Shown here in pieces: positions 1-64,000 of a stretch of DNA of 64,000 nucleotides. Location of the stretch: positions 744,001-808,000 of the forward strand of contig CAJIZS010000001.1 in the NCBI GenBank assembly GCA_905182075.1. The letters are read 5' to 3'. The translations under genes were made by a program, and so were the position numbers. The first letter of the stretch is position 1. Every line of letters starts with the position of its first letter. This DNA is from an uncultured Methylophilaceae bacterium. GTDB taxonomy: Bacteria > Pseudomonadota > Gammaproteobacteria > Burkholderiales > Methylophilaceae. The notes below the pieces were generated by a model that saw only the letters and a program-made list of their open reading frames with translations, was not told the DNA's origin and did not search any database.

Positions 1-2
1 GA

Positions 3-184
3 ATTGTTAATTCTATAAATTGTGATAAAGTATTGGTTGACGATTATAATGCTGTTTTTAACGCAGTAAATGAATTAATTTTTGAAGGAAGAAAAAGTAT
101 TGCGTTGGTTTCTAGTATTAACAATTTAAAAAATATGGAGCTGCAGAGGTAACACCTAATAAGCTACTTAAGTATATAGAATAA
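3..184 (+). CDS. 3' end of an unassigned gene (two frames)
   Basis: The first frame reads without a stop to position 152; a shift of frame near 130-140 gives a continuation ending YGAAEVTPNKLLKYIE with stop TAA at 182-184. That stop overlaps the probable ATG of hrpA (184-186) as TAATG, which suggests two translationally coupled genes. The stretch VLVDDYNAVFNAV followed by a GRKSIALVSS strand loosely recalls the effector domain of LacI-type regulators, but the part is too short to assign. The 5' part lies outside the window. Confidence 0.4.
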
Positions 185-3100
185 TGATATTAATTATTAA
201 AAATATTTAAAAATTTTTAAAAATATTCCTTCAAATATTCAATTTCCATCTGACCTTCCTGTTAGTCAAAGAGCTAATGACATTAAGCAAGTGATTAAAA
301 AAAATCAGGTTACGATTATTTGTGGAGAAACGGGATCAGGAAAAACAACTCAATTGCCAAAAATTTGTTTAGCTCTTGGGCGAGGCCAGAAAAAAATTAT
401 CGGTCATACGCAGCCTCGAAGAATTGCAGCTCGCTCAGTAGCTACTAGAATTTCTGACGAACTTAAGACTACTCTTGGCGATTTAGTGGGTTTTAAGGTT
501 AGGTTTACCGATAAGACCTCTAACCAGACATCTATTAAAGTTATGACTGATGGAATCTTATTAGCTGAAACCCAAAATGATATTTTACTTCAACAATATG
601 ACACCATTATAATTGATGAAGCTCACGAGAGAAGTCTCAATATAGATTTTTTATTAGGCTACCTTAAAAATTTATTACCAAAGAGACCTGATCTCAAAGT
701 TATTATTACTAGTGCAACTATAGATGTCGATAAGTTTTCATCTCATTTTAATGATGCACCCATCATAAAGGTGACAGGCAGAACATACCCGGTTGAAATT
801 TTATACCGCCCGCTACAAATTAATAGTGACGAGGTTTCAGAAAGCATTGAGGAAGCAATCTTATCTTCAATTCAAGATATATTTGAGCAAAAGGGAGATG
901 TTTTAATATTTTTACCTGGCGAAAGAGATATTCATGATATCAGGAGATTTTTAGTCGACCAGTTAAAAGATAATTTTGATGTTCTTCCACTATTTTCAAG
1001 ATTACCAGTCAAGGAGCAACAAAAAATTTTTCAAACTAATGGTGCCAGACGAATTATTTTATCAACCAATATTGCAGAAACCTCACTCACTGTTCCGGGT
1101 ATAAAATTTGTGATTGACGTTGGTTCTGCAAGAATTGTTCGTTATAGCCCGCGCCTTAAAATTGAACAGTTACTAATTGAAAAAATATCAAAAGCCTCAG
1201 CTAATCAAAGAGCAGGAAGGTGTGGTCGAATTGCGCCAGGAACTTGTATTAGGTTATATGAGGAGGATGATTATGAAAATCGTCCTGATTTTACTGACCC
1301 TGAAATTATGAGAACTTCGCTTGCTTCAGTTATCCTTAAGATGGCGTCATTAAACCTAGGGCCTGTTGGGGAATTCCCATTTTTACAACCACCAATACAT
1401 AAATTTATTCAAGATGGATATCAATTGCTATATGAAATCGATGCGGTTGATAAAGATTTTAAAATTCTTCCAATGGGAACTAGGCTTTCCAAACTTCCTC
1501 TTGACCCATCATTAGGAAGCATATTACTTGAAGCTAAAAACCAAAATTGCATGAAGGAAATATTGGTAGTAATAAGTGCTTTGAGTATTTCAGATCCAAG
1601 AGAGAGGCCTTTTGATAAAGCTGAAAAGGCAGATCAGGCTCACCTTATTTTTCATGACCCCGACTCAGGTTTTTTAAGTTTTTTAAAGTTTGGACGCTTT
1701 TAAAAAAAGAAAATAAATCACAAAATAGTAAAACCTTAAGAGTTTTTTGTAAAAATTATTTCCTGTCTTACACTCGGATGCGTGAATGGCAAGAACTTCA
1801 TAAGCAATTATCAGAAATGATTAAAGAATTTGGCTTCAAGCCAAGTGATAAAAATGCAACATATGAGCAGATTCACACCTCTATTCTGTCAGGGTTATTA
1901 GGGAATATTGGCTTTAAAATTATAGATGAACATTATTACCAGGGAACCCGAGGTATTAAGTTTTTAATTGGCCCAAAATTATTTCGTAACAAAAAATTTA
2001 AATGGATTATGGAATTATACTATTACGAAAAAAGGAGAGTCAAAACCTGCTTATTACAATGACAAAATTTTAGTTCCATTTGCAATTGAGTCCAGTCTTT
2101 CAGGGGTTCAGAAAAGAATTTCAAAGGATGAGGAATTATGGTATCATCAAGATTTTGAGATTCCTAGGGATTGGAGAAAAAAAGAAATTATTCTTCACTT
2201 TGGAGCTGTTGATTGGGAATCAGAACTTTGGATAAATGATCAAAAAGTAGGACTTCACAAAGTCACGGCGCCAAGATATTTTAATTAACCATGATGTATT
2301 ATATGAATTTTATGATAGTAAGATTGATAAAGATATAGTTAATGGCTCGGGTTTTGAGTTTTGGAGAAAAGGCGCTGAAAAAAAAGACCCTAAATATCTA
2401 TTCTTAAATAAAGAGTTTTTGATGCAAAAAAGTGCAGATAGAATTGATGGAATTCAATACCCAGATTCAATAAAGCTAAATAATGCCCAAGTAAATTTTA
2501 AGCTACCACTTCGAGCCAAACCATCCCATGGATGGTTTGACCGTAAGTTTTCCTTATCACGGGTTGAGTCAGGTTAAGCAAGAATCATTTGATTGGCTAG
2601 TGCCAGGGATGATTAGAGAGAAGGTGCTTAACGTGTTTAAATTACTTCCCAAGCCGGTCAGAACCCAACTTACTCCTTTACCAAAAACGGAATTCATTCC
2701 CATACCATTATCATTAATTTTAATTAATAAGAAGCCTTCTAAGTCCAAAGATTGAATAGTAATTTTAGGGTTGATAAAAAACTAATTGAGCTTCTTCCTC
2801 AGCATCTTAAGGTAAATTATTTAATTACGGACGAGGATGGTTTAGAAATTGATTCATCAAGAACCCTTTCCTTGCTTCAGAAAAAAAATAAGGAGAGAGT
2901 TGTTGAAGTCATTGAAGAGGTCAAATTTGAAATTGAAGTTGAGAATTTAACCTATTGGCCTAACTTTGATATCCCAGAAACTGTAGAGGCTAATTGGAAT
3001 GATGAAAAAATAATGGGTTTTCCAGCACTGATTGCTCGAGAAAGTACAGTTGATTTAAAAGTTTTAGATGATGCCGATGAGTCAGAATACCTTCACTTAA

Positions 3101-3779
3101 AAGGGGTGAAAGCTTTGCTAAGACTTCAAAATAAGGACCGTATTAAATCTCTTAAAAAATCTTCCCCTCAATTAATTCAATCCGCACTTCTTTTAAAAAC
3201 TTTTATTGAGCCCGACCTACTGAAAAATAATTTTATTGATGTTGACAATTCTGGTCAACCTTTAGCTATACAAGAAAACCTAGTGTAGTATTAATATTTT
3301 TAAATGTACTGCTTTTGAATGAACTAATAATTGAATTATCTGAAATAAGTCCACGTGATTTTTTCGGAGAGCAAAATGTTAATATTGAGAAGTTAAAAGA
3401 ACTACCAAATTTTTTACTAGATGATATTGATGAGCAGTTAGAGGTTTTATTGCCACCCTACGAAGCCCCATTATTTATTTTTAATAATTTAAGGAATTAC
3501 CCAAGATACTTGTTGGCTTTAAAAATCCGTATTGAGAAATATAATCAACGGAAAGCTATTGATCAAGAGGCGAGCGCCCAAATAAACCGCCTTCAACAAA
3601 AGTGGATTGAAAAAGTTTCGGAGTATGTTGAGGAGGATCTTATGGTACCCAGTAGCTTTGTAGATTTTCAATGGGAATTGCAGGAATTACGAGTATCTAT
3701 TTTTGCGCAAGAATTAAAGACTCCATCTCCAGTATCTATGAAGCGACTAGACAAAAAATGGATAACTTTAATTAATTAA
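184..3779 (+). CDS. hrpA: ATP-dependent RNA helicase HrpA (frameshifted, chimeric)
   Basis: DEAH-box RNA helicase of the HrpA family, a cytoplasmic 3'-5' helicase linked to mRNA processing and ribosome rescue. Walker A GETGSGKTTQ, the DEAH box (IIDEAHERS), the SATID motif and motif VI NQRAGRCGR are all visible between about 320 and 1230, followed by HA2/OB-like and long C-terminal HrpA domains. The clear reading begins near 222; the best start is ATG 184, which needs one indel in the A-runs near 205. Frames change near 1690, 2010, 2270, 2520, 2755 and 3290-3400. About 150 residues expected after the LFRNKKFKWIM segment are replaced by a glycoside-hydrolase fragment, and a PhoH-like piece lies near 3315-3405. 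The C-terminal part (WELQELRVSIFAQEL) is canonical. Family identity is certain; an intact protein cannot be read from this sequence. Confidence 0.9.
2008..2265 (+). other. Glycoside hydrolase family 2 fragment inside hrpA
   Basis: About 85 codons read as the sugar-binding N-terminal domain of GH2 enzymes (beta-galactosidase/glucuronidase type): GLWNYTI, the KILVPFAIESSLSGVQKR stretch, LWYHQDFEIP and LHFGAVDWESELWIND are in the order seen in that family, most like Bacteroidetes members. It replaces a segment of HrpA: HrpA similarity stops at KWIM on the left and resumes at DILINHDVLYEFYD on the right in another frame. There is no start, stop or catalytic domain, so this is a fragment and not a gene. 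Confidence 0.8.
3315..3405 (+). other. PhoH N-terminal fragment inside hrpA
   Basis: About 30 codons (MNELIIELSEISPRDFFGEQ and the following NVNIEKLKEL) match the extreme N-terminus of PhoH-family ATPases as found in flavobacteria. HrpA similarity resumes directly afterwards with FLLDDIDEQLEVLLPP. The fragment is in frame with the HrpA C-terminus, so it looks like a false start of a gene at 3315. Confidence 0.6.
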
Positions 3780-3783
3780 TATA

Positions 3784-4593
3784 ATGAAAAATCTCAAAAA
3801 TATTATTACAAAATTATTTTCTATTAATTCAAATAATGACTCTTTATTTAAAAATACTTCTGTTGAAGTAAGTGAGGTTAACGGTATTAGATCTATGCAC
3901 ATAGGGTCAGTTACGATTCAGAGCTCAATGAATATTAATTCCCCTTATTTATTAGAACTTGATTACACACAAGCCATGGCTTTAGTTACTTTATTTTTGA
4001 ATAACCCTTCAGAAATTTTATTTGTTGGATCAAGTGATAGAATGGAGATGAAAAAAGTTCCCATCAGATTCAATATTAGCTTGGCCTACTATTTTAGAAA
4101 TTAATCCCCAAGTAATAAATATCGCAAAGCATTTTTTTAAATTACCACAAGAGTCTTCTAGGTTTCAGATAATTGAGGGCGATGGGATTTATTATGTGGG
4201 AGCAACTGATCGCAAGTACGATTTATTTTTGTCAGATGCTTTTGAGGAGTATGGGCTGCCTGAGGTTTTTTGTACTCTTGCATACTTTGAAAGTTGTAAA
4301 AATATATTATCAGACGAAGGTATCTTTGTAATTAACTTGTGGGGATCAGACCCTAAAACTCCAATTCTATGGATACTTCGTGATCACCTTGATCTTGTGG
4401 GGACAAAATACCAGGTAATGTGATTGTATTCGGATTCAATTACCCGCTACCATCACTCACAGAAAGTGCAGTAAAGATAAAATTAAAATCGTTAGAAAAA
4501 AAGTTTAACCTTAAATTAATGGTATATTTCAATCGTTTAATAATAAACAGTTCCATTCACCCCTCTGATAACGCTTTATTTAATAAGGAATAA
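3784..4593 (+). CDS. Spermidine/spermine synthase-like methyltransferase fold protein (frameshifted)
   Basis: The start ATG lies 4 bases after the hrpA stop. Recombined over two frame changes (about 4030-4085 and near 4415) the protein is about 268 residues: an N-terminal beta domain (VNGIRSMHIGSVTIQSS), a GQ/LDYTQAMALVTLFL helix, an ILEINPQVINIAKHFF strand-helix carrying the acidic residue that would bind the aminopropyl donor, IEGDGIYYV, and YDLFLSDAF. This order is that of spermidine synthase family proteins. The glycine-rich loop after LFVG is scrambled by the first frame change. Members next to hrpA are usually uncharacterised, so the true substrate is not known and polyamine synthesis is only a family-level guess. 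Confidence 0.75.
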
Positions 4594-4595
4594 TT

Positions 4596-5753
4596 TTGAT
4601 ATTTGATTACTTTGCGTCTTGCCCACGGGGACTAGAAAAAATTCTTAGTGATGAGCTTAATCGATTGAAAGCTAAATCTATAAGTGAGGTTGATGGAGGT
4701 GTAAGTTTCTCTGGGTCCTTGGAGACTATGTACAGAGCTAATTTAGAAAGTAGGGTGGCAACTAGAATTTTATTTCGTTTAGAAAAAGGAGTATATGAAA
4801 ATGAAGAGGATCTTTATAAATCTGCATTGGCAATCAAATGGACAAATTTATTTGATGTCTCAAAGAGTATTAAATTAAGTACCACGGGTGTTAAGTGCCC
4901 TCTTAAAAGTATAGATTTTATGACATTAAGAATAAAAGATGCAGTATGTGATCATTTTAGAGGTAATGTTGACCGTCGCCCAGATGTTGATATCAGAGAG
5001 CCTGATGTAAGAATTCATTTGTATTTAGAAAAAAATGAGTATCAACTTTACCTTGATACATCTGGAAAAGCTCTCTATCAAAGAGGGTTTAGGAAATCAA
5101 GTGTTGTGGCTCCTATTAGAGAGAATTTGGCAGCTGGTATCATCATGTTATCGGGCTGGGACCAAACGGTCGATTTTCTTGATCCCATGTGTGGTAGTGG
5201 AACAATTTTAATTGAAGCAGCAATGATTGCGCAGAAACAAGCACCTGGCCTTAAAAGAAGTTTTGGTTTTGAGCATTGGAAAAATTTTGATTCAAATCTT
5301 TTTAGTAAATTAAAAAGTGAGTATAAAGCCAAAATTAAACCAATAAATTTTGCAAAAATATATGGGTCAGATATTGACTTGCGTTCAATTAGAGTTGCAA
5401 AAGCTAATTTGAAGGAAGCTGGTCTTGCTGAAGCCGTTCAACTATCCTGTAAAAATTTCACTGAAATTGATCCTCCTGTAAGCGAAGGTGAAAGTGTTTT
5501 GATTACTAACCCACCTTATGGTGAGAGAATAGGTGAAGATGATGAATTGGGAGCAGCTTATCCAATTTGGGCAACTACATTAAAGCAGAAGTTTGCTGGT
5601 TGGAGGACTTATTTTTTAACCAATGACCTGAGAATGCCAAAGCTTATGAGATTGGCGCCATCAAAAAAGACGCCAATTTATAACGGCGCCTTAGATTGTA
5701 GGTTATTTGAGATTATGATGGTGAAAGGAAGTAACCGTAAATCAAATTTTTAA
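4596..5753 (+). CDS. rlmL: THUMP-domain 23S rRNA (guanine-N2) methyltransferase, RlmL type
   Basis: Intact 385-residue protein starting with TTG 2 bases after the preceding stop. N-terminal THUMP domain (residues about 45-155) for RNA binding, then a Rossmann methyltransferase domain with the SAM-binding motif DPMCGSGT near residue 200 and the catalytic NPPYGER near 305. Length fits the single-domain RlmL/YpsC group, not the fused E. coli RlmL/K. It probably methylates G2445 of 23S rRNA. It is one of the few conserved genes in the first 20 kb without a frameshift. Confidence 0.9.
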   Translation: MIFDYFASCPRGLEKILSDELNRLKAKSISEVDGGVSFSGSLETMYRANLESRVATRILFRLEKGVYENEEDLYKSALAIKWTNLFDVSKSIKLSTTGVKCPLKSIDFMTLRIKDAVCDHFRGNVDRRPDVDIREPDVRIHLYLEKNEYQLYLDTSGKALYQRGFRKSSVVAPIRENLAAGIIMLSGWDQTVDFLDPMCGSGTILIEAAMIAQKQAPGLKRSFGFEHWKNFDSNLFSKLKSEYKAKIKPINFAKIYGSDIDLRSIRVAKANLKEAGLAEAVQLSCKNFTEIDPPVSEGESVLITNPPYGERIGEDDELGAAYPIWATTLKQKFAGWRTYFLTNDLRMPKLMRLAPSKKTPIYNGALDCRLFEIMMVKGSNRKSNF

Positions 5754-5764
5754 ATTCTTAAAAT

Positions 5765-6170
5765 CTAACGTAATGCACTGAGCGCTTGATCATAGTTAGG
5801 TTCTTCAGTAATTTCATTGACCAATTCACTATAAATTACTTCGTTAGATTCATTGAGTATGATGACCGCTCTTGAAGTCAGGCCTTGAAGGCTAGAATCT
5901 TCAATGGCAACACCATAGTCATTTGAAAACTGACTGATGTTACGAAAGGCAGAGAGCGTTTCTACAGCTTCTGTTTTTTCTGCGCCACAAAATCTTTTTT
6001 GTGCAAAAGGCAGGTCTGCTGATATACACAATACTATTGTATTTTCAAGATTAGCTACTTCGTCATTAAATCGTTTGACCGATAGCGCGCATGTCGGAGT
6101 ATCAATACTGGGAAAAATATTAAGTATCTTTCTTTTATCTCCAAAAGAGGATAGATTCACATCTTCCCGC
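5765..6170 (-). CDS. tpx: Thiol peroxidase Tpx, N-terminus replaced
   Basis: Periplasmic or cytoplasmic lipid-hydroperoxide peroxidase of the 2-Cys atypical peroxiredoxin group. From [12 protein letters not shown] onward the match to Tpx is continuous: peroxidatic cysteine in [27 protein letters not shown] with the resolving cysteine, and the end [15 protein letters not shown]. The first 35-40 residues expected in Tpx are missing; upstream of about 6165 the reading frame runs into an unrelated membrane segment. The gene is convergent with rlmL. Confidence 0.85.
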
Positions 6171-6279
6171 TTAGCAAATATAAAATTATAGCCACTATAG
6201 AAAATAAAATATTTGGAAACCAAACCGCCAATATCGTATTCCAACCAATATTAACTGCAGCAACTGTAGTCATTTTCAT
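6157..6279 (-). other. LptF/LptG-like C-terminal membrane fragment in place of the tpx start
   Basis: Read on the minus strand in its own frame, this gives about 40 residues with one hydrophobic segment, [20 protein letters not shown], preceded by AAVNIGW and ended by TGA. The pattern resembles the last transmembrane helix of YjgP/YjgQ (LptF/LptG) permeases. It stands exactly where the Tpx N-terminus should be. Assignment is by pattern only. Confidence 0.45.
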
Positions 6280-6348
6280 AAAAAATATATATATTAATTT
6301 TTAAATTAACACCTTTCTAACAAAGCTTCTAAGGTAAAATAAAATAAT

Positions 6349-9300
6349 ATGCAAGAATCAGAAAAAAACGAATTCATACACTTGAGATGCCACAGTGAAT
6401 ACTCAATCACTGATGGAATTGTAAAAATTAAAGATTACGTTCAAAAAGCTTCAGAAGATCGTTCTCCATTAATTTCTTGATAATTTTCATGACCCTTTCC
6501 TGCTATCAGTAAAATATCTCCAGTCTCTGAAAATTTACAAGCAGTTTTAATGGCTTGTCTTCTATCTGATATGGTTATTGTTTTTTTTAAGTTCTCTGCT
6601 GAAACCCCTACTTCCATTTCTTCCAAAATAGTATCAGGGTTTTCTGTTCTTGGATTGTCTGAAGTAAAAACTGCTTGGCTGCTTGATGAATTCAACGAAG
6701 ATATTCTTGTTTTGTCTGGAGCGGTTAGGGGAGAAGTAGGGCAATATATTCTTCAAGATAAACTAGATCAGGCCGAGGAATCTTTGTTGAAATGGAAAGC
6801 CAGTTTTGGCGATCGATTTTATATAGAAGTTCAAAGACATGAAAAAGATAAACGTGAAATTGAGCAGGAAAGATACATTCAGCAAGCTTTATATTTCGCA
6901 GTTAATTATGACGTCCCTGTTGTTGCAACTCACCCAATTCAATATATGGGTGAAGATGATTTTATGGCGCACGAAGCAAAAACATGCATTGCTGATGGCT
7001 ATGTATTAGCTGATAAAAGAAGGCCCAAGCTTTTTTCTTCACAACAATATTTTAAAGATTCCAAGGAAATGCATGTTTTGTTCAACGATATACCTTCTGC
7101 ATTAAAAAATTCATTTTCTAAAATTAAAGTCCAAAATCAGTTAGGTGAAATTTATTTACCAGATTTTCCAGTCCCAGGCTCTTTAAAAATTGAAGACTTT
7201 TTACTTTCTGAAGCTCTATCTGGATTAAAAAAAAGGCTCGAGAGTTTGTATATAAATAAAGTAGATTACGACGAGCAATTTTCTAGGTACAACGAACGCT
7301 TAATTTTTGAAACAAATGTGATTAATCAAATGGGCTATGCTGGATATTTTTTGATTGTTGCCGATTTTATAAGTTGGTCAAAGAAAAATAAAATACCTGT
7401 CGGCCCAGGAAGGGGTTCCGGAGCCGGCTCTGTAGTTGCTTTTAGTTTAGGTATTACCGATCTTGACCCTTATGGCTTTACTTTTTGAAAGATTTTTAAA
7501 TCCTGATAGGGTTTCAATGCCTGATTTTGATATTGACTTTTGTCAAGAGGGACGCGATCGCGTAATTGATTATGTGAAAGAAAAATATGGGTCTAACTCA
7601 GTATCTCAAATAGCCACATTTGGTACTATGGCTGCTAAAGCTGCTATCAGAGACGTTGGTAGGGCCTTAGATCTCCCTTATCTTTTTGTAGACAGTATTG
7701 CAAAGCTTATTCCTCCTGATCTAGGAATAACATTAACAGAGGCAATTAAAAAAGAATCACAAATTAAAGAACAGAATTGCTAAAGAGGAGGAGGTCAAAG
7801 AGTTTTTGATCTTGCTCTTAAGTTAGAAGGGCTGTAAAGAAATGTGAGTATGCATGCTGGCGGAGTATTATTGCACCTAGCGAAGATATCTAAATTTTCT
7901 CCTATCTATTGTCAGCCGATGGTCGAAGGTATTGTCAGTCAATTTGATAAGGATGATGTTGAAGCTGCTTGGGTTGGTTAAATTTGATTTCCTTGGACTA
8001 AGAACACTAACCATTCTTTCAATGGCGTTCATGCAAACAATTCAGGAAAATAGAGAATTTATCAAGATAGATTTAGAAACTATTCCGCTTGCGATGCAGT
8101 TATACTTATGATATTACTGAGTCTCAAACACACAGCTGTTTTCCAACTCGAATCAAAGGGCATGAAGGATATGCTTAAGAAAGCAAAACCAGATTGTTTT
8201 GAGGATATTATTGCTTTAGTAGCTCTTTATAGGCCTGGCCCTATGGATCTAATCCCTGATTTTTGTGAAAGAAAGCACGGACAGCAAGCAGTAACATACC
8301 CACACCCATCGACAAAATCTATTTTGAAGGAGACTTATGGTATTGCTGTTTATCAGGAGCAAGTAATGCAAATTGCGCAAACTGTCGCTGGATATATCTT
8401 TAGGAAGTGCAGATATTTTAAGAAGAGCAATGGGTAAAAAGAAGGTTGAGGAAATGGATGCCCAAAGGAGCAAACTTTATCTGGTGCACATTAAAAATAA
8501 TCTTAATGAAAGGCAAGCTGGGGATTTATTTGACTTACTAGAAAAATTTGCTGGTTATGGGTTTAATAAATCACATGCTGCTGCATATGCTGTTATTGCA
8601 TATCAAACCGCTTATTTAAAAGCACATTATCCAGCAGAATATATGGCCGCATCTATGTCAGCAGATATGAATAATACCGATAATGTCCATTTGCTATTTG
8701 ATGATTGTGGACTAAACAAAATTGAGTTATTACCCCCCGATATTAATGAAAGTGAGTATAAGTTTTTATCTTTAAATTCGAGCCAGATTTTATTTGGACT
8801 TGGAGCAATCAAGGGTACCGGTCTTAGTGCTATTGAAATTATATTGGAAGAAAGGAATGAGAATGGTAATTTTATTTCTTTGTTTGATTTTACATGCAGA
8901 CTTAACTTAACAAAAGTAAACCGTAAGGCAATTGAATCTCTAATCCGTGCAGGTGCATTTGATAAGGTTGAGAAAAATAGATCTTCTTTATTAGCAAGTG
9001 TTGATTTAGCAATAAAAGTGGCAGATCAAGCAGATAAAAATAGTAAGCAAGAAGGCTTGTTTGGAGACTCTGAAAGTAAAGAGGTTAAGCTAGAAAAAAA
9101 AGATTTATGGGATGAGCGAACACAGTTTTCTCAGGAAAAGGTAGCGCTAGGTTTTTATTATAGCGGACATCCTTTTGGCCACTATCGAAAAATGATTAGG
9201 GAATTTATTCCAAATAACCTAAAAGCCCTTGTTCCTCGAGAATCATCTTGCCTGATTGCAGGCATTATTGCAGCTGTTAAATTTAAGCTTACAGCTAGAG

Positions 9301-9758
9301 GGAAGATTGCCATTGTTACCCTAGATGATGGGGAGGGCCGAATTGACATGTTTGTTGGTAGTAAGGTGCTAAATGAATACTACGACCTAATAAAAGAAGA
9401 CAAGTTGATTTTTGTTGAAGGGCGAGTTCAGGTGGACGATTTTACTGGTGGTAACAGCATGCTCGCCTCAAAGATTTATGAATTACTTACTATCCAAAGT
9501 TCAAAGGCCCAATTATTGAAAATTTCACTTAACAATAATCATAGCGCAGAAGATTTGAAGGGGCTACTAAAACCATACTGTAACGGCAGTTTTGGTCACG
9601 AGATAAAAAAGTGTCGTGTAAAGGTTGAATATCAAAATCAACATGGAAAGGTTGAGCTTTTACTAGGACCTGATTGGGAGGTTGCTCTTCATGAAGATTT
9701 AATTTCTGGATTAGTGGAATCGTTTCAAGATGATAATGTAAAAATACTTTATAATTAG
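6349..9758 (+). CDS. dnaE: DNA polymerase III alpha subunit (frameshifted, chimeric)
   Basis: Replicative polymerase of the C-family. The N-terminal PHP domain starts at ATG 6349 ([15 protein letters not shown]), is interrupted at about 6458 by a reverse MurE fragment, and resumes near 6690 ([13 protein letters not shown]). The polymerase core shows [28 protein letters not shown] with catalytic aspartates, and [14 protein letters not shown]; the helix-hairpin-helix region and OB domain ([19 protein letters not shown]) follow to the stop at 9758. Frames change near 7470, 7780, 7840, 7970, 8100 and 8390. About 100 PHP-domain residues are missing. Since the enzyme is essential, the breaks are better explained by sequence error than by loss of function. 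Confidence 0.92.
6460..6690 (-). other. MurE C-terminal fragment inside dnaE, reverse strand
   Basis: On the minus strand about 76 codons read as the C-terminal domain of UDP-MurNAc-tripeptide synthetase: [31 protein letters not shown] and [14 protein letters not shown], including the DNPR substrate-binding motif and the AGKGHE signature. The wording is closest to Bacteroidetes MurE. It has no start or upstream domain and lies where the DnaE PHP domain should continue. Confidence 0.8.
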
Positions 9759-9790
9759 CCTCCAACCATAATTTAGAAACATACATTTTG

Positions 9791-10745
9791 ATGAAGCGAA
9801 CATATTTAGAATTTGAAAGACCAATTGAGAGTTTAGAGACTAAAATTAATAGCCTTCAAACTACTCATAATGATCATCCATCTTTGGATATTACCCAAGA
9901 GCTAAGGCAATTAGAAGAAAAATTAGAAAGTCTTCAGCATGATATATATGATAATTTAAGTGCTTGGGAGATTTCACAAGTTTCAAGGCACCCGCAAAGA
10001 CCTTATACACTTGATTATATAAATTCTATTTTTACAGATTTCAACGAGCTGCATGGAGATAGAATGTTTGGCGATGATGCCGCTTTAATATGTGGTATTG
10101 CAAAAATTGATGAACATAATTTTATGTTTATAGGACATCAAAAGGGGAGAGATGCTAAAGAAAAGGTTAAAACGAAATTTTGGAATGCCAAAGCCAGAAG
10201 GTTATAGAAAAGCCTTCAGTGTAATGAAGTTAGCTGAAAAATTTTCGTTGCCAATTATTACTTTAATTGATACACCCGGAGCTTATCCTGGAATTGGGGC
10301 AGAGGAAAGAGGGCAATCAGAGGCAATCGCAAGAAATTATATGTTATGCTGACTTAACAACTCCTATTATCGGAATTATTATTGGGGCAGCTTTTGCTTT
10401 TGGATGTTTGGATCACTTAATGATGTTGCAATTTGCAACTTATTCTGTCATTTCTCCAGAAGGGTGCGCATCAATTCTTATGGAAAAATCCTGAAATGGC
10501 TATCTTAGCAGCAGAAACATTAGTGTATTACTGCATTAAGATTAAAAAAACTAGGCCTCACAGATCAAATTATCCCTGAACCTTTAGGTGGAGCACATCG
10601 AGATATTGAGAAGACGATGAAGAATGTTAAGGCCCCACTTAAGAAAGAATTAAATCGGTTGAGAAAAGAGCCTATTGCTTTAATTTTGGAAAATAGATAC
10701 GAACGCCTCATGTCTTTTGGACAATTTAAAGATGTTGAAAAATAA
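9791..10745 (+). CDS. accA: Acetyl-CoA carboxylase carboxyltransferase alpha subunit (frameshifted)
   Basis: AccA, which with AccD transfers the carboxyl group from biotin to acetyl-CoA in fatty acid synthesis. Start ATG 9791. The N-terminal coiled region ([12 protein letters not shown]), [53 protein letters not shown], and [12 protein letters not shown] to the C-terminus [11 protein letters not shown] are all present. Frame changes occur near 10165, 10345, 10485 and 10530, each fitting a single inserted or deleted base. It sits 32 bases after dnaE and overlaps the tilS start, the usual dnaE-accA-tilS order. Confidence 0.92.
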
Positions 10746-12071
10746 AAGCGTACTTTTTTTAGAGGTACTAGAGTCATTTAAGCAACATTTTCCTGATACA
10801 AAAAAACCGGTAGTATTTGATATTGGCCTAAGTGGAGGAGTTGACTCGATGGTCTTACTTCATATCCTCAGCCTTCTTCGAGTTAAATTAAGCTAACAAT
10901 TAATGCTATTCATATCAATCATGCCTTAAGTAAGAATTCTTTAGATTGGGTAAAGTTTTGTGAGGAGCAGTGCGAAAAACTTAAAATTAATTTTATTTCA
11001 GAAGAAATTGATATCACCAAAGATCTTAAAATGGGTGTTGAGGGGGCAGCAAGAAAAAAGCGCTATGAAGTTTTTAAAGCTCACCAGAAAGGCATTTTAG
11101 TGTTGGCGCATCACCAAGATGATCAGGCGGAAACTCTTTTGCTTCAGCTGTTTAGGGGAAGTGGCTTGAAGGGATTGGCCTCAATGCAGCTATACGATAG
11201 TGAAAATTTTTTTTGGCGGCCTTTTTTAAAAATAAAAAAAGAAATAATTGAAGATTTTGCGAAGACATTTAGTGTTCAATTTATAGTCGATGAAAGTAAT
11301 GAAGATTTAAATTTTGATAGGAATTTTTTGAGGAAGAAGGTTTTACCATTAATAAAAACTAGATATCCAAATATAGTCAAACAATAAGCCGATCCGCAAG
11401 TAAATTGCTGAGGGCTTAAATCTTAACGAGACTATTGCAAAGAGGATGCAAAAAAATATTATTTCAGATAATCAATCTGGTATTCATTAACTATGCTAGA
11501 ATTCTTTCAAAAGGAAAGAGTTTTAAATCTTATTAGATGGTGGTTGGCTCGCAATAACCAGCCTATGCCAAATAAAAAAACTATGGATGAACTATTTAGA
11601 CAAATCATCTCTGTTAAAAAAGACTCTATGATTAATGTAAGTGTATCTCCACTAATGTCTGTTAGAGAGTATCAGAATCAAATTTTCTTAGTAGTAAAAG
11701 AAGAGAAAAAGAATCCTTATGAGATGATATGGAGAGGTGAAGATGAGATTAACTTACCTGATAATTCAAGACTTTTTTTTAAAAAGAAAAAGGGTAAAGA
11801 GGCTTCACTTTTAAAGCTTGATGTGGGCGCGCTTAGAATTCAGAATAGAGTTGGCGGCGAAAGATTTAAGCCTAAAGAAAGACAGCCTACTAGGACTTTA
11901 AAGTATTTATTGCAAAGTTCAAGGATTCCTCCATGGGAAAGAAATTCAATCCCATTATTTTTTTCTGAAGATCAGTTGGTTGCAGTTCCAAATTTTGGTA
12001 TTCATTATGATTTTCAAACTCAAGAAGGTGAGGTTGGTTGGCATATTATCTGGGAAAAAAATGTAAATTAA
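10732..12071 (+). CDS. tilS: tRNA(Ile)-lysidine synthase (frameshifted)
   Basis: TilS modifies cytidine-34 of the AUA-decoding tRNA-Ile to lysidine. The start ATG 10732 overlaps the end of accA by 14 bases. The PP-loop SGGVDSM is at about residue 36; the expected HINHAL, then LAHHQDDQAETLLLQLFRG and the FDRNFLR strand follow, and a C-terminal domain ends at 12071 (RVGGERFKPKER, SSRIPPWERNSIPL). Frames change near 10890 and between about 11385 and 11495, where roughly 35 residues are scrambled. Length recombined is about 440 residues, normal for the family. Confidence 0.88.
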
Positions 12072-12148
12072 GGGTTCATTTTTTTAAAAACATGTATATC
12101 ATAATGTTTATTAATTTCTTTTACTACTTTCAAAAATTACTGTTAAAA

Positions 12149-14685
12149 ATGCTCAATACTAAAAAAAATTCATTGGTTATTACTTCTATTTGGAATATTT
12201 ATTTTTCCAGGAACACTGCTTTCTGAGGAAGTTGTAAATACAGGTAATATAGATGTTTATTCCGTTTCACCTCTCCCAGGATTAGGAATTGATAGAACAA
12301 TTTTACCCAGTAGTATTGAAGAGATAAATATCGAATCTTTGAAGGAGCAGACAGGTGTTTCAATTGCAGATTATTTAATTAATAATGCTAAAGGAGTTAC
12401 GGTAAATGAAGCAACAGGAAATCCTTGGCAACAAGAAATAAGGTATCGTGGTTACACTGCTGGATCTACTGCGGGTAATGAACAAGGATTATCTGTATAT
12501 GTTGATGGAGTAAGAGAGAATCAACCTTTTAGTGATGTTGTTTTATGGGATACACTTCCAAGTTTTGCTTATTCAGGCGTGCAAATGGTGCCAGGTTCTA
12601 ATCCGATTTATGGCCTAAATACTTTAGGTGGCGCTATTGCTTTCCAAACAAAATCAGGCGCTACTTTTCAGGGTACAAATGCTGAATTTACTGGAGGTTC
12701 ATGGGGAAGGCAAATTAGTTTGATAGAGCATGGAACCATTCTCACGGATATGCGGCTATTACAGGTCAAGATCCAATTCAAAGAGATGGTGTTGGTAACT
12801 TTGCTGACGTGCTAGGACCAAATTACAACATTGATAGTGATTGGACAGGCTTATTCGGTTCTTTAACAGTAGCTGATAATCCATATACTAGTAATAACGT
12901 AGACTTAAATGGTTATGGTTCTGATAACACAGGTATAAATACAGTTCCTGACTACACAGGTAATATTTATAATAAAATTAATTTATCCGCTTCACATTTT
13001 CTTGATGAAGAAACACTTCTTACCACAAATGCATATTGGAAAAGATCTGATAGAAATACTTGGAATGGGGATGCTGAAATTGAATTAGACGCAGATAATT
13101 TGGCAATTGTGAGTGGAGGTGCAGTATCGATAGACGGTAATGCCATAACTCTTTTTAATTATACTAATGATGAAATTGATGAGATGGAGGGTGAGAATAG
13201 ATTAACAAACACAAAACAAGACAAGTTTGGAATAGCTGCGCAACTAGCTTTTACTGAGGAATTTGTTGGACATGAAAATAATTTAACGATTGGTGTTACT
13301 GCGGAAACTTCATTAGTTTCTTTTGTTCAAAGTGAATTTGAGGGTGCTACCCTAAATAGCGACAGGTCGCTCGTTAAAGGAACAGGAGTAGAGGAGGAAA
13401 ACACAAACCTTCAAGGTAGAACAAAAACTTTTGGTTTATATGCTGTAGATACTTTTTCTTATAATAAGAATTGGCACATTACAGGGGGCGCACGTTATAA
13501 CTACCAAGAAATAGATAACTTAGATAGAAGAGCTGATCAGAGTGAAGGTTCTCTTACTGAAATCCAGAGCTGGGGAAGGATTAATCCCACGCTTGGTATT
13601 ACATATAAAGAAGACCTATTTTCAACTTATGCTTCATATGGAGAATCAAACCGAGCACCAACTTCAATCGAGGTTGGATGCTCGAATCCAAAAATTGCAT
13701 GCACATTACCAACCCAAATGGCAGATGACCCTCCGCTTGACGATGTGGTTGCAAAAACATGGGAATGGGGTTTTAGAAATAAAACAAAAAATATAGATAT
13801 AAGTGGGGCAATATTTAGGGCTGTTAATCATGATGATCTTCAATTTGTAAATACAAATGCACAAAATGGACTTGGTTATTTTAAAAATATTGGTCAAACA
13901 ATAAGACAAGGATTAGATTTTAATATTGGAGGTAAGGGTTTATTTGGTATTGAAGGAACTGAAAAATTTTCATGGTCAGGCACTTATGGATACATGCATG
14001 CTACTTATAATTCTGATTTAGGTTATGGTTTAAGAGCAGTAACGATTCAAGAGTTACAACTGCAAACAGTTTTGGAGGTTTTGATGATGATGATCTCTTC
14101 AGTGGAGATGCTCTTACAGAGTTAGGAAAAAGCATTAGAGATCTTAAAACTTACTAAACCTCATCATAATTAATTATAACCTCATCAAATAGTGCATCAT
14201 CTAAAAATGATGTTGATGCGGCTTTAGATGCCTTAGAAGATGCAGGTAAAAATATTGGATCTCAAAATAGTATAATTAATGTAAAAAAGGGAGATTATTT
14301 AGCTAATATTCCTAAACATAACTACAAGCTTAGATTAAATTATCAGCCACTTCCTGATTTAAGAATAGGATCGTCCCTTATTGCTTTTTCTGAATCATAT
14401 ATGATGGGAAACGAAAATAATGAACATGGTGGGACAAATGGCGACGGAAAAGTCCCTGCATATGCAGTAGTTAATATGGATGCAGATTATAAAATTACAG
14501 AAAAATTATTAGTTTCTTTTAAGGCAATTAATGTTTTTAATAAAACTTACTATACTGGTGGAAGACTTCTTATGAATGGATTCACAGGTGAGGGCAATAC
14601 GGCGAGATCAGAAGTATTCCGAGGTGAAGGCTTAGCTCCAGGATCACCACAGGCGGCTTGGCTTTCAATCAATTACAAGTTCTAA
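12149..14685 (+). CDS. TonB-dependent outer-membrane receptor (frameshifted)
   Basis: Outer-membrane receptor of about 840 residues for an unknown ligand. ATG 12149 followed by a one-base correction in the A-run near 12165 gives a signal peptide with the core LLLLFGIFIFPGTLLS, then the plug domain (SIADYLINNAKGVTV, YVDGVRENQPFSD, PGSNPIYGLNTLGG) and the beta barrel, ending with the aromatic SINYKF typical of barrel proteins. Frames change near 12165, 12765 and 14050-14150. Plug wording resembles receptors found in methylotrophic betaproteobacteria without assigned substrate. It is followed closely by a DUF2946-like gene and a copper-type receptor, so a metal ligand is possible but not shown. 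Confidence 0.82.
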
Positions 14686-14694
14686 AATTTTCAT

Positions 14695-15091
14695 ATGGTA
14701 AATTTTAATTATAAGAATATTGTTAGCTGTCTGGGAATTATTTCTATAATTTCTCTTTCACTCTTTCCCTTAGTTAGCCAGGCAATCACTCCTTTACTAG
14801 ACCAACCTAATAATATTGAGGCTTCTAATAAAGTAGTCGTTTGTTCAGTAAATGGAATAAAAATCATAAGTTTTAATGAACAAGATTCGCCTAATAAAGA
14901 CTATGAAGCATAATGGGAAGATTTGCCAGTATTGTAATGTAAGTTCAGTTCACATTAATCTTGAAGACAAAAGTGAATTTGAGTTACCAAAATTTTCTTT
15001 AAAGAAAGCTACTCTATTTAATTATATTAGCCACATAAAAAAAACAACTCTTTTCATTAATAATAATCCAAATGCACCCCCTTCATCTTAA
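14695..15091 (+). CDS. DUF2946-like secreted protein (frameshifted)
   Basis: Small exported protein of about 130 residues. The first part has a lysine-poor signal peptide (IISIISLSLFPLVSQA) and VVCSVNGIKIISFNEQ; after a frame change near 14880-14910 it continues with a CQYCNVSS motif. A cysteine in the VC-x-NG segment followed by CxxC is the DUF2946 pattern. DUF2946 genes are commonly found beside TonB-dependent copper receptors, and the next gene here is such a receptor. The role is unknown; metal binding by the cysteines is an inference. Confidence 0.6.
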
Positions 15092-15153
15092 ATAATTTTT
15101 TCATTGAATTTTAGGGAGAGTCCTGTCAAATTTTTTTTAAAGGATTACTAGTT

Positions 15154-17368
15154 TTGAATTACAGATATAATTTTATTTTTATTGGGCTTATTTATTCAGC
15201 CTATGCTTCTGCTGACCAGCATTAGACCATGGTTTTGTAAGAGTAATTGATTATATGGGTGAGCGAATTCAAATATTTGATGGCGCAACCGTTACAAGTA
15301 AGGATTTAAACTTTAATAAGCTTTACTCTAACGACAGCGGCTCTCTGCTTAATTATTTTTCTGGGGTTAATTCAGCCACAAATGCTGGAGCTTCGAGTAT
15401 GCCTGTAATTAATGGATTAAGTAATGACCGAATTAAGGTAAAAATTGATGGCATGGATATTGCAGCAGCTTGTGCAAGTCATATGAACTCACCTCTTACC
15501 TACATAGACTCAAATAAGGTTTCTGAAATTAGTATTTTTTCAGGATTAACCCCAGTTAGTTTCGGAGGGGATAGCCTCGGGGGATCGGTAATCATTAACT
15601 CAGTGAAGCCATATTTTTCAAATAATACCGAGCAAATCGTAAAAGGACGAATCAGTAGTTTTTATAGAAGTAATAACGAAGCTTCAGGTGGAAGTGTTGA
15701 TGGAACATTCGCTACTGATAATTTTTTTATAAATTATAATGGTTCCTACGAGGATGCTAAAAACTATAGATCAGGTGGCGCATTTAAGGCAGCTGGCACC
15801 CCTATATCAGGAACACCTGGTTGGGTAGACGGAAATGAAGTTGGTTCATCAGCTTATAAAGTAAGTAATCAAATGGTCAGCGTTGGTATAAAAGAGGGTA
15901 ATGATTTGGTAACCTTAAAACTAAGTCAGCAGGATACTCCGTTTCAAGGATTCCCTAATCAACGAATGGATTCAACAAAGAATGAGAGCCAACAAGTCAA
16001 TTTAGCTTATGAAGGCATTTTTGATTGGGGTGGTTTGGAGGCGAGACTTTATCAAGAAGATACAGACCACCAGCATAATTTTGGACCAGATAAGAAATAT
16101 TATTACACCACAGCAGCTGGGATGCCAATGAATGCAGATGGTAGCAATTTAGGCATTACTATGAAAGCAAATATATTTTTATCTAATTTAGATTTACTTA
16201 CTTTTGGCTCTGAATATCACTCACAGAACCTTGATGACTGGTGGAGTGCATCTGGAACATCGGGAATAATGCAGCCAAATGATTTTCAAAATATTAATAA
16301 TGGCTCTCGTGATAGGTTTGATATATTTTCTGAATGGACTAGGTCTTGGGATGACTCACTTTTAACCTCATTAGGTATAAGGTATGGGCAAGTGAAGTCT
16401 GAGGCTGGAGATGTTTATGGTTACCAAGATAGTAACGGTACTGGCATGATGACGCATAATTATAAAAGAGATTCCGATAGTTTTAATGCTAGCAATAAAG
16501 CAAAAGTTGATCACAATATTGACGCCTCACTTTTGGCTGAGTTTATTCAAAGTGAGGTTTTAAGTTATGAGATGGGGTATGCTTTAAAGAACAGAAGCCC
16601 AAATTTATATGAAAGGTACACATGGTCTACTTGGACAATGGCTGCAAATATGAATAATACTTATGGGGATAGAATGGGTATGTTGGCAATTTAGACCTTG
16701 ATCCAGAAACGTCGCATACTATTAGCTTTACCGCTGACTTTCATGACTCAAGCAAGAACGTGCAATCACTAAGAATTACTCCTTACTTTACTTATATCAA
16801 TGATTATATTGATGCTGTAGCTTGTGGCGAAGTCGGTAAAACCTGTCCATCAAGATCAGACGGGTTTAGTACTTTGAGCTTTAAAAATCAATCAGCAAAA
16901 ATTTATGGATTTGATTTAAGCGCCTATCAGCTGATAACTATGTCCCCTAAATACGGTGAGTTTTCAACGAGTGGAATAATGAGCTACGTTAAAGGAGAAA
17001 ATGATGATACGAAAGACGACCTTTATCGTCAGATGCCACTTAATATTAGGTTGACTTTAAATCATCAGTTAGGTCGGTGGACTAATCGTTTGGAGAGCGT
17101 TGTAGTTGACGAAAAAAATTATGTTTCAACCGTTAGGAATGAAGTAAAGACTGCAGGATATACATTAATTAATGTTTGGACTAACTATAACTATAATCAG
17201 ACGCAAGTGAACTTTGGTGTCAGTAATGTATTCGACAAGCACTATGATGACCCGCTAGGGGGTAGTTATTTAGGACAAGGAGCCACGATGACAACAGGTG
17301 TATCTAATGGGACAGCAGTCCCAGGAATGGGGCGATCTTTTAATTTTAGTCTTAGTTTAGACTTTTAA
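15154..17368 (+). CDS. TonB-dependent copper receptor, OprC/NosA-like (frameshifted)
   Basis: TTG start at 15154 with AAGGA about 9 bases upstream; signal peptide ending SAYASA. One base must be dropped at about 15222 to continue into DHGFVRVIDYMGERIQ; a second frame change is near 16690. The plug carries MPVINGLSNDRIKVKIDGMD and ACASHMNSPLTYID. In the copper receptor OprC a CxxxM pair binds copper, and CASHM fits this spacing at the equivalent region; a later MPM near 16120-16130 may supply further ligands. The barrel ends FNFSLSLDF. About 735 residues, normal for the family. The DUF2946-like gene upstream supports the copper assignment. Confidence 0.82.
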
Positions 17369-17427
17369 TTGTAGTAGAAAATTATTTTGACGAGACAATC
17401 TGTCCTATGTCAGATTATTAATCTATT

Positions 17428-17435
17428 GCTATAAT
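17428..17435 (+). promoter_or_regulatory. Candidate extended -10 promoter of purT
   Basis: TGCTATAAT lies 30 bases before the purT start, an extended -10 element; no good -35 hexamer is seen at 16-18 bases spacing. Just upstream an imperfect palindrome (CTGTCCTATGTCAG) might be an operator or part of the preceding gene's terminator. Weak evidence. Confidence 0.3.
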
Positions 17436-17464
17436 AACCTTGTGAATATAAAGAGAAGGTAGTT

Positions 17465-18665
17465 ATGCAAATTGGTACACCACTAAGTCTTTCAGCAACC
17501 CGAGTAATGCTATTAGGCGCAGGGGAGCTTGGAAAAGAAATTATTATATCTTTACAAAAATTGGGTGTTGAAGTAATTGCTGTAGATCGTTATAAAAATG
17601 CACCTGGACACCAAGTAGCTCACCGCTCACACGTAATTGATATGACTGACTCTGAAGCTTTACAATCCTTAGTTGATCAAGAAAAACCTCATTTTATCGT
17701 CCCAGAAATAGAAGCTCTTAATATAGATGCGTTAAGCAAAATTGAATCAAATAAAAACATTACTATTGTCCCAAGTGTTAGAGCTATACAATTAACAATG
17801 AATCGGGAGGGGATTAGAAAGCTAGCGGCTGAAACATTAGGGTTGCCAACCTCACCCTATGCCTTTGCAAGAAGTTATGGAGAACTTAGAGACTCAATTA
17901 TCAGCAAGATCGGGTTCCCCTGTTTTATAAAGCCAACAATGTCATCTTCGGGAAAAGGACAATCAAGAATTGTAAAAGAAAGTCAAATACAAGAAGCTTG
18001 GGATTACGCAGCATCTGCAGGCAGAGTAGATCAGGGTGTTGTTATTGCTGAGGGACAAGTAGATTTTGATTATGAAATTACATTACTTACTGTTAGAGCA
18101 AAAAATAAATCCGGAGAGATTAAAACATATTTTGTGACCCAATCGGTCACCTTCAAGAAAATGGAGACTATATTGAAAGTTGGCAACCACAAGCTATGAG
18201 TGAAAAAGCTTTAAAGCTATCTCAAGAAATTGCCTCTAAAGGTTACAGATCAATTTAGGCGGTCTTGGAATTTATGGGGTTGAGCTATTTGTAAAAAAAG
18301 ATAAGGTTTGGTTCTCAGAAGTAAGCCCAAGACCACATGATACAGGTATGGTTACTATGGCGACCCAAAAGCAATCAGAGTTTGAGTTACATGCTAAAGC
18401 AATCTTAGGGCTTCCAGTTAATACGCGGTTGGATAGTCCGGGAGCCAGTGCAGTGATATATGGCCAGCATGATTCTAAAGCTATTATTTTTCAAGGCATA
18501 GAAGATGCTTTATCTCTTCCAGATGTTGATATTAGGCTAGTTTGGTAAACCCGAATCATTCAAGAAGAGAAGATGGGTGTCGCCTTGGTGACTCACAGCA
18601 ATACAGATGATGCAAGAGGCGTTGCTCAAACAGCAGTTTCTAAAATTACTATTAAAAAGTCTTAA
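17465..18665 (+). CDS. purT: Formate-dependent phosphoribosylglycinamide formyltransferase (frameshifted)
   Basis: PurT makes formyl-GAR from GAR, formate and ATP in purine synthesis. ATG 17465 is preceded by GAGAAGG. N-terminal [12 protein letters not shown] nucleotide/substrate loop, then ATP-grasp domain ([24 protein letters not shown]), [11 protein letters not shown]-type loop, [14 protein letters not shown] and ASAVI. Frame changes near 18140, 18245 and 18545. Recombined length is about 400 residues, as usual. Formate use fits a one-carbon-metabolising organism, but PurT is widespread. Confidence 0.92.
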
Positions 18666-18732
18666 TAAAATTTCTAAAAACTTTTTTATCATAGTATCTA
18701 TGATAGATCCTTTTAGCGATTGATATTAACTC

Positions 18733-20544
18733 ATGCAAGAAAACTTAAAAATATAGCAATTATTGCACACGTTGATCACGGTAAAACAACCCTGGTAGAT
18801 AAACTCTATAGCAATCACGTACCTTTTGCGTGAACACGACAAATACAGGAGAGTTAATGGATTCAAATGATTTAGAGAAAGAACGCGGCATCACCATTAC
18901 TTCAAAAAATGTTTCTGTAGTATACGAAAGACACGAAAATTAATATTGATACTCCGGGCCACGCTGACTTCGGCGGTGAAGTGGAACGTATTTTGTCTAT
19001 GGTTGACGGAGTTGTTTTACTCGTAGATGCTGCCGAAGGCCCAATGCCTCAAACAAAATTTGTAACCTCCAAAGCTCTAGCGTTAGGTTTAAAACCTATT
19101 GTTGTAATTAACAAATTAGATAAGGCAGGGAGCTCGATGCGATTGGGTTATAAATCAAACTTTTGATTTATTTGCAAACCTTGGCGCTACCGATGAGCAA
19201 CTAGATTTCCAAGTTGTTTATGCTTCAGCAATTAATGGATATGCAAAATTAAAAGAGAGTGATGATTCTGTTGATATGAATCCACTTTTCGATATTATCC
19301 TTAAGTATGTGGATGCACCATCAGGTGATCCATCGGCCCCTCTACAGTTTCAAATTTCCGCATTAGATTATTCAACATACACAGGCCGCATGGGAATTGG
19401 CCGTATAGAAAATGGTATTTTAAAAGCAGGCTCTTTAGTTGCTATTATGAATGGCGACGAAAAAGTTGGCCAGGGGAAAATCAACGAAGTATTTGGATTT
19501 AAAGGTCTTGATAAGGTTACTGTGCAAGAAGCTCAGGCTGGGGATATAGTTATCGTTACAGGAATCGAAGATATTGGTATAGGTGTAACATTATCTGATC
19601 CAGAAAACCCAAAAGGACTACCTATTATCCCCGTAGATGAACCCACATTAACCATGGACTTTATGGTTAATACGTCACCCTTAGCTGGCAAGGAAGGAAA
19701 GTTTGTAACTAGTCGCCAAATTAGGGAGCGCCTTACTAAGGAGCTGTTAGTAAATGTAGCCCTTCGGGTTGATGATACAGATGATGCAGATATATTTAGA
19801 GTTTCAGGTAGGGGCGAACTCCACTTGACTATTTTATTAGAAAATATGCGCCGAGAAGGTTTTGAGATTGCAGTTGGAAAACCAAGAGTCGTTTATCGTG
19901 AGATAGATGGTAAGAAATGTGAGCCTTACGAAAACTTAACAGTTGATATAGAAGATGAAACCCAAGGCGCGGTAATGGAAGAGTTAGGAAGACGAAAAGG
20001 TGAACTGACAAATATGGAGTCCGATGGGCTCGGAAGGACACGCCTTGAGTATACAATCCCTGCAAGAGGTCTTATTGGGTTCCAAGGTGAATTTCTGACT
20101 ATGACTAAGGGGACTGGGATTATGTCGCATGTTTTCGAGGAATATCTCCCTGTTAAGACTGAAATTCCTGGAAGAAGAAATGGGGCTTTAATTTCATCAG
20201 AAGGTGGTGACGCGGTAGCTTACGCCTTGTGGAAACTTCAAGACCGAGGGAAAATGTTTGTAAAACCAGGTGACAAGCTTTACCAAGGAATGGTGATTGG
20301 TATTCATACTCGTGATAATGATTTAATTGTTAACCCAATTAAGGGAAAACAACTGACAAATGTTAGGTCATCGGGAACAGACGAAGCTGTTCGTTTGGTG
20401 CCTGCTATTTTGATGAGCTTAGAGTACGCAGTTGAATTTATTGATGACGATGAGCTGGTAGAAATAACTCCAAAATCACTAAGAATCAGAAAAAGATATT
20501 TAGTTGAACATGAGAGAAAAAGAGCTTCAAAAAAAGAGACATAG
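18733..20544 (+). CDS. typA: Ribosome-associated GTPase TypA/BipA (frameshifted)
   Basis: Translational GTPase acting on the ribosome in stress and 50S assembly. ATG 18733, then a frame change near 18750 leads into [19 protein letters not shown] (G1). Switch I region [15 protein letters not shown]3 [14 protein letters not shown] and G4 NKLDKAG follow with frame changes near 18830, 18940 and 19135. The remaining two thirds (19276-20544), domains II, III and the C-terminal domain, is intact and ends with the family wording [15 protein letters not shown]. About 600 residues in total. Confidence 0.93.
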
Positions 20545-22128
20545 TTACATCTCTTGAGACTTCACATAATCCTCATAATTACCTGAAAAATCAATAATCT
20601 TGTCTTTTTTAATCTCTAAAATAGGGTTGCGATAGAGCTAACAAATTCACGATCATGAGTTACAAAAAAAACAGTTCCCTTGAATTTATCTAAAGACGTA
20701 TTGAGTGATTCAATGGATTCCATATCCATATGATTGGTGGGTTCATCTAAAAGTAAAATATTATTCTTTTCTATCATAAGTTTTCCGAAAAGCATTCTCC
20801 CTTGCTCACCTCCAGACAATACATTAACTTTCTTTTTGAAGTCTTCCCCGGAAAATAATAACCTACCTAAAATTCCTCTTATTGATTGGTCGTCATCTTC
20901 GGACGAACCATTTTCTGTCATCCAATCAAATACAGAAGTATTTGAAGAAAAATCTTTTGTGTGATCTTGAGCAAAATATCCAATTTTTGATTTTTCTGCC
21001 CACTTAATTGAACCCTCGACTGGTTCAAGAAGGTTACCAATTATTTTTAATAAGGTAGTTTTACCGATTCCATTTTCACCAATAATTGCTACTTTTTCGC
21101 CGGCCTCTACCATAAAATTTACGTTATTATAAAGTGGCTCATCAAATTTATGTGCCATTTTATTTACCGTTAAGGCCTGACGATAGAGTTTATCTTTATC
21201 AGCATACTCAAACCTTATATATGGATACTGTCGACTTGAGGGTTTCATATCCTCTACTTTAATCTTATCAATCTGTTTAGCACGAGATGTAGCTTGCTTT
21301 GCTTTCGATGCATTAGCTGAAAACCTTCTGACAAACTCTTGAAGTTCAGCAACTTGTGATTTAGCTTTTTCATTCGCTTTTAATTGTTGTGATTTTACAG
21401 TTGCACTTGCAGCCATAAAGTCATCATAGTTTCCAGGATAAACCGTTAACTTTTGATAATCCATGTCTGCTGTATGGGTACAAACTTGATTTAAAAAGTG
21501 ACGATCATGAGAAATAATAATCATTGTTGAATTTCTGTTGTTTAGAGTATTCTCTAACCAGCGAATTGTATTAATATCTAGATCATTAGTAGGCTCATCT
21601 AGAAGTAAGAATATCTGGGTCAGCAAAAAGTACTTGAGCTAAAAGTACTCTAAGTTTAAGCCCTGGGGGTACATCACTCATTAATCCACCATGTAATTCG
21701 TTTGATATACGAAACATTACTAACGATTAATCCTGAGGACTCTTTAAGTATAGCCATCATATTCACCATAGACAGTTTCTAGCTCAGCAGCACGCATATA
21801 ATCTTCCTCAGTGGCATCAGGGTTTGAATATAGATTATTTTTTTGTTCATTTGCTTGCCACATTTCTTCATGACCCATCATTACCGTATCTAAGACGCGT
21901 AAACCTTCAAATGCAAATTGGTCTTGCTTTAGCCAAGCAATTCTTTCATTTTTTTCAATGGATAGGGTGCCATTAGTTGAATCTAATTCTTTGGCTAAAA
22001 TTTTCATGAATGTAGATTTTCCACATCCATTTGCCCCAATTAATCCATAGCGATTTCCGCCACCAAATTTTACAGAAACGTTGTGGAATTGGGCTGGCTT
22101 ACTTCTCAATTAATGTACTAATGAGCAC
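20545..22128 (-). CDS. ybiT: ABC-F family ATPase, YbiT type (frameshifted)
   Basis: Soluble duplicated ATPase of the ABC-F group, whose members act on the ribosome. GTG start at 22128 with AAGGA at about 22136-22140; N-terminal few residues are in another frame. First cassette Walker [10 protein letters not shown] and second GENGIGKTT; second signature LSGGEQGRM and Walker [19 protein letters not shown]. The linker [19 protein letters not shown] is typical of YbiT. Frame changes near 22105, between 21625 and 21745, and near 20625; the end [15 protein letters not shown] overlaps the typA stop region tail to tail. Confidence 0.88.
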
Positions 22129-22164
22129 TTATATATCCTTTGTGTAAGTGGTTCTATAAATTGA

Positions 22165-22659
22165 TTATTTATTATTGTCGTAATAAATTTTGGAGACAAA
22201 TAACACAGTGTCACCTGATGGTTTTGACCAAACAACCTCATCGTTTAAGCGATGACCAATAAGAGATTTTGCTAAAGGTGAGGCGTAACTTATTTTATTC
22301 TTCTGTATATCAGATTCATCTTCACCAACAATTTCAAATGTGAGATTGTCCTCTGATTCTGTTAAAACATCAACCTTAGCAGAAAATAAAATCAAATCTT
22401 TTGATTGTTTGCTAGGGTCAACTAAAATTGCAGAATTGCCTGCTCGCCAGTCCTGTAAGTCAGGTAGCCCATCAATGTGATCCTGATGGTGGTGCGTTAA
22501 GAAAATTTCAGTGACAGCAATGTCTAATTCAATAATTTTTTTTTCTAATTCCCTGTAACCATAAGGCGTTACATAGTTGCTTAGAGAGCTAACGGGCCTC
22601 TCGGGAATATCTATTCCAGCATGCTCTAAGTCATCTTCTTTTACAAACGCTCTACTCAT
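22165..22659 (-). CDS. GreA/GreB-family transcription factor with altered coiled-coil domain
   Basis: The protein of 164 residues starts MSRAFVKEDDLEHAG and keeps the Gre pattern ERPVSSLSNYVTPYGY, then SAILVDPSKQSKD, FEIVGEDESDI, ISYASPLAKSLIGHRLND of the C-terminal domain that binds the RNA polymerase secondary channel rim. It resembles the GreB-like proteins of betaproteobacteria. Residues 44-70, where the antiparallel coiled coil with its catalytic acidic tip should be, instead read as a metallo-beta-lactamase motif. The frame is open throughout, so this could pass for an intact gene, but the protein would lack a working tip. Confidence 0.75.
   Translation of the reverse strand: MSRAFVKEDDLEHAGIDIPERPVSSLSNYVTPYGYRELEKKIIELDIAVTEIFLTHHHQDHIDGLPDLQDWRAGNSAILVDPSKQSKDLILFSAKVDVLTESEDNLTFEIVGEDESDIQKNKISYASPLAKSLIGHRLNDEVVWSKPSGDTVLFVSKIYYDNNK
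22450..22530 (-). other. Metallo-beta-lactamase metal-site fragment inside the Gre gene
   Basis: Twenty-seven codons read LDIAVTEIFLTHHHQDHIDG followed by LPDLQD, the strand-plus-HxHxDH motif of the metallo-beta-lactamase fold. It is in frame with the Gre gene on both sides. Given the other foreign inserts in this window the most likely origin is a chimeric consensus. Confidence 0.7.
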
Positions 22660-22913
22660 AAATAATCATATAATTCAATAATTTAACTGATAAACATAGT
22701 AATTAGCATTAGGTAATAATTAGTTCATATAATTAGTTTTATTACCCATTACAACTAATTATATTGTATCAAATGACAGATGAAATTTATTTATATCTTC
22801 ATCTTAGTTTAAGTTATCTTTACATGTCGAAACCTTAAAGCAGTAACGTTAAATATAAATTATTTAAATTAAATTCGTCGCAATTAAATGCACACGTAAA
22901 TTAATTTATTCAT

Positions 22914-23525
22914 TCAGTGAAATTGTCCCTGAACGCTTGCCTTGACAAGAATTCAAATTCATTATAATTTTTTGTAATCCACTCTATTGCATGATCATTA
23001 ATTAAGCTGTTTAGGTCTTCTCATAAAAATACCTATATCTGCTTGCTTAAGCATTCCTATATCATTGTAAGAGTCTCCAGCTGCTATTACATCAAAATTA
23101 AGTCCTTGTAGTGCCCTTACAGCTTCTGCTTTACCATTTTTTTGCCTTAATTTATAACCGGTTATGACGCCGGCATCATTGGTAATTATGTTATGGCAAA
23201 AAAGAGTTGGAAAGTCTAATTGCTTCATTAGGGGTTTAGAGAACTGATAGAAGGTATCAGAAAGTATGATTACTTGAAACTCTGTCTTCAGCCACTTTAA
23301 AAATTCATTAGCCCCTTCCAATGGCTTGAGTGTGTAGATTACATCTTCGATGTCTTTTAATTTTAGGTTATTTTGACTTAGTATATTTATTCTTTCACTC
23401 ATTAATTCATCATAATTAGGAATATCTCTGGTTGTAAGCTTTAGTGAGTCTATACCTGTTTGTTTGGCAAACTCAATCCATATCTCTGGTAGCAATACAC
23501 CTTCAAGATCTAGGCACGCAATCAT
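22914..23525 (-). CDS. thrH: Phosphoserine phosphatase / homoserine phosphotransferase ThrH (one frameshift)
   Basis: HAD-superfamily enzyme that removes phosphate from phosphoserine and can move it to homoserine, supporting serine and threonine synthesis. MIACLDLEGVLLPEIWIEFA carries the nucleophile aspartate pair (DLEG); LSDTFYQFSKPLM is motif II and AAGDSYNDIGML motif III. The match to Pseudomonas ThrH is close along the whole length. A frame change near 23000 separates the last 30 residues, which end FRDNFTE* at 22914. Confidence 0.9.
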
Positions 23526-23610
23526 TTTTTTCCTCTCTATTTATTCTCTTTTATTATTTTTTAAAAATAATATACATTATATTTTTAATATAAAGTACTG
23601 ATTTTAATAA

Positions 23611-24612
23611 TTAATCTTCAAAAATCATTGATTTCATTATGTTCCAAGTATACGTTGGGTTGGGTTTTGTTGAGTACCATTTAATGTGGTCACTTTCACT
23701 CTTTTCTTTTGATAGCTCTATTCCCCATAAGCCTCCAATTTCATTCGGAAATTGAGAGTAGCGTATATCTATTATTTGATTTTTATTAAAGTAAGTTATC
23801 GCAATATAATTATTACTAAACCATTTAAATCTTTTAACATCTTTAGCTTGTTGAGAGTTTTCTTTTAACCATGGAAATGATTTATTAAGGTTTATCTTAT
23901 TAATATTTTCACCCGGAAATATTTTTTGTTGAAAGCCTAGTCTAACTGCATCTATATAAAATTTATCATTCGTTTCATAAATTATTTTCCAAAGGATTAA
24001 ATTTCCAAAGCTTGGTTTGGTACTTATACGAACAATTTTATGACCCCTATCTTTAGCAATTTTTTTACCTATTTTTTCAACTGTACTATTAAGATAGATT
24101 CCTAAACTAAGATAGCTTATTGCCCATATTACTGCTATTGCTGAATATTTTCTTTTTGATGTTTTTGCTGCTGCTACAATTAAACCAAGTATTGGTATTG
24201 TAAATAACGGATCTATTATTGAAATATTATTCCAAGCTACTCTTTCGTTACTAAATGGCCAAAAGAGTAAGGTCCCGTAGCTAGTACATGTGTCTAATAA
24301 ACCATGGGTTGCGTAGCCTAGAGTGCAGTATATCCATGTTTCCTTAAAGGTTAATTGGTTTTTTTTCCCTATTAACCAATAAAAAATTGTCGCACAGAAG
24401 AGGCCACCAAAAGGAATAAATATTAGAGAATGTGTGAATTGTCGGTGATATTCTAAAAATAACAGTGGGTCTTTTTCTGATCTTACAAAAACATCTAGAT
24501 CGGGAGCCATTCCAGAAAGAAAGCCTAACAAACCGATCAACCACAATGTTTTTTTATTACTAAGTGCCTGAGGTAAAGATGCCCCTAGGGCACCTTGAGT
24601 TAATGGATCCAA
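23611..24612 (-). CDS. Membrane-bound metal-dependent hydrolase (YdjM/DUF457 family)
   Basis: Intact 333-residue protein. The N-terminus MDPLTQGALGASLPQAL, then FLSGMAPDLDVF, FHRQFTHS-like EYHRQFTHSL and LGYATHGLLDTCTSYGT are the conserved His/Asp motifs of the YdjM-like family of inner-membrane hydrolases. Several hydrophobic segments occupy residues 20-170; the C-terminal half is soluble. Physiological substrate unknown; E. coli YdjM is LexA-regulated, but no LexA box was recognised here. Confidence 0.85.
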   Translation of the reverse strand: MDPLTQGALGASLPQALSNKKTLWLIGLLGFLSGMAPDLDVFVRSEKDPLLFLEYHRQFTHSLIFIPFGGLFCATIFYWLIGKKNQLTFKETWIYCTLGYATHGLLDTCTSYGTLLFWPFSNERVAWNNISIIDPLFTIPILGLIVAAAKTSKRKYSAIAVIWAISYLSLGIYLNSTVEKIGKKIAKDRGHKIVRISTKPSFGNLILWKIIYETNDKFYIDAVRLGFQQKIFPGENINKINLNKSFPWLKENSQQAKDVKRFKWFSNNYIAITYFNKNQIIDIRYSQFPNEIGGLWGIELSKEKSESDHIKWYSTKPNPTYTWNIMKSMIFED

Positions 24613-24735
24613 TTGTTATCCTCACTAAATATTTTGATATTTTACACTAAATTAATAGCTATCATAAAGCAAGGTAAAGGTATTTTTTCTTTGTCATAGC
24701 TTTTACGGTTTTGAAACATCCAAATGTTTAACCGT

Positions 24736-25602
24736 TTATAAACATGTATCTAAGCGCCCAAGGCTATTAAATTCTGAGAAAATATTTTGTAGCTTCTTTT
24801 TTTGTGCCCAGTTAAACATACCGGCCCACTGTAGTTGCCGAATATACCAGTACTTTCGCGAGTTACCACCTTTGAGTTCTGGCCAGCTTAAAAGTAGATT
24901 ATAGCCATAAAATATGTCATACGGATGAAGGTAAATAATCGGCGTAATGTTATTTCTTAATGATTTATAGATTGCATTTTTTACTACAGAAACTGGAAAT
25001 AATTTAAGGTAAGAGCCGCCACTTTTCACATTAAATTTCGAAGAAAAAATAGTCTGCACTGGTACTGGAAACTCATGCAATTTAATTGGGCACTGGCCCA
25101 TCCATTCTTTGAACTCTACATCACTACTAAAACTCAAAGATGAGTCATAATCAAAAACTTGAGATATAGCGTCTAGTCGTTCAAAGTCATTTTTTTCAAT
25201 TGAAAACCTTGGCGCTCTAAAACCACGAATTTCAGTTTGTGAAATTTCACTAAGTTTTTGTTTGGCTAAATGAAGAGACGTATAAACCTCTTCTGAGGAC
25301 ATTCCACAAATATCATCATGAAAATTTCCGTGACATGCAATTTCATGTCCGTCTTGAGCAATCGCTCGTACTAAGTCAGGATATTTGTCGGCCATAACAC
25401 CAGTGCAAAAGAAAGTAATATTAGACCCTGGCTCGTCATTATCTGATAAGAGTTCAGTAATATTACGATAACTTTCACGCAAACTTTCGGTTCTTAATGC
25501 TGGCGCAGAGGTGGTTCCAATGCTTCTACATAGGTCGAAAGAAAAGTCTTCTAAGTCAACGGTATAGTATAGTGCTGGTTTGTTATGTGTTGATCGCTTC
25601 AT
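24736..25602 (-). CDS. Polysaccharide deacetylase family protein
   Basis: Intact 288-residue NodB-domain protein. YTVDLEDF carries the first aspartate of the metal/catalytic pair, ITFFCTGVMADKYPDLV and GHEIACHGNFHDDI carry the HxxxH motif, and FRAPRFSIEKND is motif 3; SYLKLFP and ITPIIYLHPYDI are late motifs of the group that accompanies exopolysaccharide loci (DUF3473-like). It would remove N-acetyl groups from a surface or extracellular polysaccharide. Its ATG overlaps the stop of the carbamoyltransferase gene as ATGA, so the two are translationally coupled. Confidence 0.88.
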   Translation of the reverse strand: MKRSTHNKPALYYTVDLEDFSFDLCRSIGTTSAPALRTESLRESYRNITELLSDNDEPGSNITFFCTGVMADKYPDLVRAIAQDGHEIACHGNFHDDICGMSSEEVYTSLHLAKQKLSEISQTEIRGFRAPRFSIEKNDFERLDAISQVFDYDSSLSFSSDVEFKEWMGQCPIKLHEFPVPVQTIFSSKFNVKSGGSYLKLFPVSVVKNAIYKSLRNNITPIIYLHPYDIFYGYNLLLSWPELKGGNSRKYWYIRQLQWAGMFNWAQKKKLQNIFSEFNSLGRLDTCL

Positions 25603-27341
25603 AGCATTAACCCTTTCGGTATATCACCTCTTTTTATGATGAATGGTCCAATAACTAAAGCATCGACTCCCGATTTAATGAAAGTTTGTAGCGCGTCTTC
25701 GGGAGAATAAACAATGGGTTCTTGAATATTGAAGGAGGTATTCAGCAATACTGGAACTCCAGTAATTTTACCAAATTCAGTAATTAACTTATGATAGAGG
25801 AAATTACTTTCCTTTGATACAGTGTGTATACGCGCGGTGTTATCAATATGAGTTATAGCGGGCACAAAGTCACTTTTAACTCCAGAGACTATATTCATAA
25901 ATGGACTATCTTGAGAGATACAGAAAAACCGATGTGCATCTTCCACCGTTACGCTTGGAGCAAAAGGTCTAAATAACTCTCGTTTCTTAATTTTCTTGTT
26001 TATTTCATCTCTTATTTTGTCATCTCTTGGATCAGCTAGGTACGACCTATTGCCGAGTGCTCGCGGACCAAATTCAGCGCCTCCTTGAAACCATGCAATA
26101 ATTTTTTTGTCTGCCAAAAGGGAGGCAGCAATAGAGACTAGCTCATCACCTTCTAATGCCTTAATTGTTTTTAAGCCCTTTAACGAAGAACCGATTCAGG
26201 TATTTTCTGGGCAGGTTCGTCCTAAGTATGGCGACCTAACAGATTCATATTTTATTTTATCTAAAACTGCCAAGCATGCCCCTATAGCGCATCCAGCATC
26301 ATGTGGAGCTGGCGGTATTATTATTTGGTTGAACATCTTATTGGAAAGCAATTTACCGTTAGCTGTAACGTTTAGCGCACAACCTCCACTAATGACTAAA
26401 TTCTTAATTGGTGGATGAATTGAAGTTGCCGGTGAAAGAATGTGGGCAAGAGCATCTTCAAAAGCAGCCTGAACACTAGCTGCCAGATCAATATGATGCT
26501 GATTAGGCTCTTCTTCATTTTTCTTCGGGGCACCAAATAATAATTTCATTTCACTACTAAACCTGTCGCGAAGAGCTGCGTGATAGTCACAAATATTAGT
26601 ATTTAACTCGTACTTTCCAAATGGCTTTAGCAATAGTATTTTTTCTAATATTAAATTTTTGTTAATAATTCTTACCATATGGAGCAAGTCCCATCATTTT
26701 ATACTCACCTTCCAACATCTTAAAACCAAGAAAGCCAGTAAAGGTAGAATAGAAGTGCCCAAGTGAGTTTGGCCACTTATGACGACTTAAAACACTTCGC
26801 TTTCCATCTTTAACTACGCTAAGAATTGTTGAATACTCTTCACCACCACCATCGTAAGAAAGTGATACGAATGTGTCCCAGTCACGCATAGACTCTGCGT
26901 ATAGTTGATGTGATAAATGGTGATCAATAAAAGAAATTTTTCCGGTAAATCTTCCTAAATTTTTATTAATTAGCTTTCTTATTTTAAATAAATCATTCCA
27001 ACTTCCATTATTTTTTTAATTAATGAATTTTTAAAAAATAAATCTGTGATCCGTCCCAATAAAATTAAGGCATTACCAGGATTGATAATCATTTTTTTAA
27101 ATGTTTCGAAGGTTCTTGTTGTCAACTTCCATCTATCCCAGTAGACGCAAATCTGATCAACATCAGAAATCTCAATATTGGCGATTGATAAAACCTCTTT
27201 AATAGAAGAAAATGGGAAAGATCCATCATTTTTTATTCTTGTCAACCTCTCTTCTTCAACAGCAGCAATTAAGACGTCGTTTGCGAAGAGAGCCGCTGAG
27301 CTATTGCCCATAGTGCACAATCCCAATGTATATTTGGTCAT
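25599..27341 (-). CDS. Carbamoyltransferase, NodU/CmcH family (frameshifted)
   Basis: Transfers carbamoyl from carbamoyl phosphate to a hydroxyl of a sugar or small metabolite. The second ATG (27341, MTKYTLGLC) is preferred over one 12 bases upstream because GGAGG lies about 6 bases before it. The N-terminal Kae1-like domain shows AAVEEERLTRIKNDGSFP, IDHHLSHQLYAES with metal-binding histidines, and LSYDGGGE; the middle has ISGGCALNVTANGKL; the C-terminal YrdC-like domain has GGAEFGPRALGNRS and PVLLNTSFNIQEPIV. Frames change near 26960, 26670 and 26150. About 580 residues recombined. Coupled to the deacetylase and next to an acyltransferase, which suggests decoration of a surface glycan. Confidence 0.9.
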
Positions 27342-27365
27342 TTCATCCTCCATCCTTCAGCAAGT

Positions 27366-29351
27366 TTAGATATTAGCTGGTAAAAAGCCAATATTATTCA
27401 TCCATATTTTTAAGAATTTTTTATCCTGAAGCAGTTTTTTCATCATAACTCTTTCACCGCTTGAGGTAAGATGCAGTAAATCATTTGTAAGGGGGCTTCT
27501 ATTAGAGTCTACTATCAAGCATTTTTCTTCAGTACAGAAAAAATCAAAAACATCAAAATAATTTCTCTCCCCCATTAATACTTTAGCCTGTTGAATCAAA
27601 TCATAAGATGTAATTGACTCAGTTTTTTTAGGAAAAATATTATCCTGATTACTTAACTTTTCTGCAAAGCCATTATAATCTGGGCGAATATCTTTCACTC
27701 CATAACTATATGTAAGAGTTTTAGCGGCTTTTAAGCCAACAAGCCCTTTGAAGGGTAAATCTCTCCCAAAAATCGTGGCACCAACAAATAAAACACCCCC
27801 AGGGTTTAAAGCGTTAGCGTAATCATAGGTGCGAGCCATTTCATATGTAGGCAAAATATCCCAGAAACTTCTTACAATTACCAAGTCAGCATCGCCAATC
27901 AAATTATCCCATTCCTTGTTACCAATTCTACCTTTGCTATCAAAACAATGTTTATCTGACAGAAAAATTGAGTCAAACAATAACGGGGTATTAGCTAGGA
28001 CGTTTTTACAGCGCCTTGGTATAGCCAAAAACACTATATCAAGTTGTCTTAAATTTTCCCCAAATGAAGTGGATACTGCTTCTAAAAAGTCTTTGGCATA
28101 ACTATCTCCAATTATTAAAAGCTTTTTTCTTTTATCATTTGAAAATGAATTCTTCTGGTTAGATTCATTGAATATTTCTGTTACATTATTAAAGAGAGCA
28201 TTTTTAAAAATAATATCTCGATCGTTCAATCTTTTAGCAAAGCCATTATTGAGATGACCAGCTAAACCCACAGCAATAAAGGTTACAATTCCAATCAAAG
28301 AAATTAAAAATCTGTATTTTCTTTTTAAAAAAAACCTTCGCCTAAATGGCTTCTCAATATATTTCCACGAAGCTACAGCTAGAATCAATGACAAGCCAGA
28401 AAGAATTATCATAAGCAAATCAGAAGGTTCATTTGGGAGTCTAATACGTGCAAATGCAAACAATGGTTGATGCCATAAGTAAGCTGAGTAACTAATTAAA
28501 CCAACGCCAACAAATGACTTTGTACTAAGTATTCGTGCTACTAAGGATTCCTTTTCTGCAAATAAAACCAGTAGCACAACACCAGCAACTGGAACTAATG
28601 TATATATGCTAGGGAATGGGGTTGTTTCATCATAGGCGAAGATTGCAAATATGATTGCAATTAATCCAATAAGTGACAGTGTATCGTTCTTCCGTACACC
28701 TCTTTTATGCACAATGAATGCTGCAATTGAACCAGAAAATAATTCCCATGCACGTGTGGGTGCAAGGTAAAAGTTTGCAACGTTTATATTAATAGCTTTG
28801 TTACGCCAACCCCATTCACTTAACAGCAAACTGATTGAAGCCATCACTACAATCATCCAAAACACTCTGTTTTTACCATAACGCCAAGCTAGGAAAAAAA
28901 AGATAGGGAATAGCACATAGTATTGTTCTTCAACAGCTAAGCTCCATGTATGTAATAAAGGTTTTTCTTCTTCAGTGCCATCGAAGTAGCGATTATCCTC
29001 TCGCCAAAATAATATATTTGATGCAAATAAGCTTACGGCTATAAGGCTCTTTGAAAAGCTTTCCATTTGACTTGGCAGCATCCACATCCAGGAAAACGGG
29101 AGGCATACCAACATTACAAAGAAAAGTGCAGGTAAAATCCTACGTGCGCGTCTTTCGTAAAAGTTGAGGAGGCTAAAACGATTATTTTCCATGTCCTCAA
29201 TTAGTATTGTTGTAATCAGATATCCGCTGATTACGAAGAATACATCTACACCAACAAATCCTCCTCTAAATAGCTCAAAGCCAGCATGGAATAAAATAAC
29301 GGGCACAACAGCAAGGGCTCGCAGGCCATCAATTTCGGCTCGATATTTCAA
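27366..29351 (-). CDS. Acyltransferase 3 / SGNH fusion, OafA-type O-acetyltransferase
   Basis: Intact 661-residue protein. N-terminal acyltransferase-3 domain with YRAEIDGLRALAVVPVILFH, GFVGVDVFFVISGYLITTIL and RRARRILPALFF, about ten membrane helices to residue 350, then a periplasmic SGNH-like domain with LIIGDSYAKDF (block I serine) and HLTSSGERVM near the end (block V Asp/His region). Such proteins O-acetylate cell-surface polysaccharides. It lies upstream of the carbamoyltransferase on the same strand with 24 bases between. Confidence 0.92.
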   Translation of the reverse strand: MKYRAEIDGLRALAVVPVILFHAGFELFRGGFVGVDVFFVISGYLITTILIEDMENNRFSLLNFYERRARRILPALFFVMLVCLPFSWMWMLPSQMESFSKSLIAVSLFASNILFWREDNRYFDGTEEEKPLLHTWSLAVEEQYYVLFPIFFFLAWRYGKNRVFWMIVVMASISLLLSEWGWRNKAININVANFYLAPTRAWELFSGSIAAFIVHKRGVRKNDTLSLIGLIAIIFAIFAYDETTPFPSIYTLVPVAGVVLLVLFAEKESLVARILSTKSFVGVGLISYSAYLWHQPLFAFARIRLPNEPSDLLMIILSGLSLILAVASWKYIEKPFRRRFFLKRKYRFLISLIGIVTFIAVGLAGHLNNGFAKRLNDRDIIFKNALFNNVTEIFNESNQKNSFSNDKRKKLLIIGDSYAKDFLEAVSTSFGENLRQLDIVFLAIPRRCKNVLANTPLLFDSIFLSDKHCFDSKGRIGNKEWDNLIGDADLVIVRSFWDILPTYEMARTYDYANALNPGGVLFVGATIFGRDLPFKGLVGLKAAKTLTYSYGVKDIRPDYNGFAEKLSNQDNIFPKKTESITSYDLIQQAKVLMGERNYFDVFDFFCTEEKCLIVDSNRSPLTNDLLHLTSSGERVMMKKLLQDKKFLKIWMNNIGFLPANI

Positions 29352-29389
29352 ATTAGCTGCCCTTTAAAAGTTTAGTTAGTAGCTGCAAA

Positions 29390-30910
29390 TTATTCCCACT
29401 CAATAGTTGCTGGAGGTTTGCTTGAAATATCGTAAGTTACTCTATTTATTCCTTTAACTTCATTTATTATTCGATTTGAAACTCTCCCCAATAAGTCATA
29501 AGGGAGTTCTGCCCAGTTTGCCGTCATAAAGTCAGTTGTAGTTACTGCTCTCAGAGAAACTACATATTCATATGTTCTACCATCACCCATTACACCAACT
29601 GATTTAACTGGAAGAAATACAGTAAAAGCTTGTGAAGTTTTATCATACCAGCCACTTCTTTTTGAGTTCTTCAATAAATATAGCATCTGCATTTTGCAAT
29701 ATTAGCAAATTCTTCTTTAACTTCCCTAAAATTCTTACTCCTAGACCTGGCCCTGGAAAAGGGTGTCTAGTAAACCATTCTTTTTTAACCCTAAAGCAAT
29801 ACCTAACTCTCTAACCTCATCTTTAAATAATTCTCTTAATGGCTAATAGTCTAAGTTCATAGTGTCTGGAAGTCCTCCAACATTATGATGACTTTTAATG
29901 GTGGCGCTTGGTCAGTTTTACCACCAGCTGATTCAATGACATCTGGATAAATAGTGCCTTGAGCCAACCATTTTGCATTCGGTATTTTTTTTGCTTCTTC
30001 TTGGAAAACCTCAATAAAATCTTTACCTATAATTTTCCGTTTTTTTTCAGGGTCATGAATTCCCTCTAGATCAGTCATAAATTTCCTTCTTGCATTGATA
30101 TGAATAACCTTTACACCTAAGTTTTCTATTATAGGTTTTCATAACTATTTCTGCTTCATTCAGCCTAAGCAAACCATGATCAACAAAAATACAAGTTAAT
30201 TGTCCCTATTGCTCTATGAATAAGCATTGCAGCTACGGATGAATCACACCACCAGATAACCCTAAAATAAGCATCATCTTTCCCTACAGTTTCTTTATAT
30301 TTTTTACTGCAGTTTCAACATAATTAGGCATATTCCAGCTGCTTCGCTTTAGCACAATTTCAATTACAAATCTTTTGATAATGCTTGCCCTCTTTAGTAT
30401 GAGTAACTTCAGGGTGAAATTGAAAGCATATATAGTTTTGAATCTGCCATAAGCTGCATTTACAACTGAATCTGTGCTTGCAATAAGTTTTGAATCATTT
30501 GGGAGAGAAGTAATTGTATCTCCATGACTCATCCAAACTTGATTATCAATATTACCATATTCTTAAATAATTTACAGTTACTATCTATCAATGAAAGTTT
30601 GTGCTCTGCCATACTCTCGTGAATTAGAATTCACTTCAACTATTTCCACTTTAAACTCCTAATTGCAATTGACATTGTGCTCCATAACAAATACCTAGTA
30701 CAGGTATTTTTCCTAAAATACTTTCAAGATTAATGAAGGTGAGTCTTTTCTATACAGAATTTGGACCGCCTGAAAGAATAATTCCATTCGCTTTCAAAAT
30801 CATTAATTTTTTTGAAGTCAATATCCAAAGGAAAAATTTCACAATAAACACTTAAGCTCCCTTATTCGTCTTGCAATTAAGTTGAGTATATTGTGAGCCA
30901 AAATCAAGTA

Positions 30911-30926
<16 letters not shown>
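29390..30926 (-). CDS. guaA: GMP synthase, glutamine-hydrolysing (heavily frameshifted)
   Basis: Makes GMP from XMP and glutamine. [16 protein letters not shown] at 30926 opens the glutamine-amidotransferase domain; the C-terminal synthetase domain is clear in [35 protein letters not shown] and the final [16 protein letters not shown] at 29390. Between 29700 and 30880 at least eight frame changes are needed. Recombined length is about 510 residues. Downstream of and slightly overlapping guaB, as in many proteobacteria. The breakage of an essential gene points to sequence error. Confidence 0.88.
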
Positions 30927-32417
<1,491 letters not shown>

Positions 32418-32485
32418 ATTATTTTCCTTATCGCGCAAAAGGAAATTATACAGAAAAGTCAGTCTGAAATCGAGTTAAAAAAAAA

Positions 32486-32788
32486 TTAATTACCTTTTTT
32501 CATATCTTTACCCTCAGCAGCTCTCTTCCGCCTTATTTCTTTTGGGTCAGCAATCAGAGGACGGTAGATTTCAATCCGATCACGATCTCTAAGGACCTTA
32601 TCAAGTGTTGTAAGTTTTCCAAAAATTAATAACCGATTAGAATCTAAATCAATTTCTTCAAATTTTTTAAGGATTCCCGAAAGTTCAATTGCTTCTTTAA
32701 CAGAAATACCTTTAGGAACCAGAACGGGAATAATAATTTGTTTTTTTGGTAAAGCAAAAGAAACTTCAATCATTATTTTATCAGGCAT
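32486..32788 (-). CDS. rnfH: RnfH family ubiquitin-fold protein
   Basis: Small beta-grasp protein of about 100 residues. The ATG at 32788 (MPDKIMIEVSFALP) overlaps the ratA stop and is preferred to an in-frame ATG further upstream. EAIELSGILKKF, LLIFGKLTTLDKVLRDRDRIEIYRPL is the family core, with a basic tail after KEIRRKRA. Function unknown; consistently paired with ratA and smpB. Confidence 0.88.
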   Translation of the reverse strand: MPDKIMIEVSFALPKKQIIIPVLVPKGISVKEAIELSGILKKFEEIDLDSNRLLIFGKLTTLDKVLRDRDRIEIYRPLIADPKEIRRKRAAEGKDMKKGN

Positions 32789-33214
32789 CTGAATCCTTAT
32801 TTGCTTTAGCAACAAAATTATCTATAAATGTATTTGCAATCATATTAAAAACTGGTGATATGAGTTTATCTAAAATATAGTTACTAAATTCATATTGCAG
32901 TTCAAATTCTATTTTACAAGTATCTTTTTCAATTTCAATAAAATTCCATTCACCTTTTAATGTTTTAAATGGACCATCGATAAGATTAATATCCATCTTT
33001 GTAGGAAATATTTTAACATTTTCAGTTGTAAAAGATTGTTTAACATTGTGATAATTAATTAAAATTGTGGCTTTGGTTATTTTTTCAGTGCGTTCGATAA
33101 CTTTAGTCTTGCCACACCAGGGAAAAAATTGGGATAATCCTCAACTTGATCAACAAGGTTAAACATTTTCTCTCTACTGTGAAAAACTAAGGCATGTTTT
33201 TTGATAGTAATCAT
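32781..33214 (-). CDS. ratA: RatA / coenzyme Q-binding START-domain protein (one frameshift)
   Basis: START/polyketide cyclase-like protein of about 145 residues. ATG 33214 reads ITIKKHALVFHSREKMFNLV, DYPNFFPW, then a frame change near 33110 (and possibly a second near 33000) into FKTLKGEWNFIEIE and IANTFIDNFVAKA. Family members are called RatA (blocks 70S assembly in E. coli) or UbiX-partner CoQ-binding proteins; which applies here is unknown. Divergent from smpB with 56 bases between starts, the usual arrangement. Confidence 0.85.
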
Positions 33215-33270
33215 GGAATGATAAGATTATAGGTAGCGTACAATTATACTTTTAAATGACAAATAATTAA

Positions 33271-33723
33271 ATGAGCATTATCCAAAATAAAAAAGCCTTT
33301 CATGATTACTTTATTGAAGATAAGTATGAAGCAGGTATTGTTCTTGAAGGATGGGAAGTTAAAGCCATCAGGGATGGGCGTGCCAATATCAAAGAAGCCT
33401 ATGTCATTATTCAAAAAGGAGAGATTTTTCTTTTAGGTTGCCATATTACCCCTATGGGAATGCTTCTACCCATATTAATCCAGATAATATTCGAACTAGA
33501 AAACTACTTTTAAATAATGATGAGATTAGTAAAGTTAATTGGTAAAGTGGAAAGATCTGGCTTTACTTTAGTTCCTCTAGATATGCATTATAAGGGAGGC
33601 TATGTTAAAGTGCCAGATTGGCTTGCCAAAGGTAAGAAACAATATGATAAGAGAGCTACAGAAAAAGAAAAAGACTGGAATAGAGAGAAAAATCGTATCA
33701 GCGCAACAAACAAAGGAAAGTAG
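33271..33723 (+). CDS. smpB: SsrA-binding protein SmpB (one frameshift)
   Basis: SmpB brings tmRNA to stalled ribosomes. [40 protein letters not shown] form the OB core; a frame change near 33455-33500 precedes [18 protein letters not shown] and [19 protein letters not shown], with the charged tail DWNREKNR that occupies the empty mRNA channel. The gene ends 19 bases before ssrA, its RNA partner. Confidence 0.93.
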
Positions 33724-33729
33724 TATAAT
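33724..33729 (+). promoter_or_regulatory. -10 box of the ssrA promoter
   Basis: A perfect TATAAT starts one base after the smpB stop codon and 19 bases before the mature 5' end of tmRNA. No strong -35 hexamer is visible 17 bases upstream. Positions fit a dedicated ssrA promoter inside the end of smpB. Confidence 0.5.
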
Positions 33730-33742
33730 AGATACTTGTTTT

Positions 33743-34097
33743 GGGGCTGACCAGGTTTCGACGTGGGTTACAAAGCAGAATAGTGCATACCGAGGCTTCT
33801 AGGTACCTCGTAAATAAACTAGAAAAAAAAGTAATCGCAAATGACGATAACTACGCTTTAGCTGCTTAATTCCAGCTAAACGCTGTCCCGATATGTCACT
33901 CGCTCGGGTTACAGCGTCATAAAGAGAGACTCGGAGATTATTGGGTTACTTAATAATTTCTTAAACTAAGGTAACTCGCTTTTATATTCGCTTGCTTGTT
34001 GGTGGAGTAGAAGTTAAACATAAACAACATAGCTATGTATGTAGACCTATCTGTAGAGGATTTGCGGACGGGGGTTCGATTCCCCCCAGCTCCACCA
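33743..34097 (+). ncRNA. ssrA: tmRNA (transfer-messenger RNA)
   Basis: The 5' end GGGGCTGACC pairs with the 3' end GGTTCGATTCC...CAGCTCCACCA to form the tRNA-like domain; the CCA is encoded. GGTTTCGACGTGGG after the 5' end is standard for tmRNA. The resume codon and tag reading frame at 33837-33869 encode ANDDNYALAA followed by TAA, one residue from the common ANDENYALAA tag. About 355 nt. The 3' end is the apparent integration point for the repeats and islands that follow to about 42.8 kb. Confidence 0.96.
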
Positions 34098-34100
34098 ATT
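34084..34100 (+). repeat. ssrA 3'-end repeat copy A (native att-like site)
   Basis: ccccagctccaccaatt, the last bases of tmRNA and three following bases. The same 17 bases recur at 36608-36624 and 41630-41646, and with two mismatches at 42820-42836, always in the same orientation. Confidence 0.8.
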
Positions 34101-34103
34101 ATT

Positions 34104-34130
34104 AAACCCTTGATTATTAAGGGTTTTTTA
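34104..34130 (+). terminator. Intrinsic terminator of ssrA
   Basis: AAACCCT, loop, AGGGTTT followed by a T-run, starting 7 bases after the CCA end. A near copy of this terminator follows the third ssrA-end repeat at 41656-41682. Confidence 0.8.
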
Positions 34131-34187
34131 ACATATTCCACCATTAATTACCCACCTTGTATGCCACTATGTATGTAAATTAAACCC

Positions 34188-34225
34188 ATTTGCCCACTTA
34201 ATAGTCTGGGGGTAACCTGATTTTA
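34188..34225 (+). repeat. 38-bp inverted repeat, left copy
   Basis: About 36 of 38 bases match the reverse complement of 36435-36472. The shared core includes cccacttaat and gtctgggggtaa. The two copies bracket the iscU-erpA-LOG segment. Confidence 0.8.
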
Positions 34226-34277
34226 TAGAAAGCTATTGAATAATATAAATTATAGGAGTAGTTTGGTTATATGGGAG

Positions 34278-34469
34278 CTCGTTCCGGTGTTGCCTAGACG
34301 TCTCTCCATGAAAAGTCAAAAGTAATGGTTGTGGTTAATCAGGCACTGTGTGATTATTCTTACAGACGATATCATTCCTCCTTGTAAGAAATAAACCTAA
34401 TGTACCTTAGATCACTGCCGATATAAATCGTCCGAATGGACATGCTGCTCTAGGCAACACCAGAACGAA
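34278..34469 (+). ncRNA. Candidate structured RNA with long closing stem
   Basis: Arms at 34278-34298 and 34449-34469 are reverse complements at 19 of 21 positions (core ggtgttgcctaga), closing a 192-nt unit with no reading frame. Length and architecture (long closing stem, large internal region, TATA-like sequence just upstream at about 34246-34262) recall 6S RNA, but the central bubble was not recognised, so this is only a candidate. An imperfect palindromic mobile unit is the alternative. Confidence 0.35.
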
Positions 34470-34566
34470 TTTTAATAAAACCTTCTGAGTAAGAGGGAAT
34501 GAGGATGGTGTAGATCTAGAAAAAGTAGAATGGGCAGAACATTAAAATTTTTAGGAGAAATTTATT

Positions 34567-34959
34567 ATGGCTTATAGCGATAAAGTATTAGATCATTACG
34601 AGAACCCAAGGAATGTTGGCTCGTTTGATAAAGAAGACCCAACAGTTGGAACTGGTATGGTTGGTGCACCTGCTTGTGGTGATGTTATGAAGCTACAAAT
34701 TAAAGTAGGTGAAAATGGCATTATTGAAGATGCTAAATTTAAAACATATGGATGCGGCAGTGCTATTGCATCAAGTTCACTTGTTACAGAAATGCTTAAA
34801 GGTCGAACTCTGGATGAAGCACAAGCTATCAAGAACACTTCGATAGTTGAAGAATTAGCATTGCCTCCAGTTAAAATTCATTGTTCAGTTTTAGCAGAAG
34901 ATGCAATAAAAGCAGCGGTAGCTGACCTTAAATCTAAGAAAAATGTGTCGCTCAATTAA
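34567..34959 (+). CDS. iscU: Iron-sulfur cluster scaffold IscU
   Basis: Intact 130-residue scaffold on which 2Fe-2S clusters are built. AGGAGA lies about 8 bases before the ATG. The three ligand cysteines are in GAPACGDVMKL, TYGCGSAIASS and VKIHCSVLAEDA; LPPVK is the binding site for the HscA chaperone. The usual iscR and iscS upstream and hscBA downstream are absent; only erpA follows. It lies inside the inverted-repeat-bounded segment downstream of ssrA, an unexpected place for a housekeeping gene. Confidence 0.95.
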   Translation: MAYSDKVLDHYENPRNVGSFDKEDPTVGTGMVGAPACGDVMKLQIKVGENGIIEDAKFKTYGCGSAIASSSLVTEMLKGRTLDEAQAIKNTSIVEELALPPVKIHCSVLAEDAIKAAVADLKSKKNVSLN

Positions 34960-34985
34960 AAAATAAATGAAGAGGAAGAATAAAA

Positions 34986-35339
34986 ATGACGACAGCTGAA
35001 CTAGCAATGCCTACCCCGATTAACTTTACTGATAACGCAGTAAAAAAAGTTAAGGATTTGATTTTGGAAGAAGGTTCGCCTGACCTAAAGCTTAGAGTTT
35101 TTGTTAGTGGTGGTGGATGTTCTGGGTTTCAATATGGATTCACTTTTGAAGAGGCTGCTAACGAAGATGATACACAAGTTGTTAAAGATACGGTCACTCT
35201 TTTGGTAGATCCAATGAGCTTACAATACTTAACAGGTGCAGAAATTGATTATCAAGATAATGTTCAGGGCTCACAATTTGTAATTAAGAATCCTAGTGCA
35301 AAAAGCACTTGTGGCTGTGGCTCTTCTTTTTCAGCTTAG
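34986..35339 (+). CDS. erpA: A-type iron-sulfur carrier ErpA/IscA
   Basis: Intact 117-residue A-type carrier with the three cysteines in [13 protein letters not shown] and [11 protein letters not shown]. The long N-terminal lead ([18 protein letters not shown]) and end are like betaproteobacterial ErpA more than IscA. It would pass clusters from IscU to apo-proteins. Preceded by GAGGAAGAAT as ribosome binding site, 26 bases after iscU. Confidence 0.92.
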
Positions 35340-35807
35340 TTGTTTGGAATGCCTCTTCTAAATTTACTAATATCAACTTGTCTACGGTGACTTATTTTAG
35401 ACAAATCATCAGCTAGTATTTGGTTCAAATAAGCAACCCAACCAGCAGTGACTAAATTAAAAATCATAATATTAAATATTAAACCATCAAGAAGATTCCA
35501 TCAATTAGAAAGGCATTTGAGTACGCAGCCACATTCCAATGTATTTATTATTTAAATTATTGATATTATTGAATTAATCTTATTGTACACCTACCTTTTA
35601 TTACTTTTTCTCAAAAAAAGGTAATGATTCAATCTCATCATCATTAACTGGAATATCAAAATTATCTCTAAATGCTTTAATATTTTCTAAAGAATTATTG
35701 TGGTAATAGTCATTCACCCATGCACTTGCACTACTTATTATCAGACTTAGGTGCCTAGCTATCCATAATAAAAATATAATGAATGATGAATTCGAACCCA
35801 TTATCAA
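35336..35807 (-). CDS. Hypothetical membrane protein (broken)
   Basis: On the minus strand the start near 35801 gives [20 protein letters not shown], a hydrophobic N-terminus; further on, with frame changes near 35480-35500, come [12 protein letters not shown], a second hydrophobic stretch ([18 protein letters not shown] in corrected form) and the C-terminus [11 protein letters not shown] with TAA at 35336-35338, overlapping the erpA stop tail to tail. An AceE-like piece interrupts it. No family was recognised; about 130-150 residues and two or three membrane segments. Confidence 0.4.
35604..35696 (-). other. Pyruvate dehydrogenase E1 (AceE)-like fragment
   Basis: Thirty-one codons on the minus strand, [20 protein letters not shown] followed by IESLPFF, match the conserved segment after the active-site region of homodimeric PDH E1 (pattern FRDRF-IPV-D-IE-LPF). 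Nothing else of AceE is present; it interrupts a hypothetical membrane protein. Confidence 0.55.
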
Positions 35808-35867
35808 GGAAGTGTTGGAGACTTAATAGCTAGAATGATTTCTATTATTGGAGTTAGCACACCAGTA

Positions 35868-36436
35868 TAAATATTACCAAATGGGAGTTGAAGTTTCAAA
35901 GCTACTTGCTGAAGGTGGATATGGAGTAATTACTGGCGGTGGTCCTGGGATTATGGAAGCTGGAAATAAAGGTGCTCAAGAGGGGGGAGGTAAATCAGTT
36001 GGATTGAAATATTCATCTGCCTAATGAACAAGCCCCTAACCAATATCAGGACATGAGCTTTAATTTTCATTATTTTTTTACAAGAAAATTTTGGTTTACC
36101 TATCCCAAGGTTTCGTTGTAATGCCCGGAGGGTTTGGAACTTTAGATGAATTATTTGAAGTTTTAACATTGATGCAGACTGGAAAAATACAACAGTTTCC
36201 AATTATTTTGGTGGGTAAAAGAATTCTGGTCGGATTCGATGGAATGGATAGAAAAAGATTTATTAGCCAATAATATGATTAATACCAGTGACTTAAAATT
36301 AATCTCACTAGTTGATAGCGAAGATGAGATTAATCAATGTGTAGAAGAGTTTTATGCTGGTAATAAACATTATTATTGTTTAGAAGAACGCGATAATCTT
36401 TTATTAAGCAGGCCCTGTGCCAAGCCTGATAAATAA
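35868..36436 (+). CDS. LOG family protein (TIGR00730), 5' end lost and frameshifted
   Basis: Lysine-decarboxylase-like fold of the LOG family, nucleoside-5'-monophosphate phosphoribohydrolases. Clear from YYQMGVEVSKLLAEGGYGVI, with ITGGGPGIMEAGNKGA as the first signature and VVMPGGFGTLDELFEVLT (PGGxGTxxE) as the second. Frame changes near 36005, 36110 and 36215. The first 60-80 residues expected (including SIFGSAR) cannot be read; a possible start at 35779 runs into a stop. Ends just before the right inverted repeat. Confidence 0.8.
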
Positions 36437-36472
36437 AAATCAGTTTACCCCCAGACAATTAAGTGGGCAAAT
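36435..36472 (-). repeat. 38-bp inverted repeat, right copy
   Basis: Reverse-complement partner of 34188-34225 with two mismatches. It starts at the end of the LOG gene and is followed at 36504 by the 121-bp direct repeat. Confidence 0.8.
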
Positions 36473-36503
36473 TCATGGTCCTATGCCACTTGACATGAGA
36501 CTG

Positions 36504-36624
36504 TAATACACAACAATGACTACTATGGACTACGTAAGATTATGAGTAGGGCAATTCCATTGGCTTAATACACAACTATGGAGGACTATACAGTCGAAAT
36601 TGGTGCTCCCCAGCTCCACCAATT
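36504..36624 (+). repeat. 121-bp direct repeat, copy 1, ending in ssrA-end copy B
   Basis: Matches 41526-41646 with about 5 differences over 121 bases and ends exactly in the ssrA 3'-end sequence (36608-36624). No reading frame. The last 40 bases weakly resemble the T-arm/acceptor part of tmRNA. Together with 36625-36851 this is a gene-free stretch of about 415 bases; the remainder holds a hairpin with T-rich flank near 36637-36666 and AT-rich promoter-like sequence before the fasciclin gene. Confidence 0.85.
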
Positions 36625-36851
36625 AAATAAGGCTAACCCCTGTAAATAGAGGGTTTCAGGCTTATCTTTTATTACTACTCCTACTCTTAATCGCCTAGTC
36701 TGGCGATGGGGAAGAGATTGAGTCAAGAATATAATGAACTTTAGAAGTTTACTTCTCTCATAATATTACTTTTAGTATTTAACAATATGTTAAATATTTT
36801 TTGTGAAACAGTTAACCTCACTAACAGCACTCCAACTTAAAGGATTCAAAT

Positions 36852-37334
36852 ATGAAAAGAACTATTATCGTTTTTGCATTATCTCTATGTTTTGCAACCT
36901 CTGTTTTTGCTAAAGATATTATTGATACAGCTGTTGCTAATGGCAATTTTAAAACACTAGCTACTGCTCTTACTGCAGCAGGTCTTATCGACACACTTAA
37001 AGGACCAGGTCCTTTTACCGTTTTTGCACCTACGGATGAAGCATTTGCTAAAATTCCTAAAGCAGATTTAGAAGCACTTCTAAAAGATAAGGCAAAATTA
37101 AGTGCAGTATTAACTTATCATGTGGTTGCTGGAAAAGTTATGGCAACAGATGTTAAAACCGGAAAAGTTAAAACCGTTCAAGGTTCCGAACTTAATATCT
37201 CCGTCAATACTACAAAAAAACCTTACAGTGAAAGTATTACTACTGTAAAAGTAAATAATGCAACTGTTATAATAGCTGATATTGTTGCAGACAACGGTGT
37301 CATTCATGTAATAGATACAGTAGGTCATACCTAA
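36852..37334 (+). CDS. Fasciclin (FAS1)-domain secreted protein
   Basis: Intact 160-residue protein: signal peptide [16 protein letters not shown], then one FAS1 domain with [33 protein letters not shown] (H1 region), [12 protein letters not shown] and VIHVIDTV (H2 region). FAS1 domains mediate adhesion or matrix contact; the exact role is unknown. First gene after ssrA-end copy B. Followed by a strong terminator. Confidence 0.92.
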
Positions 37335-37394
37335 ATAATTAATTAGTAATATTTAACATTGTAATAAAGATTTAATTAATTAAGTTTTAATCAG

Positions 37395-37424
37395 AAAGCC
37401 CAGCAACATTGTTGGGCTTTTTTC
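37395..37424 (+). terminator. Intrinsic terminator after the fasciclin gene
   Basis: AAGCCCAGCAAC/GTTGGGCTT hairpin with a run of six T, 60 bases after the stop. Confidence 0.85.
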
Positions 37425-37439
37425 TAGAGTGCCTAAAAT

Positions 37440-37640
37440 ATGAGCGAAAGAAGTGACGAATTACCCAACGAAATGGTTAAAGACGATGAAGCCTGTTGCA
37501 GCGAGACAAGCTGCTGCCCGCCAAAAACTCCAATCACACGGGATACTCCAAAGATTGGACGTAATGATCCTTGCATTTGCGGTAACGGGCGTAAATTTAA
37601 GAAATGTTGTGGAAAAAATATTAAATCATTTAAAAAGTAA
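37440..37640 (+). CDS. SEC-C zinc-binding motif protein
   Basis: Intact 66-residue cysteine-rich protein. C-terminal [20 protein letters not shown] is the SEC-C zinc-binding motif as in the SecA tail; an upstream [10 protein letters not shown] cluster may bind more metal. Free-standing SEC-C proteins have no settled function. The ATG lies 14 bases after the terminator T-run, so it probably has its own promoter or is read through. Confidence 0.8.
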
Positions 37641-37758
37641 AATTTAGTTTATTACATTTGGCTAATCACATGACATTTAAAACTTCCTAGAAGAATCTGT
37701 CTTTTATATTTATCTCTTAATTAAATAAAGTCTTTTTTAAGTAATTTATATAAAAATA

Positions 37759-38148
37759 TTAAGACTTTGATTTCTTCATTAGATAGATGCTTAGACATAA
37801 AAATAAAGAAACAATGACCTCAATAGCTATTGCCTTAATTAGGAAGTCTGCTCCATGAACTAACCCTGCATAAATTCTAAAAATTGCAGCAGAGCCTAAT
37901 AAGCTTAATGTTGTATAGAGCCAAACATGCTGATTTCTATATGCACCGATGCAAGCCATCAATCCTGCGGTAAAAAAGAAGGCAGTAAAATCTCCTATTT
38001 GTGTGTTCATGCCCATAGTCGTATCTCCAGGTCCTTCAACTAATGTCATGGCTAAACCCGCTGCGGCAGTTTCAGGATCTAAAATCCATCGAAATGCTGA
38101 GCTAAGTAAAACTAAACCAATTGACGCTGATATAAATCTTGCAATCAT
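37759..38148 (-). CDS. Small four-helix membrane protein (DUF4345/DoxX-like)
   Basis: 129 residues with about four hydrophobic segments and RFISASIGLVLLSSAFRWIL, TMGMNTQIGDFTAFFFTAGL, AAIFRIYAGLVHGADF. AGGAGAATATT precedes the ATG. The pattern resembles DUF4345-type membrane proteins; function unknown. Last gene of the minus-strand metal-uptake cluster. Its last 43 bases (37763-37805) are repeated at 41782-41824. Confidence 0.6.
   Translation of the reverse strand: MIARFISASIGLVLLSSAFRWILDPETAAAGLAMTLVEGPGDTTMGMNTQIGDFTAFFFTAGLMACIGAYRNQHVWLYTTLSLLGSAAIFRIYAGLVHGADFLIKAIAIEVIVSLFLCLSIYLMKKSKS
37763..37805 (+). repeat. 43-bp direct repeat, copy 1
   Basis: The final codons of the DUF4345-like gene (gactttgatttcttcatt...) recur without mismatch at 41782-41824, beyond ssrA-end copy C. 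Confidence 0.85.
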
Positions 38149-38234
38149 AATATTCTCCTATTTTATAGAAGTACAATTTGGAACACCACAAACCATGACA
38201 GCTGGGGTTACTTTAAATCAGTTGATTTTTGAAT

Positions 38235-38627
38235 TTAATGACAATCGCAATCCAAATGTCTACATAGTCGATAGTTTTTAAAATGGGCTGTTGCAACAGT
38301 TATTGAGCCAAGAAATGTTAAAAATCTCTCTCCAAATACCCCTAAAATCTCTTCATTCACTAAAAATGGTAAAGAAAGAATAATGACTCCAATCGCCCCT
38401 AAAATTAAAAAAATATACTTTTTATGATTTATTAGCCCTGTTACCAGACCGAAAATACTAAAGGGAATTACCAACACTAGAATCCAAAAATGTATAAGCT
38501 CATTATCAAGCTGCCAGGAAAAAAAATTAGGCAGTAGTATCAATATAGATGGAAGAATAAGGCAATGTACCGCACATATTATTGATAGACTAATTGCCGT
38601 TTTGTCTGTAAAAGCTTGAGTTAAAAT
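38235..38627 (-). CDS. merC: MerC-domain membrane protein
   Basis: About 130 residues, four hydrophobic segments. The N-terminal AISLSIICAVHCLILPS holds the CxxxHC metal motif of MerC inner-membrane transporters; the C-terminus ends HLDCDCH with a second Cys/His cluster. No ATG fits: the frame opens after a stop with AAAGGACAGG and then ATC or ATT (38627), so either a rare ATT start is used or a base is wrong. Next to a zinc-type TonB receptor it is more likely a divalent metal transporter than a mercury-resistance protein. Confidence 0.75.
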   Translation of the reverse strand: MLTQAFTDKTAISLSIICAVHCLILPSILILLPNFFSWQLDNELIHFWILVLVIPFSIFGLVTGLINHKKYIFLILGAIGVIILSLPFLVNEEILGVFGERFLTFLGSITVATAHFKNYRLCRHLDCDCH

Positions 38628-38684
38628 GATACCTGTCCTTTAAATTTATACTTTATAAAAATTTTTATTTTATTTGTCTGCTAT

Positions 38685-39056
38685 TTAACGATGTGATTTT
38701 AAATCTTCAGAAACATCTTCATGGTCGCCAACAACAATATGGTGCTTACTTTTCACTACATATCTCTCAAGTATTGGAACAAAGATTAAGGGCACTATTC
38801 CACCAAGAACAATGCCTATAACCATATTTCTTAAATGTGGATCAATGTAGCTAGCAATCAAGTCAGCAATGATATGAGACATTGCTGCTCCAAAAATACC
38901 TGCTACATAGCCAATTGAAAAAATCTTTAAAAACCTATTGATACTCCAACCAGTTTAGTAACCAAGAAGCATTATCGTCACATGAACGAATCCGAAAACA
39001 AAACCTCTTAAATTGCCATCTATACTGGTCATATAGAGTTCTAAAACATGTTCCAT
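38685..39056 (-). CDS. Small membrane protein with His-rich tail, in-frame stop
   Basis: From ATG 39056: MEHVLELYMTSIDGNLRGFV, then codon 34 is TAA in the phrase GY-stop-TGW, after which the frame continues open through SIGYVAGIFGAAMSHIIADL, IVLGGIVPLIFVPIL and the soluble tail KSKHHIVVGDHEDVSEDL. No frame change is involved. Total 123 codons, three or four membrane segments. Unknown family. The stop could be a substitution error or a real nonsense mutation; translation from the internal ATG 38882 would give a 65-residue remnant. Confidence 0.6.
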
Positions 39057-39123
39057 AGTTAAATTTTTCCAAAAAATTTATATTATTTATTGCTGATTTT
39101 AAGTTAAAAATTACCAGTAAGAC

Positions 39124-41142
39124 CTAGCGTAAAGGATCTTTCACCGCAGGAATAAATAACCGTTTTAAGCCTGGATCATTTCCATCCACAACAAGTAAAT
39201 TATCTCCTTTAATATAAAAATTAAGATTCTTGTTCATTGGGAGCTGATAATTCAAAGCTAAAGATACATTGGTGTAATCATCAGTCTTTAATTCAAGATC
39301 CCCAATTTTATTTTGATTAAATACATGCTCCACATCTATATTAGCCTGTAATGTATTCCATTGATAAGACAATCCAGAACCAAGGGTAAGCGGCGGTATT
39401 CTTGGGAGATTTCCACCATTTTTATCCTTTGCTCTTACATAGTCACCCCAATAATTTAAACCATAATTAGCAGATAAATCTATATTACCCTGAAATTCAA
39501 AGCCATAAAAATCAGCAGGAACATTCTGGTGGAGTAGGACTGGTAATGCTTCTTCTTCCCCGTCATGCTCATGGTATTGAACTACCCCTGTATTTAACAG
39601 CGCAATGTAACTACCAAAATCTGTAATGTAAGGCGTGACCGAAAAAGCATTACCTTGGTTTGCCCAGCTTAAAGTAAGATCAATGGAATTGGAGCGTTCA
39701 TCTTTCAAATTACGATCTCCGTGCTCAATTGTTTCAGTAGCATGGTGCTCACCATAAACAAATAACTCATCATGAAATGGTGCCCTCTGAGTATGAGAAA
39801 TACTTGCCCCTAAAGTCCAATTTTGATTAAGTTTTGAGGTGGTTCCCAATGAAATGCTTGTGGCATTAAAAGTTTTTTCAGTTGCATTAAAACTTGTTTC
39901 AGTTTCATCTCCACCTTCTGTTGCTGCACCATCATCACTTGTAAAGCTATTAGCTTCATATTCTTGATAATCATGCCTTAGGCCGAAATTAAATTTATGG
40001 TCACCCACCTCGAAGCGCTCTAATGCATAAAACGAAAGATTCTGTCGATTATTATTAGGCTCATAAGGTTTAGTTTCTTGAGAAAATCTATAAGAACCAA
40101 CATCAACACCAGCTACACCACCTGATGGAGAAATCAGTGAGTGAGCTACCTCAAATTTAGCGTCCGCACCTTTATCATAATAATCAAGACCAGTTGAACC
40201 ATCGCCCTCAATTTCTTTGTGCTGATAGTCGGTGTGACTTAACTTAAATTTAAACTTCTTAATAAGGCCTGATAAATCATTCTTTTCAAAAACGTACTTT
40301 AAATTTTGAGACACTAAATCAATATATGCACCGTCTTCAAGTATAGTGCCGTACTCTTGATCATGTCTGGCAAGTGAAAGGCCCGTATAACCCTTATCAA
40401 AGAAATAAGTTGCCCCCACACCTCCGCCTTTAGTTTCGTTATAAGAGTTTATTAAGGTACCATCCCCGTACTTACCTCTTGTAAACTCGGCATCAGAATC
40501 GGCTAACCTTTTTGATACTGAGAATCCAGGAATTTTAAGATTTTTAGTATCACGGTTATAAAGATCAACGTGATACATAATATTCCCTGCACCTACATCC
40601 AGAAGTACTGCACCAGCTTTTGCATTATTCGCACCACCAGCACTTACGTTATAGTTACCAATTACTCCCTCAATAAATTCAGGGTGAATACGATAATCAA
40701 TAATGTTGATTACCCCACCTACCGCGCCTCCACCATATAGTATGGTTTCAGGTCCTTTGATAACCTCAATCTGTTCAGCAGCCAAGCCATCTAAGCCTAT
40801 AGCATGATCTCCCGACATACTTGAGACATCTCTAATTTCCATACCATTATTAAGAATCTTAACTCTGTTTCTATCCATACCTCGAATAGTTGGGCGTCCA
40901 ACACTATCACCCCATGAACTATTAGATATGCCTGGAACTTTATCAAGCATATTACCTATGGAAGAATCCTTATTATTTTGCAAGGTGATTCCATTCATTA
41001 TATAAGTAGGGGAAACTAACTCATCATTTGCTAAACTAAAAGGATTCGCTGTTACCGGTATATCATTCAAATCTATTTGCGGCCCATCTGCATGAACAAG
41101 ATGTACAGGCAGCATAAGGGCTATTAAAAATACATTACGCAT
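39124..41142 (-). CDS. znuD: TonB-dependent receptor, ZnuD-like (probable zinc receptor)
   Basis: Intact receptor of about 672 residues. ATG 41142 with GGAG 9 bases upstream begins a signal peptide (VFLIALMLPVHLVHA); in-frame codons further upstream run through a tandem repeat and are not used. Plug: SPTYIMNGITLQNN, GMDRNRVKILNNGMEI, VIKGPETILYGGGAVGGV. Extracellular loops are rich in histidine and acid residues (YGEHHATETIEHGD, QYHEHDGEEEALP), the feature by which ZnuD binds zinc. Barrel end in a shortened C-terminus (RLFIPAVKDPLR). It leads a minus-strand cluster with the membrane proteins and MerC. No Zur box was recognised. Confidence 0.87.
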   Translation of the reverse strand: MRNVFLIALMLPVHLVHADGPQIDLNDIPVTANPFSLANDELVSPTYIMNGITLQNNKDSSIGNMLDKVPGISNSSWGDSVGRPTIRGMDRNRVKILNNGMEIRDVSSMSGDHAIGLDGLAAEQIEVIKGPETILYGGGAVGGVINIIDYRIHPEFIEGVIGNYNVSAGGANNAKAGAVLLDVGAGNIMYHVDLYNRDTKNLKIPGFSVSKRLADSDAEFTRGKYGDGTLINSYNETKGGGVGATYFFDKGYTGLSLARHDQEYGTILEDGAYIDLVSQNLKYVFEKNDLSGLIKKFKFKLSHTDYQHKEIEGDGSTGLDYYDKGADAKFEVAHSLISPSGGVAGVDVGSYRFSQETKPYEPNNNRQNLSFYALERFEVGDHKFNFGLRHDYQEYEANSFTSDDGAATEGGDETETSFNATEKTFNATSISLGTTSKLNQNWTLGASISHTQRAPFHDELFVYGEHHATETIEHGDRNLKDERSNSIDLTLSWANQGNAFSVTPYITDFGSYIALLNTGVVQYHEHDGEEEALPVLLHQNVPADFYGFEFQGNIDLSANYGLNYWGDYVRAKDKNGGNLPRIPPLTLGSGLSYQWNTLQANIDVEHVFNQNKIGDLELKTDDYTNVSLALNYQLPMNKNLNFYIKGDNLLVVDGNDPGLKRLFIPAVKDPLR

Positions 41143-41234
41143 AAAAACTCCAATTAAAAAGTAATTTAAAAAAAATAAAACTTTTATTACAAAGAGTTTT
41201 TTATGGTGCGTTGGATTGGAAGGCGACAAAAAAA

Positions 41235-41296
41235 TATCAATCAATATCAATCAATATCAATCAATATCAATCAATCAATATCAATATCAATATCAA
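41235..41296 (+). repeat. Short tandem repeat upstream of the zinc receptor
   Basis: Four units of tatcaatcaa followed by tcaa and three units of tatcaa, 93 bases upstream of the receptor start, between it and the His-rich peptide gene. Slipped-strand change in unit number could alter promoter spacing. Confidence 0.9.
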
Positions 41297-41317
41297 AAAT
41301 ATTTTTACAATCACGAA

Positions 41318-41449
41318 CTACTCTCCAAAATTTCTGAGTGAATTTCCATGCTCATGATTAATGTGTTCAACGTCATGGGTAAAGCCTAACTGTATGTTAA
41401 ATAGTAGACTTAAAAAAACCAGAAATGTGATTATATTTTTCTTAAACAT
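41318..41449 (-). CDS. Short exported His-rich peptide
   Basis: Forty-three codons: MFKKNIITFLVFLSLLF (signal sequence core), NIQLGFTH, then DVEHINHEHGNSLRNFGE. Four histidines and several acids follow a likely signal peptide, so a periplasmic metal-binding peptide is plausible. It precedes the ZnuD-like gene in the same direction, 175 bases apart. Too short for firm prediction and no family recognised. Confidence 0.45.
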   Translation of the reverse strand: MFKKNIITFLVFLSLLFNIQLGFTHDVEHINHEHGNSLRNFGE

Positions 41450-41525
41450 TTCGCAACTATAAAAGAAACTACAAAATAAGACAACTCTTACTTTGCAAAT
41501 TTATGTACTATTTTGCACGAGATTT

Positions 41526-41646
41526 TAATATACAACAATGACTACTATGGACTACGTAAGATTATGAGTAGGGCGATTCTATTGGCTTAATACACAACTA
41601 TGGAGGACTATACAGACGAAATTGATGCTCCCCAGCTCCACCAATT
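41526..41646 (+). repeat. 121-bp direct repeat, copy 2, ending in ssrA-end copy C
   Basis: Second copy of 36504-36624, about 5 differences, same orientation, again ending in the ssrA 3' sequence (41630-41646) and followed here by a copy of the ssrA terminator (41656-41682). The gene-free stretch 41450-41971 holds this repeat, the terminator copy and the second 43-bp repeat. Confidence 0.85.
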
Positions 41647-41655
41647 ATTAAAAAT

Positions 41656-41682
41656 AAACCCTTGATTATTAAGGATTTTTTT
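41656..41682 (+). terminator. Copy of the ssrA terminator after att-like copy C
   Basis: AAACCCTTGATTATTAAGGATTTTTTT: the ssrA terminator with one changed stem base, directly after the ssrA-end repeat, so the duplication reaches beyond the RNA 3' end. Confidence 0.7.
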
Positions 41683-41781
41683 ACATCTGCTATCGGTTAA
41701 CACCCAACTTATATTACACTTAAATATAAAAAGCGCATTTATAAATGTAGGGTAATAAACTCAGTTTAACCCCTAAACTAG

Positions 41782-41824
41782 GACTTTGATTTCTTCATTA
41801 GATAGATGCTTAGACATAAAAATA
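41782..41824 (+). repeat. 43-bp direct repeat, copy 2
   Basis: Identical to 37763-37805, the 3' end of the DUF4345-like gene; here without the rest of that gene. Confidence 0.85.
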
Positions 41825-41971
41825 GCTATGTTCCTAAAAGCTCATCAGGTAGATTAGACTACTTCTCCTTGTCCAATTCAATTATCTTGGGTTATAATAC
41901 GAAAAAATTGCTTCAGAACCAACCATACTAATAAAATTCCATATAATAACTTCCTATATAAGTGAGATAAA

Positions 41972-42510
41972 ATGATTCAAAGATCTATTAAGCATATTAA
42001 AAGGTACGGGTTTTTTAAATTTTTGGCTAATGCTATAAATTTTATTTTCACAAGTGTAATATTTACTATAATAAGAAAAATATCGTCAATTTCCGCACCT
42101 CATTTTTTATATAATCTAATAAATATCCCGGTTAGTTTATTTGCGGCTCCTAGGAAAGAGATAATGACTAAGGTATGTGAGGACTCATTTAAGGATAAGA
42201 GTAAGCCATTAAAATTTTTAGAGATCGGCTCTTGGTTTGGAGAGGGGTCTACTAAGTTTTGGATAAAGTTTTTACCTAAAAACTCTCAATTGTATTTAGT
42301 CGATTCTTGGGGTAAATGGATAACAGATAAAGACAACAATGCCTCCTACAGGATGAAAATGGCTAATAGCATTGGCTTTCAGGCTAACCGCAATGTACTA
42401 AAAAACATACACGAATATGAGGAGCATGTAAATAATATAGAGATTGTCTTACTAAGAGGGAAAGCACATTCAGTCCTAAAGGATTTTAAAAAAAATATTT
42501 TTGACTTGGT
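41972..42510 (+). CDS. Class I SAM-dependent methyltransferase (3' end lost)
   Basis: N-terminal hydrophobic and basic lead, then FLEIGSWFGEGSTKFW as SAM-binding motif I at about residue 87 and LYLVDSWGKW as motif II; the family (methyltransferase-24-like, common in glycan loci) continues with a DLVYIDGSH-type strand. Here the frame turns at DLV (about 42508) into a reversed TolA fragment, so the last 60-80 residues are missing. Likely a tailoring methyltransferase for a surface glycan. Confidence 0.65.
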
Positions 42511-42710
42511 TTGTTCATTCTCTGATGATCAGTTACTTCAGGTGGTTTCATTAATGAGCCATCTTGCCTTAATGATATCTTAACTTTCACCACCAAGCTA
42601 TCATCTTCGGGCATTCCTATGGGTATACTCCAACAGCGTAAAAATTGTGATCTTATGGCGTCTTCTTCGCTTAATGTCAGTTTGTCGACCAGAGTATCGG
42701 TTGAGTCTAG
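42510..42710 (-). other. TolA C-terminal fragment, reverse strand
   Basis: On the minus strand about 60 codons read LTLSEEDAIRSQFLRCWSIP, then LVVKVKISLRQDGSLMKPPE, the C-terminal domain of alphaproteobacterial TolA-like proteins (ERCW...LVV-VR--L--DGSL--PP-V). It replaces the end of the methyltransferase gene. No start or stop. The rest of 42711-42915 is AT-rich and holds only the fourth ssrA-end copy. Confidence 0.7.
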
Positions 42711-42819
42711 ACAAAAAAACTTCCTTTAAATATTTTAACTTTATTAATCATATTTTAAATAATTTTCAAATCTAATTAATTATATATTTATTTTTAATAA
42801 ATAAATTACGAATACTGCT

Positions 42820-42836
42820 CCCCACCTGCACCAATT
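42820..42836 (+). repeat. ssrA 3'-end repeat copy D (degenerate)
   Basis: ccccacctgcaccaatt matches the ssrA end except two bases, and is preceded by tgct as in copies B and C. It is followed by actaacccttgattaatta, a remnant of the ssrA terminator. Confidence 0.6.
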
Positions 42837-42915
42837 AAAATAGACTAACCCTTGATTAATTAAACATTATCGAGAGCATTCATATGAGGAAGTAAATTTG
42901 AGTCTTGAAAAATAA

Positions 42916-44211
42916 ATGAAATTGTTTTTAATTTACCTATACCGTAATTTTTTTCGTTACGTTACTAGATTTCTTGCATACTTACTAGCAAAAAATATTT
43001 TATGGCTTGGCCTACCATTATCTATTTTAAGTAGAAAAGTAAAATTCCGAGAGTTTTGGCCGATAAAGAAAACCTACTCCTCAATTACAGAACTCAATAG
43101 CATTGTTGAGGACGAAATTTTAAATCAATCAAGTAATTTAATTATTAAGCGTATAAAAAGAAGGGATACAAAGGATACAAAGGATAGAAAGAAAAACATT
43201 AAAGAACAATTACTATCAAATAAAAGGGTTTTATTTATTTACACTGAGAACGTCAAACTCTCTAAAAATAATATTTCTGGAAATTTTACCTCCTGGATAA
43301 ATACAGCAAAAGAGGCCGGCTGCAAGACTGATAAATTTATCGCTGAAAAAGTTAGTTACACACCATTCCAGACCCATGGCAATGATGCTGCAGCGAGAAT
43401 CAAAACCCTTGAAGTAGAAACAAAGAAGTTACTTCATAAAATTTCACAATTCAGTCCTGATTTAATATTTATGGATGCAAATTATTCTTTTGATGAATTC
43501 ACTATAAATAGAGATACAGTCAATTCAATGCGATCAGTAACTAGTGCTAAAATTGTTGGTATTTTAGATGATATGTTTTCAGATGATTCATTTATGGTTG
43601 CTAAATTATGGGCAAGCTTTATGGATATTGTTTTCTTTAGTAATATTGGTATTTCAAATCGCAATGTTAAGAATATTATTTATGTAAAATATCCGGTTGA
43701 CCCGTATGCATTTTACCCAGCAAAAAAAAAGAAAGACACACTTTTTTTTTCAGGAATTGGAAATATTCCAAGATATCTGTATATATTTATTGCTAAACGT
43801 TACTGCCAGGTAAATTTAATTCCACATTATATTCAGGCCCATAACAGAGAAAAGAAATTTTGTTTGAGTAAAGCTCGATTTGAAAAGTATGTACGTGAAT
43901 CTAATGCGGTTTTAGAGGCGACAGCAAGATCTTCTGTCATTAGGCCTACGGGTGGGCGGACCCATACGGCAATTGCCTGTAAAACATTACTGATCATGGA
44001 GAAAAGTGAATATGTGCATGGTATGCTTGCACCATTTGTTCATTACATCCCATACGATACTAAAAAAGAATTAGAAATTGCAATTCAGTTTAGTATTGAT
44101 TCTAAAGAATTAGTTAATAAAATTACTAATAATTCCTTTGATTTTTATCAAAAATATTATAATGCAGATAAAATATGGCAGCAAATTTTTTATCATTTGT
44201 GCCCGGTTTGA
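42916..44211 (+). CDS. CgeB-like glycosyltransferase
   Basis: Intact 431-residue protein. A basic, hydrophobic N-terminus is followed by VLFIYTENVKLSKNNISGNF, SPDLIFMDANYSF, TSAKIVGILDDMFSDDSF, VDPYAFYPAKKKKDTLFFSG and a C-terminal half with RFEKYVRESNAVLEATA, RPTGGRTHTAIACKTLLIME and HYIPYDTKKELEIAI, the layout of GT-B enzymes of the CgeB/spore-maturation group. The donor and acceptor are unknown. Probably part of the surface-glycan accessory set. Confidence 0.7.
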   Translation: MKLFLIYLYRNFFRYVTRFLAYLLAKNILWLGLPLSILSRKVKFREFWPIKKTYSSITELNSIVEDEILNQSSNLIIKRIKRRDTKDTKDRKKNIKEQLLSNKRVLFIYTENVKLSKNNISGNFTSWINTAKEAGCKTDKFIAEKVSYTPFQTHGNDAAARIKTLEVETKKLLHKISQFSPDLIFMDANYSFDEFTINRDTVNSMRSVTSAKIVGILDDMFSDDSFMVAKLWASFMDIVFFSNIGISNRNVKNIIYVKYPVDPYAFYPAKKKKDTLFFSGIGNIPRYLYIFIAKRYCQVNLIPHYIQAHNREKKFCLSKARFEKYVRESNAVLEATARSSVIRPTGGRTHTAIACKTLLIMEKSEYVHGMLAPFVHYIPYDTKKELEIAIQFSIDSKELVNKITNNSFDFYQKYYNADKIWQQIFYHLCPV

Positions 44212-44399
44212 GCACCTAAATCGACTAAAAAAACGCTAAATTAAATGGGGTGACGTAATATAAAAAGTATATTGATAGGTATGATTAAAAAATTTGCATC
44301 ATTTGATGCTGACATGGACAACAATAGTATAAATTATAGGTTTATACTGATCATTATAATGTCGGTTAGTAATGTTAAAAATTAAATGAAAGAACTACA

Positions 44400-44480
44400 T
44401 TGAAACTTCAGAAACTATTAATAGTATTGGCTCTTGTTTTAATAATCTTGGCTGGAATAACATGGCTAATACCAACTTAA
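44400..44480 (+). CDS. Possible very short hydrophobic peptide
   Basis: TTG start then LQKLLIVLALVLIILAGITW and stop, 26 codons. The beginning resembles DUF2905-type small membrane proteins but the continuation is not found. It lies in the gene-free stretch 44212-44569, where nothing else was recognised. Confidence 0.2.
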   Translation: MKLQKLLIVLALVLIILAGITWLIPT

Positions 44481-44569
44481 TTAACTATAGAGGTAAATTA
44501 TTGACATACTTAAAAGGCTTCTTAATGTTGTAACAATTTTTTTTGTTAATAGGGCGGTAGAAGAGTCAA

Positions 44570-45789
44570 TTAATCTTTGTACGGATTAATTTTAAGGGAA
44601 GGGAATGGCCCACCTGGTAATTCATCTTTGCTTACCTTAATAACTAAAAGGTTTCCCTTGTCGCTAGATGAAAGTATTAGGTTGGGGGTAATTATGAGTG
44701 ACCTTAACCTCTCTCCAATATAGATACGTTCCAAATAGATAAGTCTATTTTCTTCAATACGAAGCCTGTAAAGACTTCTGTCTTTAAGCGATGCAACAAT
44801 TAAACTATTATCCCAGTAATTATAAAATTCACCATTCTTGACAATAATTCCTATCTGAGATACTCCGACTGAAGGCACCCATGTGTGGAATGGCTTCTTA
44901 TAACCTTCATGACTATTATAGGTGGTATTAAATTCTGACTTATTTTTTTTATGATATTTTTCTCCATATGTCACATTTGGCCAACCATAGTCTTGATTAT
45001 TTTTAATAAAATTTAATTCATCTCCTCCTCTTGGACCATGCTCTGCTTCCCATAAAATATTTCTTGAAGAATGGTTTATTAATATTAACTTCATTACCTT
45101 TTTTTGTAAGAGATTTTTTATCAATCTCAACAACACTTCCATTTGGTGTCTTTTAATATTAAATCTTTATAATTTTTAATAAATTCCTCATTTTTGTGGA
45201 TAGTAAAAATATTACCCCCTGAAACAAAAATACTATTTGCATTAAATGAAATTTTCCCTCCAATGTCATGGAATGGTAATTTAGGTATGCAGGGGGTAGA
45301 TTTAAATAGTTGCTTCCAATTCTCCTTCCTTAAATTATATGCATAAAGATAAAAGTAATTACATTCATCAATTTTTGAATTTTCACCTACAAAAGATACA
45401 TATATATCATTGTTATCAAACGACATATCTAAAACAAATAAACTATCTCTTGAATTAATTTTAGGTAATTTAATAAACTCTTCGATTAGAGGATTCTTAT
45501 GCTTAGGATCTAGAGAAACCTTATGGATGCCACCTTCTTTTCGTTTAACGGCATAAACGACGGATTCATTTTCATTGTAAGCAATTAAAAACTTTTTTGA
45601 AAAAACCTTAAATCTTTTAAGCTGGAGTTGAACGGAATTAGTCGCAATTAATTCCTTACTTAATGATTTTTTTGAGTTAATTTCTTGGCTTGAAAAAAAG
45701 CTAAGAAAGACTAAAGATAGAGTTATTAACAACAAAATAACTATGTTAATTTTATTAATACATAGTGAAAATTTTTTAAATTTTATCAT
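44570..45789 (-). CDS. PQQ-dependent glucose/sorbosone dehydrogenase-like protein (frameshifted)
   Basis: About 400 residues. ATG 45789; an N-terminal membrane anchor or signal (IVILLLITLSLVFLSFF), then a six-bladed beta-propeller ending in a strongly conserved part: NILWEAEHGPRGGDELNFI, DYGWPNVTYGEKY and FHTWVPSVGVSQIGI, the calcium/PQQ region of soluble glucose dehydrogenases. Frame changes near 45135 and 45070. Few of the PQQ ligands can be checked in the divergent N-terminal half, so a quinoprotein activity is inferred. Follows the oxygenase-like gene by 32 bases on the same strand. Confidence 0.75.
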
Positions 45790-45821
45790 TTGACCATTTA
45801 TTATTTACTCATTAATTCTAT

Positions 45822-46769
45822 TTATTTGGTAACCATCATAGTGATACCTGGTTTTGATTTTAAGAATGGGTTGTATTTGGTGCCAGCCATATATCCAGCC
45901 TGTATAGCTTCATACGAATTTTTTAAACTTGGTGTTAAGGTTATTTCTATAGTAGGCCTAATCCTTTCTGGAAACGGTGCGCCATGTTTAATAGCATTTG
46001 AATTAAAAATTAATATAGGGTCATCGCCGACAATCTTAACTGGATCTGAATTTATTGGATACAAAGTGAGTGCTGGAAGGTTTTCGCTGAAGCTGCCTTG
46101 GTAGTACATAATTTTTAAAGTACCTGGAGGCAACATATCGTAATGGTTACCAATGGGTTCGTCAATTTTGTTATTATTCGTGAAAAACAACCATGTCCTT
46201 AGTTGGGAAACTGTAAAATTTGTATTAATTATTTTTGAACACTCTTTAAATAACCCAGATTTTTCTAGTGAGAAATTTAGTTTTTTTAATAACGCATTTG
46301 GGATATGGTCAAAATGAAGTTGTTGCGGATGTGGCGGCAATGTTACAAAAGTATAATTAGTCAACCTAACGTATTCGTTATATCCATTAGGTTTTTTCTT
46401 TTGCTTTCTTTCATTCTCAATATTATCTTTCATGTGCTTGCCAATATCTGATAAAGCCATGCCTAGGTTTTTATTTTTGGTGAAAAAATATCCTAGGTTA
46501 TTTTTTTTAGAAGAAAATGGGTGGCAAACTTTATAAAAGAACTGACAAAACCTAAGGTTAATATAATGTAATATTCCATCAGCCCTTTGATTTCGATAAA
46601 ATAAAGAAATCGCAGCAATAAGGTCTGAATCAAAAGATATTGTTTTTTTTATTATTAATATAAAAGTTTTTTTTATATCTTTAAGCATCTTAATTAGAAA
46701 CTCCTTTTCTAGGTTTAATAGTGCGATTACTCTGAAGGTATTAATTAAAAATATTACCATTTCAGCCAT
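45822..46769 (-). CDS. 2-oxoglutarate/Fe(II) oxygenase-like (PhyH-type) protein
   Basis: Intact 315-residue protein. The C-terminal half shows NHYDMLPPGTLKIMYYQG (HxD), PALTLYPINSDPV and NSNAIKHGAPFPERIRPTIE with the distal histidine and an arginine, the order of a double-stranded beta-helix Fe(II)/2OG oxygenase of the phytanoyl-CoA dioxygenase type. The N-terminal 100 residues are basic and unrecognised. Forms a pair with the quinoprotein dehydrogenase. Substrate unknown. Confidence 0.5.
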   Translation of the reverse strand: MAEMVIFLINTFRVIALLNLEKEFLIKMLKDIKKTFILIIKKTISFDSDLIAAISLFYRNQRADGILHYINLRFCQFFYKVCHPFSSKKNNLGYFFTKNKNLGMALSDIGKHMKDNIENERKQKKKPNGYNEYVRLTNYTFVTLPPHPQQLHFDHIPNALLKKLNFSLEKSGLFKECSKIINTNFTVSQLRTWLFFTNNNKIDEPIGNHYDMLPPGTLKIMYYQGSFSENLPALTLYPINSDPVKIVGDDPILIFNSNAIKHGAPFPERIRPTIEITLTPSLKNSYEAIQAGYMAGTKYNPFLKSKPGITMMVTK

Positions 46770-46919
46770 AATGACTCAATAACTTTTTTACTTTATTTGG
46801 AAGCTCATGATATAAATTGTCCTTAAATTAATTTTTCTGGAATAAGTCATGATGGATTAGCTGATGTTGATGGATGTACTTATAAACACTTAATACATAA
46901 GTACTTTGAATTTTTTAAA

Positions 46920-48764
46920 TCAATAGGATAAGGAGAAATCTTCGAACCGATCTTTCCATAACGAGTCACTCGTCACCACCTGCCTTAGTCTTTCATTAAG
47001 TTTATCTCTGTCACATTTTATATCAATATCGGGATGTCGATTTAGAATGTTTAGCCTCATGTAGATTCCAAATGCATCGTTAGTTGCCACAATATCTGTG
47101 ACATATTTTAAGTTCTTATATAATTGGTTTAGTTTAAATTTAGATTTAACTATAAATCCAGATTTCTCTCAAGTAGAAGTAGACCAGCAAGTTACAAACC
47201 TTACCCGTTTTGAAATCTCATTGCCCGAGAAAAGGTTCTTGAAATCTTGGCTCATCGGGTCCGAAAATCCCTGGCTTTTATCTTCTGCATTCTTGCCATA
47301 TGCTCCACCGGAATAGCGTACTTCATCAAAATCAGCTGGATCGATTTGGCCATCTAGAACCATCTCGTCAAAGATTGGAGTATTGGGAAGAGGCTGAAGC
47401 GTGGATATACCAGACCAGTCCATCGCCATTTCCATGGAAACCGTTGCCGTGTCTTTTATTTGAGAAAAAGTTTCATTAGGGAAACCAATAATCAAAAAAA
47501 CTTGAGAATAAATATTGGGGTATTTCTTCAGAATCTCTGCTGCTTTTAGGAAGTTTTTCGGTACACCTGGCTTCTTAACTGATCTCAGAATATCTTTGTT
47601 GCCCGATTCCATACCAATTGACATACCAATACAGCCAGATCTAGATGCAGCGTCAGCAATCTCATCGGTAATGGCCGCTGCAATGACTCCGTTTGAGGCA
47701 TCCCAGGTAAGGTCAAGATTTGCCTTAGCTATCTCGTTAAATAATTCCATAGTGTTTTTTGTGTTGTAAAGTAGGTCATCATCCAGCCACATTATGTGAT
47801 CAACACCATGATCAAAATGTAATCGCTTTAGTTCATCGACTACTGATACGGCACTTCTTCTCCGAACACTAACGCCATTAAAATTACGTACGCTACAAAA
47901 GGTACACTGTGCACGGCAGCCACGGTTAGACAATACGGTAGCAAAACGAGAATCTTTGTCTTTCATCCACCAATAGGCACCAACTTTACCCCACTGCGAT
48001 AATTCTTCTGGTTGCATTAGCCCATGAAGCGGATAAATATCCAATTCTGCTCCAACCGGCCTTTCTATTTTATTGTAAAATATATCTTCCTCTCCAGGGT
48101 AGTGAAAAAATGTTGCACCTAAGGAAGATATATCACCGTCTCTATTTACGAACTTAATAAAGTTAAGAAAAGAGACGTCGCTCTCATACAAAAAAAATAA
48201 ATTAACTCCATCTAAGTCGTCAATAAACTTGGAACGAATATTCTCGGCTGAGATGGAGTTTGATGTATGCACGCCTCCCAAAGCTACTGGAATATCAATA
48301 TTTTTTTGAAGATAGGATGAAACATCCATTAGTGACCGATGAGTTTGTGAGAACATACAGGTCAAACCAATTAAGTCTGGTTTTACTGAGCTTTCACTGA
48401 GCGCTTTTTTTAATGCGTTCTGCCAAGTAAGAGTAAAGTCGAATTTATCTTCATCTATGGATGCTGCTTTAAGTATTTCGTTGTTTAGATTGACAATTGA
48501 ACATGATATACCATTCGCTTCACAATTCGCTGCTAATACGCCAAGTCCATATGGCTCATAATTTTTATAACGTTTTATCTTAGCACTTTCTGCATTAAAT
48601 TTTTCCGAATCGATATCCGGCGGGTTCACAAGGAGCACGTGTTTGATCTTAGATCGACTCGCACCAACATCAAAAATTTTATCAACCATTACTTCCACAC
48701 CTTCATTTAGATGGGCTTCAACAGCTAATTGTGACACAGGTTTAATCTGTACTTGTGTTTTCAT
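46920..48764 (-). CDS. B12-binding radical SAM protein (C-terminal frameshift)
   Basis: About 614 codons. N-terminal cobalamin-binding-like domain (HVLLVNPPD, YEPYGLGVLAANCEA, GLTCMFSQTHRSL, ALGGVHTSNS), radical SAM core with the cluster motif SNRGCRAQCTFCSVRNF (CxxxCxxC) near residue 290, DHIMWLDDDLLYN, and IGMSIGMESGNKDIL. The frame stops at 47169; the reading GFIVKSKFKLNQLYKN continues past it to TGA at 46920, so a base error near 47180-47190 is likely. Family members act in natural-product, lipid or hopanoid modification; target unknown here. Confidence 0.85.
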
Positions 48765-49101
48765 GTTTTGTTATTTGAAGCCTTCAATAAAAGAAGCCTT
48801 CAATAAAATTAATAAACTAGCTCATAGACAAAATTTATTAGTAAAATATAACATTAATTTTCTTTTCAATCTACTATTACTATAATCTTCGACTATTAAC
48901 TAATACTCCCTTCGCATGTTGACGCACAAATACACGCATTGTTTTTGAGTCGGGCTTAATGTCAATTTGTGTAACACTGAGACTTAGATTAAGGTAAACT
49001 CGTAATAAGAATTAGTAAAGTCTATAGAATAATCACTTTTCTTTTATCCTTAGCTAACTAAATAATTTAAGTAATCAAACTCACTGTATTTAATAAAACT
49101 T
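48765..49101. other. Gene-free stretch of 337 bases
   Basis: AT-rich. A tandem-like repetition of gaagccttcaataaa occurs at about 48778-48806. On the minus strand a frame without a start codon (about 48889-49015) encodes some 43 residues including PDSKTMRVFVRQHAKGVLV; it may be a remnant but was not accepted as a gene. It must also hold the promoters of the two divergent neighbours. Confidence 0.4.
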
Positions 49102-49752
49102 ATGTGCCCAGCTTGTTATGTTAATGGCTTTTTATTTTTAATTTTTGGCGCTAGCGGAGCAGCTATAGCTAGTAACCCATGGGTAATTGCTATTGCTATT
49201 GCTTTAACTCTGGCAGGATTTTATTGGATGTGGAAAGCATGGAAAAGAGGGGGCCGAGGTAAGACGATGAAAAATATTAAATCAACAATTGTTTTCTTAT
49301 TAGTTTTTGGCGCAGGTTTTATTTTAGCTTCTTTTGTTACCCATGAGTATTTTAAAGCTTATTATGAAGAGAGAGTGACTTTATCTTCTTTTGCAGTTCC
49401 ACCGTCAGATATAAATGAATCTATATATATAGTCTCCCCTAGAGATGGTGATAAAGTTTCAAATCCAGTAAAGATAATTTTTGGCCTTAAAGGTATGGGG
49501 GTGGCTCCAGCAGGAACGATATCAAAAAATACAGGACATCATCACCTGTTAATTAATTTAGATAAACTTCCAGACTTGAATTTACCATTACCTGGCAGTA
49601 AAAATTTAATTCATTTTGGCTTAGGTCAAACAGAAGCTGAGGTTAAACTAAAAAAAGGAACTAACACGCTCCAATTAATTTTAGGTGACTATATGCATAA
49701 ACCTCATCAGCCGCCATTAATTTCAAAAAAAATTACAATTATTGTTAATTAA
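49102..49752 (+). CDS. DUF4399-domain protein with N-terminal membrane segments
   Basis: 216 residues in one frame. Residues 1-50 (MCPACYVNGFLFLIFGASGA and a second hydrophobic helix) resemble a small stand-alone CxxC membrane protein; from MKNIKSTIVFLLVFGAGFIL another membrane anchor leads into the DUF4399 domain: TGHHHLLINLDKLPDLNLPL, HFGLGQTEAEVKLKKGTNTL and LGDYMHKPHQPP with conserved histidines. It may be two genes joined by the loss of a stop or by a frame error near 49255, or a natural fusion. Function unknown. Confidence 0.75.
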   Translation: MCPACYVNGFLFLIFGASGAAIASNPWVIAIAIALTLAGFYWMWKAWKRGGRGKTMKNIKSTIVFLLVFGAGFILASFVTHEYFKAYYEERVTLSSFAVPPSDINESIYIVSPRDGDKVSNPVKIIFGLKGMGVAPAGTISKNTGHHHLLINLDKLPDLNLPLPGSKNLIHFGLGQTEAEVKLKKGTNTLQLILGDYMHKPHQPPLISKKITIIVN

Positions 49753-49818
49753 GTTGATAAGGGGTTAATGATGGTTAAAAGTAGTTATTTTTTTTGATTT
49801 TTCTAGTAAAATAAATTT

Positions 49819-50442
49819 ATGAATACATCGCAGGGAACAGCAAGCTGGCATCAGCAAAGAGTAGGTAAGATAACAGGTTCGGTCATTCACAATATTATGT
49901 CAAATAAAGTAAATTCTTTATCAAGAGCTAAATTATTAAAAGTGTTGGCCTTAGAGAGGCTGTCAGGCACACCAACAAAAAATATTGTCACTGAACCAAT
50001 GGCTAGGGGCCTTAGGCTAGAATCTGATGCTAGAGTAGCTTATGAGGCGATTAATCAAAAAGTTGACTTGGTTGGTTTTATTGACCACCCCTCAATCAAT
50101 TCAGCTGGATGCAGTCCTGATGGATTAGTCGGGAATGATGGTTTAATTGAGATAAAATGTTTGAATCAAAAAAATCATGATCAAATTATAAAGAAAGATT
50201 CAATACCTAAGCAATATTTCATACAAATTCAATTCCAGCTAGCTTGCTCTCAAAGGAGCTGGTGTGATTTTGTCCTATACCATCCTGAGTTAACAGAAAC
50301 ACTCTATGTTAAACGCGTTTATCCAGATCAAGTTGTTATTAAAGATATGACTCAAAAGATGATTCTATTTTTAGATGAAGTTAGACAAGCTCATCAACAA
50401 ATAAAGAAAACAAATGCTGATGAAGCCTATAAGTATATGTAG
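49819..50442 (+). CDS. YqaJ/lambda-exonuclease family nuclease
   Basis: Intact 207-residue PD-(D/E)xK nuclease: SWHQQRVGKITGSVIHNIM, MARGLRLESDARVAYE (catalytic Glu), SPDGLVGNDGLIEIKCLN (D...ExK) and QYFIQIQFQLACSQRSWCDF. This family supplies 5'-3' exonuclease for phage recombination. No recombinase or other phage genes are adjacent, so it is an isolated phage-derived or domesticated gene. Confidence 0.88.
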   Translation: MNTSQGTASWHQQRVGKITGSVIHNIMSNKVNSLSRAKLLKVLALERLSGTPTKNIVTEPMARGLRLESDARVAYEAINQKVDLVGFIDHPSINSAGCSPDGLVGNDGLIEIKCLNQKNHDQIIKKDSIPKQYFIQIQFQLACSQRSWCDFVLYHPELTETLYVKRVYPDQVVIKDMTQKMILFLDEVRQAHQQIKKTNADEAYKYM

Positions 50443-50494
50443 ATGGATATTGCTATAATTTTAAAAAATAAGATTGATAATCAGGGGCCTTAAG

Positions 50495-52798
50495 GTGGCA
50501 AAAAAACCAAAAAAAAATATTAATAGAAAGTCATCTGCGTTTAATGTTCAAAATAAACTAAAGGAGGCTATTAAAAATCACCAAAATGGAAGTCTTGAAC
50601 AAGCAAGGGACTCTTATAATGAAATCTTAAGTTTATTTCCCAATAATTTTGAGGTATTACATCTCATTGGAGTTGTTGAAGCTCAATCTAAAAATTTTCA
50701 ACTGGCAGTAGATTATATGAGTAAAGCAATCGATATTGATGGAACAAATGCTATATTTTACAATAATCGTGCCAATGCATTTAAAGAGTTGAGCAGATTA
50801 AGTGAGGCAAGCGCTGATTACGAAAAGGCAATTAAACTTAAACCTGACTATGCGGAAGCTTTCTACAATCAGGGAAATGTTTTGCAAGAACTTGGTGAGT
50901 TTGATAAAGCTATAGATGCATATAAAAAATTACCATTCAATTCTTCCTAATCACCTTGATAGTATAATTAATTTAGGTAATACCTTAAGGTCTTTAAAGA
51001 AATATAAGGATGCCAAAGTTTACTATGACCAGGCTTTAGCTATAAAACCAGATTATGCCGAAATATACTTTAATCAAGGAAATTTATCTAAAGAATTAGG
51101 TCGGTTAGTTGAAGCGCTACAATATTTTAATAAGGCCATTCAATTAGCCCCTAATTATGCTCAAGTTTATACAAATATAGGGAACGTTTTAACTGATTTG
51201 CGGAGATTTGAGGAAGCAATATTTTCATATGATAAAGCAATTAATATCAAGCCTAATTATGTTGCTGCTTATTTAAACCGCGGCAACGCTTTTGAGGCTG
51301 GAGGCAAATTTAAAGAAGCTATTGAATGTTATCAAAGTATTATTAGTTTCGACCCAAATAATATTGCAGCATTTTTTGGATTAGGGAATGCATACAACCA
51401 AAGTAATCAATTAATCAAGACAATTGAGTCATACAAGGAAGTTATAGATAGAGATGCAAGTTATGATTATATCTCTGGGCTTTATAATTCTGCAAAAGCT
51501 AAATGTTGTAATTGGAAGGATTTTGAAAAAGAAGTTGCACACATTAGGTTGGAGGTAGAGCAAAGCAGTAAGGTTACCCATCCATTCCATTGCATTAGAC
51601 TTATTGACGACCCAGCTATACAAAAAAAAGCAGCTGAAATTTATTCATCAGACCAGCATCCAGAAAGAACCCTCACTTTTCCCTTTAAAAAAAATAATCA
51701 TAAAATAATCAAAATCCATTTTTTTATTTAGATAGGCACGCAATGTTATTTAACTGCAGAGCTTTTTGAAACTCATGATAAAACAAAATTTGAAATATTT
51801 GCTTTTTCTTTAGCTTCTTTTAAACCAAGACCAGTTAAAGAAGAGGGGAGAAATAATGAGTTTATTGATATATCAAGATTCTCAGATCAAGATGCAGTGG
51901 ACTTAGCTAGACAGAAGGAGATTGACATCGCTGTTGATTTAGGGGGTTTAACTGCAGGCGCACGATTAAATTTATTTTCTCTAAGAGTAGCACCGGTACA
52001 AATTAGTTATTTAGGGTACCTAGGAACAATGGGGAGTAGGTGTATGGATTATATTGTTGCCGATAAAGTTATTATTCCTAATCATCTTCAAAATGAATAT
52101 ACTGAAAATATATTTTATCTTCCCCACTACCAGTGCAACGATTCAAAAAAAGAAATTTCGACTAAAGTCTTCACTAGAGCAGAGCTAGGACTCCCTGAAA
52201 AAGGTTTTGTATACTGCTGCTTTAATCAAACGATAAAAATTAACCCTAATATATTTTTAAGTTGGATGAATATTTTAAAATCTGTTGAGGGAAGTGTTTT
52301 GTGGCTTTACGCAACAAATGAGTTTGATCGTAAAAACTTACTAAAAGAAGCTACAAAACATAAAATACATCAAGAGAGAATTATTTTTGGTCAGAAAATG
52401 CCAAGACCAGAGTACTTAGCTAGGTTTAAGGTGCTGATTTGTTTATTGATACTTTTAACTATAATGCACATACTACAGCTAGTGATGCTTTATTAGCTGG
52501 ATTACCAATTTTAACGTTTACTGGGAAATCTTTTGCTGCCCGAGTTTGCTCCAGCGTTCTAACTTCTGCAGGATTTTCCGAGTTAATAACTGATTCTCAG
52601 GAAAGCTACGAACTGATGGCAATAGAGCTTGGTAAAGATGAGTTAAGAGTTAAAGTTATTAGAAATAAGATAGAAAAAGAAATTAGAAATTCATCTTTGT
52701 ACAACATTCATAAATTTACTAGGTCCCTGGAATCTGGATATAAAAAAGTATACGAGATTACACAAAAAGACGAAGTATTAGATAATATAATTTGTTAA
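50495..52798 (+). CDS. TPR-repeat protein with O-GlcNAc-transferase-like (GT41) domain (frameshifted)
   Basis: About 765 residues. GTG 50495 (VAKKPKKNINRK) is preferred over an in-frame TTG 21 bases upstream. Ten or so TPR units follow, each with the pattern NYAQVYTNIGNVLTDLRRFE then EAIFSYDKAI. The catalytic part has CYLTAELFETHDKTKFEIF, VDLGGLTAGARLNLFSLRVA, ISYLGYLGTMGS and DTFNYNAHTTASDALLAGLP, matching SPINDLY/OGT-type GT41 enzymes. Frame changes near 50930, 51725 and 52435; about ten residues around the HAT motif at 51720-51735 are lost. Probably glycosylates proteins or acts in glycan assembly. Confidence 0.87.
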
Positions 52799-52857
52799 GT
52801 AAGTTAATTTAAAATACTTACTGTTTTTTTTGGACCACTTGGATTCCTTCATTTAAC

Positions 52858-53661
52858 TTAATCTGACATTCCTGGTTGCTTTATCGTTCTGAACAATTCA
52901 AAGTCAACGGTATTAGTTAAAGGCCCATAATTTTCTTCAATAGCTTCATTTACCATGCTTGATGGAACAATTACATCATCACCATTTTCCCAGTTTGCAG
53001 GAGTAGACACTTTGTATTTTTTGCTAATTTTAAGTGCATCTACAATTCTTAAAATCTCATTAAAATTTCTTCCAATATTCTTTGGGTATATTAAGATTGT
53101 TTGAATCTTTTTTTCTGGATCAATAATGAAAACTGATCTAATTGTTTCTTTCCTCATACTTCCAAACACACCACTATTTGGCTCTGCTTTTGGGTGAAAC
53201 ATACCGTATAAAGTTGATATTTTTAAATTCTCATCTTCCAGTATTGGAAAGTCAACATTACTGTTTTTACCGAAATTAGTGATTTTTTCAGTTAGTGAGC
53301 TTTTCAAATTTAATTTTTCCTTATACTGATTGATTAGTGGAATCCAATCAAGATTATCTTTCGTAGAATCTGCACTTAAGGTAGCAATTTTAACCTTTCT
53401 TTTTGCAAATTCTGGCTGTAGTTTGGCTAATGTTGCTAATTCTGTTGTGCAAACTGGGGTGAAGGCAGCAGGATGAGAGAAAATAATTACCCAATTCTTC
53501 CCAGCCCAATCGTAAAAATTTATTTCCCCCTTTGTTGATTGTGTTTTAAAGTTTGGAGCTTTGTCTCCAATCTGAAGAGCGTGGAGGTTCCCTGATGTAA
53601 TTATTGAAACTAAAATAAAAAAACTAATTAGTATTTTAGATATGTTTTTATAAACGCTCAT
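52858..53661 (-). CDS. 1-Cys peroxiredoxin (Prx6-type) with signal-like N-terminus
   Basis: 267 residues from ATG 53661, which has GGAGAG 7 bases upstream and overlaps the kbl stop as TAATG. Hydrophobic [17 protein letters not shown] looks like a signal peptide, unusual for Prx6 enzymes, followed by [30 protein letters not shown] with the peroxidatic cysteine and the long C-terminal extension of the 1-Cys group ([29 protein letters not shown]). A periplasmic peroxidase is inferred. The frame also runs in from kbl without a stop because of an upstream frame error. Confidence 0.85.
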
Positions 53662-54836
53662 TATTCTCTCTCCAAAAGCATTAATAGCTTTGTCTAAGTG
53701 TTCCTTTGTATGTGCCGCTGATAATTGAACTCTAATTCTTGCTTTTCCTTTAGGCACAACAGGGAAAAAGAAACCAATAACGTAAATACCTTCCTGCAAA
53801 AGCTTGTTTGCCATTACCTGAGATAACTTAGCATCGTAAAGCATTACTGGAACTATTGCAGCATCAGCTCCAACTAAATCAAAACCTGCTATTGCCATTT
53901 TTTCTCTAAAGTAATTCGTATTCCATTCTAGTTTGTCTCTTAAAGAGGTATCATTAGATATAATCTCAAAAACTTTTAACGATGCTCCTACAATAGCAGG
54001 TGCTAATGAATTTGAAAATAAATAAGGTCTAGATCTTTGACGCAAAACTTCTATAATTTCCTTTTTACCAGTAGTGTAACCGCCCATAGCCCCTCCCAAA
54101 GCTTTTCCTAGGGTTCCTGTAATAATATCTATTCTTCCTAATACATTTTTTAACTCTAAAGTACCACGCCCTGTTGCCCCAATAAAACCAGTAGCATGAC
54201 ATTCATCTATCATCACCAATGCATCATACTTGTCTGCTAAATCACAAATTTCATCTAGTTTGGCTACAATACCATCCATTGAGAAAACACCATCTGTAAC
54301 AATAATTTTAAAACGATGCTCATTTTTTGTAGCTTCAATTAATTGAGCTTCTAATGCTTCCATATTGTTATTATCATAACGATATCTAGATGCTTTGCAC
54401 AAACGAACTCCATCAATAATGGAAGCATGGTTTAGTTCATCAGAAATCACAGCATCTTCAGCAGTAAGAATGGTTCAAACAAACCTCCATTAGCATCAAA
54501 TGCTGCTGCATATAAAATTGTATCTTCTGTACACAAAAACTCGCTTACTTTTTTCTCTAGAGTTTTGTGTATGGTTTGGGTGCCACATATAAACCTCACT
54601 GAAGCCATACCAAAGCCCCATTTATCAAAACTATCTTTTGCCGCCTTAATAATAGATTGATTGTTTGCTAAACCGAGATAATTGTTGGCGCACATATTGG
54701 TAACCTGAGTTCCATCTTCCAATGTAATAACATTCTTTTGATCGGAACTGATGTGTCTTTCTGTCTTCCATAGACCGGCTGATTTAATGTCTTCCAAATC
54801 TTTAACTAATGACTGTTTTGTCTTACTGAAACTCAT
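53661..54836 (-). CDS. kbl: 2-amino-3-ketobutyrate CoA ligase / glycine C-acetyltransferase (frameshifted)
   Basis: PLP enzyme that splits 2-amino-3-ketobutyrate into glycine and acetyl-CoA, after Tdh. [64 protein letters not shown], and the PLP lysine in [14 protein letters not shown]. Frame change near 54450. Near the end (about 53680) another frame error makes it read into the peroxiredoxin; in the alternative frame it stops LERE* at 53661, overlapping the next ATG. About 390 residues, normal. Confidence 0.92.
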
Positions 54837-54855
54837 TGATAATCCTTCTAGTTTA

Positions 54856-55822
54856 TTAATCTTCCCAATTTAATATGACTTTTCCTGATTTCCCGGACCG
54901 CATAACATCAAAGCCCTCTTGAAACTCAGTAAAGTTATATCTATGGGTAATAATTTTTTCTAATGGGAGGCCAGACTGAACCATCATCGACCCTTTGTAC
55001 CACGTTTCAAAAATTTCACGGCCATAGATACCTTTTAGTGTAACCCTTTAAATACAACCATATCCCAATCAATACCTGATCCCGGTGGCATTATGGCAAG
55101 CATAGCGATGTTGCCACCATTAATCATTAATTTCAGCATGTACAAGAAAAATCTACTAGACCAAAGTCTTCTGGAACAACTTCGTATATCCCCAAAGATT
55201 CCATTTTTTCAATATCACCCCTGATACATGCTTTTAACATTAATTGCACTTGGAAGATATATCCATAGGAACAGTATTTATTCCTATCGTCATCCAATAT
55301 TTCTAGCACCTGCATGCTTAGCTACCATTGCAGCCATCATACCAATAGGTCCAGCACCCGTAATCAAGACATCTTCACCCACCATATTGAAAGAAGGGCG
55401 GTATGGGCGGCATTACCCAGAGGATCAAGCATTGCCCCTAGGTCATCACTTGAATAGTGTCAGGCTAGGAGGCAAATGTTACTAGCGGGTACACTGATAA
55501 TATTCGGCAAAAGCACCCGGTACGGTTTACGCCAACCCCTAAGGAGTTTCGACATAGGTGTCTTTCCACCAGCACGGCACTTGCGGCAACAGCCACATGT
55601 TATATGGCCCTCAGCAGATACAATGTCACCTACTTTAAGGTCTGTAACATTTGATCCAAGTTCAACTATTTCACCAGCATATTCATGACCAGTAATCATT
55701 GGAATTGGTATAGTTTTTTTTGCCCATTCATCCCAGTTGTAAATATGTATATCGGTCCCACAAATGGCAGTTTTTTTAATCTTAACTAGCACATCATTGT
55801 TTCCAATTTCTGGTTCTGGCAT
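54856..55822 (-). CDS. tdh: L-threonine 3-dehydrogenase (frameshifted, chimeric)
   Basis: Zinc alcohol-dehydrogenase family enzyme oxidising threonine to 2-amino-3-ketobutyrate. [17 protein letters not shown]-type segment ([18 protein letters not shown]) with catalytic zinc Cys, [29 protein letters not shown] structural zinc cysteines, [20 protein letters not shown] fold, and the end [18 protein letters not shown]. The N-terminal 12-15 residues before [14 protein letters not shown] cannot be read. About 45 residues after the Rossmann loop are replaced by an NqrA fragment, and at least five frame changes occur. First gene of tdh-kbl-peroxiredoxin. Confidence 0.88.
55130..55245 (-). other. NqrA C-terminal fragment inside tdh
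   Basis: About 36 codons on the minus strand, [20 protein letters not shown] then [16 protein letters not shown], match the C-terminal part of Na+-translocating NADH:quinone reductase subunit A (GIYE---EDFAL--F-CTSK), in Bacteroidetes-like wording. It is in the same orientation as tdh and replaces part of its NAD domain. Confidence 0.65.
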
Positions 55823-56455
55823 ATCTTAAAAATAATTCATGCATATTATAACTAATAGTATGAAAAAGCCTTTCGATCTATTCAGAGGCAAATTATTAGT
55901 TCACTTAAAAATAAACCTGTTTATGTTTGCTTACTCATTATTTTGCGTATTAAGATCTGATTCTTTATTAAATATTTTCCATAAAAACTCAATATCTTCA
56001 GGAGTACTAAGTTCATCAAAAGAAACTGAAACAAGTGTTTTACTAAATACATTTATATTGTAGCCATTTTTTTCAGCTTGCATTACAACAGCATCAGAGT
56101 TTTCAACTTCAATTGTTAATGTATCAAAAAAAGATTCATGCACGCCAGCTGCACCAAGATAACTTAGAGTTAGTTCTCCAGTTATATGGAACACTGGCAG
56201 GATACCTGCAATAATCATCCAAATGGTATAGGTTATAATATATATTTGAGACGATCTGTTTTTAGCTAAAGAAGGCAACAGGTTATAGCCTTAATATTAA
56301 AAACCGGTTTGGAATCATTCTGAGACTCTCCAAGTGGCGCGTGTTAGAATAGAGTCTTTCGGGTCGCGGTTAAACTTTTAGGGGTTTTCTTTTGTTGGTA
56401 TATTTATTGGTATGAAGTCATATTTTATAAAGATAAAAGAAAATTAAATTTACCA
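55823..56455. other. Stretch of 633 bases without a confident gene
   Basis: It contains a GcvP-like fragment (55931-56134, minus strand) continued upstream by a hydrophobic reading frame (IITYTIWMIIAGILPVFHIT) that was not recognised, then AT-rich sequence with CGCGTGTTAGAATAGAGTC near 56338. No start, operon partner or family supports a real gene. Confidence 0.4.
55931..56134 (-). other. Glycine dehydrogenase (GcvP)-like fragment
   Basis: On the minus strand SFFDTLTIEVENSDAVVMQA, then NINVFSKTLVSVSFDELSTP and EDIEFLWKIFN follow the pattern of the GcvP segment FFDT(I/L)-V...A--------L-VS--E-----D-------F. No other GcvP domain is present. The fragment is about 65 residues and ends with a stop after NNE. 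Confidence 0.5.
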
Positions 56456-57656
56456 ATGATTGAAGAGGATTTTAAAGCTTCAAAAGAAATTATTAAAGAA
56501 GAGTTAGAGGCACAAAAAAAAGAGCTCAAAGACAAAGAAGAAGAGCTGGTAGACGAAATACACAAGTTACTGAAAAAATGCTTCAACACTTTATTGCAAA
56601 AGTCCATGAACAACGATTTATTAAACCAAGCCCTAGAGTTTTTATCAGTTTTTATAATTGTGCTTATTTCTACAACTGCATTATGTATATTATTTTCTAG
56701 CAATATAAAAATTTTTCATAGTTATGATTATCAAGCTGTTCAAAAAATTCATGAAGCGCAAGTTTCAAGGCTTGGGGGGTTAGGAATTTTTTCAACTTTT
56801 TTTGTTTGTACTTATTTTCTTGATAACGCAATCTTAACCAATATATCCCTTTGTTCAATTCCATTATTTGTTGTCGCCCTTATTGAAGATTTAAGACACA
56901 ATGTGAAGCCATATGTTCGAATGATAGCAATTTTAATTTCTGCACTACTTTTTATTATCCCTCTTTATCCACAATTTGCCATGGCAACTACAGAGACCAT
57001 TTTGGTTCTTGCTGAAAAACTAAGAGATGAGTTTTTTGTCCATCTCTATCTCTGGTGTTGCGAACGGCGTTAATATGATTGATGGGGCTAATGGATTGAG
57101 TGGTTTTTCAATTTCAACAATTTTAATTGCTATTTCTTTTATTGCCTTCACACAAGGTGACTTAGAAATTTTAATTGCTTCATTGGTTCTTTTATCTGGA
57201 GTTGCAGGCTTCTTATTAGTTAATTACCCATGGGGAAAAGTTTTCTTAGGAGATGCGGGAGCCTATTTTCTGGGGTTTACTGTAAGTATTTTAACTATTT
57301 ACCTTTTTGCAAGAAATGATGAGTTACCTTCTTGGGGTGCAATTTTAATCTTATTTTATCCTGTGATGGAGGTAATTTTTTCATTTACGCGTAAGGCATT
57401 AATACAAAAAAAAACACCCTTTGCACCAGATACTGAGCACTTGCACCTTAAATTATTTTTTGTATTAAAGCGGAGTATTAAGATTAACTGGATTGCAAAT
57501 AGTTTTGTTACACCATGTTTGGCTTTAATTTGGTTAATGCCACCCCTTTTTTCTATGATAACATTTGGTAGTATAACTGGAATCTGGGTTGGTGTTTTAC
57601 TGTCCACCTTGATTTATTTAGGTATTTATTTGGCCCTACCGAAAACCAATAGATGA
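56456..57656 (+). CDS. Undecaprenyl-phosphate GlcNAc-1-phosphate transferase, WecA/MraY family (frameshifted)
   Basis: Multi-membrane enzyme that starts lipid-linked glycan synthesis. Visible signatures: AQVSRLGGLGIF, PLFVVALIEDLRHNVKPYVR (DD-like motif region), GVNMIDGANGLSG and NYPWGKVFLGDAGAYFLG, and FAPDTEHLHLKLF (HxH). Frame change near 57030-57060. The first 50 codons encode a charged coiled-coil (KEELEAQKKELKDKEEELVD) that is not part of the family; ATG 56606 is a more credible start, so the lead may be another foreign piece. Followed 18 bases later by galE. Confidence 0.82.
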
Positions 57657-57674
57657 AGGTAAAATAAAAAATTA

Positions 57675-58676
57675 ATGAAAAAGCAAACTATTCTTGTAAC
57701 AGGAGGACTTGGTTATATTGGATCACATACTGTAATTGAGTTAATTGAAAATAATTATGGAAAAGCGATAGATGAGCTAATTAACTCAAATATTTCTGTG
57801 TTAGGCAGAATTGAAGAGCTTACTGGTAAAACTGTTAAATTTTATAATTTTGATATTCGAGATGAGCTTAAGGTTAAAGATGTTCTTGATAATCATCCCA
57901 TTGATGCTGTGATTCATTTTGCAGCCTTCAAATCAATTAATGAATCCATTGAAGACCCGTTGTTATATTATGATAATAACGTTATTGGAACAATAAAGTT
58001 GACAGAGGCATTACAAAAAAGAGGAATTTATAAATTTATTTTTTCATCCTCCGCCTCAGTTTATGGAAATCCACCTAAAAGTCCAGTTTCTGAGGAAACC
58101 CCTCGGTCAACATTGAATCCTTATGGGGCCACAAAACTTATGGTAGAGAATATCCTATCAGATTTAGTTAACGCCAATTATTTGTGGAAGATAGGTATTC
58201 TAAGGTACTTTAATCCAGTCGGAGCACACGCTTCAGGCCTTATAGGGCAAATTCCTGATAAAATTCCTAATAACTTAATGTCATATATATGTCTAGTAGC
58301 AAATGGAGATTTTCCTCATGTAAATGTTTTTGGAGGCGATTACAATACACCTGATGGAACTGCAATAAGGGATTACATTCATGTAACTGATTTAGCTTTG
58401 GCTCATGTTGCCGCTTTAAATAAATTAGAACATCAGAAGGGTGCTGATGTCTTTAACCTTGGAACAGGTACTGGGATTTCAGTTTTGGAATTGATTAATG
58501 CATTTGAAGAAACTAATGAGATAAAGATTCCTTACAAAATTATTGATAAGCGCGCAGGTGATTCTGAATCAGTTTTTGCAGACGTATCTAAAGCAAACAA
58601 AATATTAAAATGGAAGACAGAAAAAAACTTAATAGAGATGTGTGAGGATAGCTGGAGATGGCAAAAAAGATTTTAG
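57675..58676 (+). CDS. galE: UDP-glucose 4-epimerase
   Basis: 333-residue extended SDR enzyme: [15 protein letters not shown] motif, [25 protein letters not shown], catalytic NPYGATK tyrosine-lysine, and [16 protein letters not shown]. Residues 28-40 ([14 protein letters not shown]) lack the usual IVDNL segment, so a pair of compensating indels near 57750-57780 is probable. The end overlaps the next gene by 19 bases. Confidence 0.92.
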
Positions 58677-59650
58677 TAACAGGTGGGGCTGGATTCTTAG
58701 GTTCTCATTTGTGTAAGTATTTGTTGGATCAAGGTAATGAAGTTATCTGTGCGGATAACTTCTATACAGGCTCTAAAGATAATATCCATTCAATTTTACC
58801 TAATCCAAAATTTGAACTAATCCGTCATGACATAACTTTTCCATTATATTTAGAGGTGGATGAGATATACAATCTTGCATGTCCTGCATCCCCGGTTCAC
58901 TATCAATATGATCCAGTGCAAACTACTAAAACTTCCGTACATGGTGCAATTAATATGCTGGGGTTAGCTAAGCGTGTCGGGGCAAAAATATTTCAAGCAT
59001 CTACTAGTGAAGTATATGGTGATCCAACCATTCATCCGCAGGTTGAGAGTTACTGGGGAAATGTGAACCCAATAGGAGTACGTTCATGTTACGACGAAGG
59101 AAAGAGATGCGCGGAAACTCTTTTTTTTGATTATTATCGACAGCATCATTTAAATATTAAGGTAGCAAGAATTTTTAATACTTATGGCCCTAGAATGAGA
59201 TTGAATGATGGAAGAGTTGTATCAAACTTTATAGTTCAAGCGTTAAAAAATAAAAATATAACAATATACGGAGATGGACAGCAGACTAGATCTTTTTGCT
59301 TTGTTGACGATTTAATTTTTGCTTTTAATCTTTTTATGAATTCAGAACAAGACTTAACTGGACCTATTAATATAGGGAATCCAAAGGAATTTACAATTGA
59401 AGAATTGGCATTATTAGTTATCAAATTGACAAAATCAAAGTCAAAGATAATCAACAGGCCACTACCCATGGATGACCCAATTCGACGGCAGCCAGACATT
59501 ACTCAAATAAAAGAAAGGTTAGGCTGGAAGCCAAAAATAGAGCTTGAAGAAGGCTTAATAAAAACTAATCTACTTAAATATGAATTTAAATTAAAATTAC
59601 ATAAAACTAATGATTTGATTTTTTATTTTGAATTAACCCACTATTCCTAG
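58658..59650 (+). CDS. UDP-glucuronate decarboxylase (UDP-xylose synthase)
   Basis: SDR enzyme making UDP-xylose from UDP-glucuronate. [48 protein letters not shown], and the family-specific catalytic [20 protein letters not shown] are all intact; [19 protein letters not shown] closes the domain. After EEGLIKT the reading runs into sequence that belongs to the end of the converging Wzz-like gene, so the true stop is probably near 59580 after a frame error. Overlaps galE. Confidence 0.9.
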
Positions 59651-60944
59651 AGATGGATCTAATAGAAATGAAAGTAAATGCGAAGAAAAGACCAACTAAC
59701 ACTCCCCATATGATTTTCCTAGAGTAACCTTCGTAAAAAACGGTATAAGAGATAAATGGATCTTGCGTAAAAATCTTTGGCATTAATTCAGCTAATTTTA
59801 AGCTTTGAAGGTGTCCGGTAAGAACTGCTCGAGCCTCGAGCGCCTGGACCTCATCAAATTGAGTATTTTTTAACCTTTGCGAAACATGTCCACTTAATAC
59901 ATCAAATTCGGGCGGAGTTAGTCTAGTAAAGTTTTCAGCGAAATTACTTTCATATAATGTAAATAGTTCCTCTTCCAAATTTATAAGCTTAAGTCGAATT
60001 TTATGTTGTTCTTCGATCAAAAGAGCATCTTCTATTTGAGTTCTCAGGTCAAAAATACGAGTTTCAAGAGGAATCAGGGCTTTGGGGGCACCTTTAAAAT
60101 ATACTGTAGTTGAAGTCGGTAATCTTCCTTCTGGATTTTTTTCAAGGGCATTTTTTAAGAATTTAATTCGCAACCGTGCATCTTTTATTTGACCAGGAGT
60201 CTTTGCTAAAACGTGGGTTATCCGGGCTTTTTCTAATACTAACGAATAAATATTGTCTGTTATCCATTTTTTAGTAGCTGAGTACTGTACTAATCTCCCA
60301 AGAGCCGTTTGAGTATTTTCTAGAATTGCTTTAACAGAATCTTTGTTAGGTCCCTTAGCTGTAATATAGACATCCTCATACGCCTCATAAATATAATCAT
60401 CACCAAATAATTTTATATTTGAAACGGGGACGGAATTTCGTCTAGTAACTACACTCCTTCCATTGGTGCCTGTGATGTTCTCTTGGACCCACTTGATATC
60501 TTTAAGTGTTCCAAGGGCTCCAAAGTTCTTTATTTTAAAGGATTCATGATTCTTATCGCCTCTTATCTTTCTACCGTCACTAATTGGATTAACATTATTA
60601 TTAGTAATTAACTCAACATATCCAGGTATGGTAGCCTTCAAAAGATTCAATTTTGGGTAATCAAATAATCCACCTTGGTATAATAGAGGCGAAGCCATGA
60701 GTAAATTAGCTTCTGGGTCACCAGCCATTTCACTCACAGTGAAATTTCTTTCCGTACTTGTTAGTTTGATTATTGAGGTTCCAGTAAAAAATGCGTTTGA
60801 TTCTCCTGAATACTTATGATTAATCAGCGAAAGAATTACTGAAATTATAATAAATACTAAAAAAATTCCTCCATTGCGAATGAAGAAATTAAAAAGTTTC
60901 AACATGTCAATTTCGAGGTCTTGTGGTTCTAGTATTTTTTTCAT
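59607..60944 (-). CDS. Polysaccharide chain-length determinant (Wzz-like)
   Basis: Intact 445-residue polysaccharide co-polymerase. A membrane helix at about residues 20-45 ([17 protein letters not shown]), a long periplasmic part with coiled-coil-forming stretches ([19 protein letters not shown]), and a C-terminal helix near 415-435 ([18 protein letters not shown]) give the Wzz layout. No kinase domain. Opposite in direction to the flanking sugar genes. Would set the length of the exported glycan. Confidence 0.7.
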
Positions 60945-61180
60945 TTTTTTTCTTTAATTCAGCTTTGAGGCTGTTTGTATAGCTTCAATAATTTATTTTT
61001 TAGGATTATAACGTATAAAAGATAATTTGTTTATCGTTGACTATGTTTTTGTAAAAATGTACATTAATCATATGTGTTCAAATTTGAACATAACAATTTA
61101 AAAAATAAATGTTTTTTAGAAATTATTACTTAAGTAGTAGATATATTAAAATTAAAACTCTGTTTTAGTACGGCGGTAGC
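60945..61180. other. Gene-free AT-rich stretch before the MarR/rml genes
   Basis: No coding signal. It must contain the divergent promoters for the Wzz-like gene and the MarR-rml operon. TTTTAGTACGG near 61163 and several A/T tracts are present but no clear operator. Confidence 0.3.
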
Positions 61181-61270
61181 GTGGCAAAATTAAAAATTAA
61201 AAACCCAAGTTGTGTTGCTTATGACATTTTATTTGGATGTCCCGGTTGGTTAGAAGGGGTAATCCAGGCT
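61181..61270 (+). other. FabH (KAS III) fragment before the MarR regulator
   Basis: Thirty codons from a GTG read KIKNPSCVAYDILFGCPGWL then EGVIQA, matching the active-site cysteine segment of beta-ketoacyl-ACP synthase III in Bacteroidetes-like wording (AYD--FGCPGW--G-IQA). It takes the place of the N-terminal half of the following regulator. Confidence 0.75.
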
Positions 61271-61539
61271 GTTGAAACTTCTTTAACAACTGTTGGTGCA
61301 GGTTCAGGAACATTAACTATTGTCTTAAAGCATTAGTTGCTAAAGGGCAAATAAAGATTAATAACTTTAAGTATAATAAAAATAAAGCAGTTTATAATGC
61401 TATTTATGTAGCAGGTGGAATCACAGAAAAAGCAAGAATGACTAGTAGCTTTCTTCAAAGAAAATTAATTGAATATGATTCACTAAAAAGAGAAATTGAT
61501 GCGCTTCAGCTCCCTCCTAAAGAAAGTCTAAGAGAATGA
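61271..61539 (+). CDS. MarR-family EPS-associated transcriptional regulator, C-terminal part
   Basis: After a frame change near 61300-61340 the reading YCLKALVAKGQIKINNFKYN, then ITEKARMTSSFLQRKLIEYD and SLKREIDALQ is the C-terminal two thirds of the small winged-helix regulators found in front of exopolysaccharide loci. The N-terminal helix-turn-helix part is replaced by a FabH fragment. The stop TGA overlaps the rmlB ATG (AATGA), so it is the first gene of the rml operon. Confidence 0.75.
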
Positions 61540-62511
61540 CAATATTGATAACAGGTTCTGCTGGTTTTATTGGGTCTAATTTCGTAAATAATTGGTTTTT
61601 ATCCAATGAAGAAGAAGTATTGAGTGTAGATGCTTTAACTTATGCTGGTAATTTAGCGAATCTAAAGTCACAAGAAAATAATGCTAACCATCATTTTGTA
61701 AACGCAGATATTTCTGATAAAAGTAAAATAAAAGCTTTAGTCGATCAGTATAAGCCTAGAGCAATTATTCATTTTGCTGCAGAGAGCCACGTGGATAGAT
61801 CTATTTTAGCATCTGATGCTTTTATTAAAACAAATATTCTTGGTACTTATAATTTATTAGAAATATGTCGTGAATATCAGCCAAATCTTGATATTAAATT
61901 TGTTCATATATCAACTGATGAAGTATTCGGCTCTCTAAGGAATGGCGATGATGGCTTTAGTGAAGATACCTCTTACAAGCCAAATAGTCCATATAGTGCA
62001 AGTAAAGCAGCTTCCGATCATTTAGTTAGAGCCTGGCACCATACATATGGTCTACAAACGTTAATCACTAATTGTTCAAATAACTACGGTCCAATCCAGT
62101 TTCCTGAAAAGCTAATTCCTTTAATGATATCGAATGCTCTTAGCGATAAATCTCTACCAATTTATGGTGATGGGAAAAACATAAGAGATTGGATTTATGT
62201 TATCGATCACTGTAAGGGAATTAAGCTGGTATTAGAGGAAGGTAAATTAGGAGAAACTTATAATATTGGTGGACGTAACGAACGTGAAAACTTATATATT
62301 GTAACTGAGATTTGTAATTCTTTAGACCACCTTCGACCAAAAAAAAAAAGTCTTACCTAACTTGAATATTAAAATGATATGAAACTAGACTAGGAAGCAT
62401 GCTGAAAAGATTAAAAATAATTTAGCTTGGAAGCCAATCGTAAATATTGGACTTAAAAAAACTATTGAATGGTACCTAGAAAACTCTGAGTGGGTTAAGA
62501 GCATTAATTAG
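61536..62511 (+). CDS. rmlB: dTDP-glucose 4,6-dehydratase (3' frameshifted)
   Basis: Second enzyme of dTDP-rhamnose synthesis. TGSAGFIGSNFVN, HFAAESHVDRSI, HISTDEVFGSL, catalytic SPYSASKAASDHLV, and NCSNNYGPIQFPEKLIPL are intact. Frame changes between 62335 and 62400 remove most of the expected RPGHDRRYAID segment; the end AWKPIVNIGLKKTIEWYLEN is clear. Confidence 0.93.
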
Positions 62512-62529
62512 TAATTAACATCATATAAA

Positions 62530-63415
62530 ATGAAGCTTAAAAAAATCTTACTATTCGGCAAAGATGGACAAGTAGGTCAAGCTTTATGTGAGGCCTTAAC
62601 CAATCATTATGAATTGGTAGCATTAGGTAGAGACGAATTAAATCTTGAAAGGGGTGAGCTAATCAATCAAATGATTGATGATGTTAATCCAGACTGTTTA
62701 ATAAATGCCGCGGCGTACACTAAAGTTGATCAAGCTGAAGATGAAAATATCCTGGCAACAAGTATCAATAAGTTTGCTACAGAGATTATGGCTAAAAAAA
62801 CTCATATTCTCGGTATTCCAATGATTTATTATTCAACTGACTATGTTTTTGATGGAAGTAAGAGTGTTGCCTACAAGGAAGAAGACATACCAAATCCTAT
62901 TTCTTTTTATGGAGCGACGAAGCTTCAAGGAGAAAAAGCTGTTAGAGAAAATAACCCAAAACACTTGATCTTAAGAACTAGTTGGGTATTCAGTCCCCAT
63001 GGAAATAATTTCGTAAAAACGATTATAGGGTTAGCAAAAAATAAATCAGCGCTTACCGTTGTAAGTGATCAATTAGGAAGTCCTACTTCAAGTAGATGGA
63101 TTGCTAAAAGTACCCATAAAATTTTAAATAAATTACAAGAAAATGATTGTTACGGAACCTACCATGTTGTTTGCGATGGAGTCAACAATCAACAATTTTT
63201 ATTTATTTAATACCTAGAAAAAAACTTATGAAAAAAAATTAGAATTTAATCAATTAACACCAATAAAATCAGATGAATACCCTACAAAAGCAAAAAGACC
63301 AAAAAATTCTGTTTTATCTTATCAAAAGTTAAAATCGTTGCTTGATATTAGCCCTCCTTCATGGAAGAATGAGCTTAATAGGGTTATAGATAGCATTATC
63401 TTAATGGAGAATTAA
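62530..63415 (+). CDS. rmlD: dTDP-4-dehydrorhamnose reductase (3' frameshifted)
   Basis: Fourth enzyme of dTDP-rhamnose synthesis. [18 protein letters not shown] motif, [34 protein letters not shown], catalytic [14 protein letters not shown], and [16 protein letters not shown] frame change near 63205 precedes the C-terminal [16 protein letters not shown]. Follows rmlB by 18 bases and precedes rmlA by 4. Confidence 0.93.
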
Positions 63416-63419
63416 TCAA

Positions 63420-64000
63420 TTGCGAAAAGGCATAATACTAGCAGGCGGTTCAGGCTCAAGACTCTATCCTGTCACCCAGGTTATATCTAAACAATTACTC
63501 CCAGTTTACGATAAACCTATGATTTATTATCCACTATCAACTTTAATGTTGACTGGAATTACTGAAATTTTAATTATTTCAACCCCTAGTGATTTACCTC
63601 TTTTTAAAAAATTATTAAAGGATGGTAGTCAGTGGGGTTTAAAGATTGAGTATTGTGAGCAAAGAAAGCCTGATGGCCTAGCACAAGCTTTTATAATTGG
63701 AGAAGACTTCATAGAAAATGATGATGTATGTTTAGTGTTAGGGGATAATATTTTCTACGGCGATGGTTTTATTGAATCATTACAAAACAGCGTAAAGCTG
63801 GTCAAACAAACGCAGCAAGCGATTATTTTTGGTTATAAAGTTTCAGAGCCGCAACATTATGGTGTTGCAGAATTTGATGACAACAATAATGTGATCTCTA
63901 TTGAAGAAAAACCAGCTAACCCTAAGTCGAAGTATGCAGTAGTGGGTCTCTATTTTTACCCCAATAAAGCGGTAAAAATTGCCAAAAAAGTGCAACCTTC
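63420..64000 (+). CDS. rmlA: Glucose-1-phosphate thymidylyltransferase (partial, runs off the window)
   Basis: First enzyme of dTDP-rhamnose synthesis. TTG 63420 begins [40 protein letters not shown] with nucleotide-binding GGSGSRL and [22 protein letters not shown] and IISIEEKP-type segment ([20 protein letters not shown]) follow. About 193 of about 290 residues are inside the window and intact. rmlC is not seen. Confidence 0.93.

Follow-up and report, generated by a model that had tools for sequence, protein, structure and literature searches.

Background

Islands that integrate through tyrosine recombinases, and tycheposons, are found at tRNA and tmRNA genes and carry direct repeats of the 3′ end of the RNA gene. 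Mobile promoters, the products of promoter propagation in prokaryotes, place almost identical sequences upstream of genes that are unrelated, and 6S RNA, which regulates transcription globally, binds the sigma70 RNA polymerase and serves as a template for pRNA. The closest described islands are the flexible islands of OM43 and Ca. Methylopumilus, which have a variable region with a tmRNA gene in its middle, as here, together with another island type marked by recurrence of the final 20 nt of a tRNA gene (tRNA-Lys); no bona fide integrons are reported for their small insertions, and the accessible parts of the paper describe no tmRNA-end repeats, dispersed promoter-like element or island 6S RNA (PMC10872708). 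In beta-proteobacteria, the order ZapA-ssrS-EVE is given as the 6S RNA locus (PMC7641849, in its accessible parts), and among the matches listed from the open-licence literature, as far as those texts are accessible, none reported a 6S RNA carried by a mobile island.

Here we describe a locus from a window of 64,000 nucleotides, the whole stretch of DNA that was analysed, in which two inverted arms enclose an iscU-erpA pair and a LOG-family gene. Our reading, to which we give a probability of about 70%, is that this is an island behind ssrA, with promoter-like modules as its arms and a 6S RNA homologue, Fe-S genes and a LOG gene as its cargo. The repeats of the RNA-gene 3′ end are shared with tyrosine-recombinase islands, and a relative's 6S copy (G009:C28) precedes an Arm-DNA-bind_3 integrase, whereas no integrase was recognised among the ORFs of the 2.5-kb unit in the window. 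As with mobile promoters, a near-identical upstream sequence stands before unrelated genes, but the element differs from them in being of minimal length, in having a fixed start codon and in being confined to the variable regions of a single genus. The island RNA is homologous over its full length to the housekeeping 6S RNA (SsrS) and has the same paired architecture as the zapA-linked RNA of the genus, although it is only about 55% identical and, in the 4 of 31 genomes that have it, lies in differing contexts away from zapA. This presumably mobile 6S RNA homologue is a more interesting object than the inverted repeat whose arms enclose it.

A probable island directly behind ssrA

The boundaries of the island and of the units that follow it are these:
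33743-34097, + strand: ssrA (tmRNA) gene, with the island directly behind it (ARAGORN; Rfam RF00023, E 9.2e-92)
34084-34101, + strand: tmRNA 3′ end, left boundary repeat (att-like), an 18-bp exact direct repeat with 36608-36625
36494-36625, + strand: right-end block of the island, with the terminal tmRNA 3′ end at 36608-36625 (94% over 132 bp with 41516-41647; 18-bp repeat)
41516-41647, + strand: second copy of the right-end block, with the tmRNA 3′ end at 41630-41647, end of a second tandem unit (94% over 132 bp)
42816-42851, + strand: weaker third copy, end of a possible third unit (86% over 36 nt)

The window unit thus has a direct repeat of the RNA-gene 3′ end at both of its ends, as an island does. 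Because the tmRNA 3′ end recurs at 36608-36625 and 41630-41647, with the weaker copy at 42816-42851, the island is the first of two, probably three, tandem units behind ssrA with copies of the tmRNA 3′ end between them. Integrase-family matches were found at two loci only in the own genome, one of which adjoins dapF- and zapA-like genes, the usual setting of xerC; integration of the island, whose movement is presumed, would depend on a tyrosine recombinase supplied from elsewhere. At least one further tmRNA-end copy was present downstream of ssrA in 8 of 20 loci, the window included, and 12 had none in the stretch examined, several of these being short or ending at contig ends, with varying flanks. 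The tmRNA-end islands agree with the tmRNA-centred variable region and the recurring tRNA-Lys-end island type in the accessible parts of the published description (PMC10872708).

The arms of the inverted repeat

The arms were located by a repeat search of the window and interpreted by comparison of copies:
34188-34224, + strand: arm 1, a decayed promoter-like element (TAACCT for TAAACT, ATA for ATG)
36436-36472, − strand: arm 2, the same promoter-like element with intact hexamers and without ATG, running leftward into the 3′ end of the LOG gene

The two arms are 37 nt long, 95% complementary (35/37) and 2211 nt apart, and arm 1 starts after 90 bp from the ssrA end. The sequence-only reading had proposed a 38-bp inverted repeat matching at about 36 of 38 positions; the repeat is real, but position 38 (34225/36435) is unpaired. 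That reading had passed over the tmRNA gene ahead of arm 1, the 18-bp direct repeat of its 3′ end that brackets the segment, and the structured RNA at 34272-34475. That it stands above chance follows from three further genome copies of the element and from the reversed-pattern control, which gave 0 matches in 61 genomes. The same reading considered that the arms could be the ends of a mobile unit. The segment does lie inside the ssrA island, but the boundary repeats are the copies of the tmRNA 3′ end, and the arms belong to a dispersed promoter-like family. By these comparisons, they are two copies of a dispersed, genus-specific promoter-like element at the ends of an ssrA island and not an inversion device, and both, having lost the start codon, are probably remnants of the promoter-like module.

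The position of the element at other island ends points the same way. At left ends, it begins 92, 127 and 126 nt past the tmRNA end (window, G005 and G004:C13), and at right ends the element is turned inward and is 137-162 nt away from the tmRNA end (window, G004:C26, G002:C12 and G002:C26); in G026:C22, an inward element lies beside the same end block, in which no complete tmRNA end was recognised. At several ssrA islands, modules are thus placed a short way inside an end and are directed inward, and two modules facing inward from the island ends account for an inverted repeat without any inversion mechanism. That the arms flip the 2.2-kb segment, or are the terminal repeats of a transposon, would suit a segment enclosed by two nearly perfect inverted arms, yet we regard this as very improbable. 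G004, the sole relative with both arms, carries the segment in the same orientation, none of the ORFs between the arms could be recognised as a transposase or invertase, and the arms' outer flanks, inspected by eye, revealed no matching direct repeat, so that an internal transposase and a target-site duplication, the marks of a transposon, are both missing. Furthermore, the element elsewhere stands singly and in direct orientation, and among all collected neighbours less than 8 kb apart, the only distance counted (L131 being omitted as a repeat of L137), 11 of 14 pairs, in the window and elsewhere, point in the same direction. An assembly join, which had also been raised, is unlikely because the same order of parts appears in independent assemblies: arm 1-RNA-LOG-arm 2 in G004, RNA-iscU-erpA in G009, and iscU-erpA beside an island end in G018.

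A dispersed promoter-like element of one genus

The own genome holds five copies of the element, both arms included; the others (C1:977572, 979034 and 979653) all have one orientation, and the gene beside this 977-979 kb cluster is present in 3 of 31 genus genomes. The element was found in 12/31 genomes of the genus and in 0/30 others. When followed by ATG, it was found in 8 of 150 family genomes, all belonging to this genus (which makes up 23 of the 150), and in none of the 127 genomes of other genera. A degenerate pattern of the element matched 17 stretches in named genomes: ten carry the title Methylophilaceae, two Methylophilales, four Nitrosomonadales and one Flavobacteriales. This last, the 4.4-kb contig L120, carries the element with a signal-peptide gene of the same type and is probably misbinned Methylophilaceae DNA. 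The window presumably comes from a marine methylotroph of the OM43 type. Both the element family and the repeated tmRNA ends are shown by comparison.

To describe the element, 43 matches with at most 7 mismatches were collected, or 41 without near-duplicates, 40 of which entered the column table. They came from 39 loci and the window, mostly chosen for containing the element, so that per-genome frequencies rest only on the 12/31 and 8/150 surveys. The element is conserved over its whole length. An ATG lies exactly 6 nt past TAAACT in 28 of the 41 copies, the next commonest ATG offset being found in 5/41, and the proteins downstream are mostly unrelated, many of them starting with a MKKLLLLLFLIPNLVMA-like signal sequence. 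The pattern TTGCCC-N17-TAAACT (positions 2-7 and 25-30), whose hexamers had been chosen from the consensus before the constraint test, shows the fewest changes of any hexamer pair, sharing the lowest place among 190 such pairs. Changed letters amount to 19/492 in the hexamers and 61/697 in the spacer (Fisher 9e-4, P values being too favourable because the element copies are related). In the copies with ATG, these values are 8/336 and 38/476, and in those without it, both window arms included, 11/156 and 23/221 (P 0.28, not significant).

Two constrained hexamers at 17-bp spacing, with the start codon always the same few nucleotides away in most copies, are what a leaderless sigma70 promoter would present, and they suggest that the element is a promoter yielding a leaderless or nearly leaderless mRNA: in most copies, transcription would begin at or next to the ATG of the cargo gene. 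A GGGGG 12 nt upstream of the ATG could have a role in translation start. The agreement with the sigma70 consensus is 8/12, short of a good match, and promoter scans do not report the element. The promoter reading is also weakened by the conservation of the whole element, by arm 2, which faces the end of the LOG gene without a start codon, and by the junctions found at the element, which would fit a recombination site too.

This alternative, in which the 37-bp element is a cassette-like recombination site for the exchange of gene modules and its place before the ATG a by-product, draws on several observations. Three pairs of copies match downstream only (92% over 396 nt, 92% over 185 nt and 98% over 255 nt), other sets of copies match in the upstream flank and not directly downstream, the left flank in G028 is that of G005 with the divergence falling within the element, and direct orientation prevails in 11/14 neighbouring pairs. 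We nevertheless consider it unlikely, because the letters under constraint are those of the promoter hexamers and not of a dyad (0.065 changed in palindrome arms vs 0.078 in the centre), and because the ATG distance is fixed in 28/41 copies. In addition, half-element matches are few, five among the matches listed from 1.1 Mb of loci and not all of them informative, and homologous recombination between repeats would give the same junctions. The junctions fit exchange at the element, whether site-specific or by homology, and the promoter-like module remains our preferred reading of the element.

Other candidates were set aside. A dyad operator or palindromic recombination core was rejected, arms and centre being equally changed. 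A phage or plasmid origin was likewise rejected, as the 30-mer pattern of the element and the island-RNA pattern had 0 exact matches in IMG/VR and blastn of the RNA was empty in phage and plasmid collections.

Several recurrent sequences were seen around the element. The MKKLLLLLFLIPNLVMA-like signal-peptide stretch is near-identical in DNA before different mature proteins (L053 of G005:C2, 6664-17303; L006, 7609 and near 7980) and sometimes occurs without the promoter-like element, which may reflect shuffling of secretion leaders. A second recurrent flank, GTTTGGTTTTTCAACTCAACCCAACA-like, lies directly before the element in front of unrelated genes (L050 3659, L054 7522, L066 5331, L057 3245 and L051 1057). 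In several islands, short tandem GTGGTACAC-like repeats stand between the tmRNA end and the element, at right ends (among them L062 5435-5490 and L049 6806-6860) and at a left end (L052); by resemblance, they could be arm-type sites of the integrase.

A diverged 6S RNA homologue on the island

Just inside arm 1, two further features were distinguished:
34236-34264, + strand: possible promoter of the 6S-like RNA (TTGAAT, 17 nt, TAGTTT), proposed by eye from a conserved upstream block in the alignment
34272-34475, + strand: 6S RNA (ssrS) homologue on the island (folding, blastn, covariance model, profile and covariation)

The stretch 34226-34490 folds more stably than its shuffles by 4.1 sd. By blastn, five copies of the island RNA are present in 4 of 31 genomes, none of them at the zapA locus: they precede iscU (window and G009:C59), LOG (G004), the Arm-DNA-bind_3 integrase (G009:C28) and an element-led gene for a secreted protein (G029). 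A covariance model of these five found one further full-length place in 30/31 genomes (C1:256470-256677 in the own genome), and each of the 30 immediately follows an ORF with a C-terminus that was read as ZapA; for G001, Pfam identifies ZapA as such and an EVE protein downstream. Apart from the island copies, 6S RNA in the genus appears as a single copy behind zapA (30/31 genomes).

With matches up to E 5 admitted, Rfam returned no 6S match for the island RNA, and RF00013 was found full length at 3 of 8 zapA-linked loci with 22-25 bits (gathering score 46.4); as the housekeeping gene is missed by the model too, we took this score as a threshold and not as a defining feature. The covariance model scores the reverse strand as well (56 bits for the window), and since a long hairpin scores on either strand, homology was tested by sequence alone. 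All 12 alignments of island with housekeeping RNAs scored 6.8 to 18 sd above the mean of 300 shuffles, and a profile built from the 30 housekeeping RNAs recovered each of the five island RNAs at full length (E 3.7e-16 to 2.2e-8 in the five-sequence set). Mean identity is 55% between island and housekeeping RNAs, 83% among housekeeping RNAs and 87% among island copies.

The structure was assessed in an alignment (A4) of 31 of the 35 RNA places, four housekeeping rows close to others being omitted (L213, L223, L224 and L227). Double changes occurred in 27 of 50 pairs, and 97.2% of cells were paired, compared with 34.5-50.4% for slid structures. Between the island and housekeeping majorities, 13 of the 50 pairs had both sides changed with pairing kept, and a few of these also vary within the housekeeping set. 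Island RNA cells are paired in 227/250 cases, and the window copy in 45 of 50 pairs. Covariation supports a closing stem, a large central bubble and a terminal stem, which is the 6S architecture.

The RNA-like stretch might instead be a MITE-like hairpin or decaying DNA and no working 6S RNA, as its long terminal inverted repeat, its five scattered copies and the reverse-strand score of the covariance model would suggest. We find this improbable, since the similarity to the zapA-linked RNA extends over the full length in sequence alone, the internal helices are maintained by double changes, and the lengths are similar (201-205 nt on islands vs 204-208 nt for housekeeping RNAs). Given this homology and the double changes that keep pairing, 34272-34475 is, on comparative evidence, a diverged 6S RNA homologue under structural constraint, off its usual locus. 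By homology, such an RNA would bind the sigma70 RNA polymerase of the host and alter transcription in the recipient.

Fe-S and LOG cargo in other combinations

Three protein-coding genes follow the RNA:
34567-34959, + strand: iscU, extra copy, 130 aa (Pfam NifU_N, E 2.9e-52; second copy at C1:692615)
34986-35339, + strand: erpA, extra copy, 117 aa (Pfam Fe-S_biosyn, E 1.1e-19; another at C1:292163, 92%)
35779-36433, + strand: LOG-family gene, divided between two frames in the present assembly (tblastn, the query being the intact protein of G004)

The naming of iscU-erpA and a LOG gene from sequence alone was borne out, Pfam confirming the first two and the LOG gene being present though split; it looks broken in the window, and in G004 it is intact (226 aa, Pfam Lysine_decarbox/SLOG). 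The remark that the isc neighbours are missing here was also correct, and the search it called for found a complete isc operon, iscU included, at about 690-696 kb (iscR, iscS, iscU, iscA, hscB, hscA and fdx, the ORFs being read by eye). Because of this operon and the other ErpA at C1:292163, the iscU-erpA pair is extra cargo, and comparison of relatives indicates that its status is variable.

G004, G009 and G018 contain the same parts in other combinations. The order in G004:C26 is element (+), RNA, LOG, element (−), tmRNA end, TonB-type receptor, tmRNA end, methyltransferase and tmRNA end (receptor and methyltransferase named by eye), with no counterpart of the iscU-erpA stretch (window 34473-35717), which was either inserted here or lost in G004. 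In G018:C3, an island right end comes after iscU-erpA (96% over 736 nt), with a tmRNA end and then a gene for a carbamoyltransferase behind it, and in G009:C59, a gene read as ilvD is followed by the RNA, iscU and erpA (86% over 1.1 kb).

Possible meaning of a presumably mobile 6S RNA homologue

Promoter activity, a leaderless start and RNA polymerase binding are what we infer for these parts. From them we advance, tentatively and with more doubt than confidence, a wider hypothesis: mobile islands of marine methylotrophs may carry their own 6S RNA as transferable Fe-S-linked cargo and may distribute a leaderless promoter module, peculiar to the genus, where cargo genes are exchanged, the RNA retuning host transcription in the island's favour. 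If this were true, mobile DNA could arrive with a regulator of the main RNA polymerase of its host, and the promoter-like module would allow unrelated cargo genes to be expressed as soon as they enter a very small genome.

Assembly and neighbouring DNA

The own genome assembly comprises 1.1 Mb in 2 contigs and is 47% complete. At window positions 29393-33723, the reading frames of guaA, guaB and ratA are each broken into several pieces in comparison with intact relatives, and smpB is present as two ORFs. The assembly looks error-prone or degraded, through sequencing errors or decay, and broken genes in the window therefore need cautious reading.

Some observations concern the surrounding regions. 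Behind ssrA in G005, a C5 cytosine DNA methylase (Pfam; L053 10549-11766) and a protein that is GIY-YIG-like by eye (7729-8445) were noted as possible defence cargo. Just past the second tmRNA-end copy of the window, a 70-bp stretch (41755-41824) has its match in G005 and G026, in sequence covering the 3′ end of a gene that is DoxX-like by eye; the corresponding gene of the window lies at 37759-38148. An ATCAAT-type microsatellite at 41233-41295, just 5′ of a TonB-type receptor gene, may be a length-variable tract.
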